From assembly GCF_003050785.1 (NCBI RefSeq), contig NZ_QAOH01000001.1:62001-126000 (forward strand): a stretch of 64,000 nt of DNA, in the 5' to 3' direction. Below, in pieces: positions 1 to 64,000 of this stretch. The position numbers were made by a program, and so were the translations under genes. The DNA is from Celeribacter persicus (GTDB lineage: Bacteria; Pseudomonadota; Alphaproteobacteria; Rhodobacterales; Rhodobacteraceae). The notes beneath the pieces are model-generated. The model saw only the letters and a program-made list of their open reading frames with translations. It did not search any database and was not told where the DNA came from. Each line of letters starts with the position of its first letter. Positions within the stretch are counted from its first letter, which is position 1.

Positions 1-1
1 A

Positions 2-628
<627 letters not shown>

Positions 629-652
629 GACCACCTCAGGTCAGACAACGCA

Positions 653-679
653 AAGGGGGAGCGCAATGCGCTCCCCCTT
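653..679 (+). terminator. Intrinsic terminator hairpin after icd
   Basis: A perfect 12-bp stem (653-664 with 668-679) around a 3-nt AAT loop lies 25 bp after the icd stop and is followed by a T-containing stretch. The convergent RND gene ends at 712, so the hairpin may work for both strands. Confidence 0.8.
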
Positions 680-711
680 CATCATTTCGCACGGTACCCT
701 TTGGGCCCGGA

Positions 712-3700
712 TCACATCTTGAAGATGCGATAGATCGCCGGGATGACCAGAACCGTCAGAGCGGTCGAGGACAGAAGCCCAAAGAACAGCGACAGCGCCA
801 GCCCCTGGAAGATCGGATCGGCGAGGATCACCGCCGCCCCGATCATCGCCGCCACGGCGGTCAGCAGGATCGGTTTGAAGCGCGTGGCTCCCGCCTCGAT
901 CAGAATCTCCGTCGTCACCTTGCCCTCGTCATCGGCGTTGCGGATGAAATCGACCAGAAGGATCGAGTTCCGCACGATAATCCCCGCCAGCGCGATGAAC
1001 CCGATCATCGAGGGCGCGGAGAACGGCGCATTGAACAACCAGTGCCCGATGATGATACCGAGGAAGGTCAGCGGCACCGGGGTCAGGATCACCAGCGGCA
1101 GACGGAAGGAACCGAACTGCGCCACCACGAGGATGTAAATCCCCAGAAGCGCCACACCGAAGGCCGCTCCCATGTCGCGGAACGTGACCCAAGTCACCTC
1201 CCACTCACCATCCCAAAGAAGCACCGGTTTCGACGTGTCGGTCGGTTGACCATGAAGTGAAATCTCCGGCTTCATCCCTTCGGGCCAGTCCATCTCGTCG
1301 AGCTTGTCGGCCACGGCGAGCATACCGTAAAGCGGAGCCTCATAGGTTCCGGCCAGTTCCGCCTGAACCATTTCCGCGTCATAGCCGTTGTGCCGGAAGA
1401 TCGGGTAGGAGGTGGTCTCCTCCGTGATCTCCACTACATCGCCCAACTCAACCACGCCACGCCCACCGGGCAGCGCATCGGCCGGAACCGGCGTCGACAG
1501 CGCCGCGGCATCCATCACGCGGTCAGACTTGTCCCGCCCGACCACGATCGGGATCGGACGTCGGCCCTCGCCACGATGCGAATAGCCGATCGTGGAATAG
1601 CTGTTGAGATATTGCAGAGTCTGCGCGGCATCGGCCTCCGCCACCTGATAGAAGTTCAGATCGGACGGCTTCATCTCCGCCCGGAGACGTCGGGCCTGTT
1701 CGCCATAGCTGTCATCGGTGTCGACAATGAAATCGACGCTCTCGAAGGCTTCGCGCACCTTGTCGGCCACGGCACGGCGGGTGTCCCCGTCCGGGCCGTA
1801 GATTTCGGCCAGAAGCGTCGAGATCACCGGCGGTCCCGGCGGCGGTTCGACCACTTTCATCGCCGTGCCCGGCGGCACGGTAATTCCGCTCAACAGCATC
1901 TCCCGAAGTTCGAGCGCGATATCGTGCGAGGTCCGGTCGCGCGCATGTTTCGGCAGAAGCTTGAGCTGTACCTCGCCCATCTGCGGATATTCCCGCAGAT
2001 AATAGTGCCGCACCAAGCCGTTGAAGTTGAACGCACCGGGCGTTCCCGCATGGGTCTGCGCCGAAATCACCTCCGGCAGGGTCATGGCAAGACGCGCCGC
2101 CTCCTGTGCCACCGCATCGGTCGCCTCGACCGAGGAGCCCTCGGGTAGGTCGATCATCACGGAAAGTTCGGATTTGTTGTCGAACGGCAGGAGTTTCACC
2201 GTAACATGCTTGGTATAAAGCGCGCCGAGCGAGCCGAAGGACAGCACGATGACAACCAGCAGGAAGATCCAGGCATGGCCCTTACTGTGCAGCACCGGGC
2301 GCGCAATGGTGGCGTAGATCTTGCCGAGCCTGCCACCGGGCACCTCGCCTTCCACATGCTCGCCGTCATGATGCAACTCCGCCCGACCCGCGATTTTCAG
2401 CATCAGCCAGGGCGTGATCATCACCGCCACGAAGAAGGAAAAAATCATCGCGGCAGAGGCGTTCGCCGGGATCGGCGACATATACGGCCCCATCATGCCC
2501 GACACGAAGAGCATCGGCAAAAGCGCCACCACCACGGTCAGCGTCGCGACGATGGTCGGATTGCCCACCTCCGCCACGGCGGCCACGGCAGCCCCGAACC
2601 GGTTCTGCCCCGGACGTTTCATGCCCCAGTGCCGCGCGATGTTCTCGATCACCACGATGGCGTCATCGACGAGAATCCCGATGGCGAAGATCAGAGCGAA
2701 AAGCGACACACGGTTGAGCGTGTACCCCATGATATAAGAGGCAAAAAGCGTCAGAAGGATGGTCACCGGGATCACGATGGCAACTACGACAGCCTCGCGC
2801 CAGCCGATGGCGATGAGCACGAGACCGACGATGGAGAGCGTCGCGAGGCCAAGGTGGAACAGAAGTTCATTGGCCTTTTCATTGGCGGTCTCGCCATAGT
2901 CGCGGGTCACTTCGACGGACACGCTGTCGGGGATGATCTCGCCCTTCATCGTCTCGATGCGATGCAGGATTTCATCGGCCACGACGACCGCGTTGGCGCC
3001 CGCGCGTTTGGCAATCGCCAGCGTCACCGCCGGACGACGGATCACCGGCGCATCAAGATCGACGGTTGCGTGTTCGCCCTCGTCCGCCTCATGTGCACCT
3101 TCACGGGTCAGGGTCGCGACATAGTGCTCGTCGAGATCGGAGACAAAAGCGACATCAGCCACATCCCGAACATAAACCGTGCGCCCGTCGCGTGCGGTGA
3201 GCTCGAGATTGCCGATTTCCTCGGGTGTGGTCAGCGTCTTGCCCACGATCAGGCCGATCTGTTCGCCACCTTCGCGCAACATGCCGGTTGGGGCGGCGGA
3301 GTTCGCCCCCTGCACCTTGTTGACAAGCTGTTGCAGCGTGATGCCATAGAGCGCCAGTTTCTCGGGATCGGGAGCCACCCGCAGCGCCTCCTCCGTCCCC
3401 CCGATCACATAGGTCAAACCCACGTTTTCGATCTGTGAGAGCCGGGTTTCGACTTCCTTGACGACCCGCGTCAGATCGGCGGCATTCATGTCAGGGTTGT
3501 TTTCGTTCGGCGAGAAGGTCAGCGCCACGATGGCCACGTCGTTGATGCCGCGCCCGACCACCAGAGGTTCTTCGATCCCCACGGGCAGGCGGTCGAGATT
3601 GGCCATGATCCGGTCGCGCACCCGCACGATGGCGGTTTCCGACGGCACGCCGACTTCGAAACGGGCCGTGACCATGATGGTGTCATCATTGCTCTGGGAA

Positions 3701-3981
3701 TAGACGTGTTCGACCTCGTCGATACCCTTGACGATGGTCTCAAGCGGTTCGGTCACGAGTTTCAGCCCGTCCTGCGCCTTGAGGCCGGGGGTGTCGACGT
3801 GAATATCCACGAGCGGCACCGAGATTTGCGGCTCTTCCTCGCGTGGCAGGGAAATAAGCGCGATCATCCCCACGGCCAGAGCGGCCAAAAGGAACAGCGG
3901 GGTCAGAGGCGAAAGGATAAAGGAACGGGTCAGGCGCCCGGCAATGCCGAGCGAGCCCGTCGGTCCGTGCGGATTACTCAT
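712..3981 (-). CDS. RND-family efflux transporter permease subunit
   Basis: Inner-membrane proton/substrate antiporter of the AcrB/HAE1 type, 1089 residues, close to the usual 1020-1100. The N-terminal helix (about 22-45) is followed by a periplasmic porter segment. The TM4 motif GILVDDAIVVIENIARH (435-451) carries the paired aspartates D439/D440 used for proton relay, and a second helix bundle lies near the C-terminus. Two unusual His/acid-rich stretches are visible, around residues 295-307 and 535-547. The gene overlaps the upstream adaptor gene by 8 bp, so the two are translationally coupled. No outer-membrane factor is adjacent, so a TolC-like partner must be encoded elsewhere. Substrate cannot be told from sequence. 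Confidence 0.9.
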   Translation of the reverse strand: MSNPHGPTGSLGIAGRLTRSFILSPLTPLFLLAALAVGMIALISLPREEEPQISVPLVDIHVDTPGLKAQDGLKLVTEPLETIVKGIDEVEHVYSQSNDDTIMVTARFEVGVPSETAIVRVRDRIMANLDRLPVGIEEPLVVGRGINDVAIVALTFSPNENNPDMNAADLTRVVKEVETRLSQIENVGLTYVIGGTEEALRVAPDPEKLALYGITLQQLVNKVQGANSAAPTGMLREGGEQIGLIVGKTLTTPEEIGNLELTARDGRTVYVRDVADVAFVSDLDEHYVATLTREGAHEADEGEHATVDLDAPVIRRPAVTLAIAKRAGANAVVVADEILHRIETMKGEIIPDSVSVEVTRDYGETANEKANELLFHLGLATLSIVGLVLIAIGWREAVVVAIVIPVTILLTLFASYIMGYTLNRVSLFALIFAIGILVDDAIVVIENIARHWGMKRPGQNRFGAAVAAVAEVGNPTIVATLTVVVALLPMLFVSGMMGPYMSPIPANASAAMIFSFFVAVMITPWLMLKIAGRAELHHDGEHVEGEVPGGRLGKIYATIARPVLHSKGHAWIFLLVVIVLSFGSLGALYTKHVTVKLLPFDNKSELSVMIDLPEGSSVEATDAVAQEAARLAMTLPEVISAQTHAGTPGAFNFNGLVRHYYLREYPQMGEVQLKLLPKHARDRTSHDIALELREMLLSGITVPPGTAMKVVEPPPGPPVISTLLAEIYGPDGDTRRAVADKVREAFESVDFIVDTDDSYGEQARRLRAEMKPSDLNFYQVAEADAAQTLQYLNSYSTIGYSHRGEGRRPIPIVVGRDKSDRVMDAAALSTPVPADALPGGRGVVELGDVVEITEETTSYPIFRHNGYDAEMVQAELAGTYEAPLYGMLAVADKLDEMDWPEGMKPEISLHGQPTDTSKPVLLWDGEWEVTWVTFRDMGAAFGVALLGIYILVVAQFGSFRLPLVILTPVPLTFLGIIIGHWLFNAPFSAPSMIGFIALAGIIVRNSILLVDFIRNADDEGKVTTEILIEAGATRFKPILLTAVAAMIGAAVILADPIFQGLALSLFFGLLSSTALTVLVIPAIYRIFKM

Positions 3982-4960
3982 GAGACGTCACCACCACATC
4001 GCCGGCGGACAAACCGCTCAGGATTTCCACGTAATCGCCATCTTCGAGATGTACCGTGTTGCCCGGCACGACCACGCGTTCCGAGGCGTGGCCATGGGTT
4101 TCCACCGTCACGAAATCGAGCCCGCCTGCCTGCGACAGCGCAGTGACCGGCACAAGAAGCGCCTCATGGCTCCCCACCGGCAGGCGCACCTGCACCCGGC
4201 GACCGATGAAGCTCGCATCCAGCCCTTCGACCTCGACATCCGCCTCGACCCGGCCGCTTTCGATCAACGGATAGATCTTGGCGAGCTTGCCCGAGCGCAT
4301 CCCGCCGGTCTCGTAAATCTCGATTGTATCGCCTTCCTTGAGGTTGTCGGCATAGCGTTCCGACACACCAAGGCGCAGGTAGGCGTTCCCGGCTGCGATG
4401 GTTGCAACCTCCTCGCCCGACATGATCACCGCCCCTCTGGACACCGGCACGTCGATCACCAGACCGTCTTCGGGGGCAAGCACCTCTCCCTCTTCGATCT
4501 GGCGCGAAATCACCTGACGATCGGCCCTCAGCGCAGTGATCTGACCTTCGAGCACGTTCACATTGGTCTGAAGCGCCTGAAGGCTTGAGGTCGAGATGAC
4601 GCCCCGCTCGGAAAGCGACTCACCGCGGGTCAAATCGTCCTGTGCCTTTTCGAGCTGCGAGGCATAGGAGGTGAGCTGGGCGTCGATGCCCTCGATCTGG
4701 AACTGGAGCTTGGTGTCCTCAATCAGCGCCACACGCTGACCGGCCTTGACCATATCCCCCTCGGTCACGTCCAGCGTGGTGATCGTTCCCCCGATCCGCG
4801 CCCGCGCCGGGACCTGATCCCGGGTCTCCACCTCGGCATAAACCGGTTTCCACTCCGTCACCGATTGCGGCGACAGGGTGAGGGTTTCCGACAGGACGGG
4901 ACTTCCGGCCAGGAGCATTCCCGGCAGAAGCGTCATCGTAAGCATAAAGGCGCGGCGCAT
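3974..4960 (-). CDS. RND efflux periplasmic adaptor subunit (membrane fusion protein)
   Basis: 328-residue HlyD/AcrA-type adaptor that should bridge the RND permease to an outer-membrane channel. It begins with a Sec-type signal peptide (hydrophobic MLTMTLLPGMLLAGSPVLS), followed by a lipoyl/barrel-sandwich half (RIGGTITTLDVTEGDMVKAG), a short helical hairpin (about residues 75-125, Q/E/L-rich), the second lipoyl half (VLAPEDGLVIDVPVSRGAVI) and beta-barrel and membrane-proximal domains. It is the first gene of a two-gene unit and overlaps the permease gene by 8 bp. No TetR/MarR repressor gene is adjacent, unlike many RND operons, so control must come from elsewhere or from the long upstream spacer. 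Confidence 0.88.
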   Translation of the reverse strand: MRRAFMLTMTLLPGMLLAGSPVLSETLTLSPQSVTEWKPVYAEVETRDQVPARARIGGTITTLDVTEGDMVKAGQRVALIEDTKLQFQIEGIDAQLTSYASQLEKAQDDLTRGESLSERGVISTSSLQALQTNVNVLEGQITALRADRQVISRQIEEGEVLAPEDGLVIDVPVSRGAVIMSGEEVATIAAGNAYLRLGVSERYADNLKEGDTIEIYETGGMRSGKLAKIYPLIESGRVEADVEVEGLDASFIGRRVQVRLPVGSHEALLVPVTALSQAGGLDFVTVETHGHASERVVVPGNTVHLEDGDYVEILSGLSAGDVVVTSHE

Positions 4961-5458
4961 TTGGACCTCTGTTCTGAGAAACGGTCTTTGCCCCCTCAGG
5001 CGCAGACCTAATATTCAATTTATTGCATATGTAGCAAATTTCTTACCATACGCAAGTATACTGTTGATCGGAAATTATGATAGGGCATTCACCGGACTGC
5101 GGTCATTCACCCCCGGGCCGCATCGGGAGCCATCGCCACTCCGCGTGGCATTGTAACGCGACACGGCAACACTCCCTGTATCCGACCGTTTTCAAGCCAG
5201 ACCGAATCGTAAAGATGCCTTGGATCATCCCTCAGCGGCTTGCGTTCACCATGATCTGGCCACAGATTTTCGTATTTCCCGTTGATTTTTGGCATAAACC
5301 CGCCGAAACGGTCAAAAAAACATCGCAATTTGTTAATTGCAATCACGATCTCACAATGTTCTCATGTGATCGTGATAAAAGCACGCTAAAGTATATTATA
5401 CTTCGTAGTATGGGTGAGCGCGCAGCCTGACCGCCCAGACTGCAAAGATGGACTGAAC
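4961..5458. other. AT-rich divergent intergenic region
   Basis: About 500 bp without a convincing gene separate the minus-strand RND operon from the plus-strand sugar transferase. The region is clearly AT-richer than its surroundings and must hold both promoters. Short dyads are visible: TTGC-N7-GCAA at 5023-5037 near the RND start, GCAATT-N4-AATTGC at 5325-5340, and a longer one at 5342-5376 listed separately. Small open frames here (for example 5107-5346 minus) have no recognisable family features and no good ribosome binding site. Confidence 0.6.
5342..5376. promoter_or_regulatory. Inverted repeat upstream of sugar transferase
   Basis: ATCACGATC (5342-5350) and GATCGTGAT (5368-5376) form a perfect 9-bp inverted repeat separated by 17 bp. 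It lies immediately after a second dyad (5325-5340) and 80-115 bp ahead of the likely start codon. The position and AT-rich context suggest an operator or a leader hairpin for the exopolysaccharide-type gene. The binding factor is unknown. Confidence 0.45.
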
Positions 5459-6205
5459 ATGCATCCGGATTTTGATCAGGTAACGGTTAAAGGCATCAAA
5501 ATGACTTATATTTCCAAGTCCGCCCAAGAATTTGTACCAGGCACCAAAGTCTCCGCATCGCCCGCGAGCATTTCCGACCCGGTGAAATTCTCCTTTTACC
5601 GCAAAATAGGCAAACGCGCGTTCGACATCCTGTTCCTGTTGCTGGTTTCCCCCATGGTCTTGCCGGTCATCTTCCTGTTGGCCGCACTCATCAAACTCGA
5701 TGGCGGCCCCGCCTTCTACGCTCAACGCCGGGTTGGCCGGAACGGCAAGGTCTTTCAGTTCTACAAACTTCGTTCCATGCATATCAATGCAGATGAATTG
5801 CTGGTCAAACTCTGCCGTGAAAATTCCGAGATCGCGGAGGAATGGCAGACTTTCCAGAAGCTGCGCAACGATCCCCGGATCACGAAGATCGGCCATTTCA
5901 TCCGCAAGACTTCGCTCGACGAATTACCCCAGCTTCTGAACATCTTCAAAGGCGATATGAGCTTTGTCGGCCCGCGCCCCTTCATGCCCGGCCAGCAGAT
6001 GCTCTATGAGGCCGCTAATGGGAAGGCTTATTTCCGGCTCCGCCCCGGTCTGACCGGCGTATGGCAAGTGTCCGCGCGAGGCGAAAGCAGCTTTGTCGCC
6101 CGCGTCCGCTACGACAATCTCTATGACCGCAAGATTGGCTTTCTCACCGATCTGGCCCTGATCCTGCGCACGTTCAGCGTGGTGTTGAAAACCACCGGAC
6201 ACTGA
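5459..6205 (+). CDS. Sugar transferase (polyprenyl-phosphate hexose-1-phosphate transferase, ExoY-like)
   Basis: About 248 residues. It should start exopolysaccharide or O-chain synthesis by moving a hexose-1-phosphate from a UDP-sugar to undecaprenyl phosphate at the inner membrane. Signature features of the bacterial sugar transferase family are the basic-hydrophobic entry helix (KRAFDILFLLLVSPMVLPVI), QRRVGRNGKVFQFYKLRSM, DELPQLLNIFKGDMSFVGPRP and RPGLTGVWQVSARG, with a catalytic Asp-Glu pair in the DELPQ block. The start is uncertain: GTG 5414, ATG 5459 and ATG 5501 are all in frame, and 5501 has an AAAGG 7 nt upstream. It appears monocistronic and lacks the N-terminal multi-TM half of the long WbaP type. 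The neighbouring glycosyltransferases are convergent. Confidence 0.85.
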   Translation: MHPDFDQVTVKGIKMTYISKSAQEFVPGTKVSASPASISDPVKFSFYRKIGKRAFDILFLLLVSPMVLPVIFLLAALIKLDGGPAFYAQRRVGRNGKVFQFYKLRSMHINADELLVKLCRENSEIAEEWQTFQKLRNDPRITKIGHFIRKTSLDELPQLLNIFKGDMSFVGPRPFMPGQQMLYEAANGKAYFRLRPGLTGVWQVSARGESSFVARVRYDNLYDRKIGFLTDLALILRTFSVVLKTTGH

Positions 6206-6251
6206 GCCTCGGGACCATTACACACCCGCGCGTCGATCTGCCGCTGAAATA

Positions 6252-7694
6252 TCAGTTCGTCTGACGCAGACACTCCACCGCAACCCGCCCGATGCGCAGT
6301 TGCCGTCCGGTATAGGCCCCTGTGATGGCCAACCCTTCCAGAGGCACCGCGTCACAAGGCAAGTCCCCCGTGACGACGACCAACACCTCTCCTGTGGCAT
6401 CTTGTGGCAAGGTCCGGGTCTGGGCGTAATAGCTCGACGCGCGCCCGTCTTCCGGCAAGGCATAAAGCGCCACACTCCGGTCACGTCCGGTGTAGAACAG
6501 ATCCGCCAGCACATCGCGGTTGCCACTGACCACCGGCAGCCCTTCCGCTTTGGCCAGATCGAGGATGCTTTCCGAGAGGGCATGACGTCCGAGATAGCGT
6601 TCCAGCAGCGGCCTTCCCCCGATCTCGGGCCATGGCGCGAGGGTGATCAGGATCGGCAGGCTCACGGACAGCACCAGATTGAAAACCAGCGCGGCGATCC
6701 GCCAGACCCGCGTCAGCGTTATAACTGCAAGAACTGTCCCGGAGAAATAGGTGGCGATCGCCCAGTTGGCATAGGCCTGGTCCAGAAGCGCCTGCACGGT
6801 GACGGTCAAAAGCGCCGGGACCGAGAACATCACAAGCGCCGGACGCATTCCACCGCGCGGCCGAAGATAGGCGAGGATCAGCGCGCCCATGGTCACGGGG
6901 CCGAACACGCCGAACTGGCTCAGCAGGAACTCCGCCATCGAGGCGAGATCGAAGGCCGCGCCGTCGCGCACCCAACCGGCATTGTCCATCGTATGAGACA
7001 CGGTGGTCAGCTCATGCGACAGGTTCCAGAGCACGTTCGGCGCAATCACCACGGCGAAGGCGACGATCATAAGGCCGAGATTGCGCCAGCCGGGACGCAG
7101 CGTGGACTGCGTCAGCATTACAAGCGCCGATCCCACCAGAAAATAGATCGCGGCATATTTCGCCATGAAGGCCATCCCCGCGAAAACTCCGACCGCCAGC
7201 GCATCCCCCGCGCTTCGCGTCTCAGCCGTGCGGAAAAAGAACAGCAAAGCCGCCGCGTAAAACGGCGCCATGACCGTATCGGTGGAAATCATCACCGAGC
7301 CGAGCGCCACAAAAGGCAAGGTCAGGTAAAGCGCCACAGTCCAGAGAGCCGCCGCCCGCCCTGCAATCCGGGCGGCCAGCGCCCCCAGCAACAATGCCGT
7401 AATCCCGTGCAGCACCGCTCCGGGCATCCGCACCCAGAAAGCCGCATCCGACCCGGCGAGATCGGTCCCCAGACGGATCACCCAGCCGATCAGCGGCGGC
7501 TTGGAATAATAACCGAAATCGAGGTTCTGCCCCCAGAACCAGTATTGCACCTCATCGACGAACAAGTCGGTGCGATCAAAAGCCAGTGCCAGAAGCCGCA
7601 GCGTCACCGCCACGGCCACAAGGACCAGCGCCCGGGGCAACCAGTCCTCAAGCGGCGTCTTTTGCGGGATCTTTTGTGACGCGTCGGTTTGCAT
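6252..7694 (-). CDS. ArnT-like glycosyltransferase (GT39/PMT family), integral membrane
   Basis: 480-residue polytopic membrane protein of the dolichyl/undecaprenyl-phosphate-sugar glycosyltransferase superfamily. The first periplasmic loop has the expected acidic pair and aromatic motif (FVDEVQYWFWGQNLDFGYYS, with SKPPLIGW following). About ten hydrophobic helices follow, then a soluble periplasmic C-terminal part. Family members move a sugar from a polyprenyl-phosphate donor onto lipid A, a polysaccharide or a protein. It is the last gene of a GT2 / LAB_N / GT39 set, and its start lies inside the LAB_N gene with a 47-bp overlap. Acceptor and sugar are not predictable from sequence. Confidence 0.82.
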   Translation of the reverse strand: MQTDASQKIPQKTPLEDWLPRALVLVAVAVTLRLLALAFDRTDLFVDEVQYWFWGQNLDFGYYSKPPLIGWVIRLGTDLAGSDAAFWVRMPGAVLHGITALLLGALAARIAGRAAALWTVALYLTLPFVALGSVMISTDTVMAPFYAAALLFFFRTAETRSAGDALAVGVFAGMAFMAKYAAIYFLVGSALVMLTQSTLRPGWRNLGLMIVAFAVVIAPNVLWNLSHELTTVSHTMDNAGWVRDGAAFDLASMAEFLLSQFGVFGPVTMGALILAYLRPRGGMRPALVMFSVPALLTVTVQALLDQAYANWAIATYFSGTVLAVITLTRVWRIAALVFNLVLSVSLPILITLAPWPEIGGRPLLERYLGRHALSESILDLAKAEGLPVVSGNRDVLADLFYTGRDRSVALYALPEDGRASSYYAQTRTLPQDATGEVLVVVTGDLPCDAVPLEGLAITGAYTGRQLRIGRVAVECLRQTN

Positions 7695-7974
7695 AAATCA
7701 GCCAGAGATTGCGGGAATAGATGATCACGCCAAGCGACTGGCCCAGCACGAACACCGGGTCCTTGCGATACAGCGCATAGGCAAAGAGCATCAGCCCGCC
7801 CACCAGAGAAAAATACCAGAAGGCAATCGGCATCACCGAGTTCTTCGCCCGCTCCGAGGCGATCCATTGCAGCAAAAACCGTGCGGTGAACATGAGCTGC
7901 GCTGCGAGACCGAAGAGCACCCACCAGAGCTCGCCCGTCGTGTCCACATGCAGGATCGTCATCAGCCACTGCAT
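7648..7974 (-). CDS. Lipid-A-disaccharide synthase N-terminal-like (LAB_N) membrane protein
   Basis: 108 residues with three hydrophobic helices, matching the small LAB_N domain that occurs alone beside polyprenyl-phosphate glycosyltransferases. Conserved-looking stretches are FTARFLLQWIASE, FWYFSLVGGLMLFAYA and RKDPVFVLGQSLGVIIYSRN. It is not the LpxB catalytic enzyme. Its role is likely membrane handling, such as flipping or donor presentation of the lipid-linked sugar made by the GT2. It sits 4 bp after the GT2 gene and overlaps the GT39 gene by 47 bp, which indicates tight translational coupling. Confidence 0.8.
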   Translation of the reverse strand: MQWLMTILHVDTTGELWWVLFGLAAQLMFTARFLLQWIASERAKNSVMPIAFWYFSLVGGLMLFAYALYRKDPVFVLGQSLGVIIYSRNLWLIYANRRVTKDPAKDAA

Positions 7975-7978
7975 CGCT

Positions 7979-8719
7979 TCAGCCCTCCGTCCGATCCACG
8001 ACCACCTCGGTCGGGCGCGCCTTTTTCCGGCGCTTGAGCAACCATGCCACGCCCATCAGATCGACGATGCCAACGAGCCCGCGTTGCAGGTTCGAGTAAT
8101 GCGACCGTCCACCGCCACGTGCGCGGTGCGACACGTCGACATGGGCGACTTCCCAGCCATCGCGAGCAAAGAGCGCCGGAAGATAGCGGTGCATGTGATC
8201 GAAATAGGGCAGAGCCAGAAAATCGTCGCGGCGGAAGGCCTTGAGCCCACAGCCCGTGTCGCGCGTACCATCCTTGAGGATCTTCGCGCGCAAGGCATTG
8301 GCGAATTTCGAGGCGTAGCGTTTGGAGAACGTATCCTGCCGTCCGACCCGCTGCCCGGCGACGACACCAATTTTTGCGCCGTTTGGCCCGGCAAAGGGCG
8401 CAATCATGTTGGGAATCTCGGTGCCCGGGTTCTGTCCGTCGCCATCGAGCGTGCAACAGATCGTGCCGCGCGCCGCACGTACACCGGAGTGGACTCCCGC
8501 CGACTGCCCGCCGGAGCGGTCGTGCCGGATCACCCGAAGCTGCGGCATCTCCCGCATCCGTGCGGCCAGAATATCCGCCATACCGTCGTCCGAGGCATCG
8601 TCGATCACGATGATCTCATAGGGACCGATCGCCGTGCAGGCCGCCACGATTTCGTCGAGCAACGCGCCGATATTTTCCGCCTCGTTGCGGCACGGAATGA
8701 TGATGGAGGTGTCACACAT
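7979..8719 (-). CDS. GT2-family glycosyltransferase (DPM1/ArnC-like)
   Basis: 246 residues, GT-A fold. It begins SIIIPCRNEAENIGALLDE, has the nucleotide-binding DDASDDG and the DxD-like TLDGDGQNP motif, and ends in a short basic tail without the two C-terminal helices of ArnC. The likely reaction is transfer of a sugar from a nucleotide donor to undecaprenyl phosphate, feeding the GT39 enzyme downstream. ATG 8719 was chosen because AAGGCGG lies about 9 nt upstream and family similarity starts there; an in-frame extension reaches 8836. It is the first gene of the three-gene set. Confidence 0.83.
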   Translation of the reverse strand: MCDTSIIIPCRNEAENIGALLDEIVAACTAIGPYEIIVIDDASDDGMADILAARMREMPQLRVIRHDRSGGQSAGVHSGVRAARGTICCTLDGDGQNPGTEIPNMIAPFAGPNGAKIGVVAGQRVGRQDTFSKRYASKFANALRAKILKDGTRDTGCGLKAFRRDDFLALPYFDHMHRYLPALFARDGWEVAHVDVSHRARGGGRSHYSNLQRGLVGIVDLMGVAWLLKRRKKARPTEVVVDRTEG

Positions 8720-9020
8720 GCACTTTACCGCCTTACTCAAAGTCGCCTCCGCGCTTACCGGAGCCGCCCCATGATGTAAAGCGAAACGCCCCTCCTGCCG
8801 CGCGCATGGCTCAATCCGGCCCGCGCTCCGAGTCACTGAGAAATGGCCCCTGACGTATCCAATGGCATAGTCTTCCGAGATCGCAGGGGCATGTAAATCC
8901 CCCCAGAGCCTCCAGCGGATCGCTCTCGTGATAATCGCCTCGAAGAGTCAGCGGCTTATGGTAGCATCCGGAAAAGGCAATCATCTGGCAGAATGAATCG
9001 CGCACCCCGCGGACGCCGAC
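8720..9020. other. Intergenic region, no gene recognised
   Basis: Roughly 300 bp between the GT2 start and the terminator of the next minus-strand operon. The promoter for the GT2 set must lie here, but no clear box was seen. A 78-codon open frame on the minus strand (8811-9047) overlaps the terminator stem and has no family features, so it is not called. Confidence 0.5.
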
Positions 9021-9058
9021 AAAAAAACAGGCGCCCCCGGTCCGCACACCGGGGACGC
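9021..9058 (-). terminator. Intrinsic terminator of the flavoprotein operon
   Basis: On the minus strand an 11-bp stem with one mismatch (9058-9048 with 9041-9031, 6-nt loop) is followed within a few bases by seven T residues (A-run 9021-9027 on the plus strand). It lies 33 bp after the stop of the small membrane protein gene at 9092. Confidence 0.82.
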
Positions 9059-9091
9059 CCGCCCATCAGGTCGAACGGAACGAACCGACCC

Positions 9092-9454
9092 TCAGGATTC
9101 GGTCACCTGTTTCGGCGGTTTGACGAGGGACTGGATGGTGTAGACCAGAATGGCCATACCAATCGCCCCCATCACCGCCACACCAAGGAATACGATCACG
9201 TCAATCGCGCCACCGATGTCGGAGGGCGCGGAATGGGTCATCGCCATGACGAACCACACCGCGAGCACCGCACCGACCGGCATGGAAAGCTGGGCCCAAA
9301 GGAATTTGCGCCAGCTCACCGCACGGTCGCGGATCAGCACGTAAAGATAGGCCAGCGTCACCACGACAGCGGCGACCACCATGGCCCAGAACAACCCGCG
9401 CCCGAAGATTTCCTCGAAAACGGCAATCAGGGTTTGAAACGTAAGCTCTTTCAT
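9092..9454 (-). CDS. Small membrane protein (DUF5368-like)
   Basis: 120 residues with three clear hydrophobic helices (about 18-42, 52-72, 82-107) and a short polar tail. I associate this pattern, with its position directly behind a sulfide-dehydrogenase-like flavoprotein, with the uncharacterised DUF5368 family of Rhodobacteraceae; that assignment is from memory and is tentative. It lies 12 bp after the flavoprotein gene and is followed by a strong terminator, so the two form one transcript. A membrane-anchoring or quinone-docking role for the exported flavoprotein is an inference only. Confidence 0.65.
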   Translation of the reverse strand: MKELTFQTLIAVFEEIFGRGLFWAMVVAAVVVTLAYLYVLIRDRAVSWRKFLWAQLSMPVGAVLAVWFVMAMTHSAPSDIGGAIDVIVFLGVAVMGAIGMAILVYTIQSLVKPPKQVTES

Positions 9455-9466
9455 GTCGCTCTCTCC

Positions 9467-10783
9467 TTAGGCCTTGCCGCGCAGCATGGCGTTATACGTG
9501 GCCTTCAGCGCCACCTCTTTCATCAGCCAGGAAATCCACAGCTCTTCGAGCGGCGGGATGATCCCCGGGAAGGAGGGCGTGAGGTTGTTGTTGTAGTCGA
9601 ACTCCACCAGCATGGCGCGGCCGATCTTGGTGATCATCGGGCAGGAGGTATAGCCGTTGTAGCTTTCCGACGGGTCGGAGCCTGCGATGGTGGAGACGAT
9701 CTGGTCCTCGACCACCGGCACCTGCCATTTCACGGAGGCGGCGGTTTTGCCCTTTGGCACACCGGCGACATCGCCGAGTGCCCAGATTTCCGGGTAGCGC
9801 AGGTGACGCAGCGTGGCCTTGTCGCATTCGACCCAGCCCTGATCGGTCCATTTGTCGGCCCAGCTCAGACCGGACTGACGGATCACCTCGGGGGCGCGTT
9901 GCGGCGGGATCAGGTGGATGTAATCGTAATCCATCTCCTCTTCACCGTTTTCGGTGTTGAAGGTCACGCGTTTCGCACCCGCGTCGATGGCTTTGACCGT
10001 ATGCTTGTAGACCGGTTCGATGTCGCGGTCGCCAAAGAGCATGCGTACTTTCTCCGACACGATCGGCACACCGAAGAGCGCGCCGTCATGGGCGCCATAG
10101 GTGATCTCCGCCTTGCCACGGTTACCCGCGCGGCGCAGGCGGTCGTCGATCAGGAAGGTGTGTTTGAGCGGTGCACCGGCGCATTTCATCTCGGTGCCGG
10201 GACGGGTGAAGATGCCATGACCGCCCTCCTCGATGAATTTGGAAGCCGCCTGCCAGGTCTTCGCGGCATATTCCGGCCCTGCGTAAAGCGCGCCAATGCC
10301 ATTCTGGCCAACCATGTCGAGCGAAAAGCCTTCGATGGCGTCGTGATCGAGGATGAGCCCCGGGGCCACGACGAGGAAATCGTAGGACAGGGTCTGGCCG
10401 CCCTCGGTCGATACGGTTTTCGCGACGGGGTCGATGGCGGCGGCTTTCTCCTGAATGAGGGTCACATCTTTAGGCAGCCAGTCGGTCGTCTCAGACAGTA
10501 CATAATCGGCGGGTTTCAGACCCGCCGCAACCAGCGTCAGGCCCGGCTGGTAGAGGTGGTTCTTGCGCGGGTCGATCAGGGTGATTTGAGCCCCATCGAG
10601 ACGCTCGACGAGGCGGTTGGCCAGGGCGGTGCCGCCAGCGCCGGCACCGATGATGACGATCTTGGCGTTGGTCTGAACGGTTGCGGCCCGGGCCTCACCG
10701 GAGGTGGCGGCGAGTGCCGTCGCTCCGGCGGCGAGGCCCAGAAAGCCCCGGCGGTTCACCGCGGGAGATTTGGGTGAGTGCAT
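9467..10783 (-). CDS. Tat-exported sulfide:quinone-reductase / flavocytochrome c sulfide dehydrogenase-like flavoprotein
   Basis: 438 residues. The N-terminus has a twin-arginine signal (NRRGFLGLAAGATALAA), so the folded FAD protein should be exported to the periplasm. A Rossmann motif IIGAGAGGTALANRL follows. Two cysteines lie in SQR-like contexts, KCAGAPLK and TSCPM; a third cysteine seen in classical SQRs was not found. The second FAD-binding segment contains EIWALGDVAGVPKGK. The likely role is oxidation of sulfide or another reduced sulfur species with transfer to the quinone pool. ATG 10783 is preceded by GGAGAG at good spacing; upstream in-frame ATGs fall in the promoter palindrome. The cytochrome bd genes, which encode a sulfide-tolerant quinol oxidase, lie immediately upstream on the same strand. 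Confidence 0.78.
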   Translation of the reverse strand: MHSPKSPAVNRRGFLGLAAGATALAATSGEARAATVQTNAKIVIIGAGAGGTALANRLVERLDGAQITLIDPRKNHLYQPGLTLVAAGLKPADYVLSETTDWLPKDVTLIQEKAAAIDPVAKTVSTEGGQTLSYDFLVVAPGLILDHDAIEGFSLDMVGQNGIGALYAGPEYAAKTWQAASKFIEEGGHGIFTRPGTEMKCAGAPLKHTFLIDDRLRRAGNRGKAEITYGAHDGALFGVPIVSEKVRMLFGDRDIEPVYKHTVKAIDAGAKRVTFNTENGEEEMDYDYIHLIPPQRAPEVIRQSGLSWADKWTDQGWVECDKATLRHLRYPEIWALGDVAGVPKGKTAASVKWQVPVVEDQIVSTIAGSDPSESYNGYTSCPMITKIGRAMLVEFDYNNNLTPSFPGIIPPLEELWISWLMKEVALKATYNAMLRGKA

Positions 10784-10800
10784 GTCTCTCTCCATATATT

Positions 10801-10818
10801 TGCATGCATATGTATGCA
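10801..10818. promoter_or_regulatory. Near-perfect palindrome in the flavoprotein promoter
   Basis: TGCATGCATATGTATGCA matches its reverse complement at 16 of 18 positions and is flanked by A/T runs. It lies 18-35 bp upstream of the chosen start, where a repressor would block RNA polymerase or the leader. Exported sulfide oxidases are often under ArsR-type persulfide sensors (SqrR/BigR), but this sequence does not obviously match a published box, so the factor is unassigned. Confidence 0.5.
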
Positions 10819-10833
10819 TATTTTTTGGTGCGG

Positions 10834-10862
10834 AAAATTCCGCCCACCGGCAGCGGGCGGAA
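10834..10862 (-). terminator. Terminator of the cydABX operon
   Basis: Read on the minus strand, an 8-bp perfect stem (10862-10855 with 10845-10838, 9-nt loop) is followed by TTTT. It lies about 70 bp after the cydX stop and separates the bd oxidase transcript from the flavoprotein promoter. Confidence 0.7.
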
Positions 10863-10875
10863 CAGTTTGATAAGC

Positions 10876-10908
10876 GCCCCGGGGATGGTGGAACGACATC
10901 TCCGGGGC
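10876..10908 (-). terminator. Second hairpin downstream of cydX
   Basis: An 11-bp stem with one wobble pair (10876-10886 with 10898-10908, 11-nt loop) directly precedes the T-run terminator. It has no T-run of its own, so it may stabilise the mRNA 3' end or assist termination. Confidence 0.45.
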
Positions 10909-10933
10909 AATGCCACCTGAAGAAGGGACGTAA

Positions 10934-11056
10934 TCAGGCGGTGTCGTCGTGCTCGTCTGCGAGGCGCGCGTCTTCGCGCATCTCAAGCCACATCGCGTTC
11001 AGAACGGCGAAGAGGGCGGCGAGCGGAAGCCCAAGAATCCAGGCGAAATACCACAT
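10934..11056 (-). CDS. cydX: Cytochrome bd oxidase small subunit CydX
   Basis: A 40-codon gene. The product starts MWYFAWILGLPLAALFAVLN and continues as one membrane helix with a short acidic C-terminal tail; the MWYFAWILG opening is the hallmark of CydX. The protein packs against CydA and is needed for stable haem loading and full quinol oxidase activity in characterised bd oxidases. AAAGGAG stands 6 nt before the ATG. It lies 14 bp after cydB and is followed by two hairpins, so it ends the cydABX unit. It is short enough to be missed by automated gene calling. Confidence 0.9.
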   Translation of the reverse strand: MWYFAWILGLPLAALFAVLNAMWLEMREDARLADEHDDTA

Positions 11057-11070
11057 AAGTCGCTCCTTTC

Positions 11071-12234
11071 TCAGTAGCTTTGAGCGTTGTTTTCAAGCTC
11101 TTCCTCGGTGACCTTGCCCCAGAGCACTTTGTAAACCCATGCGGTGTAGGCGAGGATGATCGGCACGAAAATAACGGCACAGATCAACATCACGAACAGG
11201 GTCAGATGCGAGCTGGAGCTGTCCCACACGGTGAGAGAGCTGTTCGGATCGACAGTCGAGGGCAGGATGAACGGGAACATCGTGAGCCCGACCGAGGAGA
11301 TGATGCCGGTGATACCGAGTTTGGACCACAGGAGCGTCGAAACTTCCTTGCCCTTGCGCAGCCCCATCACCGCCATACCGATGCCGAGGAAGGCAAGCAC
11401 CGGAGCGATCACGATCCAGGGACGGTCCGCATAGGCCTGCATCCAGGAGCCGCCATGGGTCACCTCGGACATCAGTGGGTTGGAAGGACCGTCCTTCACG
11501 ACCTCACCGACGATCTGGTAGCCTTTGATGCCGAGCGCGAGCCAGACACCCGCGAGCGCATAGGCTACGGCGGCGACAATACCCGCGACAGTGCCGATTT
11601 TCTGCGCCCGTTGCTGCACCACACCTTCGGTTTTCAGGCCGAGCCAAGCCGCACCATGCATCAGGAGCATGGAGAGGGAGACCACACCGGCCAAAAGCGC
11701 GAAGGGGTTGAGCAGAAGCAGGAGCTTCATGATCGCGTTGCCATCATAGCGCGGCATCAGCAAATCCGGGGTGATGTGGAAGGGCACGCCTTGCAGCACG
11801 TTGCCGACCGCGACACCGAAAATCAGCGCCGGAACCGCACCGCCCACGAAGAGGGCCCAATCCCAGTTGTTGCGCCAGCGCGCGCTCTCACGTTTCGAGC
11901 GGTATTTGAAACCGACCGGACGCAGGATGAGAGCCGCGAGGACGAGGAACATCGCCAGATAGAAACCCGAGAAGGACACCGCATAGAGCGGCGGCCAGGC
12001 CGCAAAGATCGCGCCACCGCCAAGGATGAACCACACCTGGTTGCCTTCCCAAACCGGGCCGATGGTGTTGATCACCACACGGCGCTCGGCATCGGTCTTG
12101 CCGACGAAGGGCAGCAGGGCGCCGACCCCCATGTCGAACCCGTCCGTGAGCGCGAAGCCGATCAGCAGCACACCGAGGAGCAGCCACCAGATCACGCGGA
12201 GGACTTCGAAAGTCATGAATTCATGCAGGATCAT
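11071..12234 (-). CDS. cydB: Cytochrome bd ubiquinol oxidase subunit II
   Basis: 387 residues, the usual length. It is a polytopic subunit of the bd-type terminal oxidase, which reduces O2 with quinol electrons at the inner membrane without pumping protons. Recognisable segments are the first helix with FALTDGFDMGVGALLPF, GPVWEGNQVWFILGGGAIFAAWP shortly after, and the C-terminal helix with YTAWVYKVLWGKV. It starts 6 bp after the cydA stop, with CGGAG about 10 nt before the ATG, and is followed by cydX. No truncation is seen. Confidence 0.95.
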   Translation of the reverse strand: MILHEFMTFEVLRVIWWLLLGVLLIGFALTDGFDMGVGALLPFVGKTDAERRVVINTIGPVWEGNQVWFILGGGAIFAAWPPLYAVSFSGFYLAMFLVLAALILRPVGFKYRSKRESARWRNNWDWALFVGGAVPALIFGVAVGNVLQGVPFHITPDLLMPRYDGNAIMKLLLLLNPFALLAGVVSLSMLLMHGAAWLGLKTEGVVQQRAQKIGTVAGIVAAVAYALAGVWLALGIKGYQIVGEVVKDGPSNPLMSEVTHGGSWMQAYADRPWIVIAPVLAFLGIGMAVMGLRKGKEVSTLLWSKLGITGIISSVGLTMFPFILPSTVDPNSSLTVWDSSSSHLTLFVMLICAVIFVPIILAYTAWVYKVLWGKVTEEELENNAQSY

Positions 12235-12240
12235 CGTTCG

Positions 12241-13854
12241 TTACTCCGCAGGTTCGGCCGCAAAGGGCCCTTTGCCATCATGGGTGCTCAGACGGTGGGA
12301 ATGGCGTTTCATCCATGCATCCGTTTCCTCGACATCCATATACGGACCTTTTTTGATATATTTGATCATCAGGCTCATCTCGATGATGAAGAGCACCGTG
12401 TAGAAGAGCACGAAGCCTGCAAGCGTGATCAGAAGATCGGTGATCGACAAGTGCGAGGCGGACAGAGCCGTCGGAAGCACGCCGTCCACGGTCCAGGGCT
12501 GACGCCCGAATTCCGCAACGAACCAACCGAGTTCGGCCGCGATCCACGGGGTCGGAATGATGACCACAGCCGCACGCAGCGCCCAGCGCGGGAATTGCAT
12601 GCCTCTGAAAGATGCCCGGTAGAAGAAGTAGAGCATCACGGCGATGAAGCTGAAGCCCAGAGCCACCATCAGACGGAAGGCCCAGAACAGCGGCCCGACG
12701 CCCGGAACAGTGTCATCGGCGGCCATGGCGATCTGCTCGTCAGTGGCCTGACGCGGATCGTCCACGTAACGTTTGAGCAACATGGCAAAGCCGAGATCGG
12801 CGGAATGTTCCTCGAAGGTCGCCCGCACTTCCGCCGGGGTCGCATCGCGCTGTTCGCGGATGGTCATCAGCGCATCGTAGGCGACGATACCGGACCGGAT
12901 CTTGTCATTGGCCTCGGCCACGAGCTGATCCACACCCGGAATTTCATTCGTGAGCGAACGCGTCCCGATCAGCCCCATCACATAGGGAATGTGAATGGCG
13001 TAATGGGTTTCACGCGCTTCGCGGTCCGGAATACCGACCAGCGTAAAGGAGGCAGGCGCTTCCTGAGTTTCCCACATGCCTTCGATGGCGGCGAGTTTCA
13101 TTTTCTGGGTGTGCGTGGCGGAATAACCCGACTCGTCGCCCAGAATGACGACGGAGAAGGCAGATGCCAGACCGAAGGCCGCCGCAATCGCGATGGAGCG
13201 ACGGGCCAGTTCCGTATGACGCCCCTTGAGCAGGTACCAGGCGGAGACGCCCAGAACGAAGACCGACGCGGTCACGTAGCCCGCAGATACGGTGTGCACG
13301 AATTTCGCCTGCGCCACTTCGTTGAAGACCACCTCAAAGAAGTTGGTCATTTCCATGCGCATGGAGTCCGGGTTGAACTCTGCCCCCACCGGGTTCTGCA
13401 TCCAGCCGTTTGCGATCAGGATCCAGAGCGCGGAGAAGTTCGAGCCGATGGCCACCAGCCAGGTGACGACCATGTGGGCGACTTTCGACATCTTGTCCCA
13501 GCCGAAGAACATCAGACCGACGAAGGTCGCTTCCATGAAGAAGGCCATGAGTCCCTCGATGGCGAGCGGCGCACCGAAAATGTCACCGACATAATGGCTG
13601 TAGTAGGACCAGTTCATGCCGAACTGGAATTCCATCGTGATCCCGGTGGCCACACCGAGCACGAAGTTGATCCCGAACAGTGTTGCCCAGAATTTCGTCA
13701 TTTGCCGCCAGATAGGCCGGCCGGTCATGACGTAGACCGTCTCCATGATCGCCACGATGATCGACAGACCAAGCGTGAGCGGCACGAAGAGGAAATGGTA
13801 CATGGCTGTCATCGCAAATTGCAGGCGGGACAGCTCAACGAGTCCGAACTCCAT
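12241..13854 (-). CDS. cydA: Cytochrome bd ubiquinol oxidase subunit I
   Basis: 537 residues, carrying the three haems and the quinol site. The N-terminus LSRLQFAMTAMYHFLFVPLT contains the haem b595 ligand His (H20), and the C-terminal part has GWFVAEFGRQPWTV. ATG 13854 is chosen because GGAAAGGAG precedes it and the family always begins near this MEFGLVELSR sequence; the open frame extends to 13947 without a plausible start. The upstream spacer carries an FNR-type box, consistent with induction at low oxygen. Confidence 0.95.
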   Translation of the reverse strand: MEFGLVELSRLQFAMTAMYHFLFVPLTLGLSIIVAIMETVYVMTGRPIWRQMTKFWATLFGINFVLGVATGITMEFQFGMNWSYYSHYVGDIFGAPLAIEGLMAFFMEATFVGLMFFGWDKMSKVAHMVVTWLVAIGSNFSALWILIANGWMQNPVGAEFNPDSMRMEMTNFFEVVFNEVAQAKFVHTVSAGYVTASVFVLGVSAWYLLKGRHTELARRSIAIAAAFGLASAFSVVILGDESGYSATHTQKMKLAAIEGMWETQEAPASFTLVGIPDREARETHYAIHIPYVMGLIGTRSLTNEIPGVDQLVAEANDKIRSGIVAYDALMTIREQRDATPAEVRATFEEHSADLGFAMLLKRYVDDPRQATDEQIAMAADDTVPGVGPLFWAFRLMVALGFSFIAVMLYFFYRASFRGMQFPRWALRAAVVIIPTPWIAAELGWFVAEFGRQPWTVDGVLPTALSASHLSITDLLITLAGFVLFYTVLFIIEMSLMIKYIKKGPYMDVEETDAWMKRHSHRLSTHDGKGPFAAEPAE

Positions 13855-13938
13855 TTTCCCTTGCTCCTTTCCTGCGAAAACATGTTTCGCAGATACACTT
13901 TTGTAACGCCGGATTAGAACGTCACACGCTGGGGTACT

Positions 13939-13952
13939 TTGACCCAAATCAA
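13939..13952. promoter_or_regulatory. FNR/FnrL-type box upstream of cydA
   Basis: TTGACCCAAATCAA matches the FNR consensus TTGAY-N4-RTCAA exactly. It is centred about 91 bp upstream of the cydA start, in the 164-bp spacer between cydC and cydA. Oxygen-dependent control of bd oxidase by FNR-type regulators is established in other bacteria; here it is inferred from the motif. Confidence 0.8.
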
Positions 13953-14018
13953 GAATGCCATATTATAGATGTATCTTAAAGTGACCGCGACATCGCGGCG
14001 CGCCCTCCCGTTTTCCGA

Positions 14019-15725
14019 TCACTTGCCCGTGATTTTGTCTGTGATCTCGCCTGTGATCTCGCCTGTGGTGTCGGAAACCTGAGAACCGACCTGCCCCCGC
14101 TGAAGATGCAGAACGCGATCCGCGGCCCCCTGTTCTTCGATGCGATGGGCTGCCATCAGCACCGCCGCGTGTGGCAAAGCGGCGCGAATCCCTCGCAAAA
14201 CCCGTTCCGCCGTCGCGTGATCGAGCCCTTCCGTGGGTTCGTCCAGCAGCAACACCTGTGGCCTGCGCAACACCGCCCGCGCCAGCACGAGCCGCCGCGA
14301 TTCGCCGCCCGAGAGGCCGGAACCACGCGGACCGAGCCGGGTTTCAAGCCCGCCCTTCCCTCGGATGACCCCATCGAGCGCCACCGCAGTGAGCGCCGCC
14401 CAAAGAGCTGCGTCATCGGCCTCAGGCGCCGCGAGACGCAGGTTTTCCGCAACCGCCCCCTGAATGAGTGCCGATCTTTGCCCGACGAGCGTCACCAGCC
14501 CGGGCAAACAACTTACAACGGGCTGATCGGCCAGCAAAACCTGCCCGGACAGAGGCCGGATCGCCCCCGCGGCAAGCAACAGAACCGTGCTTTTGCCGAC
14601 GCCGGAGGCACCTTGCAACGCAACCCAGTCGCCGGGCATCAGAGACAGGTTGAACCCCGAAATCACCGCGCGAGCCTCGCCACGTGCAAAGCTCACATCC
14701 TTGAAGTGGAGCGCCAGAGGACCGTCGGGCACATGCGTCGGCACCGGCTCGGACGGGGTCCGCATCTGCTCGTTCACACGGCGGGCTGCGCCGATCATAC
14801 GCCCGATCTCGGCCACGGCGCGACGCAGCGGCGCCACGGTTTCCATCAGCGCCAGTGCTGTGAAAAACCCGATGGCGGCGCGTGCGGGCGTGATCTCCCC
14901 CGCCTCGGCGAGTGTGCCGCCGATCCAGAGCGCCGCCGCCCCCGCCAGAGCGGAAACGACCATCAACGCGGCCCCGGCCTGACGCTCGCGGAAATCGGTA
15001 ACGGTGGCGGCGGCCTGACGACGGTCCTCCGCGTGCTGTGCATCGTCAAGTTGACGCGGCAGTTGCCCATAGACGGCGAGGTCTTCGCGGGTCGTAATCA
15101 GATCAATGAAGCGGCTGCGAAAGGCCTGCGCCGCCGCCTCGGCCCGCCGCGACGGCGTGCGGGCACGGGACATGCCCCAGAGCAGAACAGCGAAACCACC
15201 CAGCGTATAGATCGCGAAAACCGCCAGCGCCACGGAGGGGGCGACCAGCCAGGACAGAATGACAAGCGCGAGAAGCTGCGTCACGCCACCAGCGATCAGC
15301 GGCACGAAGAGGCGCAAAGGCACACCGTCGAGCGCATCGACATCGGCGAGAATGCGGTTGAGCGCCTGCGCACCCCGGAGCCGGATCAGCCGTTCATGCG
15401 AGCGCAGGGACAGCGCCGAGAGAAGCGCCACGCGCAGCCGCGCGAGTGCGCGCAAGGTGGCGTCATGGGTCAGCACCCGCTCGCCGTAACGCGTCGCCGT
15501 GCGGGTGATGGCGAGGAAGCGGACCATGGCGGAGGGGCGGAACACGTCGAAGACCGCGCCGACGCCCGCAAGCCCGGCGGCGGAGGCGGCGACGATGAAC
15601 CAGCCGGAGAGGCCCAGAAGCGCACCGCCCATGATCAGCACCAGCGCCGCGAGAAGAAGACCGCGCCGCAATGCCTTGGCCTCGCCTTGCATCATGACGC
15701 GGAAGATATGCCAGAGGTTACGCAT
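14019..15725 (-). CDS. cydC: Thiol reductant ABC exporter subunit CydC
   Basis: 568-residue ABC half-transporter: six N-terminal membrane helices, then an ATPase domain with Walker A GASGVGKST, signature LSGGESRRLVLARAVL and Walker B QVLLLDEPTEGLD. With CydD it exports cysteine/glutathione to the periplasm, which is needed for cytochrome bd assembly. It overlaps cydD by 8 bp. The last residues (TGEITGEITDKITGK) are encoded by 12-bp tandem repeats at 14029-14064, an odd low-complexity tail not needed for the fold. cydA follows after 164 bp. Confidence 0.92.
   Translation of the reverse strand: MRNLWHIFRVMMQGEAKALRRGLLLAALVLIMGGALLGLSGWFIVAASAAGLAGVGAVFDVFRPSAMVRFLAITRTATRYGERVLTHDATLRALARLRVALLSALSLRSHERLIRLRGAQALNRILADVDALDGVPLRLFVPLIAGGVTQLLALVILSWLVAPSVALAVFAIYTLGGFAVLLWGMSRARTPSRRAEAAAQAFRSRFIDLITTREDLAVYGQLPRQLDDAQHAEDRRQAAATVTDFRERQAGAALMVVSALAGAAALWIGGTLAEAGEITPARAAIGFFTALALMETVAPLRRAVAEIGRMIGAARRVNEQMRTPSEPVPTHVPDGPLALHFKDVSFARGEARAVISGFNLSLMPGDWVALQGASGVGKSTVLLLAAGAIRPLSGQVLLADQPVVSCLPGLVTLVGQRSALIQGAVAENLRLAAPEADDAALWAALTAVALDGVIRGKGGLETRLGPRGSGLSGGESRRLVLARAVLRRPQVLLLDEPTEGLDHATAERVLRGIRAALPHAAVLMAAHRIEEQGAADRVLHLQRGQVGSQVSDTTGEITGEITDKITGK
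14029..14064. repeat. 12-bp tandem repeat in the 3' end of cydC
   Basis: Three consecutive 12-bp units: GTGATTTTGTCT at 14029, then GTGATCTCGCCT at 14041 and at 14053 (the last two identical). A degenerate fourth begins at 14065. The unit length keeps the reading frame and produces a repeating TGEI/TDKI tail on CydC. Confidence 0.85.
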
Positions 15726-17409
15726 CGGCGATCTCCTCGATCGCGGGGGCGATCTCGATCACCCGATCCATTTTCGCGATGAGACGCGGATCGTGGGTGG
15801 CGACGATCAGGGTCGCCCCACGGGATTTGAGCGCCAGAAGCGCCTCGGTGACCCGGTCGGCGGTCTCTTGGTCCAGATCGGCGGTGGGTTCATCGGCGAG
15901 GACAAGATCGGGCATGGCCGCGAGGGCGCGGGCCAGCATGACACGGCGCGCCTCGCCGCCCGACAGACCGCCACCGGTTTCGCCGAGCACGGTCAGATCG
16001 CCTTTCGGCAGGGCGGCCAGAACGCCATCGAGCGCGGTGTCCGCGATCAGATCGGGGGTAAGGGCAGCCCCGAAGGCGATATTGTGGCGTAGGGAGCGGC
16101 CAAGAAACATCGGTGCCTGCGGCATCCAGCCGAGGCGTGCGCGCCAGGCGTCAGCGGTCTCCTCCGTCAGAGGTTGCCCTGCGACAGTGATCTGGCCGGA
16201 GGCCGGTTTCTCAAGCCCCGCGATCAGACGCAGAAGCGTGGTCTTGCCCGCACCCGACGGGCCGGAAAGCGCCACCCGCGCACCCGGAGCAATCTCCGTA
16301 TCGGGATAGGAAATCGTCCGCGCACCTCGCCGCGCGGTGAGATGGTGCAGCGCAACGGAGGCAGGACCGGCGAGCGGTGCGACCTTGGCCCCCTGCCCCA
16401 GAAGCGTCTCGGCCTCATGCTCTTCCCACTCCGCCAACTCGCCCGCGACGGCGAGGGCAGCGGCCTTGTCATGCCATGCGGCGGAAAGATCGCGCAGCGG
16501 CTGGAAATAATCGGGGGCCAACAGCAAAAGGAAAATCCCGCCCCAAGGCGTGATACCCGCACCGTAAGCACCCCATGAAATCTCACCCAGAAGCGAGAAA
16601 CCGACCCAAACCGCGACCATAGCAACACCAAGGGCAGCGAACAGTTCGAGCACGGTGGAGGACAGAAAGGCGATGCGCAGCACCGCCATGGTGCGCGACC
16701 GCAGATCGTCAGCAGCATGATCGAACCGGGCGATCAGACGCGGCGCGGCGCCCAGAAGCCGGATGTCGGCCAGAGCGGCCAGACGGTCGACCAGGAGATC
16801 GCCCAGAGAACCGATTTCCTGCATCTGCCGTTCGGAAGCCTCTTTCGCGGCATAACCGACGAGCGCCATGAAGAGCGGAATGAGCGGGCCTGCGATCAGG
16901 AAGACCAGCCCCACCGCCCAGCTTTGCCAGAACGCCAGCGCAAGAATGGCGAAAGGTACGGTCATCACCCGCATCTGCGCGGGCGCGTAACGGGTGATAT
17001 AGGGCAGAAGCGCATCGAGCTTTTCGCCCGCCAGCGCCGCCAGCGCGCCGGGACCGCCCAAAGGGGAATGTCCAGTGCTTTGCGCCTCGCGCGCGAGAAT
17101 ACGGGTGCGGGTCGTCGTCACGATGGACTGACCGGCGCGGAACAGAAGACCTTCGGCGAGATAGTTCAGGATGAGACGCAGGGCGGCAAAACCGAGAAAC
17201 CCGAGCGTGCCGATGAGAACCGAGACCCCGCCCTCGCCCAGAAGCAACCGGGAGAACAGCGCCGCCACCAAAGCAGCCTGTGGCAGCCACAACAGCGACG
17301 ACAGCGCGGTGAGCCGTGACGCCAGACGGATCGCTCCGGCTCCGGGGGTCAAAAGCGTCTTGAGCATCCGCTTGTCGGCGGAGGGCTGCTTTTTCGTCTC
17401 TCGTGTCAT
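15718..17409 (-). CDS. cydD: Thiol reductant ABC exporter subunit CydD
   Basis: About 563 residues; membrane domain followed by an ATPase with Walker A GPSGAGKTTLLRLIAG, signature GLSGGEARRVMLARAL and Walker B DLVLADEPTADLD. It is the partner of CydC in periplasmic export of thiols for bd oxidase maturation. The open frame reaches 17496. ATG 17409 (MTRETKKQPS) was chosen as the start, but 17367 and 17469 are alternatives and no strong ribosome site decides it. It is the first gene of cydDC-cydABX and is divergent from the arsenic operon across about 230 bp. Confidence 0.9.
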   Translation of the reverse strand: MTRETKKQPSADKRMLKTLLTPGAGAIRLASRLTALSSLLWLPQAALVAALFSRLLLGEGGVSVLIGTLGFLGFAALRLILNYLAEGLLFRAGQSIVTTTRTRILAREAQSTGHSPLGGPGALAALAGEKLDALLPYITRYAPAQMRVMTVPFAILALAFWQSWAVGLVFLIAGPLIPLFMALVGYAAKEASERQMQEIGSLGDLLVDRLAALADIRLLGAAPRLIARFDHAADDLRSRTMAVLRIAFLSSTVLELFAALGVAMVAVWVGFSLLGEISWGAYGAGITPWGGIFLLLLAPDYFQPLRDLSAAWHDKAAALAVAGELAEWEEHEAETLLGQGAKVAPLAGPASVALHHLTARRGARTISYPDTEIAPGARVALSGPSGAGKTTLLRLIAGLEKPASGQITVAGQPLTEETADAWRARLGWMPQAPMFLGRSLRHNIAFGAALTPDLIADTALDGVLAALPKGDLTVLGETGGGLSGGEARRVMLARALAAMPDLVLADEPTADLDQETADRVTEALLALKSRGATLIVATHDPRLIAKMDRVIEIAPAIEEIADA

Positions 17410-17625
17410 GCGCGCGTGATCCGACGATGGTTTTTTGCTTCTTGCGGTCTTGCTGGCACGTCCTGCCATGGGATGCAATCGTATGCCGTCCCGCAAAAGC
17501 CGCCTGCGTCGGGGTGTCTCACCTCAAACAGACCACAAAGGAGGCTTTCAGCGTGTCTCTTCCGTTTTCGCTCGCATCTCCAAAGGTGTCACAAAACTTT
17601 CACTTGGCTCAAACCTTATATTTCG

Positions 17626-17641
17626 ATAATTCGAGAATTAT
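17626..17641. promoter_or_regulatory. Palindromic operator overlapping the arsR-arsC start codon
   Basis: ATAATTC-GA-GAATTAT is a perfect dyad with 7-bp arms, and its last two bases are the first two of the ATG at 17640. The AT-rich dyad next to an ArsR gene fits an autoregulatory ArsR operator. Bound repressor would cover the start codon and leader. Confidence 0.7.
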
Positions 17642-18461
17642 GGAACAATTAAACCTCGACTCCCCCACTGCCACACGCGCCTTCGCTGCACTCGGCCATG
17701 CCGGGCGGCTTTCTGTCTTTCGCATGATCATGCGTTTTGCGCCCCGCCCCGTGCGCCCCACGGAAATCGCGGAGGCACTCGGCATGAAACCCAACACGCT
17801 GTCGGGCTATCTCTCGGATCTGATGCAGGCCGGGCTGATCGAGGCGGAGCGCGACGGGCGCGCCCTTTATTACAAGGCCGCACTTGCGACTTGCGACGCG
17901 CTGGTCGGCTATCTGGTCAACGATTGCTGCCGGGGCCGCCCGGAAGTCTGTCTGAACAGCCTGCCGCTCAGCGGGGATCGCCCCTACCGCGTGCTCTTCC
18001 TGTGCTCCGGCAATTCGGCGCGGTCGATCATGGCGGAGGCTTTGCTGCGTGATCTCGGCGCAGGCCGGTTCGAGGCGGCCTCAGCGGGCACCGACCCCAA
18101 TGGCGAGATCCATCCGCAGGCGCGCGCGCTTCTGGAACGCAAAGGGCATGACACGCTTGGACTGTGGTCGAAACCGATGTCGCGGGTGCAAGGCGACGAA
18201 ACCGGGTTCGATTTCGTCTTCACCGTCTGCGACCGCACGGCGCGCGAGGAATGTGGCCCCCTCCCCGGCCAACCGCTGTCAGCACATTGGGGCCTGCCCG
18301 ATCCGGTGAAGGTCGAAGGGACAGAGGCCGAACGCGCGCTGGCCTTTGCACAAACCTATGATGCGCTGCGCCGCCGGATCGAAATTTTCACCGCCCTTCC
18401 CATCGAGAAACTGGATCGGATGTCGCTTCAGGCGAAGATCGACGATCTCTCTGTCATATAG
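17640..18461 (+). CDS. ArsR-family repressor fused to a low-MW-phosphatase-type arsenate reductase
   Basis: 273 residues in two domains. Residues 8-95 are an ArsR winged helix (PTEIAEALGMKPNTLSGYLS). They are followed by NDCCRGRPEVC, whose C96, C97 and C104 resemble the As(III)-binding C95/C96/C102 set known from Acidithiobacillus ferrooxidans ArsR. Residues 115-250 form a LMW-PTP-like ArsC: P-loop CSGNSARS (C122-R128), acid loop LPDP (D221), and C197 and C205 as the likely shuttle cysteines of thioredoxin-coupled reductases. One protein would thus sense arsenite and make it from arsenate. ATG 17640 is preferred over the long upstream frame because homology begins there and a dyad overlaps it. 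GAPDH and arsJ follow. Confidence 0.88.
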   Translation: MEQLNLDSPTATRAFAALGHAGRLSVFRMIMRFAPRPVRPTEIAEALGMKPNTLSGYLSDLMQAGLIEAERDGRALYYKAALATCDALVGYLVNDCCRGRPEVCLNSLPLSGDRPYRVLFLCSGNSARSIMAEALLRDLGAGRFEAASAGTDPNGEIHPQARALLERKGHDTLGLWSKPMSRVQGDETGFDFVFTVCDRTAREECGPLPGQPLSAHWGLPDPVKVEGTEAERALAFAQTYDALRRRIEIFTALPIEKLDRMSLQAKIDDLSVI

Positions 18462-18470
18462 AGGATGACC

Positions 18471-19481
18471 ATGCCAAAAATCGCCCTGAACGGCCTCGGC
18501 CGGATCGGAAAACTTGCGCTGCGCGACCTGTTCGACCGGGGGCTTGGCGAGAATATCGTCTTGCTCAACGATCTTGCCGGAGATGCGGAGCAACATGCGC
18601 TTCTCTTGGAATTCGACTCGGTGCATGGGCGCTGGGGGGCGGAGATTTCCCATGATGCCGACAGCCTCACCGTGAATGGCACACATATGATGCTGACACG
18701 GGCGGCACGGATCGAAGACCTGCCTTTGGAACAGTTGGGCGTCGATCTGGTGATCGACTGCACGGGGTATTTCAAGACCGCCGGTCGGATTGCACCCTAT
18801 TACGAGGCCGGGGTGAAGAAGGTGGTAGTCTCGGCCCCGGTGAAGGACGGCGGCGCGCTCAATCTTGTTTACGGGGTGAACAGCGATCTTTACGACCCGA
18901 CGGCGCATGATCTTGTGACAGCGGCGTCCTGCACGACGAACTGCCTTGCGCCGGTGGTAAAGGTGATCCACGAGAACCTCGGGATCAAACACGGCTCGAT
19001 CACGACAATCCATGACGTGACCAACACACAGACCATCGTCGACCGGCCCGCCAAGGACATGCGGCGAGCGCGCTCGGCGCTCAACAACCTGATCCCGACC
19101 ACGACGGGGTCTGCCACGGCGATCACACTGATTTACCCGGAGTTGAAAGGGCGTCTGAACGGCCATGCGGTGCGGGTGCCTTTGCTCAACGCCTCACTGA
19201 CCGATTGCGTCTTCGAGGTGGAGCGGAAAACTACGGCGGAAGAGGTGAACGCGCTGTTCAAGGCAGCGTCCGAGGGGGAATTGGCGGGCATTCTCGGCTA
19301 TGAGACGCGCCCCTTGGTGTCCTGCGACTATATCAACGATTCGCGCAGTTCCATCGTGGACGCAAACTCCACGATGGTGATCAACGGCACACAGGTGAAG
19401 ATTTACGCCTGGTATGACAACGAATGGGGCTATGCCTGCCGTCTCGCCGATATTGCGCGGATGGTTGCGGGGGCGATGTGA
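18471..19481 (+). CDS. ArsJ-associated glyceraldehyde-3-phosphate dehydrogenase
   Basis: 336 residues with the complete GAPDH pattern: NAD-binding NGLGRIGK, catalytic SCTTNCLAP (C154), and [17 protein letters not shown] at the C-terminus. In ars operons this enzyme uses arsenate instead of phosphate to make 1-arseno-3-phosphoglycerate, which ArsJ exports and which then hydrolyses outside the cell. The role is inferred from its place between arsRC and arsJ; the sequence alone does not exclude ordinary GAPDH activity. ATG 18471 is preferred over 18465 because GAGG lies 6 nt upstream. Its stop overlaps the arsJ start (TGATG). Confidence 0.88.
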
Positions 19482-20734
19482 TGGCGCAGACTGCAACGGC
19501 GGAGAATCCCCTTCGCGCCTATATGGCCGTCACGGCGGCCTATTGGGCCTTCATGCTGTCGGACGGCGCGTTGCGGATGCTGGTGCTGTTGCATTTCAAC
19601 GGGCTCGGGTTTTCGCCGATCCAACTAGCCTACCTGTTCCTATTCTACGAAATTGCAGGCATCGTGACGAACCTCTCGGCGGGCTGGCTTGCGGCACGGT
19701 TCGGTTTGACTTCAACACTTTACGCGGGGCTTGTGATCCAGATCGGGGCGCTGGCGGCACTCGCCAGGCTCGATCCGACGTGGTCGGTGTCGGCCTCTGT
19801 CCTCTATGTCATGGCAGTGCAAGGGGCGTCGGGCGTGGCCAAGGATCTTGCGAAAATGTCGTCCAAGTCAGCGGTCAAGATCCTTGCCCCCAAAGGTGAC
19901 GGCAGCCTGTTCAAATGGGTCGCCGTTCTGACCGGATCGAAGAATGCGGTGAAAGGCTTCGGCTTTTTCCTCGGCGCGGCTTTGCTGGCGCTCGCGGGGT
20001 TCAAAGCGGCGGTCTGGGGCATGGCTTTCGTGCTTGCGGTGATCCTCGTGGCGGTCGTGGTCTTCATGCCGAAGGGCCTTCCGACCGGCAAGAAAGGCAC
20101 CAAAATCTCCGCGATCTGGTCGAAGGACCGCCGGATCAACCAGTTATCACTCGCCCGCATGTTCCTCTTCGGCGCGCGCGATGTGTGGTTCGTCGTTGGC
20201 ATCCCGATCTATTTCAAGGCGATTTTCTCCGACGGCACACCCGAAGGCGCACGACAGGCGTTTTTCATCGTCGGCACCTTCATGGCGCTCTGGATCATCG
20301 GATACGGCTTTGTGCAGGGCATCGCGCCGCGCTTTCTCAAAGGGGCGGCGGGCGATGATGCGGCAGGTGCGCGCATGGCCGTCAAATGGGTCGGGCTATT
20401 GACGCCCATTCCCTTTGCCCTCGCCGCCCTCGCGCTCATGGCTGGCGCACCGACGCTCTGGCTGACGCTTTCTCTGGTGGTGGGGCTTTTGCTCTTTGGC
20501 TTTGTCTTTGCGGTAAACTCTTCTGTGCATTCTTACCTCATCCTCGCGTTCTCGGGAGAGGACCGCGTAACGATGGATGTCGGGTTCTACTACATGGCCA
20601 ACGCGGCGGGGCGGCTTTTGGGCACACTTCTGTCGGGGCTCTCGTATCAGGTGGGAGGATTGCCGCTCTGCCTCGCGACAGCGGGGGTGATGGCAGCCTT
20701 GAGTTTGCTCTCGGCAAGACAGCTTGAAACCTGA
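19481..20734 (+). CDS. arsJ: Organoarsenical efflux MFS transporter ArsJ
   Basis: 417 residues with about 12 hydrophobic helices of the major facilitator type, exporter of 1-arseno-3-phosphoglycerate. Identification rests on the GAPDH-arsJ pair and on typical stretches such as KDLAKMSSKSAVKILAPKG and LTGSKNAVKGFGFFLGAALL. The start codon overlaps the GAPDH stop by one base. The three-gene set (sensor-reductase, GAPDH, ArsJ) is a complete arsenate-expulsion module that does not need ArsB or ACR3, neither of which is in the window. Confidence 0.9.
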   Translation: MAQTATAENPLRAYMAVTAAYWAFMLSDGALRMLVLLHFNGLGFSPIQLAYLFLFYEIAGIVTNLSAGWLAARFGLTSTLYAGLVIQIGALAALARLDPTWSVSASVLYVMAVQGASGVAKDLAKMSSKSAVKILAPKGDGSLFKWVAVLTGSKNAVKGFGFFLGAALLALAGFKAAVWGMAFVLAVILVAVVVFMPKGLPTGKKGTKISAIWSKDRRINQLSLARMFLFGARDVWFVVGIPIYFKAIFSDGTPEGARQAFFIVGTFMALWIIGYGFVQGIAPRFLKGAAGDDAAGARMAVKWVGLLTPIPFALAALALMAGAPTLWLTLSLVVGLLLFGFVFAVNSSVHSYLILAFSGEDRVTMDVGFYYMANAAGRLLGTLLSGLSYQVGGLPLCLATAGVMAALSLLSARQLET

Positions 20735-20748
20735 CCATGCGGTCGGGA

Positions 20749-20762
20749 AATACGGGAGTATT
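20749..20762. terminator. Short inverted repeat after arsJ
   Basis: AATAC-GGGA-GTATT, extendable with a bulge to GGAA/TTCC, lies 15 bp after the arsJ stop and before an AT-rich stretch. It could be a weak terminator or an operator for bioY. There is no proper T-run, so this is tentative. Confidence 0.3.
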
Positions 20763-20943
20763 CCTGTATAATTTTGCAGCTCCGTGCGATGCGCCAGCGT
20801 TTTGAAAAACTTCTCCGCAATTTTGCAAATCAAACCGCTGCCTATCGAAAAAGGGGGTTTACCAGAGGTCAATGAGCCGCTTATCACTCAGCGCCAAAGA
20901 CACAAGGCCGGCGCGAAACCGGCTCAGCTCCGGAGGAGAGACC

Positions 20944-21492
20944 ATGACCACGCGCGACATCACCCTGATCGCTTTGTTTACCGCCCTGACCGCCGTGATG
21001 GCGGTGTTCCCGCCGGTGACCCTGCCGCTTCTGCCGGTGCCGATCACGGCACAATCTCTGGGCGTGATGCTCGCAGGTGGTGTGTTGGGCGCGAAACGTG
21101 GCGGGCTGTCGATCCTCCTGCTTCTGGTGCTGGTCGCCATCGGCCTGCCGCTTTTGTCGGGCGGGCGTGGCGGTCTGTCGGTGTTCTTCGGCCCGACCGC
21201 AGGCTTCCTTCTCGGCTGGCTTCTGGCCGCCATCGCCATCGGCTGGATGACCGAGAAATTCTGGGACGGGCTGTCCTTTGTCTCCGCCACGCTGATCTGC
21301 GTCATAGGCGGCATCGGTGTGATGTATGCGGTGGGCATTCCGGGTATCAGCCTCGCCGCAGGCGTGCCGTTTTCCAAAGCCTTCATGGGCTCCGTGACCT
21401 TTATTCCCGGTGACATCGTCAAGGCCCTGATCGCCGCCGCCGTGATGGTGACGGTCAAGAAATCCTACCCGATCATCGGTCAGGCCGCCTGA
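20944..21492 (+). CDS. bioY: Biotin ECF transporter S component
   Basis: 182 residues, six hydrophobic helices, substrate-binding subunit of the biotin energy-coupling-factor transporter. Typical BioY features are ITAQSLGVMLAGGVLGAKRG, GRGGLSVFFGPTAGFLLGW and the C-terminal TFIPGDIVKALIAA. A GGAGGAG stands just before ATG 20944. bioM and bioN follow at 2 bp and with overlap, giving a complete tripartite transporter. No clear BioR half-palindrome (TTAT-N2-ATAA type) was found in the 200-bp leader. Confidence 0.93.
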   Translation: MTTRDITLIALFTALTAVMAVFPPVTLPLLPVPITAQSLGVMLAGGVLGAKRGGLSILLLLVLVAIGLPLLSGGRGGLSVFFGPTAGFLLGWLLAAIAIGWMTEKFWDGLSFVSATLICVIGGIGVMYAVGIPGISLAAGVPFSKAFMGSVTFIPGDIVKALIAAAVMVTVKKSYPIIGQAA

Positions 21493-21494
21493 CC

Positions 21495-22172
21495 ATGACC
21501 ATGCGCTTCGACAGGGTCTCCGTAACCAAAGGCACGCGCGAGATCCTGTCGGAGATCACCCTGAGCCTGAACGAACACCGCGTCGGCGTGATCGGCCACA
21601 ACGGCTCCGGGAAAAGCACGTTTCTGCGGCTTTTCAACGGGTTGGAGAAACCGTCTTCTGGCACGGTCCGGTTCGGAGAGACCGAGGACGACCTGCGCCA
21701 CCATGTCGGTTTCATGTTCCAGAACCCGGACAATCAGGTCGTCTACCCGATGGTTGAGGAAGATCTGGCCTTTGGCCTCAAATCCCGAAAATTACCGAAA
21801 GCCGAAGTCGCTGCGCGCATCGAGCGCGTGCTGAGCGAGCTGTCTCTAACCCATCTCAAAGACCGCCTGACCCATCAGCTCTCCGGTGGCGAAAAACAGA
21901 TGGTCGCGCTGGCGGGTGTGCTGGTCACAGAGCCGGAATTGATCTGTTTTGACGAACCCACGACGCTTTTGGATCTGCGCAACAAGATGCAGTTCATGAG
22001 TGCGCTCTCCACCCTACCCCAACCCGCCGTGGTGGTATCCCATGATCTCGACCTCTTGGCCGGGTTCGATCGCATCCTGCATATCGCAGATGGCCGCATT
22101 CACGCGGATGGCAAGCCCGAAGACGTCATCCCCGCTTACAAAGCACTCTGCGAAGATTTGGACGAATGCTGA
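21495..22172 (+). CDS. bioM: Biotin ECF transporter ATP-binding protein
   Basis: 225-residue ABC ATPase: Walker A GHNGSGKSTFLRLFNG, Q-loop FMFQNPDNQVVYPMVEEDLA (typical of ECF/CbiO ATPases), signature LSGGEKQMVALAG and Walker B LICFDEPTTLLD. It powers biotin uptake with BioN and BioY. The bioY-bioM gap is 2 bp and its end overlaps bioN by 7 bp. ATG 21495 is followed by a second in-frame ATG at 21501, so the exact start could be two codons later. Confidence 0.92.
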   Translation: MTMRFDRVSVTKGTREILSEITLSLNEHRVGVIGHNGSGKSTFLRLFNGLEKPSSGTVRFGETEDDLRHHVGFMFQNPDNQVVYPMVEEDLAFGLKSRKLPKAEVAARIERVLSELSLTHLKDRLTHQLSGGEKQMVALAGVLVTEPELICFDEPTTLLDLRNKMQFMSALSTLPQPAVVVSHDLDLLAGFDRILHIADGRIHADGKPEDVIPAYKALCEDLDEC

Positions 22173-22759
22173 CCGATCTCTATATCCCCGGCGACAGCCT
22201 GCTGCACCGTGCGCGACCCGCGTGGAAGCTGGGCGTGCTGTTTCTCTATTGCACCTCGGTTTTCGTGATTTCCCATCCACTGATGCTGGCGGCGGGGCTT
22301 GCGCTTGTCGCTCTGGGCTACGGCATCGCCGGACTCGGTCCTCGCGACGCGTTCACCGCAATCCGACCCGCCCTTGTCGTCCTGCTGATTATCTTTGTCG
22401 CCCAGCTCTGGCTCGAAACCCTCTCGCTCGCAGCTTACGTGACGCTCAGACTCATGGCCCTTCTGATGGCCGCCGCTCTCGTGACCTACACCACGCGGGC
22501 GAGCGAATTCACCGAAGGCATTCTTGCGCTTCTGTCCCGCGCGCCGAAATGGGTGCCGAAAGACAAGATCGCGCTCGCCATGTCCCTGGTCTGGCGGTTC
22601 ATCCCTATGATCCGCGCCCAGTTCGACGAGGTGCGCGAGGCCCAACGCGCGCGCGGGCTGGAACGCAACATGCTGGCGCTTGTCGTGCCTTTGGTTGTGC
22701 GCACCCTCAAAACCGCCGATGAGGTCGCCGAGGCGATTACCGCGCGGTCTCTCGATTAG
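22166..22759 (+). CDS. bioN: Biotin ECF transporter transmembrane coupling protein
   Basis: 197-residue EcfT-type membrane protein with an N-terminal LHRARPAWKLGVLFLY segment, about five helices and the coupling motifs ARGLERN and ADEVAEAITAR that contact the ATPase. It completes the bioYMN transporter. The stop codon shares bases with the stop of the convergent IclR gene (22756-22759), so no terminator separates the two transcripts. Confidence 0.9.
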   Translation: MLTDLYIPGDSLLHRARPAWKLGVLFLYCTSVFVISHPLMLAAGLALVALGYGIAGLGPRDAFTAIRPALVVLLIIFVAQLWLETLSLAAYVTLRLMALLMAAALVTYTTRASEFTEGILALLSRAPKWVPKDKIALAMSLVWRFIPMIRAQFDEVREAQRARGLERNMLALVVPLVVRTLKTADEVAEAITARSLD

Positions 22760-23526
22760 AGCACCCGCCTCAATCCGGACTGCACTTTGAGCAATTTCGG
22801 CAGGTAGGTCGGCATCAAAGCCTCGGCCTTCTCCTGCGTCGCGGCCATGCCGGTATTCAGCGCGGCGACAATATGGCCGTGACCGTCGACCAGCGGCACG
22901 GCGATGGAGCGCAGACCGATTTCCACCTCCTGATCAATGATCGCATACCCCTGTTTATGGGCTTCCTCGACACGCTTCATAATCTCGTCCGGGTCGGTGA
23001 TGCTGAACGTCGTGCGCGGAGACAGGTCGGAGGCCTCGACAATCGCACGGGCTTCGTCCTTTGGCAAAGCGCCCAAGAGAATGCGCCCCATGGAGGTGCA
23101 ATGCGCCGGAAGACGCGAGCCGGGCATGAGGCCAATGGACATCACTCGCTTTTGCGCGGCGCGGGCGAGATAGACGATCTCCGTGCCATCGAGGATCGAA
23201 ACGGAACAGCTCTGACCGATCTGCTCGGTGAGTTGATCGAGCCAAGGCTGGACGATCTGTGGCAGGGGCAGCGCGGAGATCGCCCCCATTCCGAGCCGCA
23301 GCGTGCGCGGCGTGAGCGTGAAGAATTTGCCATCGTAATCGGCATAACCCTCCGCATGAAGCGTCAGAAGACAGCGCCGCGAAGTCGCTCGGTCGAGCCC
23401 CGTCGCCTTGGACACATCGGTAATCGAAAGCTTCGGCGTCTTCGCCCCGAAACATTCGAGAACGCGGAGCCCCTTCGCGAGAGAAGAGATGGTATCGGAT
23501 GATTTGCTCGTCGCCCTGTTCGTCAT
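22756..23526 (-). CDS. pcaR: IclR-family regulator, PcaR-type activator/repressor of the beta-ketoadipate genes
   Basis: About 256 residues: N-terminal winged helix (LSITDVSKATGLDRATSRRC) and the C-terminal IclR effector domain (SIGLMPGSRLPAHCTSMGRI; YAIIDQEVEIGLRSIAVPL). It is divergent from pcaIJF across 106 bp, the usual place for PcaR, which responds to beta-ketoadipate. The start is uncertain; ATG 23526 was chosen, with 23547 and 23595 possible. ATGCGYACAA occurs twice in the spacer (23525 and 23564) and could be part of the operator. The assignment as PcaR comes from context plus family. Confidence 0.82.
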   Translation of the reverse strand: MTNRATSKSSDTISSLAKGLRVLECFGAKTPKLSITDVSKATGLDRATSRRCLLTLHAEGYADYDGKFFTLTPRTLRLGMGAISALPLPQIVQPWLDQLTEQIGQSCSVSILDGTEIVYLARAAQKRVMSIGLMPGSRLPAHCTSMGRILLGALPKDEARAIVEASDLSPRTTFSITDPDEIMKRVEEAHKQGYAIIDQEVEIGLRSIAVPLVDGHGHIVAALNTGMAATQEKAEALMPTYLPKLLKVQSGLRRVL

Positions 23527-23632
23527 GCGCACAACTTTTCGCGGCATCCGAACAAATGTCAAGATGCGTACAAAAAGACTCGTCGCCACGCGCACGGAAG
23601 TCTAGATCAGAGCGCGTAATCTGGAGGACATC

Positions 23633-24352
23633 ATGGATAAAACCATCTCTACCGTGGCCGAGGCGGTCGCGGACATTCCCGATGGCGCACAGGTGATGAT
23701 CGGCGGTTTCGGCGGCTCTGGCGCGCCAATCGAACTGATCCACGCGCTGATCGACCGTTTCCGTGCCACCGGCAGCCCGAAAAACCTGACCGTGATTAAC
23801 AACAACGCAGGCAATGGCTATATCGGCATCGCCGCGATGATCAAGGCAGGCATGGTCAAGAAGATGATTTGCTCCTTCCCGCGCAGCTCGAACGCCGAGG
23901 CGTTCAACGAGAAATACCTTGCGGGCGAGATCGAGTTGGAGCTGGTGCCGCAGGGAACGCTCGCCGAACGCATCCGCGCAGCGGGCGCAGGCATCCCGGC
24001 GTTTTACACACCGACATCTTTCGGGACGGAACTGGCCGAGGGCAAGCCGACCGAGGAATTCGACGGCAAGATGTATGTGCGCGAGCGTTGGCTAAAAGCC
24101 GATTTCGCGTTGATCAAAGGCCAGCAGGGCGACACGGTCGGCAATATGACCTACCGCATGGCGGCCCGCAACTTCAACCCACTGATGGCGATGGCCGCCG
24201 CGAAAACCATCGCGCAGGTTTCTGAACTGGGCGAGCCGGGTTCGATTGATCCGCAACAGGTGATCACCCCCGGCATCTTCGTCGACGCGATTGTCGAAGT
24301 TGCACAACCTCAACAAGAAGAAGTGCTTGTGCGCACGGGAGTGGTCTACTGA
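23633..24352 (+). CDS. pcaI: 3-oxoadipate CoA-transferase subunit A
   Basis: 239 residues; alpha subunit of the enzyme that moves CoA from succinyl-CoA to 3-oxoadipate. It shows the glycine-rich GGFGGSGAPIELIHAL segment and the family pattern NNNAGNGYIGIAAMIKAG. TGGAGGA precedes the ATG. Its stop overlaps the pcaJ start by one base (TGATG), fitting a 1:1 complex. Confidence 0.93.
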   Translation: MDKTISTVAEAVADIPDGAQVMIGGFGGSGAPIELIHALIDRFRATGSPKNLTVINNNAGNGYIGIAAMIKAGMVKKMICSFPRSSNAEAFNEKYLAGEIELELVPQGTLAERIRAAGAGIPAFYTPTSFGTELAEGKPTEEFDGKMYVRERWLKADFALIKGQQGDTVGNMTYRMAARNFNPLMAMAAAKTIAQVSELGEPGSIDPQQVITPGIFVDAIVEVAQPQQEEVLVRTGVVY

Positions 24353-25044
24353 TGCCCGATTTCAACATTATGGAAGACAAGCTCTCCAACGCCCAGATCG
24401 CATGGCGCGCCGCCCAGGACATCGAGGACGGCTCCTATGTAAACCTCGGCATCGGCTTCCCGGAGATGATCGCGAAATTCCAGCCGGAAGGCCGCGATGT
24501 CACCTATCACACCGAAAATGGCGTGCTGGGCTTCGGCAAGGCACCGAAAGAAGGTGAGGAAGACTGGGACCTGATCAATGCGGGTAAAAAGGCGATCACG
24601 CTCAATCCGGGTGCCTCGTTCTTCCACCATGCCGACAGTTTCTCCATGGTCCGTGGGGGTCACCTCGATCTCGCCGTGCTGGGCGCCTATCAGGTCGCGC
24701 AGAACGGCGATCTGGCGAACTGGCGTGTCGGCACCAAGGGCGTCCCGGCCGTGGGTGGCGCGATGGATCTGGTCCATGGCGCCAAACGTGTGGCCGTGGT
24801 CACCGATCACGTCACGAAAGATGGTGGACCGAAACTGGTCGAGACCTGCACCTTCCCGCTCACCGGCGTCGGCTGTGTAACCCGTGTCTACACCTCGCTC
24901 GCCGTGATCGACATTGAGGGCGGCAAGTTCATCCTGCGGGAGAAACTGCCGGGTCTCACTATGGAAGCGCTGCAAGCCGTCACCGGGGCGACGCTCCACA
25001 CTGACGGCAACGTTCTTGATCTGATTGTCCCGGAGGACCTGTGA
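24352..25044 (+). CDS. pcaJ: 3-oxoadipate CoA-transferase subunit B
   Basis: 230 residues; beta subunit, carrying the catalytic glutamate in the YHTENGVLGFG motif and the GSYVNLGIGFPEMIA segment that binds CoA. It is translationally coupled with pcaI upstream and pcaF downstream (TGATG on both sides). Together with pcaF it finishes the beta-ketoadipate pathway to succinyl-CoA and acetyl-CoA. Confidence 0.93.
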   Translation: MPDFNIMEDKLSNAQIAWRAAQDIEDGSYVNLGIGFPEMIAKFQPEGRDVTYHTENGVLGFGKAPKEGEEDWDLINAGKKAITLNPGASFFHHADSFSMVRGGHLDLAVLGAYQVAQNGDLANWRVGTKGVPAVGGAMDLVHGAKRVAVVTDHVTKDGGPKLVETCTFPLTGVGCVTRVYTSLAVIDIEGGKFILREKLPGLTMEALQAVTGATLHTDGNVLDLIVPEDL

Positions 25045-26243
25045 TGACCGACGTTTATATCTGCGACTATATCCGCACGCCCGTGGGCCGTTACGGCGGT
25101 GCGCTGTCTTCCGTGCGGGCCGACGATCTGGGCGCGATCCCCTTGAAAGCGCTCGCGGAACGCAACCCGTCGATGGACTTGGCGGCGATTGACGACGTGA
25201 TCTTCGGCTGCGCCAACCAAGCGGGCGAAGACAACCGCAACGTTGCGCGCATGTCGCTTTTGCTGGCGGGCTACCCGGAGACGGTGTCCGGCACGACGAT
25301 GAACCGGCTCTGCGGCTCCGGCATGGACGCGATCATTGCGGGCGCGCGGGCGATCAAGGCAGGCGAGGCCGATCTGATCATCGCGGGCGGCGTCGAGAGC
25401 ATGTCTCGCGCGCCCTTCGTGATGCCGAAGGCGGAAACCGCCTTTTCACGCGCGAACGCGGTCTATGACACGACCATCGGCTGGCGTTTCGTCAACAAGC
25501 TGATGAAGGCCCAATACGGCGTGGATTCTATGCCCGAAACCGCCGAGAACGTCGCGGAGGATTTCAACATCTCCCGCGAGGATCAGGACCTGTTTGCCCT
25601 GCGCTCGCAACAGAAAGCGGGCGCTGCGATGGCGAACGGGCGTCTGGCACGCGAAATCGTCCCCGTAACCATTCCGCAGCGCAAGGGCGACCCTATCGTG
25701 GTCTCAGAAGACGAGCATCCGCGCCCCTCCACCACGCTGGCAGCCCTGCAAAAGCTCAAAACCTTCGTCAAAGCCGACGGCACCGTGACTGCGGGCAATT
25801 CCTCCGGCGTCAATGACGGCGCGGCGGCGCTGATCCTTGCCTCGAAAGAAGCGGCGGAAAAGCACGGGCTGAAACCGATTGCCAGGGTGCTGGGTGGGGC
25901 GGCCGCCGGTGTCGCGCCGCGGATCATGGGCTTTGGCCCGGCGCCCGCGTCGAAAAAGCTGATGGCACGTCTCGGTCTCAAGCAGGAAGACTTTGCGGTG
26001 ATCGAGTTGAACGAAGCCTTTGCCTCGCAGGGCCTCGCGACGCTGCGCGATCTCGGGATTGCGGATGACGACCCGCGCGTGAACCCAAACGGCGGTGCGA
26101 TCTCCATCGGTCACCCGCTTGGCATGTCCGGCGCGCGGATCACCGGCACGGCGATGTTGGAGCTGAAACCGGGTGAGAAATCGCTGTCGACCATGTGCAT
26201 TGGCGTCGGCCAGGGCATCGCGATTGCCCTCGAAGCCGTTTAA
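25044..26243 (+). CDS. pcaF: 3-oxoadipyl-CoA thiolase
   Basis: 399-residue thiolase that cleaves 3-oxoadipyl-CoA to succinyl-CoA and acetyl-CoA. Catalytic features are the nucleophile in MNRLCGSGMDAI, histidine in NPNGGAISIGHPLGMSGAR and the second cysteine in STMCIGVGQG. The N-terminus (ICDYIRTPVGRYGGALSSVR) is characteristic of the PcaF subgroup. The ATG overlaps the pcaJ stop. It is convergent with pcaQ, with only 6 bp between the stops. Confidence 0.94.
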   Translation: MTDVYICDYIRTPVGRYGGALSSVRADDLGAIPLKALAERNPSMDLAAIDDVIFGCANQAGEDNRNVARMSLLLAGYPETVSGTTMNRLCGSGMDAIIAGARAIKAGEADLIIAGGVESMSRAPFVMPKAETAFSRANAVYDTTIGWRFVNKLMKAQYGVDSMPETAENVAEDFNISREDQDLFALRSQQKAGAAMANGRLAREIVPVTIPQRKGDPIVVSEDEHPRPSTTLAALQKLKTFVKADGTVTAGNSSGVNDGAAALILASKEAAEKHGLKPIARVLGGAAAGVAPRIMGFGPAPASKKLMARLGLKQEDFAVIELNEAFASQGLATLRDLGIADDDPRVNPNGGAISIGHPLGMSGARITGTAMLELKPGEKSLSTMCIGVGQGIAIALEAV

Positions 26244-26249
26244 CAAACC

Positions 26250-27167
26250 TCAGCGGGCGGAGAATTCCTTCGCCCGCCGATGCAACAGGCTGGCCAGAAA
26301 GTCTGCCGGACTGTCGCGCGTGAAATCGAATTTCCGCGTCAGCCCTACCGCCCCCGTCATGTAATCCACGCCGAGATCGAGCGTCGAAAGCCGCCCCTCG
26401 GACAACTCGCGCTCGACCACGCCACGCGAGATAAACCACAGCATGTCGGAACGCTCCACGAGCGGCAGACCGACCGGGCGCGCCACGGTTTCGAAGCGCA
26501 CATTCACAGTTTCATCAAGCCCCGAGGCGATGAGATATTGCATAACCTGCTGGCGAATAATCGAGCCGGGATTAGGCAGGATAACGGGGTAGCGCCTCAG
26601 CGCCTCGACCGGGGAGAGGCCCAACCCGGGATGGTCTTTGCGGGCGACCAGATAGACGGTTTCGTCATAAAGATATTCGAACGACAGACCCGCCATATCG
26701 CGCGCAGGCGCCATGCGCCCGACCACGAGGTCAAGCCCGCCGGAGCGCATGCGATCAATGAGATAGCGGTTCGGGCCGGTGATGACGGCGATGCGGGCAT
26801 CGGGCCTGAGTTCGGAAAACTCCAGCGCCACGGCGGGGAAAAGACCGCTGGCCACGGTGGGTAAAACGCCGACCTTGACCACATCCGTGCGCCCGCCGCC
26901 GGTGATGGCTCGCACCCCGGCCTCAAGACTTTGCAGCGAGGAGAGCGCATGACGGCGAAACGCCTCCCCGGCGGGGGTCAACACCGCCTGCCGCCCGGTG
27001 CGCGTGAACAGCGGTGTACCAAGCTGAGCCTCCAACTCCGCGATGGTTTTCGACAGGGCCGGTTGCGAGACATGCCGTTCCCGCGCCGCCGCCGAGATGG
27101 TCCCGACTTCCGCGACGGAGAGAAACGCCTCCAGATGGCGCAGCTTCATGCCATTCGGTATATTCAT
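26250..27167 (-). CDS. pcaQ: LysR-family activator PcaQ
   Basis: 305 residues: N-terminal HTH (LRHLEAFLSVAEVGTISAAA, then SQPALSKTIAELE) and a LysR effector domain. It is divergent from pcaDCHGB across 78 bp, the standard PcaQ arrangement in alphaproteobacteria, where it activates the protocatechuate genes in response to ring-cleavage products. Family match plus position make this assignment firm. Its stop is 6 bp from that of the convergent pcaF. Confidence 0.9.
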   Translation of the reverse strand: MNIPNGMKLRHLEAFLSVAEVGTISAAARERHVSQPALSKTIAELEAQLGTPLFTRTGRQAVLTPAGEAFRRHALSSLQSLEAGVRAITGGGRTDVVKVGVLPTVASGLFPAVALEFSELRPDARIAVITGPNRYLIDRMRSGGLDLVVGRMAPARDMAGLSFEYLYDETVYLVARKDHPGLGLSPVEALRRYPVILPNPGSIIRQQVMQYLIASGLDETVNVRFETVARPVGLPLVERSDMLWFISRGVVERELSEGRLSTLDLGVDYMTGAVGLTRKFDFTRDSPADFLASLLHRRAKEFSAR

Positions 27168-27169
27168 TT

Positions 27170-27196
27170 GGTTATACTTTATACATCATATTGTAT
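27170..27196. promoter_or_regulatory. Probable PcaQ operator / pcaD promoter
   Basis: The pcaQ-pcaD spacer contains GGTTAT at 27170-27175 (ATAACC on the other strand, matching one half of the published PcaQ site ATAACC-N4-GGTTAA). It also contains a perfect dyad ATACA-N6-TGTAT at 27181-27196, of the T-N11-A form bound by LysR proteins. Which of the two PcaQ uses cannot be decided here. Confidence 0.5.
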
Positions 27197-27245
27197 TTTT
27201 CGCACTGCAAATCTTATGGCAAATTGAAGAAAAGGGAAGACAGGA

Positions 27246-28028
27246 ATGCACGCACTGAAACGAGACTGGGGCACCATGCATGTCCGCCACAAGGGCGGTA
27301 AGGGACCGGCCCTGGTGTTCATCAACTCGCTCGGAACCGATCTTCGGATGTGGGACGAGGTGTGCGGTCACCTGCCGCAGGACTGGATCACACTGCGCAT
27401 GGACAAGCGTGGACATGGGCTGTCAGAGACCGCGCTGGAGGGCTACGGCATTCCGGAACTGGCCGAAGATGTGATCGCGGCGATAGACGATGCGGGGCTA
27501 GCAAGCGCCATTCTCGTCGGCTGCTCCATCGGAGGACTGATCGCGCAGCATGTGGCGCTTATGGTGCCGGAGAAGGTACAAGGTCTGGTGTTGTCGAACA
27601 CCGCCTCGATGCTTGGTGCTGCCGAGGGCTGGCACGCGCGGATCGCGGGCGTGCGGGAAAACGGCATGGCGGCGATGGCCGAGGGCATCCTTCCGCGCTG
27701 GTTCGGGCCGAAGATGCTGGCCAATCCGAACGCGCCCCTGTGGCGCACGCTTTTGGCCCGCACGGATCAGGAGGGCTATATCGCCACCTGTGCAGCGATT
27801 GCGGGCACGGACATCACGGATCGCTTGGGCGAGATCACCCAACCCGCGCTGGTGTTCGGCGGCAAGCACGATCTGGCGACCCCGCCGGAAGTGGTGGAGG
27901 CGCTGGCGCGCAACCTGCCGCGCGCCGATCTGGTGATGTTTGAAGAGACCGGGCATTTGCCCGCCATCGAAGCGCCCGAAGCCTTTGCGGAAGCGCTGGT
28001 GAAATTTGTGGAAAGGATCGCCAAATGA
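27246..28028 (+). CDS. pcaD: 3-oxoadipate enol-lactonase
   Basis: 260-residue alpha/beta hydrolase that opens 3-oxoadipate enol-lactone to 3-oxoadipate. The nucleophile elbow is GCSIGG (S94), the acid lies in GGKHDLATPP and the histidine in EETGHLPAIEAPE. It is a stand-alone PcaD, not the PcaL fusion with PcaC. It starts the pcaDCHGB unit and overlaps pcaC by ATGA. Confidence 0.93.
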   Translation: MHALKRDWGTMHVRHKGGKGPALVFINSLGTDLRMWDEVCGHLPQDWITLRMDKRGHGLSETALEGYGIPELAEDVIAAIDDAGLASAILVGCSIGGLIAQHVALMVPEKVQGLVLSNTASMLGAAEGWHARIAGVRENGMAAMAEGILPRWFGPKMLANPNAPLWRTLLARTDQEGYIATCAAIAGTDITDRLGEITQPALVFGGKHDLATPPEVVEALARNLPRADLVMFEETGHLPAIEAPEAFAEALVKFVERIAK

Positions 28029-28405
28029 GCGAGAAATTCGATCAGGGGATGAAAACGCGGCGCGAAGTCTTGGGCGATGCCCATGTCGACCGCGCCGAGG
28101 CGGCGAAGACCGAATTTGATCTGCCCTTCCAAAGCCTGATCACCGAAGGTGCCTGGGGGACCGTGTGGTCCTCGGATAAAATCAGCCGCCGCGAACGCTC
28201 GATGCTGACCATCGCGCTATTGGCCGCGACCGGGAATTTTGAGGAAATTCCGATGCATATCCGCGCCACCGTGCGCACCGGGGCATCAAAAGACGATGTG
28301 GCGGAGGCGCTGCAACACGTTGCGATCTATGCGGGCGTGCCGAAAGCGAACCATGCGCTCAAGCTTGCCAAGCAGACCTATGCAGAGATGGAGGAGACCC
28401 AATGA
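28025..28405 (+). CDS. pcaC: 4-carboxymuconolactone decarboxylase
   Basis: 126-residue AhpD-fold protein; it decarboxylates 4-carboxymuconolactone to 3-oxoadipate enol-lactone. Conserved stretches are WGTVWSSDKISRRERSMLTI and FEEIPMHIRATVRTGASKDD, with the family histidine in QHVAIYAGVPKANHAL. No CxxC pair is present, which separates it from peroxidase AhpD. It overlaps pcaD and pcaH by 4 bp each. Confidence 0.93.
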   Translation: MSEKFDQGMKTRREVLGDAHVDRAEAAKTEFDLPFQSLITEGAWGTVWSSDKISRRERSMLTIALLAATGNFEEIPMHIRATVRTGASKDDVAEALQHVAIYAGVPKANHALKLAKQTYAEMEETQ

Positions 28406-29142
28406 CCAGCCTGATCACCGATCAGGGCCCGCTGATCCCGCGCAATCGTGCGATTCACCCGGAGCCCTACGACCCGGCCTATAAGACATCCGTGTCGCGT
28501 TCGCCGAACCTGCCGCTTTTGTCGATGGAAAGCTCGCCATCGGAAGAGACCGGTCCCACTTTCGGTCACAACAAGCTCGGTGCGCTCGACAATAACCTGA
28601 TCCTGAACTGGACCAAGGGCGCGGCCCCCGCCGTGGGCGAGCGTATCCTGATGCATGGCCGGGTTCTCGATGAGAACAACCGTCCGGTGCCGAACACGCT
28701 GATCGAGATCTGGCAGGCCAACGCAGGTGGCCGTTACCGCCACAAGAAAGACACCTATTTCGCCCCGCTCGACCCGAACTTTGGCGGTTGCGGTCGGACC
28801 ATCACCGATGAGAACGGCTATTACGAATTCCTGACCGTGCGTCCCGGTGCCTACCCTTGGCCGAACCGTGCGAACGACTGGCGCCCGATGCACATTCACA
28901 TCTCGATCTATGGCCACAGCTTCGGCCAGCGACTGATCACGCAGATGTATTTCGAGGGCGATCCGTTGATTGATCATTGCCCGATCGCGGCGACGATCAA
29001 GGATCGCAGCCAGCTTGACCGCCTTGTCGCGCCGCTCGATTTTTCGAAATCGCGTCCGCTCGATTTCCTCGCCTATAAATTCGACATCGTGCTGCGTGGT
29101 CGACGCCAGACCATGTTCGAGAACAAGCTGGAGGGCATGTGA
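28402..29142 (+). CDS. pcaH: Protocatechuate 3,4-dioxygenase beta subunit
   Basis: 246 residues; catalytic subunit holding the Fe(III) that performs intradiol ring cleavage of protocatechuate to 3-carboxy-cis,cis-muconate. The two tyrosine ligands are expected in GRYRHKKDTY and RPGAYPWPN, and the two histidines in RPMHIHISIYGHSFG. It is coupled to pcaC by ATGA and to pcaG by a 1-bp gap. Confidence 0.94.
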   Translation: MTSLITDQGPLIPRNRAIHPEPYDPAYKTSVSRSPNLPLLSMESSPSEETGPTFGHNKLGALDNNLILNWTKGAAPAVGERILMHGRVLDENNRPVPNTLIEIWQANAGGRYRHKKDTYFAPLDPNFGGCGRTITDENGYYEFLTVRPGAYPWPNRANDWRPMHIHISIYGHSFGQRLITQMYFEGDPLIDHCPIAATIKDRSQLDRLVAPLDFSKSRPLDFLAYKFDIVLRGRRQTMFENKLEGM

Positions 29143-29143
29143 G

Positions 29144-29749
29144 ATGACCCAGAAACTTGATGTTTTGCAAGAAACCCCGTCGCAAACCGCAGGCCCCTAC
29201 GTTCATATCGGCTTGATGCCGACCTATGCGGGCAACGGCGGTTATTACGAGGAAGAGATCGGCACCACGCCTTTCGTCGATGAGAGCAAGGCCAAGGGCG
29301 AGATCATCGAGATCGTCGGCTCCGTCTTCGACGGCACCGGCTGGGCGCTGCGCGATGCCCTCATTGAATCCTGGCAATGTGATGCGGGCGGCGTGTTCCC
29401 GGGCGCGGACGGCGCCGATCCGGCCTTCACCGGGCATTGCCGTTTTGCCGCCGATGCGGTGACCGGCGAGTTCACGCTCCGCACCGTGAAGCCGGGCTCT
29501 TACAAAGGCCGCGGTGGCACAGTGAGTGCACCGCATATCTCGCTTTGGGTCGTGGCCCGCGGCATCAACATCGGCCTCAACACCCGGATTTATTTCGAGG
29601 ATGAGGCTAACGATGACGATCCGCTTCTGAACCGGATCGAACAACGCCCGCGCGTCGACACCCTGATCGCGAAGAAGATCGAAGATGGCAAATACCGTTT
29701 CGACATCCGCCTTCAGGGGCAGGATGAGACCGTATTTCTCGATCTATAA
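29144..29749 (+). CDS. pcaG: Protocatechuate 3,4-dioxygenase alpha subunit
   Basis: 201 residues; structural partner of PcaH with the same intradiol dioxygenase fold but without a full set of iron ligands. It begins LQETPSQTAGPYVHIGL, which is typical of PcaG, and retains APHISLWVVARGINIGLNTR. The open frame extends upstream inside pcaH, but ATG 29144 sits just after the pcaH stop, where the family begins. A hairpin follows before pcaB. Confidence 0.93.
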   Translation: MTQKLDVLQETPSQTAGPYVHIGLMPTYAGNGGYYEEEIGTTPFVDESKAKGEIIEIVGSVFDGTGWALRDALIESWQCDAGGVFPGADGADPAFTGHCRFAADAVTGEFTLRTVKPGSYKGRGGTVSAPHISLWVVARGINIGLNTRIYFEDEANDDDPLLNRIEQRPRVDTLIAKKIEDGKYRFDIRLQGQDETVFLDL

Positions 29750-29770
29750 AACTTGCACAAAATCAACTAT

Positions 29771-29794
29771 AAGGGGCGGCAAAGACCGCCCCTT
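29771..29794 (+). terminator. Intra-operon hairpin between pcaG and pcaB
   Basis: AAGGGGCGG (29771-29779) and CCGCCCCTT (29786-29794) form a perfect 9-bp stem with a 6-nt loop, followed by only two further T residues. It probably attenuates read-through or protects the pcaDCHG mRNA end, so pcaB would be expressed at a lower level. Confidence 0.6.
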
Positions 29795-29818
29795 TGGTTA
29801 TTCATAAGGACAAATCCG

Positions 29819-30874
29819 ATGAGTCTTTCCATTTTCGATCACCTCTGGCTGTCCGGTCTGTTTGGCGACCCGGAAATGGCAGCGATCCTCGCGCCGGAGC
29901 GCCAGATGGCACATATGCTGGCGTTCGAGGCGGCCTGGTCGCGGGCTTGCGGCAAGGCCGGTCTGTTCGATGCGGCGAAGGCGGAAGAAGCGGCGATTGC
30001 GATCGAGGCGGCGGAGATTGATTTTGAAGACATCGCGGCGGGTATGGGGCAGGATGGCGTTCCGATCCCGCGTTTGGTGAAGCAGTTGAAGGCGATTGCA
30101 CCGGCCGAGGCCTTGCACAAGGGCGCGACATCGCAGGATGTGGTGGACACAGCGATGGTGTTGGCGCTGCGCGAGGCGTCCAGCCTGATCGCCGGTCGGT
30201 TGATAGAGTTGGAAACCCATCTCAAAACCCTCGAAGACCGGTTCGGCGATGCGCCTTTGATGGGTCGCACCCGGATGCAGGCGGCGACTGAGATGACCGT
30301 GCGGGACCGAGTTCTGGTGTGGCGTTTGCCGATTTCGGATCATCTCAAAACGCTCGACCAGAAACGCGCGGATGTTGAAAAAGTGCAAGTTGGCGGGGCA
30401 TCGGGGGATCGCAAGGCACTTGGCGACAAGGCCGATTTCGTGGTTGCCGAGGTGGCGAAAACCTTGACCCTCGCGCCGACCGACAAGACATGGCAAACCA
30501 TGCGGCACGGGATTGCGGGCTATGCCTCTTTCCTGTCGCTTGTCACAGGAAGCCTTGGAAAAATCGGACAGGATATCGCGCTCATGGCGCAGCAAGGCAT
30601 TGAAACCGTGTCGATTTCCGGTGCGGGTGGATCATCCGCCATGCCGCACAAACAAAACCCCGTGTCTGCTGAACTTTTGGTCACGCTCGCCCGGTTCAAC
30701 GCGACGCAGGTCAGCGCTATGCATCATGCGGTGGTGCATGAGCAGGAACGATCCGGAGCTGCATGGTCCCTTGAATGGATGGTCCTGCCGCAGATGCTGA
30801 TGGCCACGGGGCGGTCGCTCTCCATGGCCATCGAACTTGTTCAAAACATTCAGAGATTGGGCGATCCGGTTTAA
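29819..30874 (+). CDS. pcaB: 3-carboxy-cis,cis-muconate cycloisomerase
   Basis: 351 residues of the fumarase/aspartase superfamily; it lactonises 3-carboxymuconate to 4-carboxymuconolactone. The signature loop is GAGGSSAMPHKQNPVSAELL, and the catalytic-site segments KGATSQDVVDTAMVL and MGRTRMQAATEMT are present. It is shorter than the roughly 450-residue pseudomonad PcaB and lacks the C-terminal domain, as I recall for many alphaproteobacterial versions. ATG 29819 has AAGGA 8 nt upstream; the open frame to 29753 runs through the hairpin. Its stop shares bases with the pobA stop. Confidence 0.9.
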   Translation: MSLSIFDHLWLSGLFGDPEMAAILAPERQMAHMLAFEAAWSRACGKAGLFDAAKAEEAAIAIEAAEIDFEDIAAGMGQDGVPIPRLVKQLKAIAPAEALHKGATSQDVVDTAMVLALREASSLIAGRLIELETHLKTLEDRFGDAPLMGRTRMQAATEMTVRDRVLVWRLPISDHLKTLDQKRADVEKVQVGGASGDRKALGDKADFVVAEVAKTLTLAPTDKTWQTMRHGIAGYASFLSLVTGSLGKIGQDIALMAQQGIETVSISGAGGSSAMPHKQNPVSAELLVTLARFNATQVSAMHHAVVHEQERSGAAWSLEWMVLPQMLMATGRSLSMAIELVQNIQRLGDPV

Positions 30875-32046
30875 AACGGCAGACCGATGTAATTCTCCGC
30901 AAGATCGCGCCGCGCAGTCTCGGAGGTCGCAAGGTGGTTCAGCGTCGCTTTGCGCATCTGCTCGGCAAAGGCGTCCTCTCCATCAAATCGGTGCAGCATG
31001 GTCGTCATTTGCCAGCTGAACCGCATCGCCTTCCAAATGCGCGCCAGCGCCCGGGTCGAATATTCGTCAATGCCGGAGGTCTTGCCCTTCACGGCGTCGA
31101 TCAGCGCCGTGTAGAGATAGTACACGTCAGAGGCCGCGAGGTTCAGCCCCTTCGCCCCGGTGGGCGGGACGATATGGGCGCTGTCGCCCACGAGGAAAAG
31201 ATTGCCCCAACGCAGCGGTTCGGACACGAAACTCCGCAGAGGCGCGATGGATTTTTCAATGGACGGTCCGGTAACGAGACGGCTTGCCGCCTCCGACGGA
31301 ATGCGGCGGGAGAACTCGTCCCAGAACCGCTGATCCGACCAATCCTCGACCTTGTCCGTCAGCGGCACCTGCACGTAATAGCGCACGAGATTTTCGTTGC
31401 GCATGGACGCAAGCGCGAAACCGTGGCGGGAATTCGAGTAGATCAGCTCGTCGTTGACCGGCGGGGTTTCCGACAATATCCCAAGCCAGCCAAAGGGATA
31501 GACGCGCTCGAATTCCTTGCGCTTCTCTTCCGGAATGGTCTTGCGCGACACGCCATGGAACCCGTCGCAGCCCGCCACATAGAGGCACTCAAGACGTTTG
31601 CGCGTGCCTTCATGGGTGAAATCGACATAGGATTTTGCCTGATCCAGATCGTGGATTTCCACGTCGGAGACCTCATGCAGCACCGTCGTCCCCATGGCAG
31701 CCTGAGCATTGTAGAGATCGGTCGTCACCTCGGTCTGACCGTAGACCATGACCTGTTTGCCAGTCAGCCCCTTGAAGTCGATATGCACCATCAGTTCTTC
31801 ATCCGTCAGATAGCAGCCGTCATGCGGGATGCCCTCCTTGTCCATCCGCGCATCGACACCGGCTTCGCGCAGAAGCTCGACGGTGCCCCATTCGAGAATG
31901 CCCGCACGGATACGGGACAGAACATGGTCGCGGGTGGCACGTTCGAGAATGACGGTGTCGATCCCTGCCTTGTTCAGAAGCTGGGACAAAAGCAGCCCCG
32001 AAGGTCCGCCGCCAATAATCGCGACTTGGGTGGTCAATGTGGTCAT
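30871..32046 (-). CDS. pobA: 4-hydroxybenzoate 3-monooxygenase
   Basis: 391-residue flavoprotein that hydroxylates 4-hydroxybenzoate to protocatechuate with NADPH and O2. It shows the FAD motif IIGGGPSG (10-17), RIRAGILEWGTVELLREAG, the DG motif in AGCDGFHGVSR and the GD motif LVGDSAHIVPPTGAKGLNLA. ATG 32046 is preceded by GGAGGAG; the frame upstream runs into the divergent pobR. It feeds the neighbouring pca genes, and its stop overlaps pcaB by 4 bp. Confidence 0.95.
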   Translation of the reverse strand: MTTLTTQVAIIGGGPSGLLLSQLLNKAGIDTVILERATRDHVLSRIRAGILEWGTVELLREAGVDARMDKEGIPHDGCYLTDEELMVHIDFKGLTGKQVMVYGQTEVTTDLYNAQAAMGTTVLHEVSDVEIHDLDQAKSYVDFTHEGTRKRLECLYVAGCDGFHGVSRKTIPEEKRKEFERVYPFGWLGILSETPPVNDELIYSNSRHGFALASMRNENLVRYYVQVPLTDKVEDWSDQRFWDEFSRRIPSEAASRLVTGPSIEKSIAPLRSFVSEPLRWGNLFLVGDSAHIVPPTGAKGLNLAASDVYYLYTALIDAVKGKTSGIDEYSTRALARIWKAMRFSWQMTTMLHRFDGEDAFAEQMRKATLNHLATSETARRDLAENYIGLPF

Positions 32047-32051
32047 GTGCG

Positions 32052-32072
32052 TCTCCTCCATTTGCGAGGAGA
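32052..32072 (-). promoter_or_regulatory. Leader hairpin covering the pobA ribosome binding site
   Basis: TCTCCTC (32052-32058) and GAGGAGA (32066-32072) are perfect 7-bp arms separated by 7 bases. In pobA mRNA the proximal arm is the Shine-Dalgarno GAGGAGA itself, so folding would hide it. This could be chance complementarity around a strong ribosome site or a real translational control. Confidence 0.4.
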
Positions 32073-32133
32073 TTAGCGATATGCGGTTCAGATCAGAATG
32101 GACCGGCGCGGCAATGAATGGTACTTTTCCGGC

Positions 32134-32988
32134 ATGAGTGAAATCAGCCCCATCCCCGCTTTCAATCTTTTCGGTGAAACCAGCGCCTTTCCCGATGTGA
32201 TCCACTGCGAGAGGGTGTTCGACCGGGCACGCTTGCATGGCTGGAAAATTTCGCCGCACCGGCATCACCAGATGGCGCAGGTGTTTCATATCGAGAAGGG
32301 ATTTGCGCGGGTCACGCTGGACGGAACGGAAACTGCCTTGAAGAATGGTGAATTTCTCTATGTCCCGTCCAAAATCGTGCATGGGTTTGCCTTCGAGAAG
32401 GGCACGGAGGGGATCGTTCTCTCCCTGCCCTCTCCCGTGGTTCATCGGCTTGGACCGAAGGCTCCTGCGCTCACAACATGGCTCAACGGGGCGCACCATG
32501 CACCCCTGTCAGAACTTGCCGCCTCCCTGCTCTCGCAGATTGCACTTTTTCATGAGAAATCTGGCACATTTCGCGCACAGCGCCTTGTGGCCCTCTCCCA
32601 TGCGCTCCTGACGACACTGGCCGAGGACACGGCCCGGTCCGAAACACCGGAACAGGATCAGACACGGCAGATGCAGCGCCTTGACGCCCTGATTTCCGAG
32701 CATCTGACGGAAGGCTGGAGTGCGGCGGATTATGCCCGCGCGCTTCATATGACCGCCGGTCATTTAAACCGGATCGTGCGCAAGGACACGGGCGCGACGC
32801 TCACGCAATATCTGGAAACCGCAGTGATGACGGAGGCCTGTCGGCACCTTGCGTTTACACGTCTGCCTGTGGCGGAAGTGGGCTATCGGTTGGGGTATAC
32901 GGACCCGCCGTATTTTTCCCGCCGCTTCCGGGCGCGCATGGGGGAGACCCCCACAGAGTATCGCGCCCGGGTCGCGGGAGAGATTTAA
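32134..32988 (+). CDS. pobR: AraC-family regulator of pobA (PobR-like)
   Basis: 284 residues: N-terminal cupin-type ligand domain (WKISPHRHHQMAQVFHIEKG; GEFLYVPSKIVHGFAFEKG) and a C-terminal double HTH (WSAADYARALHMTAGHLNRI; VAEVGYRLGYTDPPYFSRRF). It is divergent from pobA across 87 bp, which is the standard location of the 4-hydroxybenzoate-responsive PobR of the AraC type. ATG 32134 was chosen; the frame reaches 32098. Its stop shares bases with the convergent acyl-CoA dehydrogenase. Confidence 0.85.
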   Translation: MSEISPIPAFNLFGETSAFPDVIHCERVFDRARLHGWKISPHRHHQMAQVFHIEKGFARVTLDGTETALKNGEFLYVPSKIVHGFAFEKGTEGIVLSLPSPVVHRLGPKAPALTTWLNGAHHAPLSELAASLLSQIALFHEKSGTFRAQRLVALSHALLTTLAEDTARSETPEQDQTRQMQRLDALISEHLTEGWSAADYARALHMTAGHLNRIVRKDTGATLTQYLETAVMTEACRHLAFTRLPVAEVGYRLGYTDPPYFSRRFRARMGETPTEYRARVAGEI

Positions 32989-34535
32989 GTCGCGAGCGGC
33001 AAGCGCACCGGCAAGGGGCGACGGGCCACGCGCCTGGCGAGACGGGTCATCTCTGGCTCCCCCGTCGCCGCCAATTTGCACCAGACGGCACGAAACAGAA
33101 GTTCGCAGGTCAAAGCCATGAAATCATGCGCTTTCTCAATCGCACCCTCTGACATGCCTGCCTGCTCACCCTGCCAATCGGACAACAGCGCAAGACAATC
33201 GGCATTCCCGGAGGCGAGGTCTTCGATCAGGCGAGCAAAGGCGTCGGGACCCTCTGACGCACGCAGACCACGGGTTGCGGTGGCGATGGCATGGATACCA
33301 TTCGCACCCTCATAGATCGAAGTGATCCGGGCATCGCGCCAGGTCTGGGACACACGGTATTCGGTCAAATAGCCGTAACCGCCGAGCACCTGAATGCCGA
33401 GATCGGCGGCGCGAATGCCGGCATCAGTGCAGAACACCTTGCAAAGCGGGGTCAAAAAATCCACCAGCGCACGGTTCTGACCGAGGGTCAGTTCGGCCAT
33501 GGTGAGATAGGTCATCGCACGTGCCCCGAGCGCGAGGGTTTTCTGTTCGTCGAGCATACGCTGCACGTCCGGGTGATCGAACAACACAGCCTCAGAGCCA
33601 TCCGCTTTGCGGCCCTGTTTACGCTCGGCGGCGTAGTCCGAGGCGATATGCGCGGCGCGCGAGGCATGGGCAACGCCTTGCAGCGACACATCGAGACGGG
33701 CGTGATTCATCATGGTGAACATCGCCATGAGGCCCGCTCCCTCCTCCCCGATCAGCTCGCCATAGGCACCGTCGAAGGCGAGTTGGCAGGTCGGCGAGGC
33801 ATGCAGGCCGAGTTTTTCTTCGATCCGGGTGACCGTGACTGCATTTCGCGCCCCGTTTACATCGGAGGGACAGAGGAAAAGGGACAGGCCCTTGATCCCT
33901 TCTCCGCCGGTGCGGGCGAGCACAAGGTGCAGGATGTCGTCTGACATGTCCTGATCGCCACCGGAGATGAAGATTTTCTCTCCCTCGATCCGCCAACTGT
34001 CGCCCGAAGGCGTGGCTTTGGTGCGGATACGAGAGAGATCGGACCCCGCGCCCGGTTCGGTCAGGCACATGGTGGAGAGCGTTTCACCTGCCGCAAGACG
34101 CGGAATCCAATACTGTTTCTGGTCCTCGGAGCCGAATTTCATCAGCGTCGAAATGGCGCCGGGGACGAGATTGCAGACCATCTGCATGGCATGGTTCGCG
34201 CCGGAGAAAATCTCCGACACGCCCGCCGCCAGAAGCGCGTTCTGCCCCATACCGCCGAACTCTTCGGGGGCGGTGAGCCCCTGCCAACCGCCCTCGGCGA
34301 GTTGATCGAAGGCGTCCTTGAACCCGTCGGGCATAGTGACGCGACCGTCTTTCAGCGCACAGCCCTGCGCATCGCCGGGCTCGTCCAGGGGCGCGATCAC
34401 GCCCTCGGCGAAAGAGGCGAAATGCTCAAGGATGCCCTCGGCCAGTTCATCGTCCCAGTCCGGCAAACGCCCGGCACCGGCAACATGGCGCAGGCAAAAC
34501 AGGATGTCGTCGAGCGGGGCTTTGAACGGCGTCAT
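32985..34535 (-). CDS. Acyl-CoA dehydrogenase, last gene of the hydroxycinnamate operon
   Basis: 516 residues with the three acyl-CoA dehydrogenase domains and an extended C-terminus. Motifs are CLTEPGAGSDLSRIRTKATP, WRIEGEKIFISGGDQD and IYEGANGIHAIA, which carries the catalytic glutamate. It overlaps the amidohydrolase gene by 4 bp. The core pathway from coumaroyl-CoA needs no such enzyme, so it may desaturate saturated phenylpropanoyl-CoAs (dihydrocoumarate, dihydroferulate) and let them enter the same route. That role is inferred from context only. Confidence 0.82.
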   Translation of the reverse strand: MTPFKAPLDDILFCLRHVAGAGRLPDWDDELAEGILEHFASFAEGVIAPLDEPGDAQGCALKDGRVTMPDGFKDAFDQLAEGGWQGLTAPEEFGGMGQNALLAAGVSEIFSGANHAMQMVCNLVPGAISTLMKFGSEDQKQYWIPRLAAGETLSTMCLTEPGAGSDLSRIRTKATPSGDSWRIEGEKIFISGGDQDMSDDILHLVLARTGGEGIKGLSLFLCPSDVNGARNAVTVTRIEEKLGLHASPTCQLAFDGAYGELIGEEGAGLMAMFTMMNHARLDVSLQGVAHASRAAHIASDYAAERKQGRKADGSEAVLFDHPDVQRMLDEQKTLALGARAMTYLTMAELTLGQNRALVDFLTPLCKVFCTDAGIRAADLGIQVLGGYGYLTEYRVSQTWRDARITSIYEGANGIHAIATATRGLRASEGPDAFARLIEDLASGNADCLALLSDWQGEQAGMSEGAIEKAHDFMALTCELLFRAVWCKLAATGEPEMTRLARRVARRPLPVRLPLAT

Positions 34536-35407
34536 TCGGAGACCCCCAAAAGCCGCATCGCATTCTCCTTGAGGATCAAAGGCCGCACCTCCTCGCGGAA
34601 TTCGGCCTTGTCGAAGGCATCGAGCCATTTTTCCGGCGCGATCATCGGCCAGTCGGAGCCGAAGAGCATCTTATGCTTCAGCATCGTGTTGGCGTAGCGC
34701 ACGAGGATCGGCGGGAAGTATTTCGGCGACCAGCCGGAGAGGTCGATATAGACGTTGGGCTTGTGGGTCGCGACCGACAGCGCCTCTTCCTGCCACGGAA
34801 AGGACGGGTGGGCGAGGATGATCGGCATGTCGGGGAAATCGACGGCCAGATCGTCCATATACATCGGGTTCGAATATTTGAGCCGCATGCCATTGCCGCC
34901 CTTCATCCCGGAACCGACACCGGTTTGGCCGGTGTGGAACAGCGCGGGTTTACCGGATTCCGCGATGGCCTCGTAAAGCACGTAAGCGTTGCGGTCGTTG
35001 GGGTAGAACCCCTGCATCGTCGGGTGGAACTTGAAGCCCTGAATGCCGTGGTTCTCCACCAGATCGCGGGCCTCGCGCGCGCCCAATTTGCCCTTGGCGG
35101 GGTCAATGGAAGCAAAGGGGATCAGGATGTCCGAGTGCTTGGCGCAGGCGTCGGCCACCTCGTAATTGTTGTAGCGGCGATAGCCCGTCTCACGCTCCGC
35201 ATCGACCGGGAAGATCACCGCGGCGATGTTCATCTCACGGTAATGCGCGGCGGTCTGGTCGATGGTCGGCGGGTGGCTCCACGGCGCACCGAAATATTTG
35301 GCCATGGAGGCCTGAAGATCGTCATAGCCGTCATCGTGGTGACAGCCACAGGCCTCCTCGGCATGGGTGTGAAAATCAATCGCTCTGACTTGGGAAAAAT
35401 CTACCAT
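34532..35407 (-). CDS. Amidohydrolase-family protein, probable aryl beta-ketoacyl-CoA hydrolase
   Basis: 291-residue metal-dependent amidohydrolase of the ACMSD-like group: metal-binding HxH in AIDFHTHAEEACGC, a lysine/histidine-rich GFKFHPTMQGFYPN, histidine in LAHPSFPWQ and the aspartate in LFGSDWPMIAP. In hydroxycinnamate operons of Agrobacterium and Rhodococcus an amidohydrolase cleaves 4-hydroxyphenyl-beta-ketopropanoyl-CoA to 4-hydroxybenzoate and acetyl-CoA. The same neighbours here (CoA ligase, hydratase, SDR) suggest the same reaction. The substrate is not proven by sequence. Confidence 0.78.
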   Translation of the reverse strand: MVDFSQVRAIDFHTHAEEACGCHHDDGYDDLQASMAKYFGAPWSHPPTIDQTAAHYREMNIAAVIFPVDAERETGYRRYNNYEVADACAKHSDILIPFASIDPAKGKLGAREARDLVENHGIQGFKFHPTMQGFYPNDRNAYVLYEAIAESGKPALFHTGQTGVGSGMKGGNGMRLKYSNPMYMDDLAVDFPDMPIILAHPSFPWQEEALSVATHKPNVYIDLSGWSPKYFPPILVRYANTMLKHKMLFGSDWPMIAPEKWLDAFDKAEFREEVRPLILKENAMRLLGVSE

Positions 35408-35418
35408 GTTTCAATTCC

Positions 35419-37233
35419 TTACACGCGGATGAGGGCCGGATCCTCGTTATCGTACATACGTTCGAGAAGATCGGCGCGGCGGGTGATGATTTTGCGGGTG
35501 TTGAGCGAGCCCTTGTCGGTGATCTCACCGTCTTTGACGGACGGCGGCTCGGCAAGGATGATGGCGCGGGCGATGCGCTTGGCCGAGCCCGACGCGGCGC
35601 GGGCCATCTTGCGCAGAACGTGGTGAATCTCGGCCTGAAGATGTTCGTCGATCACCGCGCCCTCGGACGTATTGTCGCTATGAACCTGATCCGGACGCGG
35701 GAAGATGAAAAGACCGATCTCGCCCCGGTCATGACCGCAAACCACCACATCGAGCACCAGACCGCGCAGGGCCTCCAGAACATCGAGCCGCAGTTTGCCC
35801 GCCTGCACCCATGTGCCGGTCAGCAGCTTGAAATCCTCGGAGACGCGCCCGTCGAAGACGAGGCCCCGGTCCGGGGCGTCATTGTCGAGAAATTTCACCG
35901 CATCGCCGGTGATGAAAAAGCCCTCTTCATCGAACGCCTCGGCGGTCTTCTCCGGATCATGGAGATAGCCGGGCATGACGTTCGGGCCTTTGACGCGGAT
36001 TTCACAGCGCATGTCATGGTCAGGGATGAGTTTGACCTGAACACCCGGGATCGGCACACCGATCACACCGGAGCGTCCGATCGGCTCATGCACCATGACA
36101 TTGGCGGGGGCGGTCTCGGTCAGACCCCAGCTTGAGATCATCAGGGGAAGACGTCCGCGCACTTCGAGGGCCATTTCCTCAAGCCGGGTCCAGATGTCCT
36201 GCGGCAGCGACGCTCCGGCATAGAACAGCATGTCGAGGTCTTTGAAATAGGCCTCTCGCAGGGCCAGATTGTGCTCCATCTCATGCACCAGCATGGAAAA
36301 GCCCACTGGCACGTTGAAGGCGAAATTGCCCGCCTTGTCGGTGATGTTGTCGATCGTGTGCTGGAACAAGGCCTTCGTCGGCTTGCCGTTGTCGATGTAG
36401 AACGAGCCGCCATGCAGGAGCATCATGTTGACGTTATGCGAACCGCCGAAAACGTGGTTCCACGGCAGCCAGTCGACAATGCGCGGCGGGCGTTCCTTGG
36501 TGAACGGTAGAACGGAGGCCATCTGTGCCTGATTGGCACACATCATGCGCTGAGTGGTCATGACGCCTTTCGGATCGGACGACGAGCCCGAGGTGAAAAG
36601 GATTTTCGCCAGCGTATCCGGGCCGACCGCCGCGTGAACGGCGGACAGGTCCACGCCCGCGTCCCCCTTGAGAAGCTCGGAAAGGGGGGTGACCGGGCGT
36701 GGCGCGCCCTCCGGGAGAGAGGCCACGATTTCGATCCCGTCGAGATCGGGAAGCGCGAGCGCCTTGGCATAACGGGCGGCATCGTCGACGAAGGCCATTT
36801 TCGGTTTCGTCTTGTTGATCGCGTATTGCAGACGGAAATGCGCTTCTTCGATCAGGGAATATTGTTCGGCCAGAGGCACGGTGGGGACACCGGCCCATTG
36901 CGCTGCGAAGGACATCAGCGCGTGATCGACCGAATTGCCGGACATGATCAGGATCGGCGTGCTCTCGTTCAGACCACGCGCGGCGAGCGCGGAAGCAATG
37001 GCTTTGACGCGGGCGAACACCTCGGCGTAGCCCAGCTCGCGCCAGCCCTCGCCGGAGCGCTCGGCAAGAAAGACGTGACCCGGGCGCTTGGTGGCCCATT
37101 TCTCAAGCCACACCCCGGTGTGCGCGACCACCGGGTCGAGCGGGATGTTCGAAGTGAGGATGAAATCGCCCTCCCGACGCTCCATCCGAACCGAATGCGG
37201 AGCAATGGTCAGCCCCGTGATCGTATCTTTCAT
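35419..37233 (-). CDS. fcs: Feruloyl-CoA synthase (hydroxycinnamate CoA ligase)
   Basis: 604-residue AMP-forming ligase. The P-loop KILFTSGSSSDPKGVM (210-225), the acyl-adenylate motif SSWGLTETAPAN, and FDGRVSEDFKLLTGTWVQAG near the C-terminus match the feruloyl-CoA synthase subgroup. It activates p-coumarate, ferulate or caffeate with ATP and CoA as the first step of side-chain removal. ATG 37233 has GGGAGGAA upstream; the longer frame to 37386 overlaps marR. A 64-bp gap separates it from marR and 11 bp from the amidohydrolase. Confidence 0.9.
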   Translation of the reverse strand: MKDTITGLTIAPHSVRMERREGDFILTSNIPLDPVVAHTGVWLEKWATKRPGHVFLAERSGEGWRELGYAEVFARVKAIASALAARGLNESTPILIMSGNSVDHALMSFAAQWAGVPTVPLAEQYSLIEEAHFRLQYAINKTKPKMAFVDDAARYAKALALPDLDGIEIVASLPEGAPRPVTPLSELLKGDAGVDLSAVHAAVGPDTLAKILFTSGSSSDPKGVMTTQRMMCANQAQMASVLPFTKERPPRIVDWLPWNHVFGGSHNVNMMLLHGGSFYIDNGKPTKALFQHTIDNITDKAGNFAFNVPVGFSMLVHEMEHNLALREAYFKDLDMLFYAGASLPQDIWTRLEEMALEVRGRLPLMISSWGLTETAPANVMVHEPIGRSGVIGVPIPGVQVKLIPDHDMRCEIRVKGPNVMPGYLHDPEKTAEAFDEEGFFITGDAVKFLDNDAPDRGLVFDGRVSEDFKLLTGTWVQAGKLRLDVLEALRGLVLDVVVCGHDRGEIGLFIFPRPDQVHSDNTSEGAVIDEHLQAEIHHVLRKMARAASGSAKRIARAIILAEPPSVKDGEITDKGSLNTRKIITRRADLLERMYDNEDPALIRV

Positions 37234-37297
37234 GCGTTCCTCCCATGATCCTTTCGGGGATCCTCTCCAAAGACCCTTCGCGACGCCTGTCGCGCCG

Positions 37298-37747
37298 CTA
37301 TGTGCGCCGGACCCGCCGCAGAAGATCGCGCAGGGTCGCGCGCTCCTCTGTCGACAGGTCGTGAAACAGAGCGTCTTCATGTGCATGAACGGCGCGCTCC
37401 GCCTCTTTCCATTTCGTCTCCCCTGCCTCGGTTGTGCGCAGGGCGTATTGCCGGCGGTCCCCTTCGACGCGGCCGCGCTCGATCAGATCGGCGCTCTCCA
37501 GTTCATCCACCAGCACCACCACGCCGGAGCGCTCGATATGGAGCGCCTCGGCGAGGCGGCTCTGGGAGATGTCGGGATTTTCGCGAATGATCGCCAAGGC
37601 AGAGAAGGAGGTCATCCGCAGGCCCAGAGGCTCCAGCACATTCGCCAGATCTTCGCGCACGGACAGAAAGGCGCGCTTCATGTTGTAGCCCACGAATTGA
37701 CGCAGGTTCTGATCTGTAATTGCTGTATCCTTGTCGCATTTGGTCAT
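37298..37747 (-). CDS. MarR-family regulator of the hydroxycinnamate operon
   Basis: 149-residue winged-helix protein (SQSRLAEALHIERSGVVVLV; EGDRRQYALRTTEAGE). It is embedded between the TRAP transporter and fcs in the same direction. Repressors of this family that sense hydroxycinnamoyl-CoA (CouR, FerR, HcaR types) control equivalent operons elsewhere, so autoregulation is likely. A strong dyad at 42349-42375 in front of the operon is a candidate binding site. It begins 10 bp after dctM. Confidence 0.85.
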   Translation of the reverse strand: MTKCDKDTAITDQNLRQFVGYNMKRAFLSVREDLANVLEPLGLRMTSFSALAIIRENPDISQSRLAEALHIERSGVVVLVDELESADLIERGRVEGDRRQYALRTTEAGETKWKEAERAVHAHEDALFHDLSTEERATLRDLLRRVRRT

Positions 37748-37757
37748 CGTCTCATCC

Positions 37758-39083
37758 TCAATTGGCCACCAAGTCTACCAGCCAATAACTCAACACCGGG
37801 AAGCTCACCAGAAGGGCGATCCGGAAGAATTCCGCCACGATGAAGGGCGTGGTGCCTCGGAAAATCTGCGCAGTGGGGATGTCTTTGGCCATCGAGGAAA
37901 TGACGAAAAGATTCATCCCCACGGGCGGCGTGATCAGTCCCATTTCAACCACCACCAGAGAGATGATGCCAAACCACATGGCCTGTTGCTCCGGCATGAG
38001 GCCGAAATCGAGCGCCATGATGGTCGGGAAGAATACCGGGACGGTCAGAAGGATCATCGAGAGGCTGTCCATGACGCATCCCATGATCAGGTAGAACACG
38101 ATGATGCCCATCAGAATCACGATGGGAGCCACATTGGCCTGCGAGAAGTAGGCAGCGACATCGGCGGGCATTTGCGACAGTGCCAGAGCCACGTTGAAAA
38201 TATCCGCGCCGAAGACGATGGCGAAGATCATCGCGGTGGAACCCGCCGTGTCGATCAGGCAATCGAGGATGGTGCGGGTGTTGAGCCCCTTGGTCAGAAG
38301 CCCGGTGATCAGCATCAGGACGACCCCGACAGAGGCGCCTTCTGCAGGAGTGAAGAACCCGCCATAGATGCCACCCAGCACGACCACGAAGATCGCGACG
38401 ACATGCCAGATGTCTTTGAGCGCCTTCATACGTTGGGCAAAGCTTGCGGGTTCGTGGGTCGGGCCTTCTTCGGGGAAGAGCCGGACGTAAACCGCGATGG
38501 CAATGCAAAAGCCGATGACCGCAAGCGTGCCGGGAATGGTGGCCGCGAGGAAGAGTTTGACGATGTTCTGTTCGGTCAGAAGCGCGTAGATGATCAGCAC
38601 CACGGAGGGCGGGATCAGGATGCCAAGCGTGCCGCCCGCCGCCAGAGAGCCGGAGGCCAGCGCGCCAGAATAGCCGTGTTTGCGCATCTCCGGCAGGGCG
38701 ACACGCGCCATGGTGGAGGCGGTCGCAAGCGAAGAGCCGGAGATCGAACCGAACATCGCACAGCCCGCGACGGACGCCATGGCGAGACCACCGCGCAGAT
38801 GGCCGATCCAGGCGTTCGAAGCGGCGAAGATCGCGGCCGAAATGCCGGAACGTGTTGCGAGATGACCCATAAGGATAAAGAGCGGCACAATGGCCAGTTC
38901 ATAGGACATGAACTTGTCGACCCATGCGGTGTTGAAATAGGCCATCAAAGCCCAGGGCGAGGCAAGCGTGATGTACCCCACCGCGCCGACAAGCCCCATG
39001 CCCAGCGCAATCGGCATCCGTGCGAAGATCAGCATCAGAAGTGCTGCGACCATGACAATGGCAATCGTCAAAGGCTCCATCAC
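37758..39083 (-). CDS. TRAP transporter large permease (DctM), hydroxycinnamate operon
   Basis: 441 residues, about 12 hydrophobic helices, with the DctM patterns ELAIVPLFILMGHLATRSGI, FGSISGSSLATASTMARVAL and AAGGTLGILIPPSVVLIIYA. It is the Na+-driven membrane subunit of a TRAP system for uptake of an organic acid, probably hydroxycinnamates given its operon. It overlaps the DctQ gene by 4 bp and is followed by marR after 10 bp. It is paralogous to the DctM at 44773. Confidence 0.92.
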   Translation of the reverse strand: MMEPLTIAIVMVAALLMLIFARMPIALGMGLVGAVGYITLASPWALMAYFNTAWVDKFMSYELAIVPLFILMGHLATRSGISAAIFAASNAWIGHLRGGLAMASVAGCAMFGSISGSSLATASTMARVALPEMRKHGYSGALASGSLAAGGTLGILIPPSVVLIIYALLTEQNIVKLFLAATIPGTLAVIGFCIAIAVYVRLFPEEGPTHEPASFAQRMKALKDIWHVVAIFVVVLGGIYGGFFTPAEGASVGVVLMLITGLLTKGLNTRTILDCLIDTAGSTAMIFAIVFGADIFNVALALSQMPADVAAYFSQANVAPIVILMGIIVFYLIMGCVMDSLSMILLTVPVFFPTIMALDFGLMPEQQAMWFGIISLVVVEMGLITPPVGMNLFVISSMAKDIPTAQIFRGTTPFIVAEFFRIALLVSFPVLSYWLVDLVAN

Positions 39084-39619
39084 CGCACCTCCAGCGCACG
39101 AAACGCGCCGCTCATCATCGGCAGGGATTGCAGGAAGGCGACTACGGCAGACAGGCCCATGCCGAAGATCGCGGGCAGGTAGACCATCCAGACCGGCGCA
39201 CGCAGCAACATGGTGCGGTCACCGTAGTCATGCATCTCGGCCATACCGAGGGTGAGACGCCATGTCACGAAGCCCCAGCAGGCGGCGAAGATCAGGGTCC
39301 AGACCCCGTCGAAACGGCGCTGGATCACGGGTTTCAGCCAAAGCGTGAAGAGATCGACCATGACATGCCCCTTGTTGAACTGACAGAGCGGCAGGAAGAG
39401 CGAGGCACAGGCGGCGCAGGCCAGTTCCACCAGCTCGAAATCGCCGCGAATGCCCCCGAACCCCAGATTGCGCATGACAACCGACAGGGTGACGGTCAGC
39501 GAAGCGACGAAAATCACCGCCCCGCCCAGCCCCGCCGAGATCAGGCAAACCGTGCGGAGGAGGCGAAACAGGGGGGTATGCTCCCCCTGCTCGCTCTCGT
39601 TATGAAGCCGTTCGGCCAT
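39080..39619 (-). CDS. TRAP transporter small permease (DctQ), hydroxycinnamate operon
   Basis: 179 residues with four hydrophobic helices and the DctQ-type segments FELVELACAACASLFLPLCQ and KGHVMVDLFTLWL. It stabilises the DctM/DctP interaction in the membrane. The gap to dctP is 3 bp and it overlaps dctM by 4 bp. Confidence 0.9.
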   Translation of the reverse strand: MAERLHNESEQGEHTPLFRLLRTVCLISAGLGGAVIFVASLTVTLSVVMRNLGFGGIRGDFELVELACAACASLFLPLCQFNKGHVMVDLFTLWLKPVIQRRFDGVWTLIFAACWGFVTWRLTLGMAEMHDYGDRTMLLRAPVWMVYLPAIFGMGLSAVVAFLQSLPMMSGAFRALEVR

Positions 39620-39622
39620 GGC

Positions 39623-40666
39623 TCAGCCCTGCGCGTCGAGGAGTTCGTTGGCGCGGGCGACAATGGCCGCCCCGTCGTGACCGGCCTTGTTCAGTTTCTC
39701 GATCCAGGTGTCGTAGATTGGCTGCGCCATCTCACGCCATTTGGCAATTTCCGCCGCCGGGATGGTGTGGATATCGTTGCCCTGCTTCTCGACAACACCA
39801 CGCCCAAAGGCTTCGAACTCATCGAACTGCGCGCCGAGACGGCGGGACAGATCGGGGCCGGAATGATCGTCGATCACCTTGCGCAGATCGTCGGACAGAC
39901 CTTCATATTTGCGCTCGTTCATGACGAGGGCAAAGGTGTTGCAATAGACGCCGCGCCCGCCCGCTTCGGGTTCGTTGGTCACCGAGGTGAGTTCCTGAAG
40001 CTTGAAGGCCGGCACCACCTCATAGGGCAGGCAGCAGCCGTCGATCACGCCGTTCGAGAGCCCCACAACCATCTCGGTCACCGGGAAGAACACAGTTTCG
40101 GCACCCATGAGGGTCAGCATCTCACCCGTCGCCTGATTGGGCGCGCGCAGTTTGAGGCCCTTGAGGTCCTCGACCGTGTTGATTTTCTGCCCACGGGTGT
40201 GGAATTTGCCACCGTCATGGGTGTGGAAGGCCAAGGGTTTCAGACCCTTGTATTCGTTCTGACCGAACTCCTTCATGAGTTGATCCATCGCGATGGAGGT
40301 CTTTTCCGCATTCGTCACCATGAACGGCAGAGCGAAGGTTTCCGCCACCGGGAAACGGTCCGGCGTGTAGACCGGCAGGGTCCATGAGATGTCAGCGATG
40401 CCTTGGCGCGCCTGATCGGCGAGCTGGGGCGGCTTGCCGCCAAGCTGCATCGAGGGGAACATCTGCATCTCGATCGCACCATCGCTGGCGTCGGAAATTT
40501 CCTTGGCCCAGACATCAAAAAACCGGGTCTGCATGGGCGCAACGCCCGGCAGAAAATGGGCAACGCGCAGCGTCACCTCGGCGGCGTGGGCTTTTTTCAG
40601 AAAGGCCGGGGTTGCGAGAGCCGCACCCATGGTGGCCAGTGCCGTACGGCGAGTCATCGTCGTCAT
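39623..40666 (-). CDS. TRAP transporter substrate-binding protein (DctP), hydroxycinnamate operon
   Basis: 347-residue periplasmic binding protein. The N-terminus carries a basic, alanine-rich export signal (RRTALATMGAALATPAFL). The DctP core includes YTPDRFPVAETFALPFM and LKGLKLRAPNQATGEMLTLM, the latter with the conserved arginine that binds the carboxylate of the ligand. It resembles the second DctP at 43137 throughout, indicating a duplicated aromatic-acid uptake system. GGGAGGA precedes the ATG. A hairpin lies in the 99-bp gap upstream. Confidence 0.9.
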   Translation of the reverse strand: MTTMTRRTALATMGAALATPAFLKKAHAAEVTLRVAHFLPGVAPMQTRFFDVWAKEISDASDGAIEMQMFPSMQLGGKPPQLADQARQGIADISWTLPVYTPDRFPVAETFALPFMVTNAEKTSIAMDQLMKEFGQNEYKGLKPLAFHTHDGGKFHTRGQKINTVEDLKGLKLRAPNQATGEMLTLMGAETVFFPVTEMVVGLSNGVIDGCCLPYEVVPAFKLQELTSVTNEPEAGGRGVYCNTFALVMNERKYEGLSDDLRKVIDDHSGPDLSRRLGAQFDEFEAFGRGVVEKQGNDIHTIPAAEIAKWREMAQPIYDTWIEKLNKAGHDGAAIVARANELLDAQG

Positions 40667-40723
40667 GTATTATCCTCCCAAATCATGACATACGCCCGTG
40701 TTGCGGGTCTTTATCTCTTGGAG

Positions 40724-40745
40724 CGGGCGGCCTCCTCTCCGCCCG
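40724..40745 (-). other. Intra-operon hairpin before the first dctP
   Basis: CGGGCGG (40724-40730) and CCGCCCG (40739-40745) form a 7-bp GC stem with an 8-nt loop in the 99-bp gap between the hydratase and dctP. There is no T-run. It likely affects mRNA stability, or the relative level of the abundant binding protein. Confidence 0.45.
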
Positions 40746-40765
40746 ACTCGCACGCGCATGGGGTC

Positions 40766-41533
40766 TTACCGAAAGACCGGCGCGCGTTTTTCGAGGAAGG
40801 CTTTCAGGCCCTCTTCGGCATCTGCACTGGTTTGCGACACGGCGGCGCACATGCTTTCCATGAACAGCCCGTCCGCCTTCGCCATATCTTCGATCCGGCT
40901 GATCGCCTGGATCATCATGTAATTCGACAGGGTGGCGTTTTTCGCGATCTTGGCGGCAAGCTTTTGCGCCAGAGCCATCGCCTCGCCCTCGCCCACCGCG
41001 TAATGGGTGAGGCCCAGCGCCAGACCTTCGTCCGCGTTGTATTTGCGCCCGGTGAGCATCATCTCGCACATACGATCTGCGCCGAGGATGCGCCCGACGC
41101 GCACGGTCGCGCCTCCGCCGACGAAAATCCCGCGCATGCCCTCGGGCAGTTGGAAAATCGTCGAGGGCTCGGCAATGCGCACATGGGTCGCCGCCGCCAT
41201 TTCAAGCCCACCACCGATCACCGCGCCGAACATGGCGGAGATCACCGGCAACCCGCCAAACTGGATTTTCTCCATCACCGCATGCCAGTTGCGCGAGTGG
41301 CGCATGGTGCCCTCGGCATTGCGGGCGACATGTTCAGACAGGTCGAGCCCCGAACAATAATGTCCTTCGGTGCCGGTCATGATGACGACACGCACGCCTT
41401 CGGGCGGGGCGGAAAAGAAATCGTCTATGGCGTCCAGAAGCTCGTCGCACATGGCGTTGCGCTTGCCGGGACGGTTCATGGTGAGAGTGGCAATCGGCCC
41501 CTCGATCTCGATTTTGAGAATCTCGCTGGTCAT
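40766..41533 (-). CDS. Enoyl-CoA hydratase, hydroxycinnamoyl-CoA hydration
   Basis: 255-residue crotonase. Both catalytic glutamates are in place, in GGGLEMAAATHV and FQLPEGMRGIFVGGG, and the oxyanion-hole segment is HYCSGLDLSEH. In this operon it should hydrate p-coumaroyl- or feruloyl-CoA to the 3-hydroxy-3-arylpropanoyl-CoA. The presence of an SDR and an amidohydrolase argues against the alternative one-enzyme hydratase/lyase route to an aldehyde, and no vanillin dehydrogenase is nearby. It is 15 bp after the SDR gene. Confidence 0.83.
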   Translation of the reverse strand: MTSEILKIEIEGPIATLTMNRPGKRNAMCDELLDAIDDFFSAPPEGVRVVIMTGTEGHYCSGLDLSEHVARNAEGTMRHSRNWHAVMEKIQFGGLPVISAMFGAVIGGGLEMAAATHVRIAEPSTIFQLPEGMRGIFVGGGATVRVGRILGADRMCEMMLTGRKYNADEGLALGLTHYAVGEGEAMALAQKLAAKIAKNATLSNYMMIQAISRIEDMAKADGLFMESMCAAVSQTSADAEEGLKAFLEKRAPVFR

Positions 41534-41548
41534 TGTCTTCTCTTCTTC

Positions 41549-42313
41549 TTACTTGATCGGCATGCGCGCGGCAGCGTCGAGGCGAATGATGGTCCCGTTC
41601 AGCATCGGGTTTTCGACGATGGCCTGCACAAGGCGGGCGTATTCATCGGGATCGCCCATGCGCGACGGGTATGGCACGGATTTAAGGATATCGGCGCGGA
41701 TGTCGTCCGGCAGACCGGCACTCATCGCGGTCTCGAACAGGCCCGGCGCAATCGCCATCACACGAATGCCAAACCGCGCCAACTCGCGCGCGGCAGGCAA
41801 GGTCATGGAAGCCACGCCGCCTTTCGAGGCGGAATAGGCTGTCTGCCCGATCTGGCCGTCCTCAAACGCGACCGAGGAGGTGTTGACGATCACACCGCGC
41901 GCGCCGTCCGCGTCGATGGGGTCGGCCTTGGCCATGGCGCGGGCGGCGACGTTCATCACCGCGTAAGTGCCCAGAAGATTGACGTTCAGCGCCTTGGCAA
42001 AGCTGTCGATGGTGAGTGAACCGTCACGCGGCAGAATGCGGGCCGCCGTACCGATCCCCGCGCAGGACACGACAATGCGGGGCGTGCCCATGTCTTCTTC
42101 GATCTGCGCAAATGTCGCCTCGACCGCCGCCGGATCGCTGACGTCCACGGCATAGCCTTGGCCACCGATCTCGCCAGCGGCCCGTGCCGCAGACGCCGAC
42201 GACAGGTCGAGAACGGCAACCCGTGCCCCCTGCTCTGCCAACCGTTTCACCGTTGCGAAACCGAGGCCGCTGCCCGCGCCGGTAACGGCCGCGACAAGCC
42301 CTTCGATCTTCAT
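41549..42313 (-). CDS. SDR-family dehydrogenase, probable 3-hydroxy-3-arylpropanoyl-CoA dehydrogenase
   Basis: 254 residues, short-chain dehydrogenase with NAD motif VTGAGSGLGFATV and active site serine and YSASK (NTSSVAFEDGQIGQTAYSAS). The overall pattern is that of 3-hydroxyacyl-CoA dehydrogenase type II. It would oxidise the hydrated hydroxycinnamoyl-CoA to the beta-keto thioester cleaved by the amidohydrolase. ATG 42313 follows GGGAGGA. It is the first gene of the nine-gene minus-strand operon, with the strong dyad 35-62 bp upstream. Confidence 0.82.
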   Translation of the reverse strand: MKIEGLVAAVTGAGSGLGFATVKRLAEQGARVAVLDLSSASAARAAGEIGGQGYAVDVSDPAAVEATFAQIEEDMGTPRIVVSCAGIGTAARILPRDGSLTIDSFAKALNVNLLGTYAVMNVAARAMAKADPIDADGARGVIVNTSSVAFEDGQIGQTAYSASKGGVASMTLPAARELARFGIRVMAIAPGLFETAMSAGLPDDIRADILKSVPYPSRMGDPDEYARLVQAIVENPMLNGTIIRLDAAARMPIK

Positions 42314-42348
42314 GATGATCCTCCCGTTTGAGAAAACCATGCAAAAAG

Positions 42349-42375
42349 TTAATTGTTATGTCAATGAACAATTAA
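42349..42375. promoter_or_regulatory. Operator/promoter of the hydroxycinnamate operon
   Basis: TTAATTGTT-N9-AACAATTAA is a perfect dyad with 9-bp arms (42349-42357, 42367-42375). On the minus strand the spacer contains TTGACA (42364-42359), a consensus -35 hexamer. A repressor on the dyad would therefore block RNA polymerase directly. The MarR proteins encoded at 37298 and 42497 are both candidates. Confidence 0.7.
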
Positions 42376-42496
42376 ACTGATGATCAATATCGCAAATGCA
42401 GCAAGACACAACTCTGAAAATGCCAGAGAAAACAAAACCCCGCACCAAACGGCACGGGCCATGCACACCAAATCCGCTGCGACGCGGCAGGGACGT

Positions 42497-42967
42497 TCAG
42501 GCTTTCTTGTCGAGAATCAGTGGCGCGCGGCTCAGGTGATTGCCGCCTTCCGCCGCCTTTGCGGCCAGACGTAAAAACTCGCTGCGCTCTTCCCGGCTCA
42601 GGCCGGAAAGGATTTCGTCTTGGAAATGGCGCACCACGGGGATCAGCTCATCGAGCAGCACCTCTCCTTCCCGCGTCAAAGACACAAGTCGCGCGCGCCG
42701 GTCCTTTTCGCAGACCGAACGCAGGATCAGCCCCTTGGTCTCCAGCCGGTCGAGCACGCCGCCGATGGTGGCGCGGTCATAGGCGATCATCTCCGCAAGC
42801 CGCGCCTGTTCGATGCCGGGCTGGGCTCGAATCGCGTTCAATGCGGCGAATTGCACGGAGGTCATGGTCTGGCCATGCGCTTTCATCCGTTCGGTGAAAA
42901 CCGACATGGAAATCTGGTTCAGGCGGCGAATCAAATGACCCGCCATGTTGTGAATTTCAAGAGCCAT
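42497..42967 (-). CDS. MarR-family regulator, probably of the 3-hydroxybenzoate/gentisate operon
   Basis: 156 residues; winged helix AALNAIRAQPGIEQARLAEM, recognition helix AYDRATIGGVLDRLE and wing CEKDRRARLVSLTREG. It is divergent from the 3-hydroxybenzoate operon across 169 bp that contain tandem 26-bp repeats. MarR proteins such as MobR of Comamonas control 3-hydroxybenzoate genes, which fits. ATG 42967 (MALEIHNMAG) was chosen over the frame start at 43012 because a GAGGCGG stands next to it and homology begins there. Confidence 0.82.
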   Translation of the reverse strand: MALEIHNMAGHLIRRLNQISMSVFTERMKAHGQTMTSVQFAALNAIRAQPGIEQARLAEMIAYDRATIGGVLDRLETKGLILRSVCEKDRRARLVSLTREGEVLLDELIPVVRHFQDEILSGLSREERSEFLRLAAKAAEGGNHLSRAPLILDKKA

Positions 42968-43024
42968 CCGCCTCTTCCCCTCCCCCTCACCACAGCGCAT
43001 TGTCTTTCCCAATGCCTTAAATCC

Positions 43025-43084
43025 CTGATGCAGGTCAATAATAAGTATGCTTACGGAATTGACTCAGATCAATAGTAAGTATAC
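43025..43084. promoter_or_regulatory. Tandem 26-bp repeats with FNR-like cores
   Basis: Two direct copies at 43025-43050 and 43059-43084 agree at 20 of 26 positions and start 34 bp apart. The second opens with TTGACTCAGATCAA (43059-43072), an exact FNR consensus; the first opens with CTGATGCAGGTCAA, one base off. Both continue TCAATARTAAGTATRC. They lie between the divergent MarR gene and the TRAP operon and may bind FnrL, the MarR protein, or both. Confidence 0.6.
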
Positions 43085-43136
43085 CCATTATATTGGCGCA
43101 ACGGGAGTGCGCCCAGAGACAAGAGGAGGAGCTCAC

Positions 43137-44189
43137 ATGAATCTCAAGGCCAAATTGCGCGGCACCCTTGCCGCAGCGACCATCGCCGCAATTTCCGGCA
43201 CAGTCACCGCCACGTCCGCCTTCGCACAGGACGTCACGCTGATCCTGCACCATTTCCTGCCGCCGGTGTCCAACGCCCATAAGGTGATGCTGGAACCTTG
43301 GGCCGAAAAGGTCAAGGCCGACAGCGACGGGCGCATCGAAGTCCAGATCTACCCGTCCATGTCGATGGGCGGCAAGCCGGGCGAGCTTTACGGCCAGGTC
43401 CGCGACGGCACCGCCGACGTCGTCTGGACACTTCTGGGCTACACGCCGGGCGTATTCCCGCGCACCGAGGTGTTCGAACTGCCGACCGTGCATAAGGGCT
43501 CCGCGACCGACACGACCATCGCACTGAACGCATCCATGGATATGCTGGCCGAAGATTTCGAGGACATTCACGTCCTGTTCCTCCATGCCAATGACGGCAA
43601 CCTGATCCATTCGGGCGGCAAGGAAGTCACCACCTTCGAGGACGTTGCGGGCATGAAGCTGCGCACGCCATCCCGCACCGGGGCCTGGCTGATCGAGGCG
43701 CTCGGCGCCGAACCCGTGAGCCTGCCCGTTCCGGCCGTGCCCGAGGCCATGTCGAAAGGTGTGATCGACGGCGCGATGACCACCTATGAAATCGTGCCCT
43801 CGCTGAAACTTCAGGAACTCGACAAATACACCGCCGAGCTGCCGAATGGCGACCGTTTCGGCACCGCCGTCTTCATGCTGGCAATGAACAAGGACGTCTA
43901 TGACGACCTCCCCAACGATCTGAAAGCGGTAATCGACGCCAATTCCGGCATGAATGTCGCCGCCGAGATCGGCACCATGTGGGAGGATTTCGAAGTGGCC
44001 GGCACCGACGCCCTCGACGCCGCCGGCGTGACCCGCAACGTTTTCTCCGAAGAGGAAGCTGCAAAATTCTACGACGTGAGCGAACAGGTCGTTGCCCGCT
44101 GGGTTGACGAAGTGTCTGCAAAAGGCATCGACGGCGCTGGCCTCGTCGACGCCGCCCGCGCTGCGATTGCCGCGGCGCATACCGAATAA
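43137..44189 (+). CDS. TRAP transporter substrate-binding protein (DctP), 3-hydroxybenzoate operon
   Basis: 350 residues with a clean Sec signal (AAATIAAISGTVTATSAFA, cleavage before QDVTL). The DctP ligand segment is MKLRTPSRTGAWLIEALGAE, with the conserved arginine. It shares the opening HHFLPPVSN and IYPSMSMGGKPGELYGQV with the DctP at 39623, so the two are paralogues. The probable ligand is 3-hydroxybenzoate or a related acid, by operon content. GGAGGAG precedes ATG 43137. A hairpin follows the gene. Confidence 0.9.
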   Translation: MNLKAKLRGTLAAATIAAISGTVTATSAFAQDVTLILHHFLPPVSNAHKVMLEPWAEKVKADSDGRIEVQIYPSMSMGGKPGELYGQVRDGTADVVWTLLGYTPGVFPRTEVFELPTVHKGSATDTTIALNASMDMLAEDFEDIHVLFLHANDGNLIHSGGKEVTTFEDVAGMKLRTPSRTGAWLIEALGAEPVSLPVPAVPEAMSKGVIDGAMTTYEIVPSLKLQELDKYTAELPNGDRFGTAVFMLAMNKDVYDDLPNDLKAVIDANSGMNVAAEIGTMWEDFEVAGTDALDAAGVTRNVFSEEEAAKFYDVSEQVVARWVDEVSAKGIDGAGLVDAARAAIAAAHTE

Positions 44190-44213
44190 CGACCGCAAGA
44201 GTCGTCCAAGACC

Positions 44214-44240
44214 GGAGAGGCGGGTCTCGCCCGTCTCTCC
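44214..44240 (+). other. Hairpin between dctP and dctQ
   Basis: GGAGAGGCGGG (44214-44224) and CCCGTCTCTCC (44230-44240) pair over 11 bp with one G-U and a 5-nt loop. No T-run follows, and dctQ starts 42 bp later. Such hairpins after binding-protein genes usually raise their expression relative to the permease genes. Confidence 0.65.
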
Positions 44241-44282
44241 CCCATAACCCCGAAACACGCACCCAATACCGGGAGGCATGCT

Positions 44283-44780
44283 ATGTACGCTGTTGTCACG
44301 CGTCTGGCAGATTTCTTTGCCATGCTCGGAGGCGCCATCCTCTTTGTCATCGTTCTGGTCACCACCACGAACACCGGCGCCTTCATTCTCGATCGGTTTC
44401 TCGGCCCCTTTGGCCTCAACGTCTCTGGCCTTCCCGGCTATGAAGATTTCGTTCAGCTCGCCATTTCCGGTGCAGCTCTGATGTTCTTTCCTTTCACCCA
44501 GGCCTCGCGCGGGCATGTGGCCGTCGATCTCTTCGTCGCCAATGCGCCGATGCCGGTGAAATGGCTTCTGGACCGCATGTGGTTGACGCTCACCGCCGGA
44601 GTCGCGCTGTTTCTGGCGTGGTGGATGGTGCAGGGCATGCTTGAGGTGCGCTCCGACGCTGTCGAGGCCGGTGTTCTGGGCTGGCCGATCTGGCCGTTCT
44701 ATTTCCCCGGTATCGCCTCCATGATCCTTTGGGCCATCGTGTCCGTCAGCCAGATGTTCGGAGACGCACGCTATGCTTGA
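44283..44780 (+). CDS. TRAP transporter small permease (DctQ), 3-hydroxybenzoate operon
   Basis: 165 residues with four hydrophobic helices; DctQ features include YEDFVQLAISGAALMFFPFT and SRGHVAVDLFVANA. It overlaps the dctM gene by 8 bp. Its long first periplasmic loop (ILDRFLGPFGLNVSGLPG) is absent from the DctQ at 39080. Confidence 0.88.
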   Translation: MYAVVTRLADFFAMLGGAILFVIVLVTTTNTGAFILDRFLGPFGLNVSGLPGYEDFVQLAISGAALMFFPFTQASRGHVAVDLFVANAPMPVKWLLDRMWLTLTAGVALFLAWWMVQGMLEVRSDAVEAGVLGWPIWPFYFPGIASMILWAIVSVSQMFGDARYA

Positions 44781-46164
44781 TCCCATCACCATCGGGGTTC
44801 TGGGCCTCATCATCCTTTTCGTCCTTCTGATCCTGCGCATGCCGGTCGGCATCGCGATGATCATCGTCGGCATCGGCGGCACCTATGTGCTGTCGCTCGC
44901 CCTGCCCTATGTGCGTTTCGTGCCCTATATCCGGCAGTTCAAGACGCTCCTGTGGGAGAACGTCGCAAGCTATGACCTCTCGGTCGTGCCGCTCTTTGTC
45001 CTCATGGGCTATATCGCCGCCGAAGCGCGGTTGTCGTCGGACCTGTTCAAGGGGCTTGAGGCGCTTCTGTCCCGCCTGCGCGGTGGCGTTGCCATGGCGG
45101 CGATCGCGGCCTGTGGCGGGTTCGGCGCGGTCTGTGGCTCGTCTCTGGCGACGGCGGCGACCATGGGCAAAGTGGCCCTGCCGGAACTCAAGGCGCTTGG
45201 CTACAAGGACCGCCTCTCCGCCGGTGCGCTGGCTGCGGGAGGCACGCTTGGCATCCTGATCCCACCGTCAGTGGCGCTGGTGATCTATGCGATCATCGTC
45301 GAGGGCTCGATCCTCAAAATGTTCCAGGCCGCCGTGCTGCCGGGTCTTCTGGCCGTACTCTCTTTCATCCTCGTGATCGCCGTTCTGGTCCGGGTGAACC
45401 CGTCGCTCGCTCCCGAGCCGCGCCCGATGGAGCGCGAAGAGCGCAACCGTGCGCTCAAACGCCTCTTCCCGGTGATCGGCATTTTCGGCGCGATCATTCT
45501 CGGGCTCGGTTTCGGCCTCTTCACCCCCACCCCCGCCGCCTCCATCGGCGTGTTCCTGATCGCTGTCTACGGCTTCATTCTGCGCGCCCGTACGGGCGAA
45601 GGGCTGAACTGGGACGGGCTGAAACGCGCACTGCATGCCACCGCGATTACCTCCGGCATGATCTACCTGATCCTGTTCGGCGCAGAAGTGCTCAAGGGCT
45701 TCTTCACCCGCTCCGGCCTGCCGCAGGCGCTCTCAGAGTGGGCGGCAAACTCCGGCATGGACCCGATGCTGGTGCTCGTCCTGATGCTGATCGCCTTTGT
45801 GATCCTCGGGTGCTTCATGGAAAGCCTCGCAATGATCCTCGTGGTGGTGCCGTTCTTCTGGCCGACCCTGATCGCGATGAATGGTGGCGAATATGTCACC
45901 GCCGACATGGCCGCCTTCGGGATGACCAATGAGGACCTGAAAATCTGGTTCGGCATTCTCGCGCTGATCGTCGTCGAGCTTGGGCTGATCACACCGCCCG
46001 TGGGGCTCAACGTCTTCATCATCTCTTCGCTCGCCAAGGACACGCCCATGTCCACCGTCTTCCGCGGCGTCATGCCTTTCCTGGGTTCCGAGATCATCCG
46101 TGTGGCCCTGATCATCCTGATCCCGGCGCTCACCCTCACCATTCCACGCCTCATAGGCGGTTGA
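44773..46164 (+). CDS. TRAP transporter large permease (DctM), 3-hydroxybenzoate operon
   Basis: 463-residue polytopic permease with DctM patterns YDLSVVPLFVLMGYIAAEAR, FGAVCGSSLATAATMGKVAL and GTLGILIPPSVALVIYAI. The C-terminal GLITPPVGLNVFIISSLAKD is matched nearly word for word in the DctM at 37758. Uptake of 3-hydroxybenzoate or gentisate is inferred from the following genes. It is 18 bp ahead of the hydroxylase gene. Confidence 0.92.
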   Translation: MLDPITIGVLGLIILFVLLILRMPVGIAMIIVGIGGTYVLSLALPYVRFVPYIRQFKTLLWENVASYDLSVVPLFVLMGYIAAEARLSSDLFKGLEALLSRLRGGVAMAAIAACGGFGAVCGSSLATAATMGKVALPELKALGYKDRLSAGALAAGGTLGILIPPSVALVIYAIIVEGSILKMFQAAVLPGLLAVLSFILVIAVLVRVNPSLAPEPRPMEREERNRALKRLFPVIGIFGAIILGLGFGLFTPTPAASIGVFLIAVYGFILRARTGEGLNWDGLKRALHATAITSGMIYLILFGAEVLKGFFTRSGLPQALSEWAANSGMDPMLVLVLMLIAFVILGCFMESLAMILVVVPFFWPTLIAMNGGEYVTADMAAFGMTNEDLKIWFGILALIVVELGLITPPVGLNVFIISSLAKDTPMSTVFRGVMPFLGSEIIRVALIILIPALTLTIPRLIGG

Positions 46165-46182
46165 CACATAAGGAGACACGTT

Positions 46183-47403
46183 ATGTCTGATCTTCCCATT
46201 ATCATTGCCGGTGGCGGCATCGGCGGTCTGGCGGCAGCCTGTGGTCTGGCGCGCAAGGGCCATCGCTCCATCGTCGTCGAGCAAGCCCCGGCGCTCGGCG
46301 AGATCGGCGCTGGCATCCAGATCGGCCCGAACGCCTTCCACTGCTTCGACTATCTGGGCGTGGGCGACGAGGCACGCGAAAAGGCGGTCTATATCGACAA
46401 GCTGCGTCTGATGGATGCGCAAACCGCCGAGGACATCACCTCGATCCCGCTCGACGAACCGTTCCGCGAGCGCTTCAAGAACCCCTATGCCGTGGTGCAC
46501 CGCGCCGACCTGCATGGCGTGTTGCTCAAATATTGCGAAGACAGCCCGCTCGTCGACATTCGCACCTCTCATGTGGTCGAAGGCTATGAGCAGGACGGCA
46601 CTTCCGTGACGCTCAAACTCAAAGACCGCGATCCGATCAAAGGGTCTTTCCTGATCGGCGCTGAGGGCCTGCGATCTCCGATCCGCGCCCAGATGGTGGG
46701 CGACGGCGAGCCGCGCATCTCCGGCCACACCACCTATCGCTCCGTCATCCCGACCGAGCAGATGCCGGAAGACCTGCGCTGGAACGCAGCGACGCTCTGG
46801 GCCGGTCCGAAATGTCACATCGTGCATTACCCGCTCAAGGGCTGGAAGGTTTTCAACCTCGTCGTGACCTATCACCGCGACGTGCAGGAAGCGATTGCCG
46901 GTCGTCCGGTCTCGAAAGAAGAGGTTGCCGCCGGTTTCGAGCACATCCACCCGAAAGCCCGTCAGGTCATCGAACATGGGTCTGATTGGAAACTCTGGGT
47001 GCTCTGTGACCGCGACCCGATTTCCAACTGGGTCGACAACCGCGTAGCGCTTCTGGGCGATGCCGCCCACCCGATGCTGCAATACTTTGCGCAGGGCGCC
47101 TGCATGGCGATGGAAGACGCCGTAGCCATGTCCCATTGCATCGAGCATTACGGCGAGAACGTCGAACGCGCGTTGCAAATCTATCAGGAGATGCGCAAGG
47201 TCCGCACCGCCCGCGTGCAGATGAACTCCCGTCTGATCGGCGAATACATCTACCACCCGGACGACGCGAAAGCCGCCGTGCGCAACCACGTTATGTCCAA
47301 CATGACGCCGGACGAATGGTACGACCAACTGTCGTGGCTCTATGGCTCCACCGGTCTCGATGAGAGCACCGTCAATGCCGCGCTGAAAACCGCTGCTGAA
47401 TAA
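46183..47403 (+). CDS. 3-hydroxybenzoate 6-monooxygenase
   Basis: 406-residue class A flavin monooxygenase. FAD motif IIAGGGIGGLAAACGLARKG at the N-terminus, DG motif in IGAEGLRSPIRAQMVGDGE, and GD motif ALLGDAAHPMLQYFAQGA. It should convert 3-hydroxybenzoate to gentisate with NADH; salicylate 5-hydroxylation is unlikely because that enzyme type is multicomponent. AAGGAG precedes the ATG. The gentisate ring-cleavage gene and two downstream pathway genes follow in the same operon, which supports the substrate. Confidence 0.88.
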   Translation: MSDLPIIIAGGGIGGLAAACGLARKGHRSIVVEQAPALGEIGAGIQIGPNAFHCFDYLGVGDEAREKAVYIDKLRLMDAQTAEDITSIPLDEPFRERFKNPYAVVHRADLHGVLLKYCEDSPLVDIRTSHVVEGYEQDGTSVTLKLKDRDPIKGSFLIGAEGLRSPIRAQMVGDGEPRISGHTTYRSVIPTEQMPEDLRWNAATLWAGPKCHIVHYPLKGWKVFNLVVTYHRDVQEAIAGRPVSKEEVAAGFEHIHPKARQVIEHGSDWKLWVLCDRDPISNWVDNRVALLGDAAHPMLQYFAQGACMAMEDAVAMSHCIEHYGENVERALQIYQEMRKVRTARVQMNSRLIGEYIYHPDDAKAAVRNHVMSNMTPDEWYDQLSWLYGSTGLDESTVNAALKTAAE

Positions 47404-47433
47404 CTCTTCAAGAAACGCAAAAAGGACAAACCT

Positions 47434-48132
47434 ATGGCTTATGTCTTCCCCTCCGCCGAGCCAGCCACCGTGGCCGTCGATGGCTCCGATGACCGTCTTC
47501 CGGTCCGCCGCATCTTCTGTGTCGGGCGCAACTACGCCGCCCACGCGCGCGAGATGGGCAGAGACCCGAATCGCGAACCGCCCTTCTTCTTCACCAAACC
47601 GGCCGATGCCGTGGTGGACAGTGGCGAAGTGGTCGCCTACCCGCCGGAGACCGAGAACTTCCACTACGAGGCCGAGCTTGTTGTGGTGATCGGCAAAGGC
47701 GGCAAGAATATCGCGGAAGAGAACAGTCTGTCGCACGTTTGGGGTTATGCTATCGGCAACGACCTGACCCGTCGCGACCTGCAACTCAAGGCGCGCGAAC
47801 AAGGCCGTCCGTGGGACTGGGGCAAAGCGTTTGACCGCTCTGCCGTGATCGGTCCGGTGTTCCCCGTCGAAAAAGTCGGCCACCCGGACAAAGGGTCGAT
47901 CAAGCTCACCGTGAACGGTGAAGTGAAACAGGATGCAGACCTGAACGAGCTGATCTGGTCCGTGCCGGAAATCATCTCGATCCTGTCGCACTCGATGACA
48001 TTGCAGCCGGGCGATCTGATCATGACCGGCACGCCTGCGGGCGTGGGCGCGCTTGTCGAGGGCGACACCTGCGTGGTCGAAATCGAAGGTCTGGGCCGGA
48101 TCGAGACCCCGATCGGTAAACGCGAGGCGTAA
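47434..48132 (+). CDS. Fumarylpyruvate hydrolase (FAA hydrolase family)
   Basis: 232 residues; final gentisate-pathway step, hydrolysing fumarylpyruvate to fumarate and pyruvate. It shows the FAH fold pattern [14 protein letters not shown], the metal-binding glutamates in [15 protein letters not shown] with a later aspartate in [10 protein letters not shown], and [15 protein letters not shown]. It starts 30 bp after the hydroxylase gene and ends 3 bp before the isomerase gene. Confidence 0.88.
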
Positions 48133-48135
48133 GCC

Positions 48136-48783
48136 ATGACGTTGAAGTTGCACAACTTCTTCCGGTCCTCGACGTCAACGCGGCTGCGTGCCGCGTTGAA
48201 CCTCAAGGGGCTGAACTATGACTATATTCCCTATGTGCTGCGCACCGGGGAAACGCGGACGCCGGAGTATCTGGCGAAGAACCCGCAGGGTCTGGTCCCC
48301 ACCCTTGAGCGCGAGGACGGCACTTACCTGACGCAATCTCTCGCCATCATGGAATGGCTGGAGGAGACCCACCCGGAGCCCGCGCTTTTGCCCGCCGATG
48401 CCGACGGTCGCGCCCGTGTCCGCGCGCTGTCCTACATGATCGCGCTGGAGATCCACCCGCTGAACAATCTGCGTGTTCTGTTCCGGCTGCGCGATCAGTT
48501 CGGAGCCGACGAAGAGGCGCAAAAAGAGTGGTTCACCCATTGGGTCACGATCACCTTCGATGCGCTGGAAGCCGAGCTTTCGGCGTCGAAAGACACCGGC
48601 ACCTATTGCCACGGCGATACGCCGACCATGGCCGATTGCTGTCTCTATGCACAGGTCTGGAACAACAAACGCTTTGGCGTTCCGTTGGAGTCCTGGCCGG
48701 TGATTTCGCGGATTTACACGGAACTCGACAAGCTCCCGGCGTTCACCAAAGCCGCGCCGCCCAATCAACCCGACGCGGCCTGA
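48136..48783 (+). CDS. Maleylpyruvate isomerase, glutathione-dependent (zeta-class GST)
   Basis: 215-residue glutathione transferase of the zeta class: FFRSSTSTRLRAALNLKGL corresponds to the SSCSxR active-site motif, and NPQGLVPTLERED to the glutathione-binding loop. It isomerises maleylpyruvate to fumarylpyruvate; the same fold also handles maleylacetoacetate, but the gentisate genes on both sides favour maleylpyruvate. The next gene but one encodes a homologue of the unrelated mycothiol-dependent isomerase. Confidence 0.86.
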   Translation: MTLKLHNFFRSSTSTRLRAALNLKGLNYDYIPYVLRTGETRTPEYLAKNPQGLVPTLEREDGTYLTQSLAIMEWLEETHPEPALLPADADGRARVRALSYMIALEIHPLNNLRVLFRLRDQFGADEEAQKEWFTHWVTITFDALEAELSASKDTGTYCHGDTPTMADCCLYAQVWNNKRFGVPLESWPVISRIYTELDKLPAFTKAAPPNQPDAA

Positions 48784-48814
48784 CGCGTCATTCTTAACCC
48801 GGAGGAATTTCACG

Positions 48815-49921
48815 ATGCTGACCGAAGATCGCAGCCACGATACTATCGAGCATGGCATGCAGCCGGAGGACACCCCGGAACTGCGCGCCCTGTACAAGAG
48901 CTTCGAGGAAGAGAGCCTGATCCCGCTCTGGACCCAGCTTGGCGACCTGATGCCAATGACCCCGAAATCCAAGGCCGTGCCGCATGTCTGGCGTTGGGCC
49001 GATCTTCTGCCGCTGGCGGAAAAATCCGGTGAGCTGGTGCCCGTGGGCCGTGGCGGCGAACGCCGCGCCATCGGCCTCGCCAATCCGGGTCTGGGCGGTC
49101 ACGCCTATGTCACGCCGACGCTCTGGGCCGCGATCCAGTATCTCTGCCCCGGCGAGAATGCGCCCGAGCACCGGCACAGCCAGAACGCCTTCCGCTTCGT
49201 CGTTGAAGGCGAAGGCGTCTGGACCGTCGTCAACGGCGATCCGGTGCGCATGTCGCGGGGCGATTTGCTCCTGACGCCAGGCTGGAACTTCCACGGCCAC
49301 CACAATATCGCGAATGAGCCGATGGCATGGATCGACGGGCTCGACATTCCGTTCAGCCAACAGATGGATGTGGGTTTCTTCGAGTTCGGTGCGGATCGTG
49401 TGACCGACAATGCAACGCCGGACTTCTCCCGTGGCGAGCGCCTCTGGTGCCATCCGGGCCTTCGTCCGCTGTCGCAATTGCAAAACACCGTCTCTTCGCC
49501 GATCGGCGCCTATCGCTGGGAATTCACCGACCGGGCGCTGACCGAACAGCTTTTGCTGGAAGACGAAGGCCAGCCCGCCACCGTCGAACAGGGCCACGCC
49601 GCGATCCGCTATGTCAACCCAACCACCGGCGGCGATGTGATGCCGACGATCCGCTGCGAATTCCACCGCCTGCGGGCCGGTACGGAAACCGCGACGCGCA
49701 ACGAAGTCGGGTCCACCGTGTTCCAGGTCTTTGAGGGCAAAGGCGCCGTAGTGATGAACGGCGTGGAGCACAAGCTTGAGAAAGGCGACATGTTCGTCGT
49801 GCCATCCTGGGTGCCGTGGTCCTTGCAGGCCGAAACACAGTTCGATCTGTTCCGCTTCTCGGACGCGCCGATCATGGAACGCCTCGGCTTCATGCGTACC
49901 ATGGTCGAAGGGCAGAAGTGA
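48815..49921 (+). CDS. Gentisate 1,2-dioxygenase
   Basis: 368-residue bicupin that cleaves gentisate to maleylpyruvate using Fe(II). The first cupin has the metal motif APEHRHSQNAFRFVV (H119, H121) and a further histidine in GWNFHGHHN. The second cupin (VFQVFEGKGAVVMNGVEH; DMFVVPSWVPWSLQAE) lacks a full metal set, as is usual. Length is normal. GGAGGAA precedes the ATG. Its stop overlaps the next start by one base. Confidence 0.93.
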   Translation: MLTEDRSHDTIEHGMQPEDTPELRALYKSFEEESLIPLWTQLGDLMPMTPKSKAVPHVWRWADLLPLAEKSGELVPVGRGGERRAIGLANPGLGGHAYVTPTLWAAIQYLCPGENAPEHRHSQNAFRFVVEGEGVWTVVNGDPVRMSRGDLLLTPGWNFHGHHNIANEPMAWIDGLDIPFSQQMDVGFFEFGADRVTDNATPDFSRGERLWCHPGLRPLSQLQNTVSSPIGAYRWEFTDRALTEQLLLEDEGQPATVEQGHAAIRYVNPTTGGDVMPTIRCEFHRLRAGTETATRNEVGSTVFQVFEGKGAVVMNGVEHKLEKGDMFVVPSWVPWSLQAETQFDLFRFSDAPIMERLGFMRTMVEGQK

Positions 49922-50472
49922 TGTCTCTCACAGAGACGGACCTTGCCGCCCGCGAGGCTTTGAGGGCGCGTCTGGGCAAGGGGGCGCGGTTCGACGCCCC
50001 CAACGCACCGGCGGAAGACCTTCTGCTGGCTCGACGCGGTACGGCCTATTTTGCCCGCAAACTGATGGAATTGTCGGACGAGGCGCTTTTTGAGCCCTCT
50101 GCTGTCGAGGGATTGAGCCGCGCCCATGTGATCGTGCGCGTGAGCTATGAGGCCCGTTATCAAGCGCTGGCGCTCGAAGCATTGGACAAGGGCGAAGTGC
50201 TTGAAATCCCCGAGGACCTGCCCTCTCTCGATCTCGCCGCCACGCTTCCGGCCCGCGCGCTCCGCCACCTGTTCCAGCATTCCGAGGTGCATCTCAACGT
50301 CTGTTGGCGCGATCTCTCAGAGGCGCAGTGGGACATGGATCTCGTGCTGGCAGACGGCACGAAAATCACACCCCGCGCCCTGCCCATGATGCGCGCCAAA
50401 GGCGTCTGGCAAGGGGCGCTCGATCTCGGAAGCGGCGCACGGCTCAAGGACATCCCTGCAAGCCTGCGCTAA
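49921..50472 (+). CDS. Maleylpyruvate isomerase (MDMPI) N-domain-like protein lacking the zinc ligands
   Basis: 183 residues, coupled to gentisate dioxygenase by TGATG. Two stretches match the DinB-like fold of mycothiol-dependent maleylpyruvate isomerase: LSRAHVIVRVSYEARYQAL (65-83), corresponding to the WTRGHVxAHLA helix, and RALPMMRAKGVWQGALDLG (152-170), corresponding to PWMRxREVWIHAVDLG. In the characterised Corynebacterium enzyme zinc is held by H52, E144 and H148. The aligned positions here appear to be R73, G161 and G165. The C-terminal domain of the roughly 240-residue enzyme is also missing. A catalytic isomerase role is therefore unlikely, and the operon already has a GST-type isomerase. 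The function is unknown; the alignment was made by eye. Confidence 0.7.
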   Translation: MSLTETDLAAREALRARLGKGARFDAPNAPAEDLLLARRGTAYFARKLMELSDEALFEPSAVEGLSRAHVIVRVSYEARYQALALEALDKGEVLEIPEDLPSLDLAATLPARALRHLFQHSEVHLNVCWRDLSEAQWDMDLVLADGTKITPRALPMMRAKGVWQGALDLGSGARLKDIPASLR

Positions 50473-50478
50473 AGCCCT

Positions 50479-50496
50479 CCCCTGCCCCATCAGGGG
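50479..50496. terminator. Weak hairpin between convergent operons
   Basis: CCCCTG-N6-CAGGGG (50479-50496) lies between the stop of the gentisate operon (50472) and that of the cytochrome c peroxidase (50503). No T-run is seen on either side, so terminator function is tentative. Confidence 0.35.
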
Positions 50497-50502
50497 CCGG
50501 GG

Positions 50503-51639
50503 TCATTCTGCAAGCAGATGCTCGTACCGCGCATCCGTAAGTGTCTTCATAAAGGCCACCAGCGCGTCGATTTCCCGATCCTCAAGCGCCGGACCGGTCT
50601 CCAACTCTTCCATCGAGATATTTTCCGCCACTTCGGGCGGGCCGAAACGCTCGCCGGTCTCCGGGTTGATCATCCGCGCCTCGGATTTGGTGTTGTAGGT
50701 GTTGTAGAACAGCACGACCGTGCGCAGGTCCTGAAACACCCCGTTGTGCATATAAGGCGCTGTCACGGCGATGTTTCGAAGCGTCGGCACCTTGATCTTG
50801 CCTTCGAGCCCTGCCGTCTCCGACAGCATGTCGTTTTGCGCCAGCCCGAGATCGGGATGCCCGCGCCCCACCCCGTTCATATCACGCAGCTCGCCATTCT
50901 CCGGCACGCCGATGTTGTGATATTCATAATTGGTGAAGGTCTCGCCTTCCGCCCCCGCCTGCGGCTTGAGCTGATGACAAAGATTGCAATTGGTGAACTG
51001 CTGCGAGAAAAACAGCGTCTCGCCCAGCAGTTCTTCCCGCGTCAGCTCCACTTCGCCGCGCAGATAGCGGTCGTATTTGCTGTCGAACGGCGAGAAGAGA
51101 TCGGTCTCCTCAAAGGCGGCAATCGCCTTGGTCATCGCGGCATAAGCCGCGTCCTTGTCGGCAAAAATCTCATCACCGAAGAGATCCTTGAAAGCCACGA
51201 CATAGGCCGGATTTTCCTCCAGCCGCGCCACCACGGACCCCGCGTCCGGCATCCCCATCTCGATCGGGTTCAAAGGCGGTCCGCCCGCCTGATCGGCAAG
51301 CGTTGCGGCGCGACCGTCATGAAACTGCCCACCCATGTAGACGCCTTCGTCGAGCTTCTGGAACATCGGCGCGAAATGCGCGTAGGAGGCGGTCGGCGCA
51401 TTGCGGTCGCCCAGAGACACACCGTCGTCGCCGGGAGAGGCCATGCCGCGCGGATCGGCGAAACCATATTCGGGATCGTGACAAGTCGAACAGGATTGTG
51501 TTCGGTTCTTGGACAGATTTTCATCGAAGAATAGCGCTTCGCCGAGGGTTTCAAGCGTGTCGAAGTTCTCGGCCTGCAATGCCGCAGACGAAAGGAGCGT
51601 GGTGCAAAACAGGGTCAGTGCGAGGGGTCTGGCGATCAT
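50503..51639 (-). CDS. Di-haem cytochrome c peroxidase
   Basis: 378 residues with a Sec signal peptide (IARPLALTLFCTTLLSSAAL) and two c-type haem motifs, CSTCH (50-54) and CNLCH (218-222). The family pattern RTQSCSTCHDPEYGFADPRG, the FHDGRA motif and PYMHNGVFQDLRTVV are present. It reduces periplasmic H2O2 with electrons from a small cytochrome c. MauG-like relatives cannot be fully excluded. ATG 51639 is chosen because the signal peptide begins there. A perfect FNR box is centred about 75 bp upstream, which fits microaerobic induction. Confidence 0.88.
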   Translation of the reverse strand: MIARPLALTLFCTTLLSSAALQAENFDTLETLGEALFFDENLSKNRTQSCSTCHDPEYGFADPRGMASPGDDGVSLGDRNAPTASYAHFAPMFQKLDEGVYMGGQFHDGRAATLADQAGGPPLNPIEMGMPDAGSVVARLEENPAYVVAFKDLFGDEIFADKDAAYAAMTKAIAAFEETDLFSPFDSKYDRYLRGEVELTREELLGETLFFSQQFTNCNLCHQLKPQAGAEGETFTNYEYHNIGVPENGELRDMNGVGRGHPDLGLAQNDMLSETAGLEGKIKVPTLRNIAVTAPYMHNGVFQDLRTVVLFYNTYNTKSEARMINPETGERFGPPEVAENISMEELETGPALEDREIDALVAFMKTLTDARYEHLLAE

Positions 51640-51707
51640 GAGCGCAGTGCTTTCCGAATGGCTTTGGGCGGATGGAACCGCCTTACCCGAGTTTTTCACT
51701 CGGAAAT

Positions 51708-51721
51708 TTGACCGAAGTCAA
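51708..51721. promoter_or_regulatory. FNR/FnrL-type box upstream of the cytochrome c peroxidase
   Basis: TTGACCGAAGTCAA fits TTGAY-N4-RTCAA exactly and has perfect dyad arms (TTGAC/GTCAA). It lies 69-82 bp ahead of the peroxidase start on the minus strand, a distance compatible with activation from around -41. Confidence 0.75.
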
Positions 51722-51830
51722 GACTTGGCGAGAAAACGTGATTGCCCTGCGTCGGTATAGCCCGACGAAACCGGGTGCGGAAGGCCACTTGACGCCCCCA
51801 GCCCCATCGCCTAAACACGGGCGGCACTGC

Positions 51831-51904
51831 GCGGGCGTTGTGTAGTGGTAAGACCTTAGCCTTCCAAGCTAATGACGCGGGTTCGATTCCCGCCGCCCGC
51901 TCCA
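51831..51904 (+). tRNA. tRNA-Gly (anticodon TCC)
   Basis: 74-nt cloverleaf. Acceptor stem GCGGGCG (51831-51837) pairs with CGCCCGC (51894-51900), followed by T and an encoded CCA. The anticodon loop CTTCCAA gives anticodon TCC for GGA codons. The T-loop GGTTCGATTCC is canonical. Confidence 0.95.
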
Positions 51905-51970
51905 AACCTTCCCCACATCATTGAGTTCATCTGATCGCCGGTCCGTGGCTTTCTGATGGCTCAAATACTC

Positions 51971-51999
51971 AAAAGAAAACGGGGCCCCGAAGGACCCCG
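51971..51999 (-). terminator. UUCG-tetraloop terminator of the YgaP-like gene
   Basis: On the minus strand the stem 51999-51992 with 51987-51980 (8 bp, one G-U) closes a C(TTCG)G tetraloop and is followed by TTTTCTTTT. It lies 24 bp after the stop at 52023. Confidence 0.85.
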
Positions 52000-52022
52000 C
52001 TCTGACGTTTTTGCGCACGAGA

Positions 52023-52229
52023 TCACTTCTCGAAGGCGCAACCGACCGGCAGGCCGAGTTTGGCAAAGATTTTTGCCGCCGGGCACCAGCCGGAGAAGGC
52101 CGACTGCAACATATTGGCCCCGATGAACACGGTAAACCAGACGAACAGCGGGTGGACGAATTGGGTCAGCAGCACGCTGACGAGAATCATGATGCCGGCA
52201 AAGGCGAAAACGGCGCGGTCGATGGACAT
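52023..52229 (-). CDS. YgaP-like transmembrane domain protein (DUF2892)
   Basis: 68 residues with two hydrophobic helices and the motif FIGANMLQSAFSGWCPAAKIF, typical of the DUF2892 domain found at the C-terminus of the rhodanese YgaP. Here it stands alone, with no rhodanese gene nearby. The WCP cysteine near the membrane face is the conserved one. It is probably linked to sulfur or thiosulfate handling, but the role is not established. It is monocistronic, with a strong terminator. Confidence 0.82.
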   Translation of the reverse strand: MSIDRAVFAFAGIMILVSVLLTQFVHPLFVWFTVFIGANMLQSAFSGWCPAAKIFAKLGLPVGCAFEK

Positions 52230-52308
52230 GGGAGTCTCCGTAACAAGATGTCAGATTTGTGAAACGCTTTAGCAAATCCTGAAGTTAAATTCAATATTTC
52301 GCATATAC

Positions 52309-52710
52309 TCATGCACCCGAGCGCACCCGGAAAGTACCCTGTCCCATCGCGATCAACTCGCCGGTCTCGTCCACGATGGTGCCTTCGGTGAAAAACGTCT
52401 TTGTACCGCCACCCATCCGCCGCCCCTCGGCAATCAGCCGCGTGCCTTTTGGGCGTGACAGGTAGTTGATGTTCAGCGACAGCGTCAGCGTCATACGCCG
52501 ATCATCCGGATCGCCGGTATAGGCGCCGGCATAGCCCATGGCCGTGTCGAGCATGGTGGCATAGATCCCGCCATGGGGAATGCCAGAGCGATTCAGGTGA
52601 AACGGCGCGACCGTGGTTTCGAACCGCGCGACATCCTCGCCCCAGCCGGTCATTTCAATGCCCAGATGCGCCAACGCCGCCGACGGCCCCTCCAGAAGCG
52701 ATACCTTCAT
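52309..52710 (-). CDS. PaaI-family hotdog thioesterase
   Basis: 133 residues with the hotdog motif HGGIYATMLDTAMGYAGAYT and a parallel strand TLTLSLNINYLSRPKGTRLI. The family hydrolyses aromatic or medium-chain acyl-CoAs; the substrate here is unknown. It overlaps the upstream SRAP gene by ATGA, an operon pairing with no obvious functional link. Confidence 0.82.
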   Translation of the reverse strand: MKVSLLEGPSAALAHLGIEMTGWGEDVARFETTVAPFHLNRSGIPHGGIYATMLDTAMGYAGAYTGDPDDRRMTLTLSLNINYLSRPKGTRLIAEGRRMGGGTKTFFTEGTIVDETGELIAMGQGTFRVRSGA

Positions 52711-53372
52711 GTGTCGATCTCCTCAATCAGCTCAGGCCCCGTGGCCCGGTTGGAATTTACCGCCTTGCCGACGCGATGAAACTGCAGGCTTTCGTCGGGC
52801 ACGGGCCGCATCAGAAGCGCCGCACCATGGCCCTCTTCGCCCAGCCATTTACCCCAGTGCTCCGCTTGCAAAATCACGGGAATACGGTGATGAAGCGCGG
52901 CCATACGGCCCGTGGCTCCGGTCGTGACGATGGCGCAGGAGGACAGACGCTCGCCCCCCTGTTCCCAGTCCTGCCAGATACCGGCAAAAACCATCGGCCC
53001 CTCCTCTGCGGGCCGGATATACCACGGCAGTTTCTCGCCCCCTTCGGGTCGGAACCATTCGTAAAACCCGTCCGCCGGGATGAGACAGCGGCGTTGACGG
53101 CAGGCTTCACGGAACGCGGGTTTTTCCGCAATGGTCTCGGCCCGCGCATTGATCAGCAGCGGCCCGTCGGTGGGCGTCTTGTACCAGCGCGGAATAAAGC
53201 CCCATCGCATCGGCACGAGGTGGCGTTGATCGTTTTCGCGATAGATCACATGGATTTGGGTGGTCGGACAAATGTTGTAATTGGGGCTATCCGGTAAATC
53301 ATTGGCAGGCACAGCTTCGAAAAGCTGCGCCAGAGCGTCACTGGTCTTGGAAAGAGCAAAACGTCCACACAT
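52707..53372 (-). CDS. SOS response-associated peptidase (SRAP/YedK/HMCES family)
   Basis: 221 residues. The catalytic Cys2 follows the initiator Met (MCGRFAL), and the other family signatures are all present: NARAET, RRCLIPADGFYEWF, and HHRIPVIL with its conserved histidine. The protein forms a covalent bond with abasic sites in single-stranded DNA and shields them. No LexA-type box was recognised in front of it. Confidence 0.92.
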   Translation of the reverse strand: MCGRFALSKTSDALAQLFEAVPANDLPDSPNYNICPTTQIHVIYRENDQRHLVPMRWGFIPRWYKTPTDGPLLINARAETIAEKPAFREACRQRRCLIPADGFYEWFRPEGGEKLPWYIRPAEEGPMVFAGIWQDWEQGGERLSSCAIVTTGATGRMAALHHRIPVILQAEHWGKWLGEEGHGAALLMRPVPDESLQFHRVGKAVNSNRATGPELIEEIDT

Positions 53373-53480
53373 GGGGGCAATTTAACGGTTTGGAAGGCGA
53401 GGGCCAGAACCGATTGTGCAGAAGGTGTTTTGAGTATTTGGGCCATCAGAAAGCCACATCGCAGCGGAAAGCTCCGCCCC

Positions 53481-53786
53481 TCAGCGATACGCCTTGCGCG
53501 CTACCTCGATTCTGGCGTCCATCATCGACATCTCTTTCATGATCTCGGTCCGACGGGTGCGGTCGGCGGTTTCACGGAGTTCGGCGCGTAGTTTCTCCAA
53601 CTCGCGCGAGAGCGACACGAATTCCGGCATGCCACCGTTCTCCTTGATCAGCCGGTTGAGAAGTGCGTTCTCCGGATCGTCCTCGCGCGGCAAGGGCTTG
53701 CCCACCCCCGACAGGTTGTCGAAATCGCCCTTCGCCTCGGCCTCGGCGATTTTTTGATTGATCAGGTCGATCAGCGGGTGGTCCAT
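53481..53786 (-). CDS. DUF1992 / DnaJ-homologue-C28-like domain protein
   Basis: 101 residues: the opening PLIDLINQKIAEAEAKGDFD, the turn NLSGVGKPLP and ENALLNRLIKENGGMPEF are diagnostic of DUF1992. No J domain is present. It is mostly helical with a charged coiled-coil stretch (about 58-95). The function is not known. It begins right after the stop of the GFA-family gene, so the two are probably co-transcribed. Confidence 0.85.
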   Translation of the reverse strand: MDHPLIDLINQKIAEAEAKGDFDNLSGVGKPLPREDDPENALLNRLIKENGGMPEFVSLSRELEKLRAELRETADRTRRTEIMKEMSMMDARIEVARKAYR

Positions 53787-54248
53787 CTAGGCCTCCCGTG
53801 CTGCCTTGAACCGGGCAAGGCTGGCCTCTGACCAGACCTCTTTCGGCTTGTAGAACGCATCGAACACCTGTGCGCCTTCCGGCAGTACGACCCAAGGAAG
53901 CTTTGTCGAAGTGAAGATATGCACATCCGGCACGATCTCCGCACGTTCCTCCAGCGTGCCGCAGCGCACGAAGGCAAAGGCATCGCTGGAGCCCGCGTAA
54001 TGTGACCAGAGCGCCACCTTGCACAAGGGGCAGCGCGCGACGGTCTGGCCATGGCCCGAGTTGGAGGGAGTGACAACCATCTCGGGCATGCCCTTGGTAA
54101 GTTTCACTTCGGAGGTCTCGACATAGGCGTTGAGCGCGAAGGCCGAACCGGTTTCCCGCTGGCACCATGTGCAGTGACAGCAATGCACAATCATCGGCGC
54201 GGCTGTGACCTCGAATTCCACCTCTCCGCATGTGCAACGTCCGTGCAT
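53787..54248 (-). CDS. GFA/CENP-V-family zinc protein
   Basis: 153 residues with the paired zinc-binding motifs of the family: RCTCGEVEFEV, CHCTWCQRETGSAF and CPLCKVALWSHY. The family was named for glutathione-dependent formaldehyde activation, but most members are uncharacterised. All expected cysteines are present. It is the first gene of a two-gene unit with the DUF1992 gene. Confidence 0.85.
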   Translation of the reverse strand: MHGRCTCGEVEFEVTAAPMIVHCCHCTWCQRETGSAFALNAYVETSEVKLTKGMPEMVVTPSNSGHGQTVARCPLCKVALWSHYAGSSDAFAFVRCGTLEERAEIVPDVHIFTSTKLPWVVLPEGAQVFDAFYKPKEVWSEASLARFKAAREA

Positions 54249-54270
54249 GCCATCCCTCCCGGCCCAAATG

Positions 54271-54297
54271 AAAATGCCCCCGCATGATCGCGAGGGC
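54271..54297 (-). terminator. Terminator after the 5'-nucleotidase gene
   Basis: Stem GCCCTCGC/GCGGGGGC on the minus strand (54297-54290 with 54283-54276, one wobble, 6-nt loop), followed by ATTTTCATTT. It lies 27 bp after the stop at 54324 and ahead of the GFA gene start. Confidence 0.75.
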
Positions 54298-54323
54298 TTT
54301 CCCTTTTGTCCAGTTCGAACCGT

Positions 54324-55886
54324 TTATTTGACGGTGATGCGGCCATCCGTATAGGGCTCGTAGGGCGCATGTTCGATCATGTACTCGGCCAGAACATCGG
54401 CGAGATCGGGACCGAAGTCATAGGCGTTCTCGGCGCTCAGAAACATCTTGTAACCGTCGCCGCCGTTGCGCACGTAGTTGTTGGAGACCACGCCGTAGAG
54501 CTTGTCCATCTCGATCGGCGCGCCGCCGACCATCACGTCGGAAATGCGGGAGCCAACCTCGGCGGAGGGATCGACGGTAAAGGACATACCCGCCACCTGC
54601 GGGAAGCGACCAGCGCCATCGGCCATTTCGGAAACACCGTTTTCAAGCGCCTCAACCATGGTTGCGCCGGTCACCTGGAACGTCGACAGCGTGTTCTGGA
54701 ACGGCAGAACCGTGAGAACGTCACCCATGGTCACCTGACCACCCGGAATGGAGGCGCGCAGACCACCGCCGTTCTGGATCGCAATCTCGATGCCCTGGTC
54801 CTTCACGCGCTCCAGCATGGCGTCGGCCACCAGATTGCCCATCGGGCATTCGACCGCCCGGCAGGTCTCGCGCGAGCCGTCGATATCGGCGGCGGCTTCG
54901 GCAACGACCTTGGCTTTCAACTCGTTGATCGGACCAGCCAGCTCGGCGATGCGGGATTTGATCGCTTCGTCCTCAGCCACGGAAGCGTCGAGCAGGATCG
55001 GCTCACCGGAAGCGGAGATCAGCTTGCCCTCGTCATCGAAGGTCAGGACAAGGTGGCCGAGATATTTCGAATAGGCATAGGCGGAAACCACCGGAACCTC
55101 GCCCACCATGATGGGGTAAGCCATCGCGCCTTCGATCTCGTTGGAGAAGAGCGTATGCGAGTGGCCGCCGACCACGGCGTCGACACCGGCGACCTCTTCG
55201 GCCAGCGACAGATCCTTGTTCACACCGACATGGGTGAGAGCGATGATCTTGTTCACACCTTCGGCCTCAAGTTCGGCCACATCGGCGGCCAGACTGTCGG
55301 CCTCGTCCTGGAAGATCACGTTCGGGCCGGGGCTGGAGGTTTCCGGCGTGTCCACGGCCAGCGCAGAGATGATACCGATCTTTTCTCCGCCCACTTCGAG
55401 CACGACATGGTTTTTCACCTTGTCGGCGAGCAGGTTGGACTGGCTCACATCGAGATTGCCGGAGATCACCGGGAAGCTCGCATGCTCGATCAGTTTGAGC
55501 GTGCCTTCCGGGCCGTCGTCGAATTCGTGGTTGCCCAGAGCCATCACATCATAGCCGATCTTGTCCATCATCTCGGCTTCGACATCGCCCTTGTAGGTCG
55601 TGTACATCAACGAGCCCTGATACTGGTCGCCCGCGTCGAGCAACAGAACATTCTCACCGTCAAGCTCCGCGCGCATCTCGGCGACCTTCGTGGCCAGACG
55701 GGCATAACCGCCAAAGCATTCACCCGCAGCATTGTCCTCTTCGGGACAGGTGTTGTCGTATTTCGTGATCGGTTCGATCCGGCTGTGCAGATCGTTGGTG
55801 TGCAGGATGTGCAGCGTGTAATCGGCATGCGCCGCACCTGCCATCAGTGCCATTGCGGCAGTGGTGGTGAGAACTTTTTTGAGCAT
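54324..55886 (-). CDS. Periplasmic bifunctional metallophosphatase / 5'-nucleotidase
   Basis: 520 residues with a Sec signal (KKVLTTTAAMALMAGAAHA). The N-terminal calcineurin-like domain has the di-metal motifs HTNDLHSRIEP, LDAGDQYQGS, ALGNHEFDDGPEG and GGHSHTLF. The C-terminal UshA-like domain has QNGGGLRASIPGG and NNYVRNGGDGYKMF for nucleobase stacking. It releases phosphate and nucleosides from external nucleotides. ATG 55886 is set by the signal peptide. A dyad TTGAC-N6-GTCAA (55931-55946) lies upstream; its spacing is wrong for FNR and no Pho box was seen. Confidence 0.92.
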   Translation of the reverse strand: MLKKVLTTTAAMALMAGAAHADYTLHILHTNDLHSRIEPITKYDNTCPEEDNAAGECFGGYARLATKVAEMRAELDGENVLLLDAGDQYQGSLMYTTYKGDVEAEMMDKIGYDVMALGNHEFDDGPEGTLKLIEHASFPVISGNLDVSQSNLLADKVKNHVVLEVGGEKIGIISALAVDTPETSSPGPNVIFQDEADSLAADVAELEAEGVNKIIALTHVGVNKDLSLAEEVAGVDAVVGGHSHTLFSNEIEGAMAYPIMVGEVPVVSAYAYSKYLGHLVLTFDDEGKLISASGEPILLDASVAEDEAIKSRIAELAGPINELKAKVVAEAAADIDGSRETCRAVECPMGNLVADAMLERVKDQGIEIAIQNGGGLRASIPGGQVTMGDVLTVLPFQNTLSTFQVTGATMVEALENGVSEMADGAGRFPQVAGMSFTVDPSAEVGSRISDVMVGGAPIEMDKLYGVVSNNYVRNGGDGYKMFLSAENAYDFGPDLADVLAEYMIEHAPYEPYTDGRITVK

Positions 55887-56013
55887 ATCTTGCCCCCTGT
55901 TGACCATAATGAATTCCAACCTGACCGGTCTTGACCATCGAGTCAAAGCCCGAAATCAGAAATTGGCTACATCCGCAACGTAACGGAATTGTAACGATGA
56001 AATGACGGGCAGA

Positions 56014-56616
56014 TCATCGTTTTCCAACAATCCAGCCATCCAGCACCTCATGAGCGAGCCGCTCCGCATCGCTGTCGAGCCGCCCGGTCATAAGTCGCAT
56101 CCAGGCTACCGCCATGATGGCTTCCGCCAGAGCCTCCGCCTGTACCCCCTCAATGAGTTCTCCACGCGCCAGAGACCAGCCCACCACCTCGGCCAGTGTC
56201 GCCAAACGCTCCTCCCGGTAGCGTTCCAGCGCCTCGGCCACATCCGCATCCGATTGCGCCTCGGCAATGATCAGCGCAAACACCTGCCCTTCCGGGGTTT
56301 TCCAGAAGTCGAATACATGATGGTAAAAGGCCGCGATCGTGTCGATCAGCGCCCCCTTGTCCTCATGCGCATAATCGCCTTTCGAGCGCTCATAGACCGC
56401 CACCAAAAGCGCGCCGCGCGTTGGCCACCATTTGTATAGTGTCGCCTTTCCGGCGCGGGCACGGCGCGCCACCGCCTCCATCGTCAGGCCTTTCACGCCC
56501 TTTTCACGCAGAAGCTCCTGCGCCGCAGTCAGAATCGCCTCTGCCGTCGCCGGGTTGCGTTTCGCCCCGATCGAGCGCCTTTGCGGTTCTGCACATTCAG
56601 CTGTGCGATCAGACAC
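56014..56616 (-). CDS. TetR-family transcriptional repressor
   Basis: 200 residues: N-terminal HTH (LREKGVKGLTMEAVARRARA, then ATLYKWWPTRGALL) and a divergent helical ligand domain. It begins with GTG at 56616 behind a strong AAGGAGG. It is divergent from a 78-residue membrane protein gene across 78 bp containing two operator-like repeats. This arrangement is typical of a repressor controlling itself and its neighbour. The ligand is unknown. Confidence 0.88.
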   Translation of the reverse strand: MSDRTAECAEPQRRSIGAKRNPATAEAILTAAQELLREKGVKGLTMEAVARRARAGKATLYKWWPTRGALLVAVYERSKGDYAHEDKGALIDTIAAFYHHVFDFWKTPEGQVFALIIAEAQSDADVAEALERYREERLATLAEVVGWSLARGELIEGVQAEALAEAIMAVAWMRLMTGRLDSDAERLAHEVLDGWIVGKR

Positions 56617-56638
56617 AAGTCCCCTCCTTTACATATCG

Positions 56639-56678
56639 GAACGCATCGTTCATATAAACATAACGAAACGCACCGTTC
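56639..56678. promoter_or_regulatory. Twin operator-like dyads between tetR and the small membrane protein gene
   Basis: GAACGCATCGTTC (56639-56651) and AAACGCACCGTTC (56666-56678) share the core AACGCAYCGTTC and are 27 bp apart. The first is a perfect dyad GAACG-N3-CGTTC. Their place between divergent starts fits TetR binding sites. Confidence 0.7.
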
Positions 56679-56694
56679 CCTTTGGAGATAGCAC

Positions 56695-56931
56695 ATGTCC
56701 ATGTCCACCGCCATGCCCTCCGCCCCGAAACGACCGAATCGCATCCGGTTCAGCTTTTTCGTCTTTCTTGGCGTCTATCCTCTGGTCACTGCGCTGATCT
56801 ATGCCCTCGCGCCACTCACCGCCGACTGGCAGGTCTGGCAACGCAACCTCGTGATGGTGCCAATGATCGTGCTTTCGATGGTTTTCGTGATCATTCCGCG
56901 CATTCACCGGCATTGTCATCGCTGGCTCTGA
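56695..56931 (+). CDS. Small two-helix membrane protein under TetR control
   Basis: 78 residues with two hydrophobic helices (about 20-41 and 51-67), an N-terminal basic segment and a histidine/arginine-rich end (RIHRHCHRWL). No family was recognised beyond a general resemblance to small DUF2798-type proteins. GGAG precedes the ATG. It is the only gene divergent from tetR before an unrelated gene, so it is the likely regulated target. Confidence 0.7.
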   Translation: MSMSTAMPSAPKRPNRIRFSFFVFLGVYPLVTALIYALAPLTADWQVWQRNLVMVPMIVLSMVFVIIPRIHRHCHRWL

Positions 56932-57005
56932 GCCGGCTTTGTGCAAACCCGCCAAAGACACAAAGTCTCATTGACCGGGACGCGCGGCGCTGGCATCTGA
57001 GAGCC

Positions 57006-57353
57006 ATGCTGATTTACAAAATCTTCCGCGCCCCCGAATGGGCCATTCTGCAAACCAACGGCGAAACCTTCGGCGCGCCCGTCGATCTGGCCGATGGCTA
57101 TGTCCATTTCTCCACCGGCGCGCAGGTCAGGGAGACCGCCGCCAAATGGTTCGCGGGCGAGGATAATCTTCGTCTGCTTGCCATTGAGAGCGATACGCTC
57201 GGCCCCCACCTGAAATGGGAACCTTCCCGGGGCGGGGCGCTTTTCCCGCACCTTTATCGCGCTCTGACGCTTGAGGATCTCCTCTGGGTCAAAGCTCTGC
57301 CCCTTGCGCCCGAGGGCGCAGGCGAGAGTCATCTCTTTCCGGAGGACCTCTGA
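57006..57353 (+). CDS. DUF952-family protein
   Basis: 115 residues, with the family pattern IYKIFRAPEWAILQTNG, DLADGYVHFSTGAQVRETA and WEPSRGGALFPHLYRALTLE. DUF952 proteins are small cytosolic proteins of unknown function. The start at 57006 was chosen because homology begins there. Its stop is directly followed by the pyrD ATG with no gap, so the two are co-translated. Confidence 0.85.
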   Translation: MLIYKIFRAPEWAILQTNGETFGAPVDLADGYVHFSTGAQVRETAAKWFAGEDNLRLLAIESDTLGPHLKWEPSRGGALFPHLYRALTLEDLLWVKALPLAPEGAGESHLFPEDL

Positions 57354-58427
57354 ATGTCGCTATTCGAACAGATCGGCATGGTCATGCTGCGCAGTCTGAA
57401 TCCGGAGACATCCCATCGCTTCGCGCTTTCGGCCTTACGTGCGGGGCTTGCTCCCCTGCCCGGCCCGGTCACCTCGCCGCGCCTCAAAACCAAATTCGCC
57501 GGTATGGAGATGCCCAACCCGGTGGGCCTCGCCGCAGGGTTCGACAAGAATGCCGAGGCGATCCCGCAACTGTCGCGTGCGGGCTTCGGCTTTATTGAAT
57601 TGGGTGCGGTGACACCCCGCCCACAGCCGGGCAACGCGAAACCGCGTCTCTTTCGCCTGACCGAGGATCAGGCGGTGATCAACCGCTTCGGGTTCAACAA
57701 CGACGGGATGGAGGAAATCACCAACCGCCTTGCCCGCTGCCGTCATTCCAGTCACCGCACTGACATTCCCGTCGGTCTGAACCTCGGCGCCAACAAGGAC
57801 AGCGAGGATCGCGCCGCCGATTTCGCCAGGGTGCTGGCGCATTGCGGCAATTTCATCGACTTCGCGACGGTAAACGTGTCGAGTCCGAACACCGAACGGC
57901 TGCGCGATCTGCAAGGGCCAGAGGCATTGGAGGCGCTGCTCGCCGGTGTCATGGATGCGCGCAAGGGACTGGATCACAATGTGCCGGTGCTGTTGAAAAT
58001 CGCCCCCGATCTCGACAGCACGGAACTGATGGAAATCGCCGAAGTGGCGCGCAAGGCGGATCTTGACGGGGTCATCGCCACCAACACCACACTTTCGCGC
58101 GAAGGTTTGAAATCTGCACATAAAAGCGAGGCGGGCGGGCTTTCCGGGCGCCCATTGTTCGAAAAGTCCACGCGTGCTCTGGCGCAGCTCTCGCGCCATC
58201 TGGGCACGAATGTGCCGCTCATCGGCGTCGGAGGCATCGGCTCGGCGCTCGACGCTTATACGAAAATCCGTGCGGGCGCCTCTTTGGTGCAGGTCTATTC
58301 CGCAATGGTCTATCACGGTCTGTCGCTTGCCCCGCGCATCGCCCGTGGCCTTGATGAATTGCTGCAAAAAGACGGTTACGATTCGGTCACGGAAGCCGTT
58401 GGAACGGGACGCGGCGACTGGCTCTGA
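57354..58427 (+). CDS. pyrD: Dihydroorotate dehydrogenase (quinone), class 2
   Basis: 357-residue FMN enzyme of pyrimidine synthesis that passes electrons from dihydroorotate to membrane quinone. The N-terminal amphipathic membrane-binding helix is followed by [51 protein letters not shown] (catalytic serine region) and [20 protein letters not shown]. The length and helix mark class 2. The DUF952 gene is directly upstream, and the convergent MATE gene ends one base away. Confidence 0.95.
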
Positions 58428-58428
58428 T

Positions 58429-59745
58429 CTAAAGCACCACACGCTCCAGCGCCGGATATTTCCAGAACAGCGTTGCTCCACGCGCCACGTAGCTGATCAT
58501 CAGCGCGGCCCAAAGCCCGTGATTGCCGAAAAGCGGGATCAGCGCGGCCACGGCCAAGAGGTAGATCACAAGCGACAACGCTGCCATGTTGCGCATATCC
58601 CGCGTGCGGGTCGCTCCGATGAAAATCCCGTCGAGCATCCACGATCCGAGCCCTACAACCGGCACGGCCACCATCCACGGCAGGTAGACACGTCCCTCCA
58701 TGCGCACATCCGGCGCGGTGGTCATCACGTCGATGATCGTCCCACCGAAAATCGCGAACAGCGCACTGAGCAACACGGCGGCCAGCAAGCCCCAGAAAGA
58801 CGCGAGCAATGCTCCGCGCCGCAGGGCATAGGCCGAACGCGCGCCAAGCGCCTGCCCGACGATGGCCTCGGCGGCAAAGGCGAACCCGTCGAGCGCATAG
58901 GCGGTGATTGAGACAAATTGCATGAGGATGTTGTTGGTCGCCAGCGTCACCGTATCAAAACCCGCCGAGAGGAACGTGAAGCTGACCATGATGGTCAGAA
59001 GCAGCACGGAACGGATCAGGATGTCGGTATTGACCCGCGCCATATGCGTGAGCCGCGCCCGGTCGAGCACCCGAGGCCAGTCGCGCCAGGCGGGCACCGC
59101 GAAAGCGTCGCGGCAGAGCCAGAGCCCCATCAGCGCGCCGCTGATCTCGGCGGCGAAGGTGGCATAGGCCACGCCCCGCACGCCCCAGCCGAGACCGAGT
59201 ACGAACCAGAGGTCGAGGGCGATGTTCACCCCGTTCATCCAGAGTTGCAGCGCCAGAACGCCCCGCGTGCGCTCCTGCGCGATGAGCCAGCCGGTCAGCC
59301 CGTAGACCGCGATGGCGAAGGGGGCGGACCAGATGCGGATGGAGATATAGCTGCGGGCAAGCGCCTCGACTTCGGGTGTGGCGGGCGAAAGCTGAAAGGC
59401 GAACCAGAGGATCGGTACTTGCAGGAGGATGAGCACCAGCCCACCCGCGAAAGCGATCATCAGCGCGCGGGTCAGGAGCGCGGCGACTTCGCCCGTCTGC
59501 CCGGCCCCGCGCGCCTGGGACACAAGCCCCGTCGTTCCCATGCGCAGAAAGCCGAAAATCCAGTAGACCGAGGCGAGGATGATCGCGCCGATGCCCACCG
59601 CACCGATGGGCGCAGCCTCCCCCATCTGGCCTACGACACCGGTGTCGACCGCACCGAGGATCGGCACGGTGGCGTTCGAGAGCACGATGGGAATGGCGAT
59701 CCTGAGGACGCGGCGGTGGCTCAACTCAGGATCGGAAGCGATCAT
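58429..59745 (-). CDS. MATE-family efflux transporter (DinF-like)
   Basis: 438 residues with 12 hydrophobic helices in the two-bundle MATE pattern; recognisable stretches are LGAVDTGVVGQMGEAAPIGA and YALDGFAFAAEAIVGQALGA, as in DinF/NorM proteins. It is a cation-coupled multidrug exporter. ATG 59745 overlaps the upstream thioesterase stop (ATGA); the longer frame to 59814 lies inside that gene. It is the last gene of a three-gene unit with two thioesterases. Confidence 0.9.
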   Translation of the reverse strand: MIASDPELSHRRVLRIAIPIVLSNATVPILGAVDTGVVGQMGEAAPIGAVGIGAIILASVYWIFGFLRMGTTGLVSQARGAGQTGEVAALLTRALMIAFAGGLVLILLQVPILWFAFQLSPATPEVEALARSYISIRIWSAPFAIAVYGLTGWLIAQERTRGVLALQLWMNGVNIALDLWFVLGLGWGVRGVAYATFAAEISGALMGLWLCRDAFAVPAWRDWPRVLDRARLTHMARVNTDILIRSVLLLTIMVSFTFLSAGFDTVTLATNNILMQFVSITAYALDGFAFAAEAIVGQALGARSAYALRRGALLASFWGLLAAVLLSALFAIFGGTIIDVMTTAPDVRMEGRVYLPWMVAVPVVGLGSWMLDGIFIGATRTRDMRNMAALSLVIYLLAVAALIPLFGNHGLWAALMISYVARGATLFWKYPALERVVL

Positions 59746-60233
59746 GCCACCGGCTCGGGCATCAGGAAATGCCCCATCGCCTGTACGGTGGGGCGGGCGC
59801 GGTTGTCCTGCCATGCCTCGACACGGACGGAAGCATAACGACGCCCCGCACGCGTGATCTCGGCCCGTGCATAGGAATCGCGCGGCAGGCCGGAACGCAG
59901 GTAATCCACGGTCAGGTCGATGGTCTTCGGGAATTTCGGCAGGATATCTCCGGTATCGCCCGCCTCGATTCTGGGCCAGGCCATGGACCAGCTTAATGAA
60001 ATCAGCGCAGTGACTTCGAGAAAGGCCGCCAGCGCGCCCCCGTGCAGCGCGGGCAGCATCGGATTGCCGATCAGATCGGGGCGATAAGGCATCACCCCGG
60101 TCAGTTCATCGCCACGGCGTTCGAATTCGAACCCCATGAAAGAGATATAAGGAACACGCGCCACGAGGTCCGCCAAAGCGGCATCGCGGCGTTCCTTGAC
60201 GACCTGAACGGGTTCGGGTTTGGGTCTGCTCAT
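59742..60233 (-). CDS. PaaI-family thioesterase (second of a tandem pair)
   Basis: 163-residue hotdog-fold protein; catalytic segment LPALHGGALAAFLEVTALI and strand KTIDLTVDYLRSGLPRDSYA. It overlaps its upstream neighbour thioesterase by ATGA and the MATE gene by ATGA. The pair differ enough to suggest different substrates or a hetero-oligomer. The acyl-CoA substrate is unknown. Confidence 0.83.
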   Translation of the reverse strand: MSRPKPEPVQVVKERRDAALADLVARVPYISFMGFEFERRGDELTGVMPYRPDLIGNPMLPALHGGALAAFLEVTALISLSWSMAWPRIEAGDTGDILPKFPKTIDLTVDYLRSGLPRDSYARAEITRAGRRYASVRVEAWQDNRARPTVQAMGHFLMPEPVA

Positions 60234-60658
60234 GATTTGCCCCTTTCCACGGTGAACGCGCCGGTGGCCGCCGCGACGGGCACGTCGGAGGCTCCGTCGG
60301 TGGCGGAAACCCGGACAAAGGCCACGGCGCGGGTGACATGGTAACAGATGGCATGGGCGGTGATCGTCGCCCCCGGCTTCGCCGCGCGCATATAGTCAAT
60401 GCGCAGGTCGAGCGTCGCGGTGGCGAATCCCGCTTTCGGATGGCTCATCACGGAAGCCCCCGCACAGGTATCCATCAGCGCAGAGATGGCCCCCCCATGG
60501 ATCACACCGGTTTCAGGATCGCCGATCAGTTTTTCCGAGTAAGGCATGAGAATCTCTGCCTCTCCATCACCGATCTGTTCCAAAGTCATACCGAGCGCTG
60601 CGCAATGCGGCAGGCTCTCGATGAACTGGCGGGCCATTTGAGTGCGTGCGTCATCCAT
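60230..60658 (-). CDS. PaaI-family thioesterase (first of a tandem pair)
   Basis: 142 residues from ATG 60658; an extension to 60694 is possible. The hotdog motif is VIHGGAISALMDTCAGASVM, followed by ATLDLRIDYMRAAKPGATI. It is the first gene of the thioesterase-thioesterase-MATE unit, with 4-bp overlaps throughout. A role in removing unwanted CoA thioesters is plausible given the many acyl-CoA genes in the region, but is not shown. Confidence 0.83.
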   Translation of the reverse strand: MDDARTQMARQFIESLPHCAALGMTLEQIGDGEAEILMPYSEKLIGDPETGVIHGGAISALMDTCAGASVMSHPKAGFATATLDLRIDYMRAAKPGATITAHAICYHVTRAVAFVRVSATDGASDVPVAAATGAFTVERGKS

Positions 60659-60937
60659 GACGAATTCGTGACCTTTTGGACAAGTTGGCCCCATAATGTG
60701 AGATGATCGGAGGGCTGCAAGGGCAAATTGAAACCCTTTTCGGCAATTTGACCGATGACGTGGCGACAGGCTTGCGCGTTTTGCCGCCTGCTGTCCGGCA
60801 CAAGCGGTGGCTCCGCGAGCAACTCACCGTCGGGCCTTGATCCCGTGCCATGCGGTTTACTATGCTGAGGCGAGGTCGTGAATTGAGTTGCGAAACTAAA
60901 CCCATCAGTTTAGATGCGGCGTGAGGAGAGAGAAGCC

Positions 60938-61321
60938 ATGTCTGACCGACGTCTCACGTTCAAGGAAATGTGCGCGCAGTTCGATGTGACACCGCGCACA
61001 TTACGCTATTACGAATATATCGAATTGCTGGCCCCCGAGAAGGAGGGCCGCTCCCGCTATTACACGCCCCGCGAAGTGGCGCGGATGACGCTTATTCTGC
61101 GTGGACGCAAATACGGGTTTTCGCTTGAAGAAATCCGTCAGTGGCTTTTGATTTACGAAGAAAAGGGCACACAGGCCCAGGCGCAGGCCTTTGTCGAACT
61201 GGCGGATCGTCAGCTTGTTGCCCTCGAAGAGCAAAAGCGTGAACTGGAAAAGGCCATCGGCGAGTTGAAGGAGCTGCGTGCCGAAACCGCGAAAGGTGCG
61301 GAAGCGGTCCGCCTGTCCTGA
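60938..61321 (+). CDS. MerR-family regulator (LiuR-like)
   Basis: 127 residues: HTH TFKEMCAQFDVTPRTLRYYE, wing PEKEGRSRYYTPREVARM, and a long C-terminal coiled coil (about 85-120). No metal-binding cysteine set is present. It closely resembles the second MerR at 61724. This class regulates acyl-CoA and branched-chain catabolism genes, which fits the dehydrogenase downstream. GGAGAGAG precedes ATG 60938. Confidence 0.87.
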   Translation: MSDRRLTFKEMCAQFDVTPRTLRYYEYIELLAPEKEGRSRYYTPREVARMTLILRGRKYGFSLEEIRQWLLIYEEKGTQAQAQAFVELADRQLVALEEQKRELEKAIGELKELRAETAKGAEAVRLS

Positions 61322-61723
61322 GGCGACCGCGACATAAATGCGACGTGGCGTTCTTTCGCTACGCTCCTGGCGCCCTCTCGGAAACAAGGGGGCTTTGCCT
61401 TCATCCAACCGGATGAAAAATACATATTTTCAGGAAAAATCCAAAGCGCTTTAGTTGCTATTTTTAAGGGAAATTCATAGAAATTTCGCAAAGCATACCA
61501 AACCGTTTGCATTGCGGAAATCGAATGCGTAATTTTACCGTAACGCAGGAAGGGCAGCGGCATGAGATGCGCCCGAAATGACGCCACGTTTCGAATGAAG
61601 CGATGTCGCAAATGCGATTAGGTTGGGGCCGAAGGCTGACCTTCGCGCCTCTGACGAGGAGCCGATCCGCTGGAATTTTCCCACGGAACGCGCCCCAAAC
61701 GACGAGAACCGGAGTGGGCCGAC
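61322..61723. other. 402-bp spacer between two MerR genes
   Basis: No gene was found. The middle part (about 61415-61540) is AT-rich and probably contains the promoter of the second MerR/acyl-CoA dehydrogenase unit. A dyad TTCATCC-N4-GGATGAA (61400-61417) is the clearest structure, a candidate operator or a weak hairpin after the first MerR gene. Small frames on the minus strand here have no features. Confidence 0.5.
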
Positions 61724-62116
61724 GTGACGACCAAAGAGGTGATGACCATTCGCGAAATGTGCGATGCGTATGATGTGACGCCCCGCACGCTGCGCTTTTA
61801 CGAAGCCAAGGAACTGCTGTTCCCGATCCGGGAGGGTCAGAAACGGCTGTTCACCAAACGGGACCGGGCGCGATTGACGCTGATCCTGCGCGGCAAGAAA
61901 TTCGGCTTTTCCCTGGAGGAGATCCGGCAACTGCTCGATCTCTATACGGAGGAGGATAAAGGCAAGGCGCAGATGTGTGAGACGCTGACCGCGTATCACG
62001 AAAAGCTCGCGGGGATGGAAGCGCAGAAACAGGCGCTAACCACGGTGATGACCGATCTGGAGAATGAAATCGCGTTTGTCGAAGGGCAAATCGCAGGATT
62101 GACGCGCGGAGGGTGA
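61724..62116 (+). CDS. MerR-family regulator (LiuR-like), paralogue
   Basis: 130 residues: HTH TIREMCDAYDVTPRTLRFYE, then RLTLILRGKKFGFSLEEIRQ, nearly identical in pattern to the MerR at 60938. The C-terminal coiled coil (about 80-120) mediates dimerisation. Start GTG 61724 has GGAG 9 nt upstream; ATG 61742 is an alternative with a closer AGAGG. It lies 36 bp ahead of the acyl-CoA dehydrogenase, which it probably controls. Confidence 0.85.
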   Translation: MTTKEVMTIREMCDAYDVTPRTLRFYEAKELLFPIREGQKRLFTKRDRARLTLILRGKKFGFSLEEIRQLLDLYTEEDKGKAQMCETLTAYHEKLAGMEAQKQALTTVMTDLENEIAFVEGQIAGLTRGG

Positions 62117-62152
62117 GCGATCGCTCCCGCGCATATGCAAGGGAGAGACGCC

Positions 62153-63925
62153 ATGCCGAGCTACACGGCTCCGACGAAAGACATTCAATACGTTCTGCAC
62201 GATGTGCTGAACATTTCCGGCTCCGACATTCCGGGCTATTCCGATCTTGAGCCCGAGTTCACCGAGGCCATTCTGGACGCCGCGGGTCAGCTCGCCTCCG
62301 AGGTGATCGCACCGCTGAACGTGGTGGGCGACAAGGAGGGCTGCACATTTGAGAACGGCGTGATCACCACACCGACCGGTTTCAAGGAAGCGTTCGAGCA
62401 GGTGAAAGAAGGCGGCTGGCCGGGGCTCGATCTGCCCGAAGAGTTTGGCGGTCAGGGTCTTCCCTATCTGATGAGCACCGCCGTGGGCGAGATGTTCTCC
62501 GGCGCCAACCAGGCATTTACCATGTATCAGGGCCTGACCCATGGCGCGACCTCCGCGATCCTTGTGCATGGCACGGATCAGCAAAAGGCCACCTACCTGC
62601 CGAAGATGACCTCCTGCGAATGGACCGGCACGATGAACCTGACGGAACCGCATTGCGGCACCGATCTGGGCCTCATGCGCACCAAAGCCGAACCGCAGGC
62701 GGATGGCAGCTACAAAATCTCCGGCCAGAAGATTTTCATCTCGGCGGGCGATCACGACATGTCGTCGAACGTCATCCACCTCGTGCTCGCCAAGATTGTC
62801 GGCGGTCCTGAGGGGATCAAAGGCGTGTCTCTCTTCATCGTGCCGAAATTCGTCGTCGATGAGGACGGCAATCCGGGTGCGAAGAATGGCGTCTCCGTCG
62901 GTTCCATCGAAGAGAAAATGGGCATCCACGGCAACTCGACCTGTGTGATGAACTACGACGAGGCCACGGGCTACCTCTTGGGTGACATGCACAAAGGCAT
63001 GCGCGCCATGTTCACCATGATGAACGAAGCGCGTCTCGGCGTCGGCATGCAAGGTCTGGCACAGGCCGAAGCCGCCTATCAGAACGCGGTGATCTACGCC
63101 AAGGATCGTCTTCAGGGCCGTGCCGTCACCGGCGTCGCGAACCCCGACGGTCCCGCCGATCCGCTGATCGTGCACCCGGACATTCGCCGCAACCTCATGG
63201 ATCAGAAGAGCTTCATCGAGGGCGCACGGGCCTTCATGCTCTGGGGCGCGCAACTGATCGACCAGGCACATCGCTCCGAGGACAAAGACGCCGATGGGCT
63301 GATCTCGCTGATGACTCCGGTGCTCAAAGGCTTCCTGACCGACAAAGGCTATGAGGCGACCGTGAACGCGCAGCAGGTCTATGGCGGCCATGGCTATATC
63401 GAGGAATGGGGCATGTCCCAGTTCACCCGCGACGCCCGGATCGCCATGATCTACGAAGGGGCGAACGGGGTGCAGGCGCTCGATCTCGTGGGCCGCAAGC
63501 TTGCACAGGACGGCGGCAAGCACGTCATGGCCTTCTTCGAGATGGTGAAATCTTTCTGCAAGGAAAACGGTGCAGGCGATATGGCCGAGTTCGTGAACCC
63601 GCTGAAAGCGGCCTCCAAGGACCTTCAGGGCGCGGGCATGTTCTTCATGCAGAACGGCATGAAGAACCCGAACGCGGCGCTCTCCGGCTCCTACGACTTC
63701 ATGCATCTCTTCGGCTATGTCTGCCTTGGCCTGATGTGGGCGCGGATGGCAAAGGTCTCTCTGACCGCGCTTGAAAATGGCACGGACGATCCGGAGTTCC
63801 ACCAGAACAAGCTGACCACCGCGCGCTATTACATGGCCCGCCAGCTTCCGATGACCGGCACGCTGTTGAAACGCATCGAATCCGGTGCCGATCCGGTGAT
63901 GACTCTCCCGGCGGACGCGTTCTAA
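62153..63925 (+). CDS. Long acyl-CoA dehydrogenase (DmdC/FadE-like, with extended C-terminus)
   Basis: 590 residues, longer than the usual 380-400, with the N-terminal extension [20 protein letters not shown] and an added C-terminal helical domain. Motifs are [39 protein letters not shown] and [20 protein letters not shown], with the catalytic glutamate. This subgroup includes 3-methylmercaptopropionyl-CoA dehydrogenase (DmdC) of DMSP catabolism and fatty-acyl enzymes. A terminator follows, so no thiolase or FadB is in the same transcript here. The substrate cannot be fixed from sequence. Confidence 0.88.
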
Positions 63926-63949
63926 ACTGCGCCCGACCCGAAATTGAGG

Positions 63950-63985
63950 CCCCCGCCCCATCACGGGCGGGGGTCTTTTCTTTTG
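63950..63985 (+). terminator. Intrinsic terminator after the acyl-CoA dehydrogenase
   Basis: A perfect 9-bp GC stem (63950-63958 with 63965-63973), a 6-nt loop and TCTTTTCTTTT immediately after. It lies 24 bp after the stop codon. Confidence 0.92.
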
Positions 63986-64000
63986 ACACGCCAGAGGCGG

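Follow-up and report, generated by a model that had tools for sequence, protein, structure and literature searches.

The last gene of a gentisate operon encodes a zinc-less relative of mycothiol-dependent maleylpyruvate isomerase (MDMPI), here called MDM, which probably acts as a pseudo-isomerase serving the gentisate dioxygenase encoded immediately upstream. We put the probability of this reading at roughly 0.6. In the alphaproteobacterial family to which MDM belongs the zinc site is almost always broken, other residues are strictly conserved, and the gene accompanies one type of gentisate dioxygenase and not the other.

The operon and its last gene

The window (the whole 64,000-nucleotide stretch of DNA that was analysed) contains the following features.

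43047..46164, + strand: TRAP-type uptake system, three ORFs (380, 165 and 463 aa), assigned from translations alone
46183..47403, + strand: 3-hydroxybenzoate 6-monooxygenase (HB6H); NF006021, 581 bits, cut-off 459
47434..48132, + strand: fumarylacetoacetate hydrolase-family protein (FAH), probable fumarylpyruvate hydrolase; PF01557, 219.5 bits
48136..48783, + strand: GST-type maleylpyruvate (maleylacetoacetate) isomerase (GST); TIGR01262, 257 bits, cut-off 171.05
48815..49921, + strand: gentisate 1,2-dioxygenase (GDO), salicylate 1,2-dioxygenase-like type; PDB sequence comparison and profiles
49921..50472, + strand: zinc-less MDMPI_N protein (MDM), 183 aa, last operon gene; ORF, Pfam, phmmer and model
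49969..50010, + strand: MDM N-terminal arm, codons 17-30 (R.G.GAR.D...AP); alignments and model pLDDT
50137..50139, + strand: MDM R73 codon, at the position of zinc ligand H52; alignment and Foldseek
50401..50403, + strand: MDM G161 codon, at the position of zinc ligand E144; alignment
50413..50415, + strand: MDM G165 codon, at the position of zinc ligand H148; alignment
50503-51699, - strand: di-haem cytochrome c peroxidase/MauG-type gene, convergent with MDM; Pfam

The whole operon spans 43047-50472 in the order TRAP ORFs, HB6H, FAH, GST, GDO and MDM. MDM closes it, because the cytochrome c peroxidase/MauG-type gene that follows is convergent, and the TGA stop codon of GDO (49919-49921) shares one base with the MDM ATG (49921). 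Coordinates and neighbours therefore agree with a preliminary description of this DNA, which had placed MDM last in a gentisate operon, overlapping the dioxygenase gene by one base; the GST-type isomerase that it had assigned to the same operon scores well above the TIGR01262 cut-off. Judging from the operon, the exact substrate of FAH is probably fumarylpyruvate. The solved dioxygenases nearest to the window GDO are 3nst and 2phd (E 1.8e-224 and 7.7e-224; the next groups follow at 1.5e-64 and 1.1e-50), both of which we take to be the P. salicylatoxidans enzyme, and the P. salicylatoxidans gene region (locus L033) is 86% identical. Against TIGR02272 the window GDO reaches 280.5 bits, under the cut-off of 442.1. 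Elsewhere in this genome, at C17:15097-16110, lies another gentisate dioxygenase, which is 38% identical and belongs to the other type; the only copy of MDM found is that of the window.

Pfam locates an MDMPI_N domain (PF11716) at residues 38-168 of MDM (26.8 bits against a gathering score of 24.2; E 9.2e-6), and in a phmmer search with E up to 10 the sole matches among PDB sequences were 2nsf (E 2.4e-19) and 2nsg (E 3.4e-19). Against the mycothiol-dependent family model TIGR03083 the score is 17.7 bits, short of the cut-off of 50. In the phmmer alignment, residues 72, 164 and 168 of the 2nsf chain stand opposite R73, G161 and G165 of MDM. They equate to native residues 52, 144 and 148 if the 261-residue chain has 20 extra N-terminal residues, which fits a native length for C. 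glutamicum MDMPI that we take to be 241, and H52, E144 and H148 are presumably the zinc ligands of that enzyme. The entry 2nsg, entitled 'H52A mutant', differs in sequence from 2nsf exactly at the R73 column. MDM ends where the C-terminal domain of the C. glutamicum enzyme would start, and residues 1-30 are treated as an arm because the C. glutamicum alignments begin only at MDM residue 31.

An AlphaFold2 model of MDM from a 71-row alignment (pLDDT 93.2, pTM 0.84) has pLDDT values of 74-85 for residues 1-30 and at least 93 for most others; a single-sequence prediction was set aside (pLDDT 40.8). The two best Foldseek matches to this model were 2nsg (E 1.3e-10) and 2nsf (E 4.5e-10), with a TMq of 0.75, ahead of ClbS, YfiT and DinB-type proteins. 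The preliminary description had regarded MDM as an MDMPI relative that has lost both its zinc site and its C-terminal domain, and had suggested a profile search and a structure comparison. Its account is upheld: MDMPI_N lies above the gathering score, 2nsg and 2nsf head the Foldseek results, all three ligands are replaced, and the ORF stops at 183 aa with a convergent gene beyond it. MDM thus resembles C. glutamicum MDMPI (NCgl2918/Cgl3021; 2nsf/2nsg) and Rhodococcus NagL in fold, N-terminal domain (E 2e-19), pathway and gene neighbourhood, but differs from the C. glutamicum enzyme in its zinc ligands, its missing C-terminal domain, its extra N-terminal arm, the adjoining GST-type isomerase and a host with no MshC above cut-off. 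The DinB/YfiT/BstA/ClbS superfamily has the four-helix bundle in common with MDM, but is remote (6-17% identity among the Foldseek rows shown) and occurs in other contexts.

The thiol genes of the hosts agree with what the preliminary description had supposed, namely the use of glutathione and not mycothiol. Glutathione synthase was above cut-off in 13/13 alphaproteobacterial and 0/5 actinobacterial genomes, whereas the mycothiol ligase MshC was above cut-off in 0/13 and 3/5, respectively. In the window genome glutathione synthase passes its cut-off, and the best that the MshC model attains is 278 bits, under the cut-off of 485. All 18 genomes contain at least one such match to the MshC model below cut-off, and these are presumably cysteinyl-tRNA synthetases. 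An ergothioneine-dependent reading was dropped, the accessible part of a review naming lincomycin biosynthesis as the sole known case with ergothioneine as cofactor.

Ligand changes and the history of the family

We assembled a family set of 90 sequences, consisting of the best 80 of 250 confirmed loci, nine plasmid loci and the window, with loci chosen in the scan by patterns at MDM residues 17-26 or 37-46. Leaving out L026, whose open frame ends early, gave 77 alphaproteobacterial and 12 actinobacterial rows; four duplicates were removed from the former for triad and column counts, leaving 73 distinct sequences. The zinc triad HEH is whole in just one of these 73. They display 46 different triads, in which none of the ligands is kept in 38 sequences, one in 13, two in 21 and all three in 1. 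Among actinobacterial rows HEH is found in 33/34 (12/12 from the family set and 21/22 relatives near actinobacterial GDO genes), the odd one out being HER at locus L117. The sole alphaproteobacterial HEH sequence of the set, a 224 aa protein from Actibacterium ureilyticum (L100, 6001-6672), is encoded beside a GST-type isomerase. Extra C-terminal length is kept in 11 alphaproteobacterial sequences of at least 222 aa (12 of at least 215 aa); the triad is HAH or HVH in five of these, and the long proteins appear to be intermediates of decay.

A tree of 97 rows was built with the three ligand columns removed; it included 8 of the 22 fetched actinobacterial relatives and was rooted on four rows of clade B, the MDMPIs of loci with a GDO 57-71% identical. 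All 77 alphaproteobacterial rows lie on one side of a branch (support 79/90, not starred), and the alphaproteobacterial MDMs form a well-supported group (100/99) with actinobacterial enzymes that also bear the arm. The latter (from Georgenia, Janibacter, Rhodococcus p52, Saccharomonospora and Microbacteriaceae) have the arm, the 23 invariant columns described below and the GDO type in common with MDM, but retain HEH in 13/13, are longer, and are found in loci where FAH lies between GDO and the isomerase and no GST was found. The minimum numbers of state changes for the three ligands on the tree are 11, 9 and 6, a count that does not distinguish loss from gain; loss is the plausible direction. 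The sequences indicate descent from a zinc enzyme of the actinobacterial MDMPI family that still had its full metal site. In alphaproteobacteria the ligands were then lost time and again, as was the C-terminal domain in most sequences, and selection continued to act on the remainder of the protein. The earlier proposal that the operon carries two isomerase lineages, one of them disarmed, consequently extends to the whole family, with one intact triad in 73 and repeated ligand changes on the tree. Proteins that carry a maleylpyruvate isomerase annotation in these genomes probably do not have that activity.

Linkage to one dioxygenase type

We searched 292 genomes from the order and 289 from the class whole, scoring up to 10 candidates per genome for MDM, a procedure that a very divergent copy could escape; 344 genomes from the actinobacterial class were searched for GDO. 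Within the order, gentisate dioxygenases form two classes, 19 of them 74-100% identical to the window GDO and 35 at 34-39%. MDM lies directly downstream of 18/19 of the former, which are salicylate-dioxygenase-like (one of the 18 copies, in genome G256, is a short open frame), versus 0/35 of the other GDO loci. The genomes of the class repeat this pattern (3/3 versus 0/64) and, with the window genome counted once, MDM accompanies 20/21 salicylate-dioxygenase-like GDOs and 0/98 other gentisate dioxygenases. The actinobacterial genomes yielded 43 GDO matches, for which 40 loci were retrieved: an arm-bearing or arm-related MDMPI is present in 7/7 loci with a GDO of at least 72% identity and a clade-B MDMPI in 15/21 at 57-71%, while at 50% or below an MDMPI is present in 0/12. 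Fifteen GDO columns separate the arm-partnered from the clade-B-partnered enzymes, which we treat as a lead only.

The sole exception to the linkage is locus L107 of genome G224, an HB6H-FAH-GDO operon of the salicylate-dioxygenase-like type. No MDM was found in this genome at the search threshold, with up to 10 candidates scored, and no GST match was found in the 10 kb around GDO. The idea of a relaxed GDO in G224 (7/198 conserved columns changed, including R195 and T197) was rejected after a leave-one-out control without near relatives: with 7 deviations this GDO shared ranks two to five among 94, which indicates no special relaxation.

The order of the genes tells the same two partners apart from the rest. 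In the 77 alphaproteobacterial loci (from the best 80 of 250, nine plasmid loci and the window, without L026, start codons being chosen by script) MDM follows GDO in 76/77, and the two genes overlap start to stop in 57/77 (by four bases in 42, by one base in 15). A GST of at least 40% identity is present in 65/77 and FAH in 70/77. Nine gene orders are seen in 75 loci of this set, and GDO and MDM adjoin in 75/75; FAH and GST come before the pair in 50 and after it in 12, GST alone comes before it in 1, and GST was not found in 12. Distances were also compared across 58 loci with all four genes (L026 and L061 left out; 300 permutations; shared ancestry not removed). The partial correlation of MDM distances was 0.458 with GDO (0/300 permutations as high), 0.085 with GST (25/300) and -0.030 with FAH (219/300). 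FAH and GST distances correlate with each other at r 0.948 (58 loci), and this pair shifts as a block relative to the GDO-MDM block. Adjacency, together with co-variation with GDO and not with GST or FAH, therefore places MDM in the ring-cleaving module and not in the isomerase module of its ancestor.

These results bear on a scaffold role, in which MDM would hold GDO beside the GST-type isomerase and help to pass on maleylpyruvate. Such a role would suit the frequent presence of GST in the loci and an ancestor that acted on the same product, but no GST gene was found in 12/77 loci, the partial correlation with GST is low and no GST gene was found near the intact relatives in actinobacterial loci. 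We consider it unlikely.

Several loci depart from the common layout. L036, L040, L043 and L051, which belong to the 12 without GST, are HB6H-GDO-MDM units in which neither FAH nor GST was found. L061 (Rhodobacteraceae MAG NORP153, 2288-3628) has GST followed immediately by MDM and no GDO in 9.6 kb, the only such locus of the 77. L026 and L108, on Paracoccus albus plasmid p2, encode a full-length, 92% identical GDO and an MDM frame of 99 aa, with partial matches to FAH and GST and insertion-sequence genes nearby. The MDM sequences of L018 (an Agrobacterium plasmid) and L033 (Pseudaminobacter salicylatoxidans) are identical, marking a mobile gentisate cluster; that of L018 is annotated cehG/cehH/cehI (salicylyl-CoA to gentisate).

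Conserved residues and a candidate partner of the dioxygenase

Six Celeribacter pairs give MDM a dN/dS of 0.072-0.146, and 7/8 other alphaproteobacterial pairs one of 0.06-0.23; the eighth gives 0.40 at a dS of 0.03, which is too low to trust. For the same pairs GDO gives 0.010-0.060. MDM exceeds its neighbours in dN/dS in 14/15 alphaproteobacterial and actinobacterial pairs of usual dS, and its median distance is 0.82 versus 0.21 for GDO. MDM is thus constrained, but less so than its neighbour, and remains under purifying selection.

The 13 arm-bearing actinobacterial enzymes share 94 invariant columns, of which the three ligand columns are the 6th, 11th and 21st most variable in the 73 alphaproteobacterial MDMs (from the best 80 of 250 loci, nine plasmid loci and the window). 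By comparison, 23 columns are invariant across the 73; 8 of these lie inside the search patterns and 15 outside, conservation at residues 17-26 and 37-46 being partly circular because the scan selected on those patterns. Six more MDMs obtained by profile search (L109-L114) keep R79, R115, H120, H124, R130 and D131, as judged by eye. Five of them have the arm motif GAR.D...AP, and L112 has GARHDAAAAP instead; L109 is without G40 and L110 without the helix before the arm. Clade-B MDMPIs have the reverse pattern, with all three zinc ligands in 15/15 but H120, H124 and R130 each in 0/15 and D131 in 1/15, whereas H120, H124, R130 and D131 are all present in 77/77 alphaproteobacterial rows. Catalytic and conserved non-catalytic residues thus dissociate both ways. 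The C. glutamicum chain is intermediate, with Arg at columns 38, 46 and 130 and His at 120, but R at 124 and E at 131; part of the Arg/His set therefore predates the alphaproteobacterial group.

Could MDM nevertheless be an enzyme that acts on maleylpyruvate, or on a similar product of ring cleavage, by metal-free or altered chemistry? The DinB/MDMPI folds host diverse chemistry (ClbS and mycothiol S-transferases are among the Foldseek matches), D168, opposite D151 of the C. glutamicum enzyme, is kept in 55/73 alphaproteobacterial MDMs, and in one host, Nisaea genome G618, no GST-isomerase match was found at E <= 1e-20. Against this, no new pocket has been fixed at the former ligand columns, because these rank among the most variable, and the window MDM is without the C-terminal domain, which we take to supply some active-site residues in MDMPI. 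Continued catalysis is accordingly quite improbable in our estimation. Since a disarmed enzyme can retain ligand binding, MDM might in principle regulate or sense the pathway through a bound ligand, but the Pfam search of MDM gave no DNA-binding domain, several clusters have separate IclR, LysR, MarR or TetR regulators and the pocket columns vary freely, which makes this very unlikely. Least credible of all is a dying relic carried along by linkage. MDM evolves fast and can be lost, as the short frame of L026 and its absence from G224 attest; however, dN/dS is 0.06-0.23 in 13/14 alphaproteobacterial pairs (the other being the 0.40 at low dS), 23 columns remain invariant with the catalytic site lost, and the start-stop overlap is retained in most loci.

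The strict adjacency and overlap with the GDO gene would also suit an obligatory maturation factor that loads iron into GDO. Passages of two papers argue otherwise, in that E. coli yields active, iron-loaded dioxygenases of this kind with no partner co-produced (PMC13280823, PMC4585797): P. salicylatoxidans salicylate dioxygenase (SDO) from BL21(DE3) contained about 70% iron after purification and served for kinetic measurements (PMC13280823), and the gentisate dioxygenase of Martelella AD-3, presumably of the salicylate-dioxygenase-like type, was likewise active (PMC4585797). Genome G224, moreover, has GDO without MDM. MDM is probably not strictly required for GDO folding or iron uptake, and we regard an obligatory maturation role as very improbable. 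On the strength of these two enzymes, of G224 and of the MDM without GDO at L061, a partner that stabilises, protects or tunes GDO is favoured instead. Among the roles that the preliminary description had offered, the tie to GDO is favoured, given the linkage and co-variation, and that of a strictly required maturation factor is disfavoured by the passages of those papers and by G224.

As a pseudo-isomerase serving the dioxygenase, MDM would have arisen as follows. A GDO and MDMPI pair may have been acquired from an actinobacterium by a host without mycothiol, in which the isomerase chemistry would be useless and the isomerisation step would be taken over by the GST-type isomerase. MDM would have been retained because GDO and MDMPI already interacted, and would now bind GDO and either stabilise or protect it in the cell or tune its activity. 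Candidate contact or structural residues are those of the arm at the N-terminus and the Arg/His/Asp set carried by two helices, both of them conserved. We infer both the direction of transfer and the contact between GDO and MDM. A fuller version, to which we give somewhat less than even odds, starts from an actinobacterial GDO-MDMPI complex whose catalytic half decayed in parallel many times after transfer to glutathione-using bacteria while its binding half was kept, so that cofactor loss would have made a metabolic enzyme into a structural partner that looks obligate, giving a two-protein GDO with a pseudo-isomerase subunit in Rhodobacterales and Hyphomicrobiales.

Pseudoenzyme partners are known to tune active enzymes, as in the trypanosomal AdoMetDC prozyme. 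There, too, a disarmed enzyme is kept beside an active partner, but that partner is an active homologue, whereas MDM would be paired with an enzyme of its pathway to which it is not related. A survey of the open-licence literature by title found no account of a zinc-less MDMPI in alphaproteobacterial gentisate operons. If the proposal is true, a natural partner has been missing from years of work on dioxygenases treated as single proteins; the P. salicylatoxidans region, source of the textbook salicylate 1,2-dioxygenase, also carries MDM. The family would also document, step by step, how an intact enzyme became a disarmed partner, because some members retain one or two ligands or extra C-terminal length. 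Such intermediates make it possible to test whether catalysis or binding is lost first.
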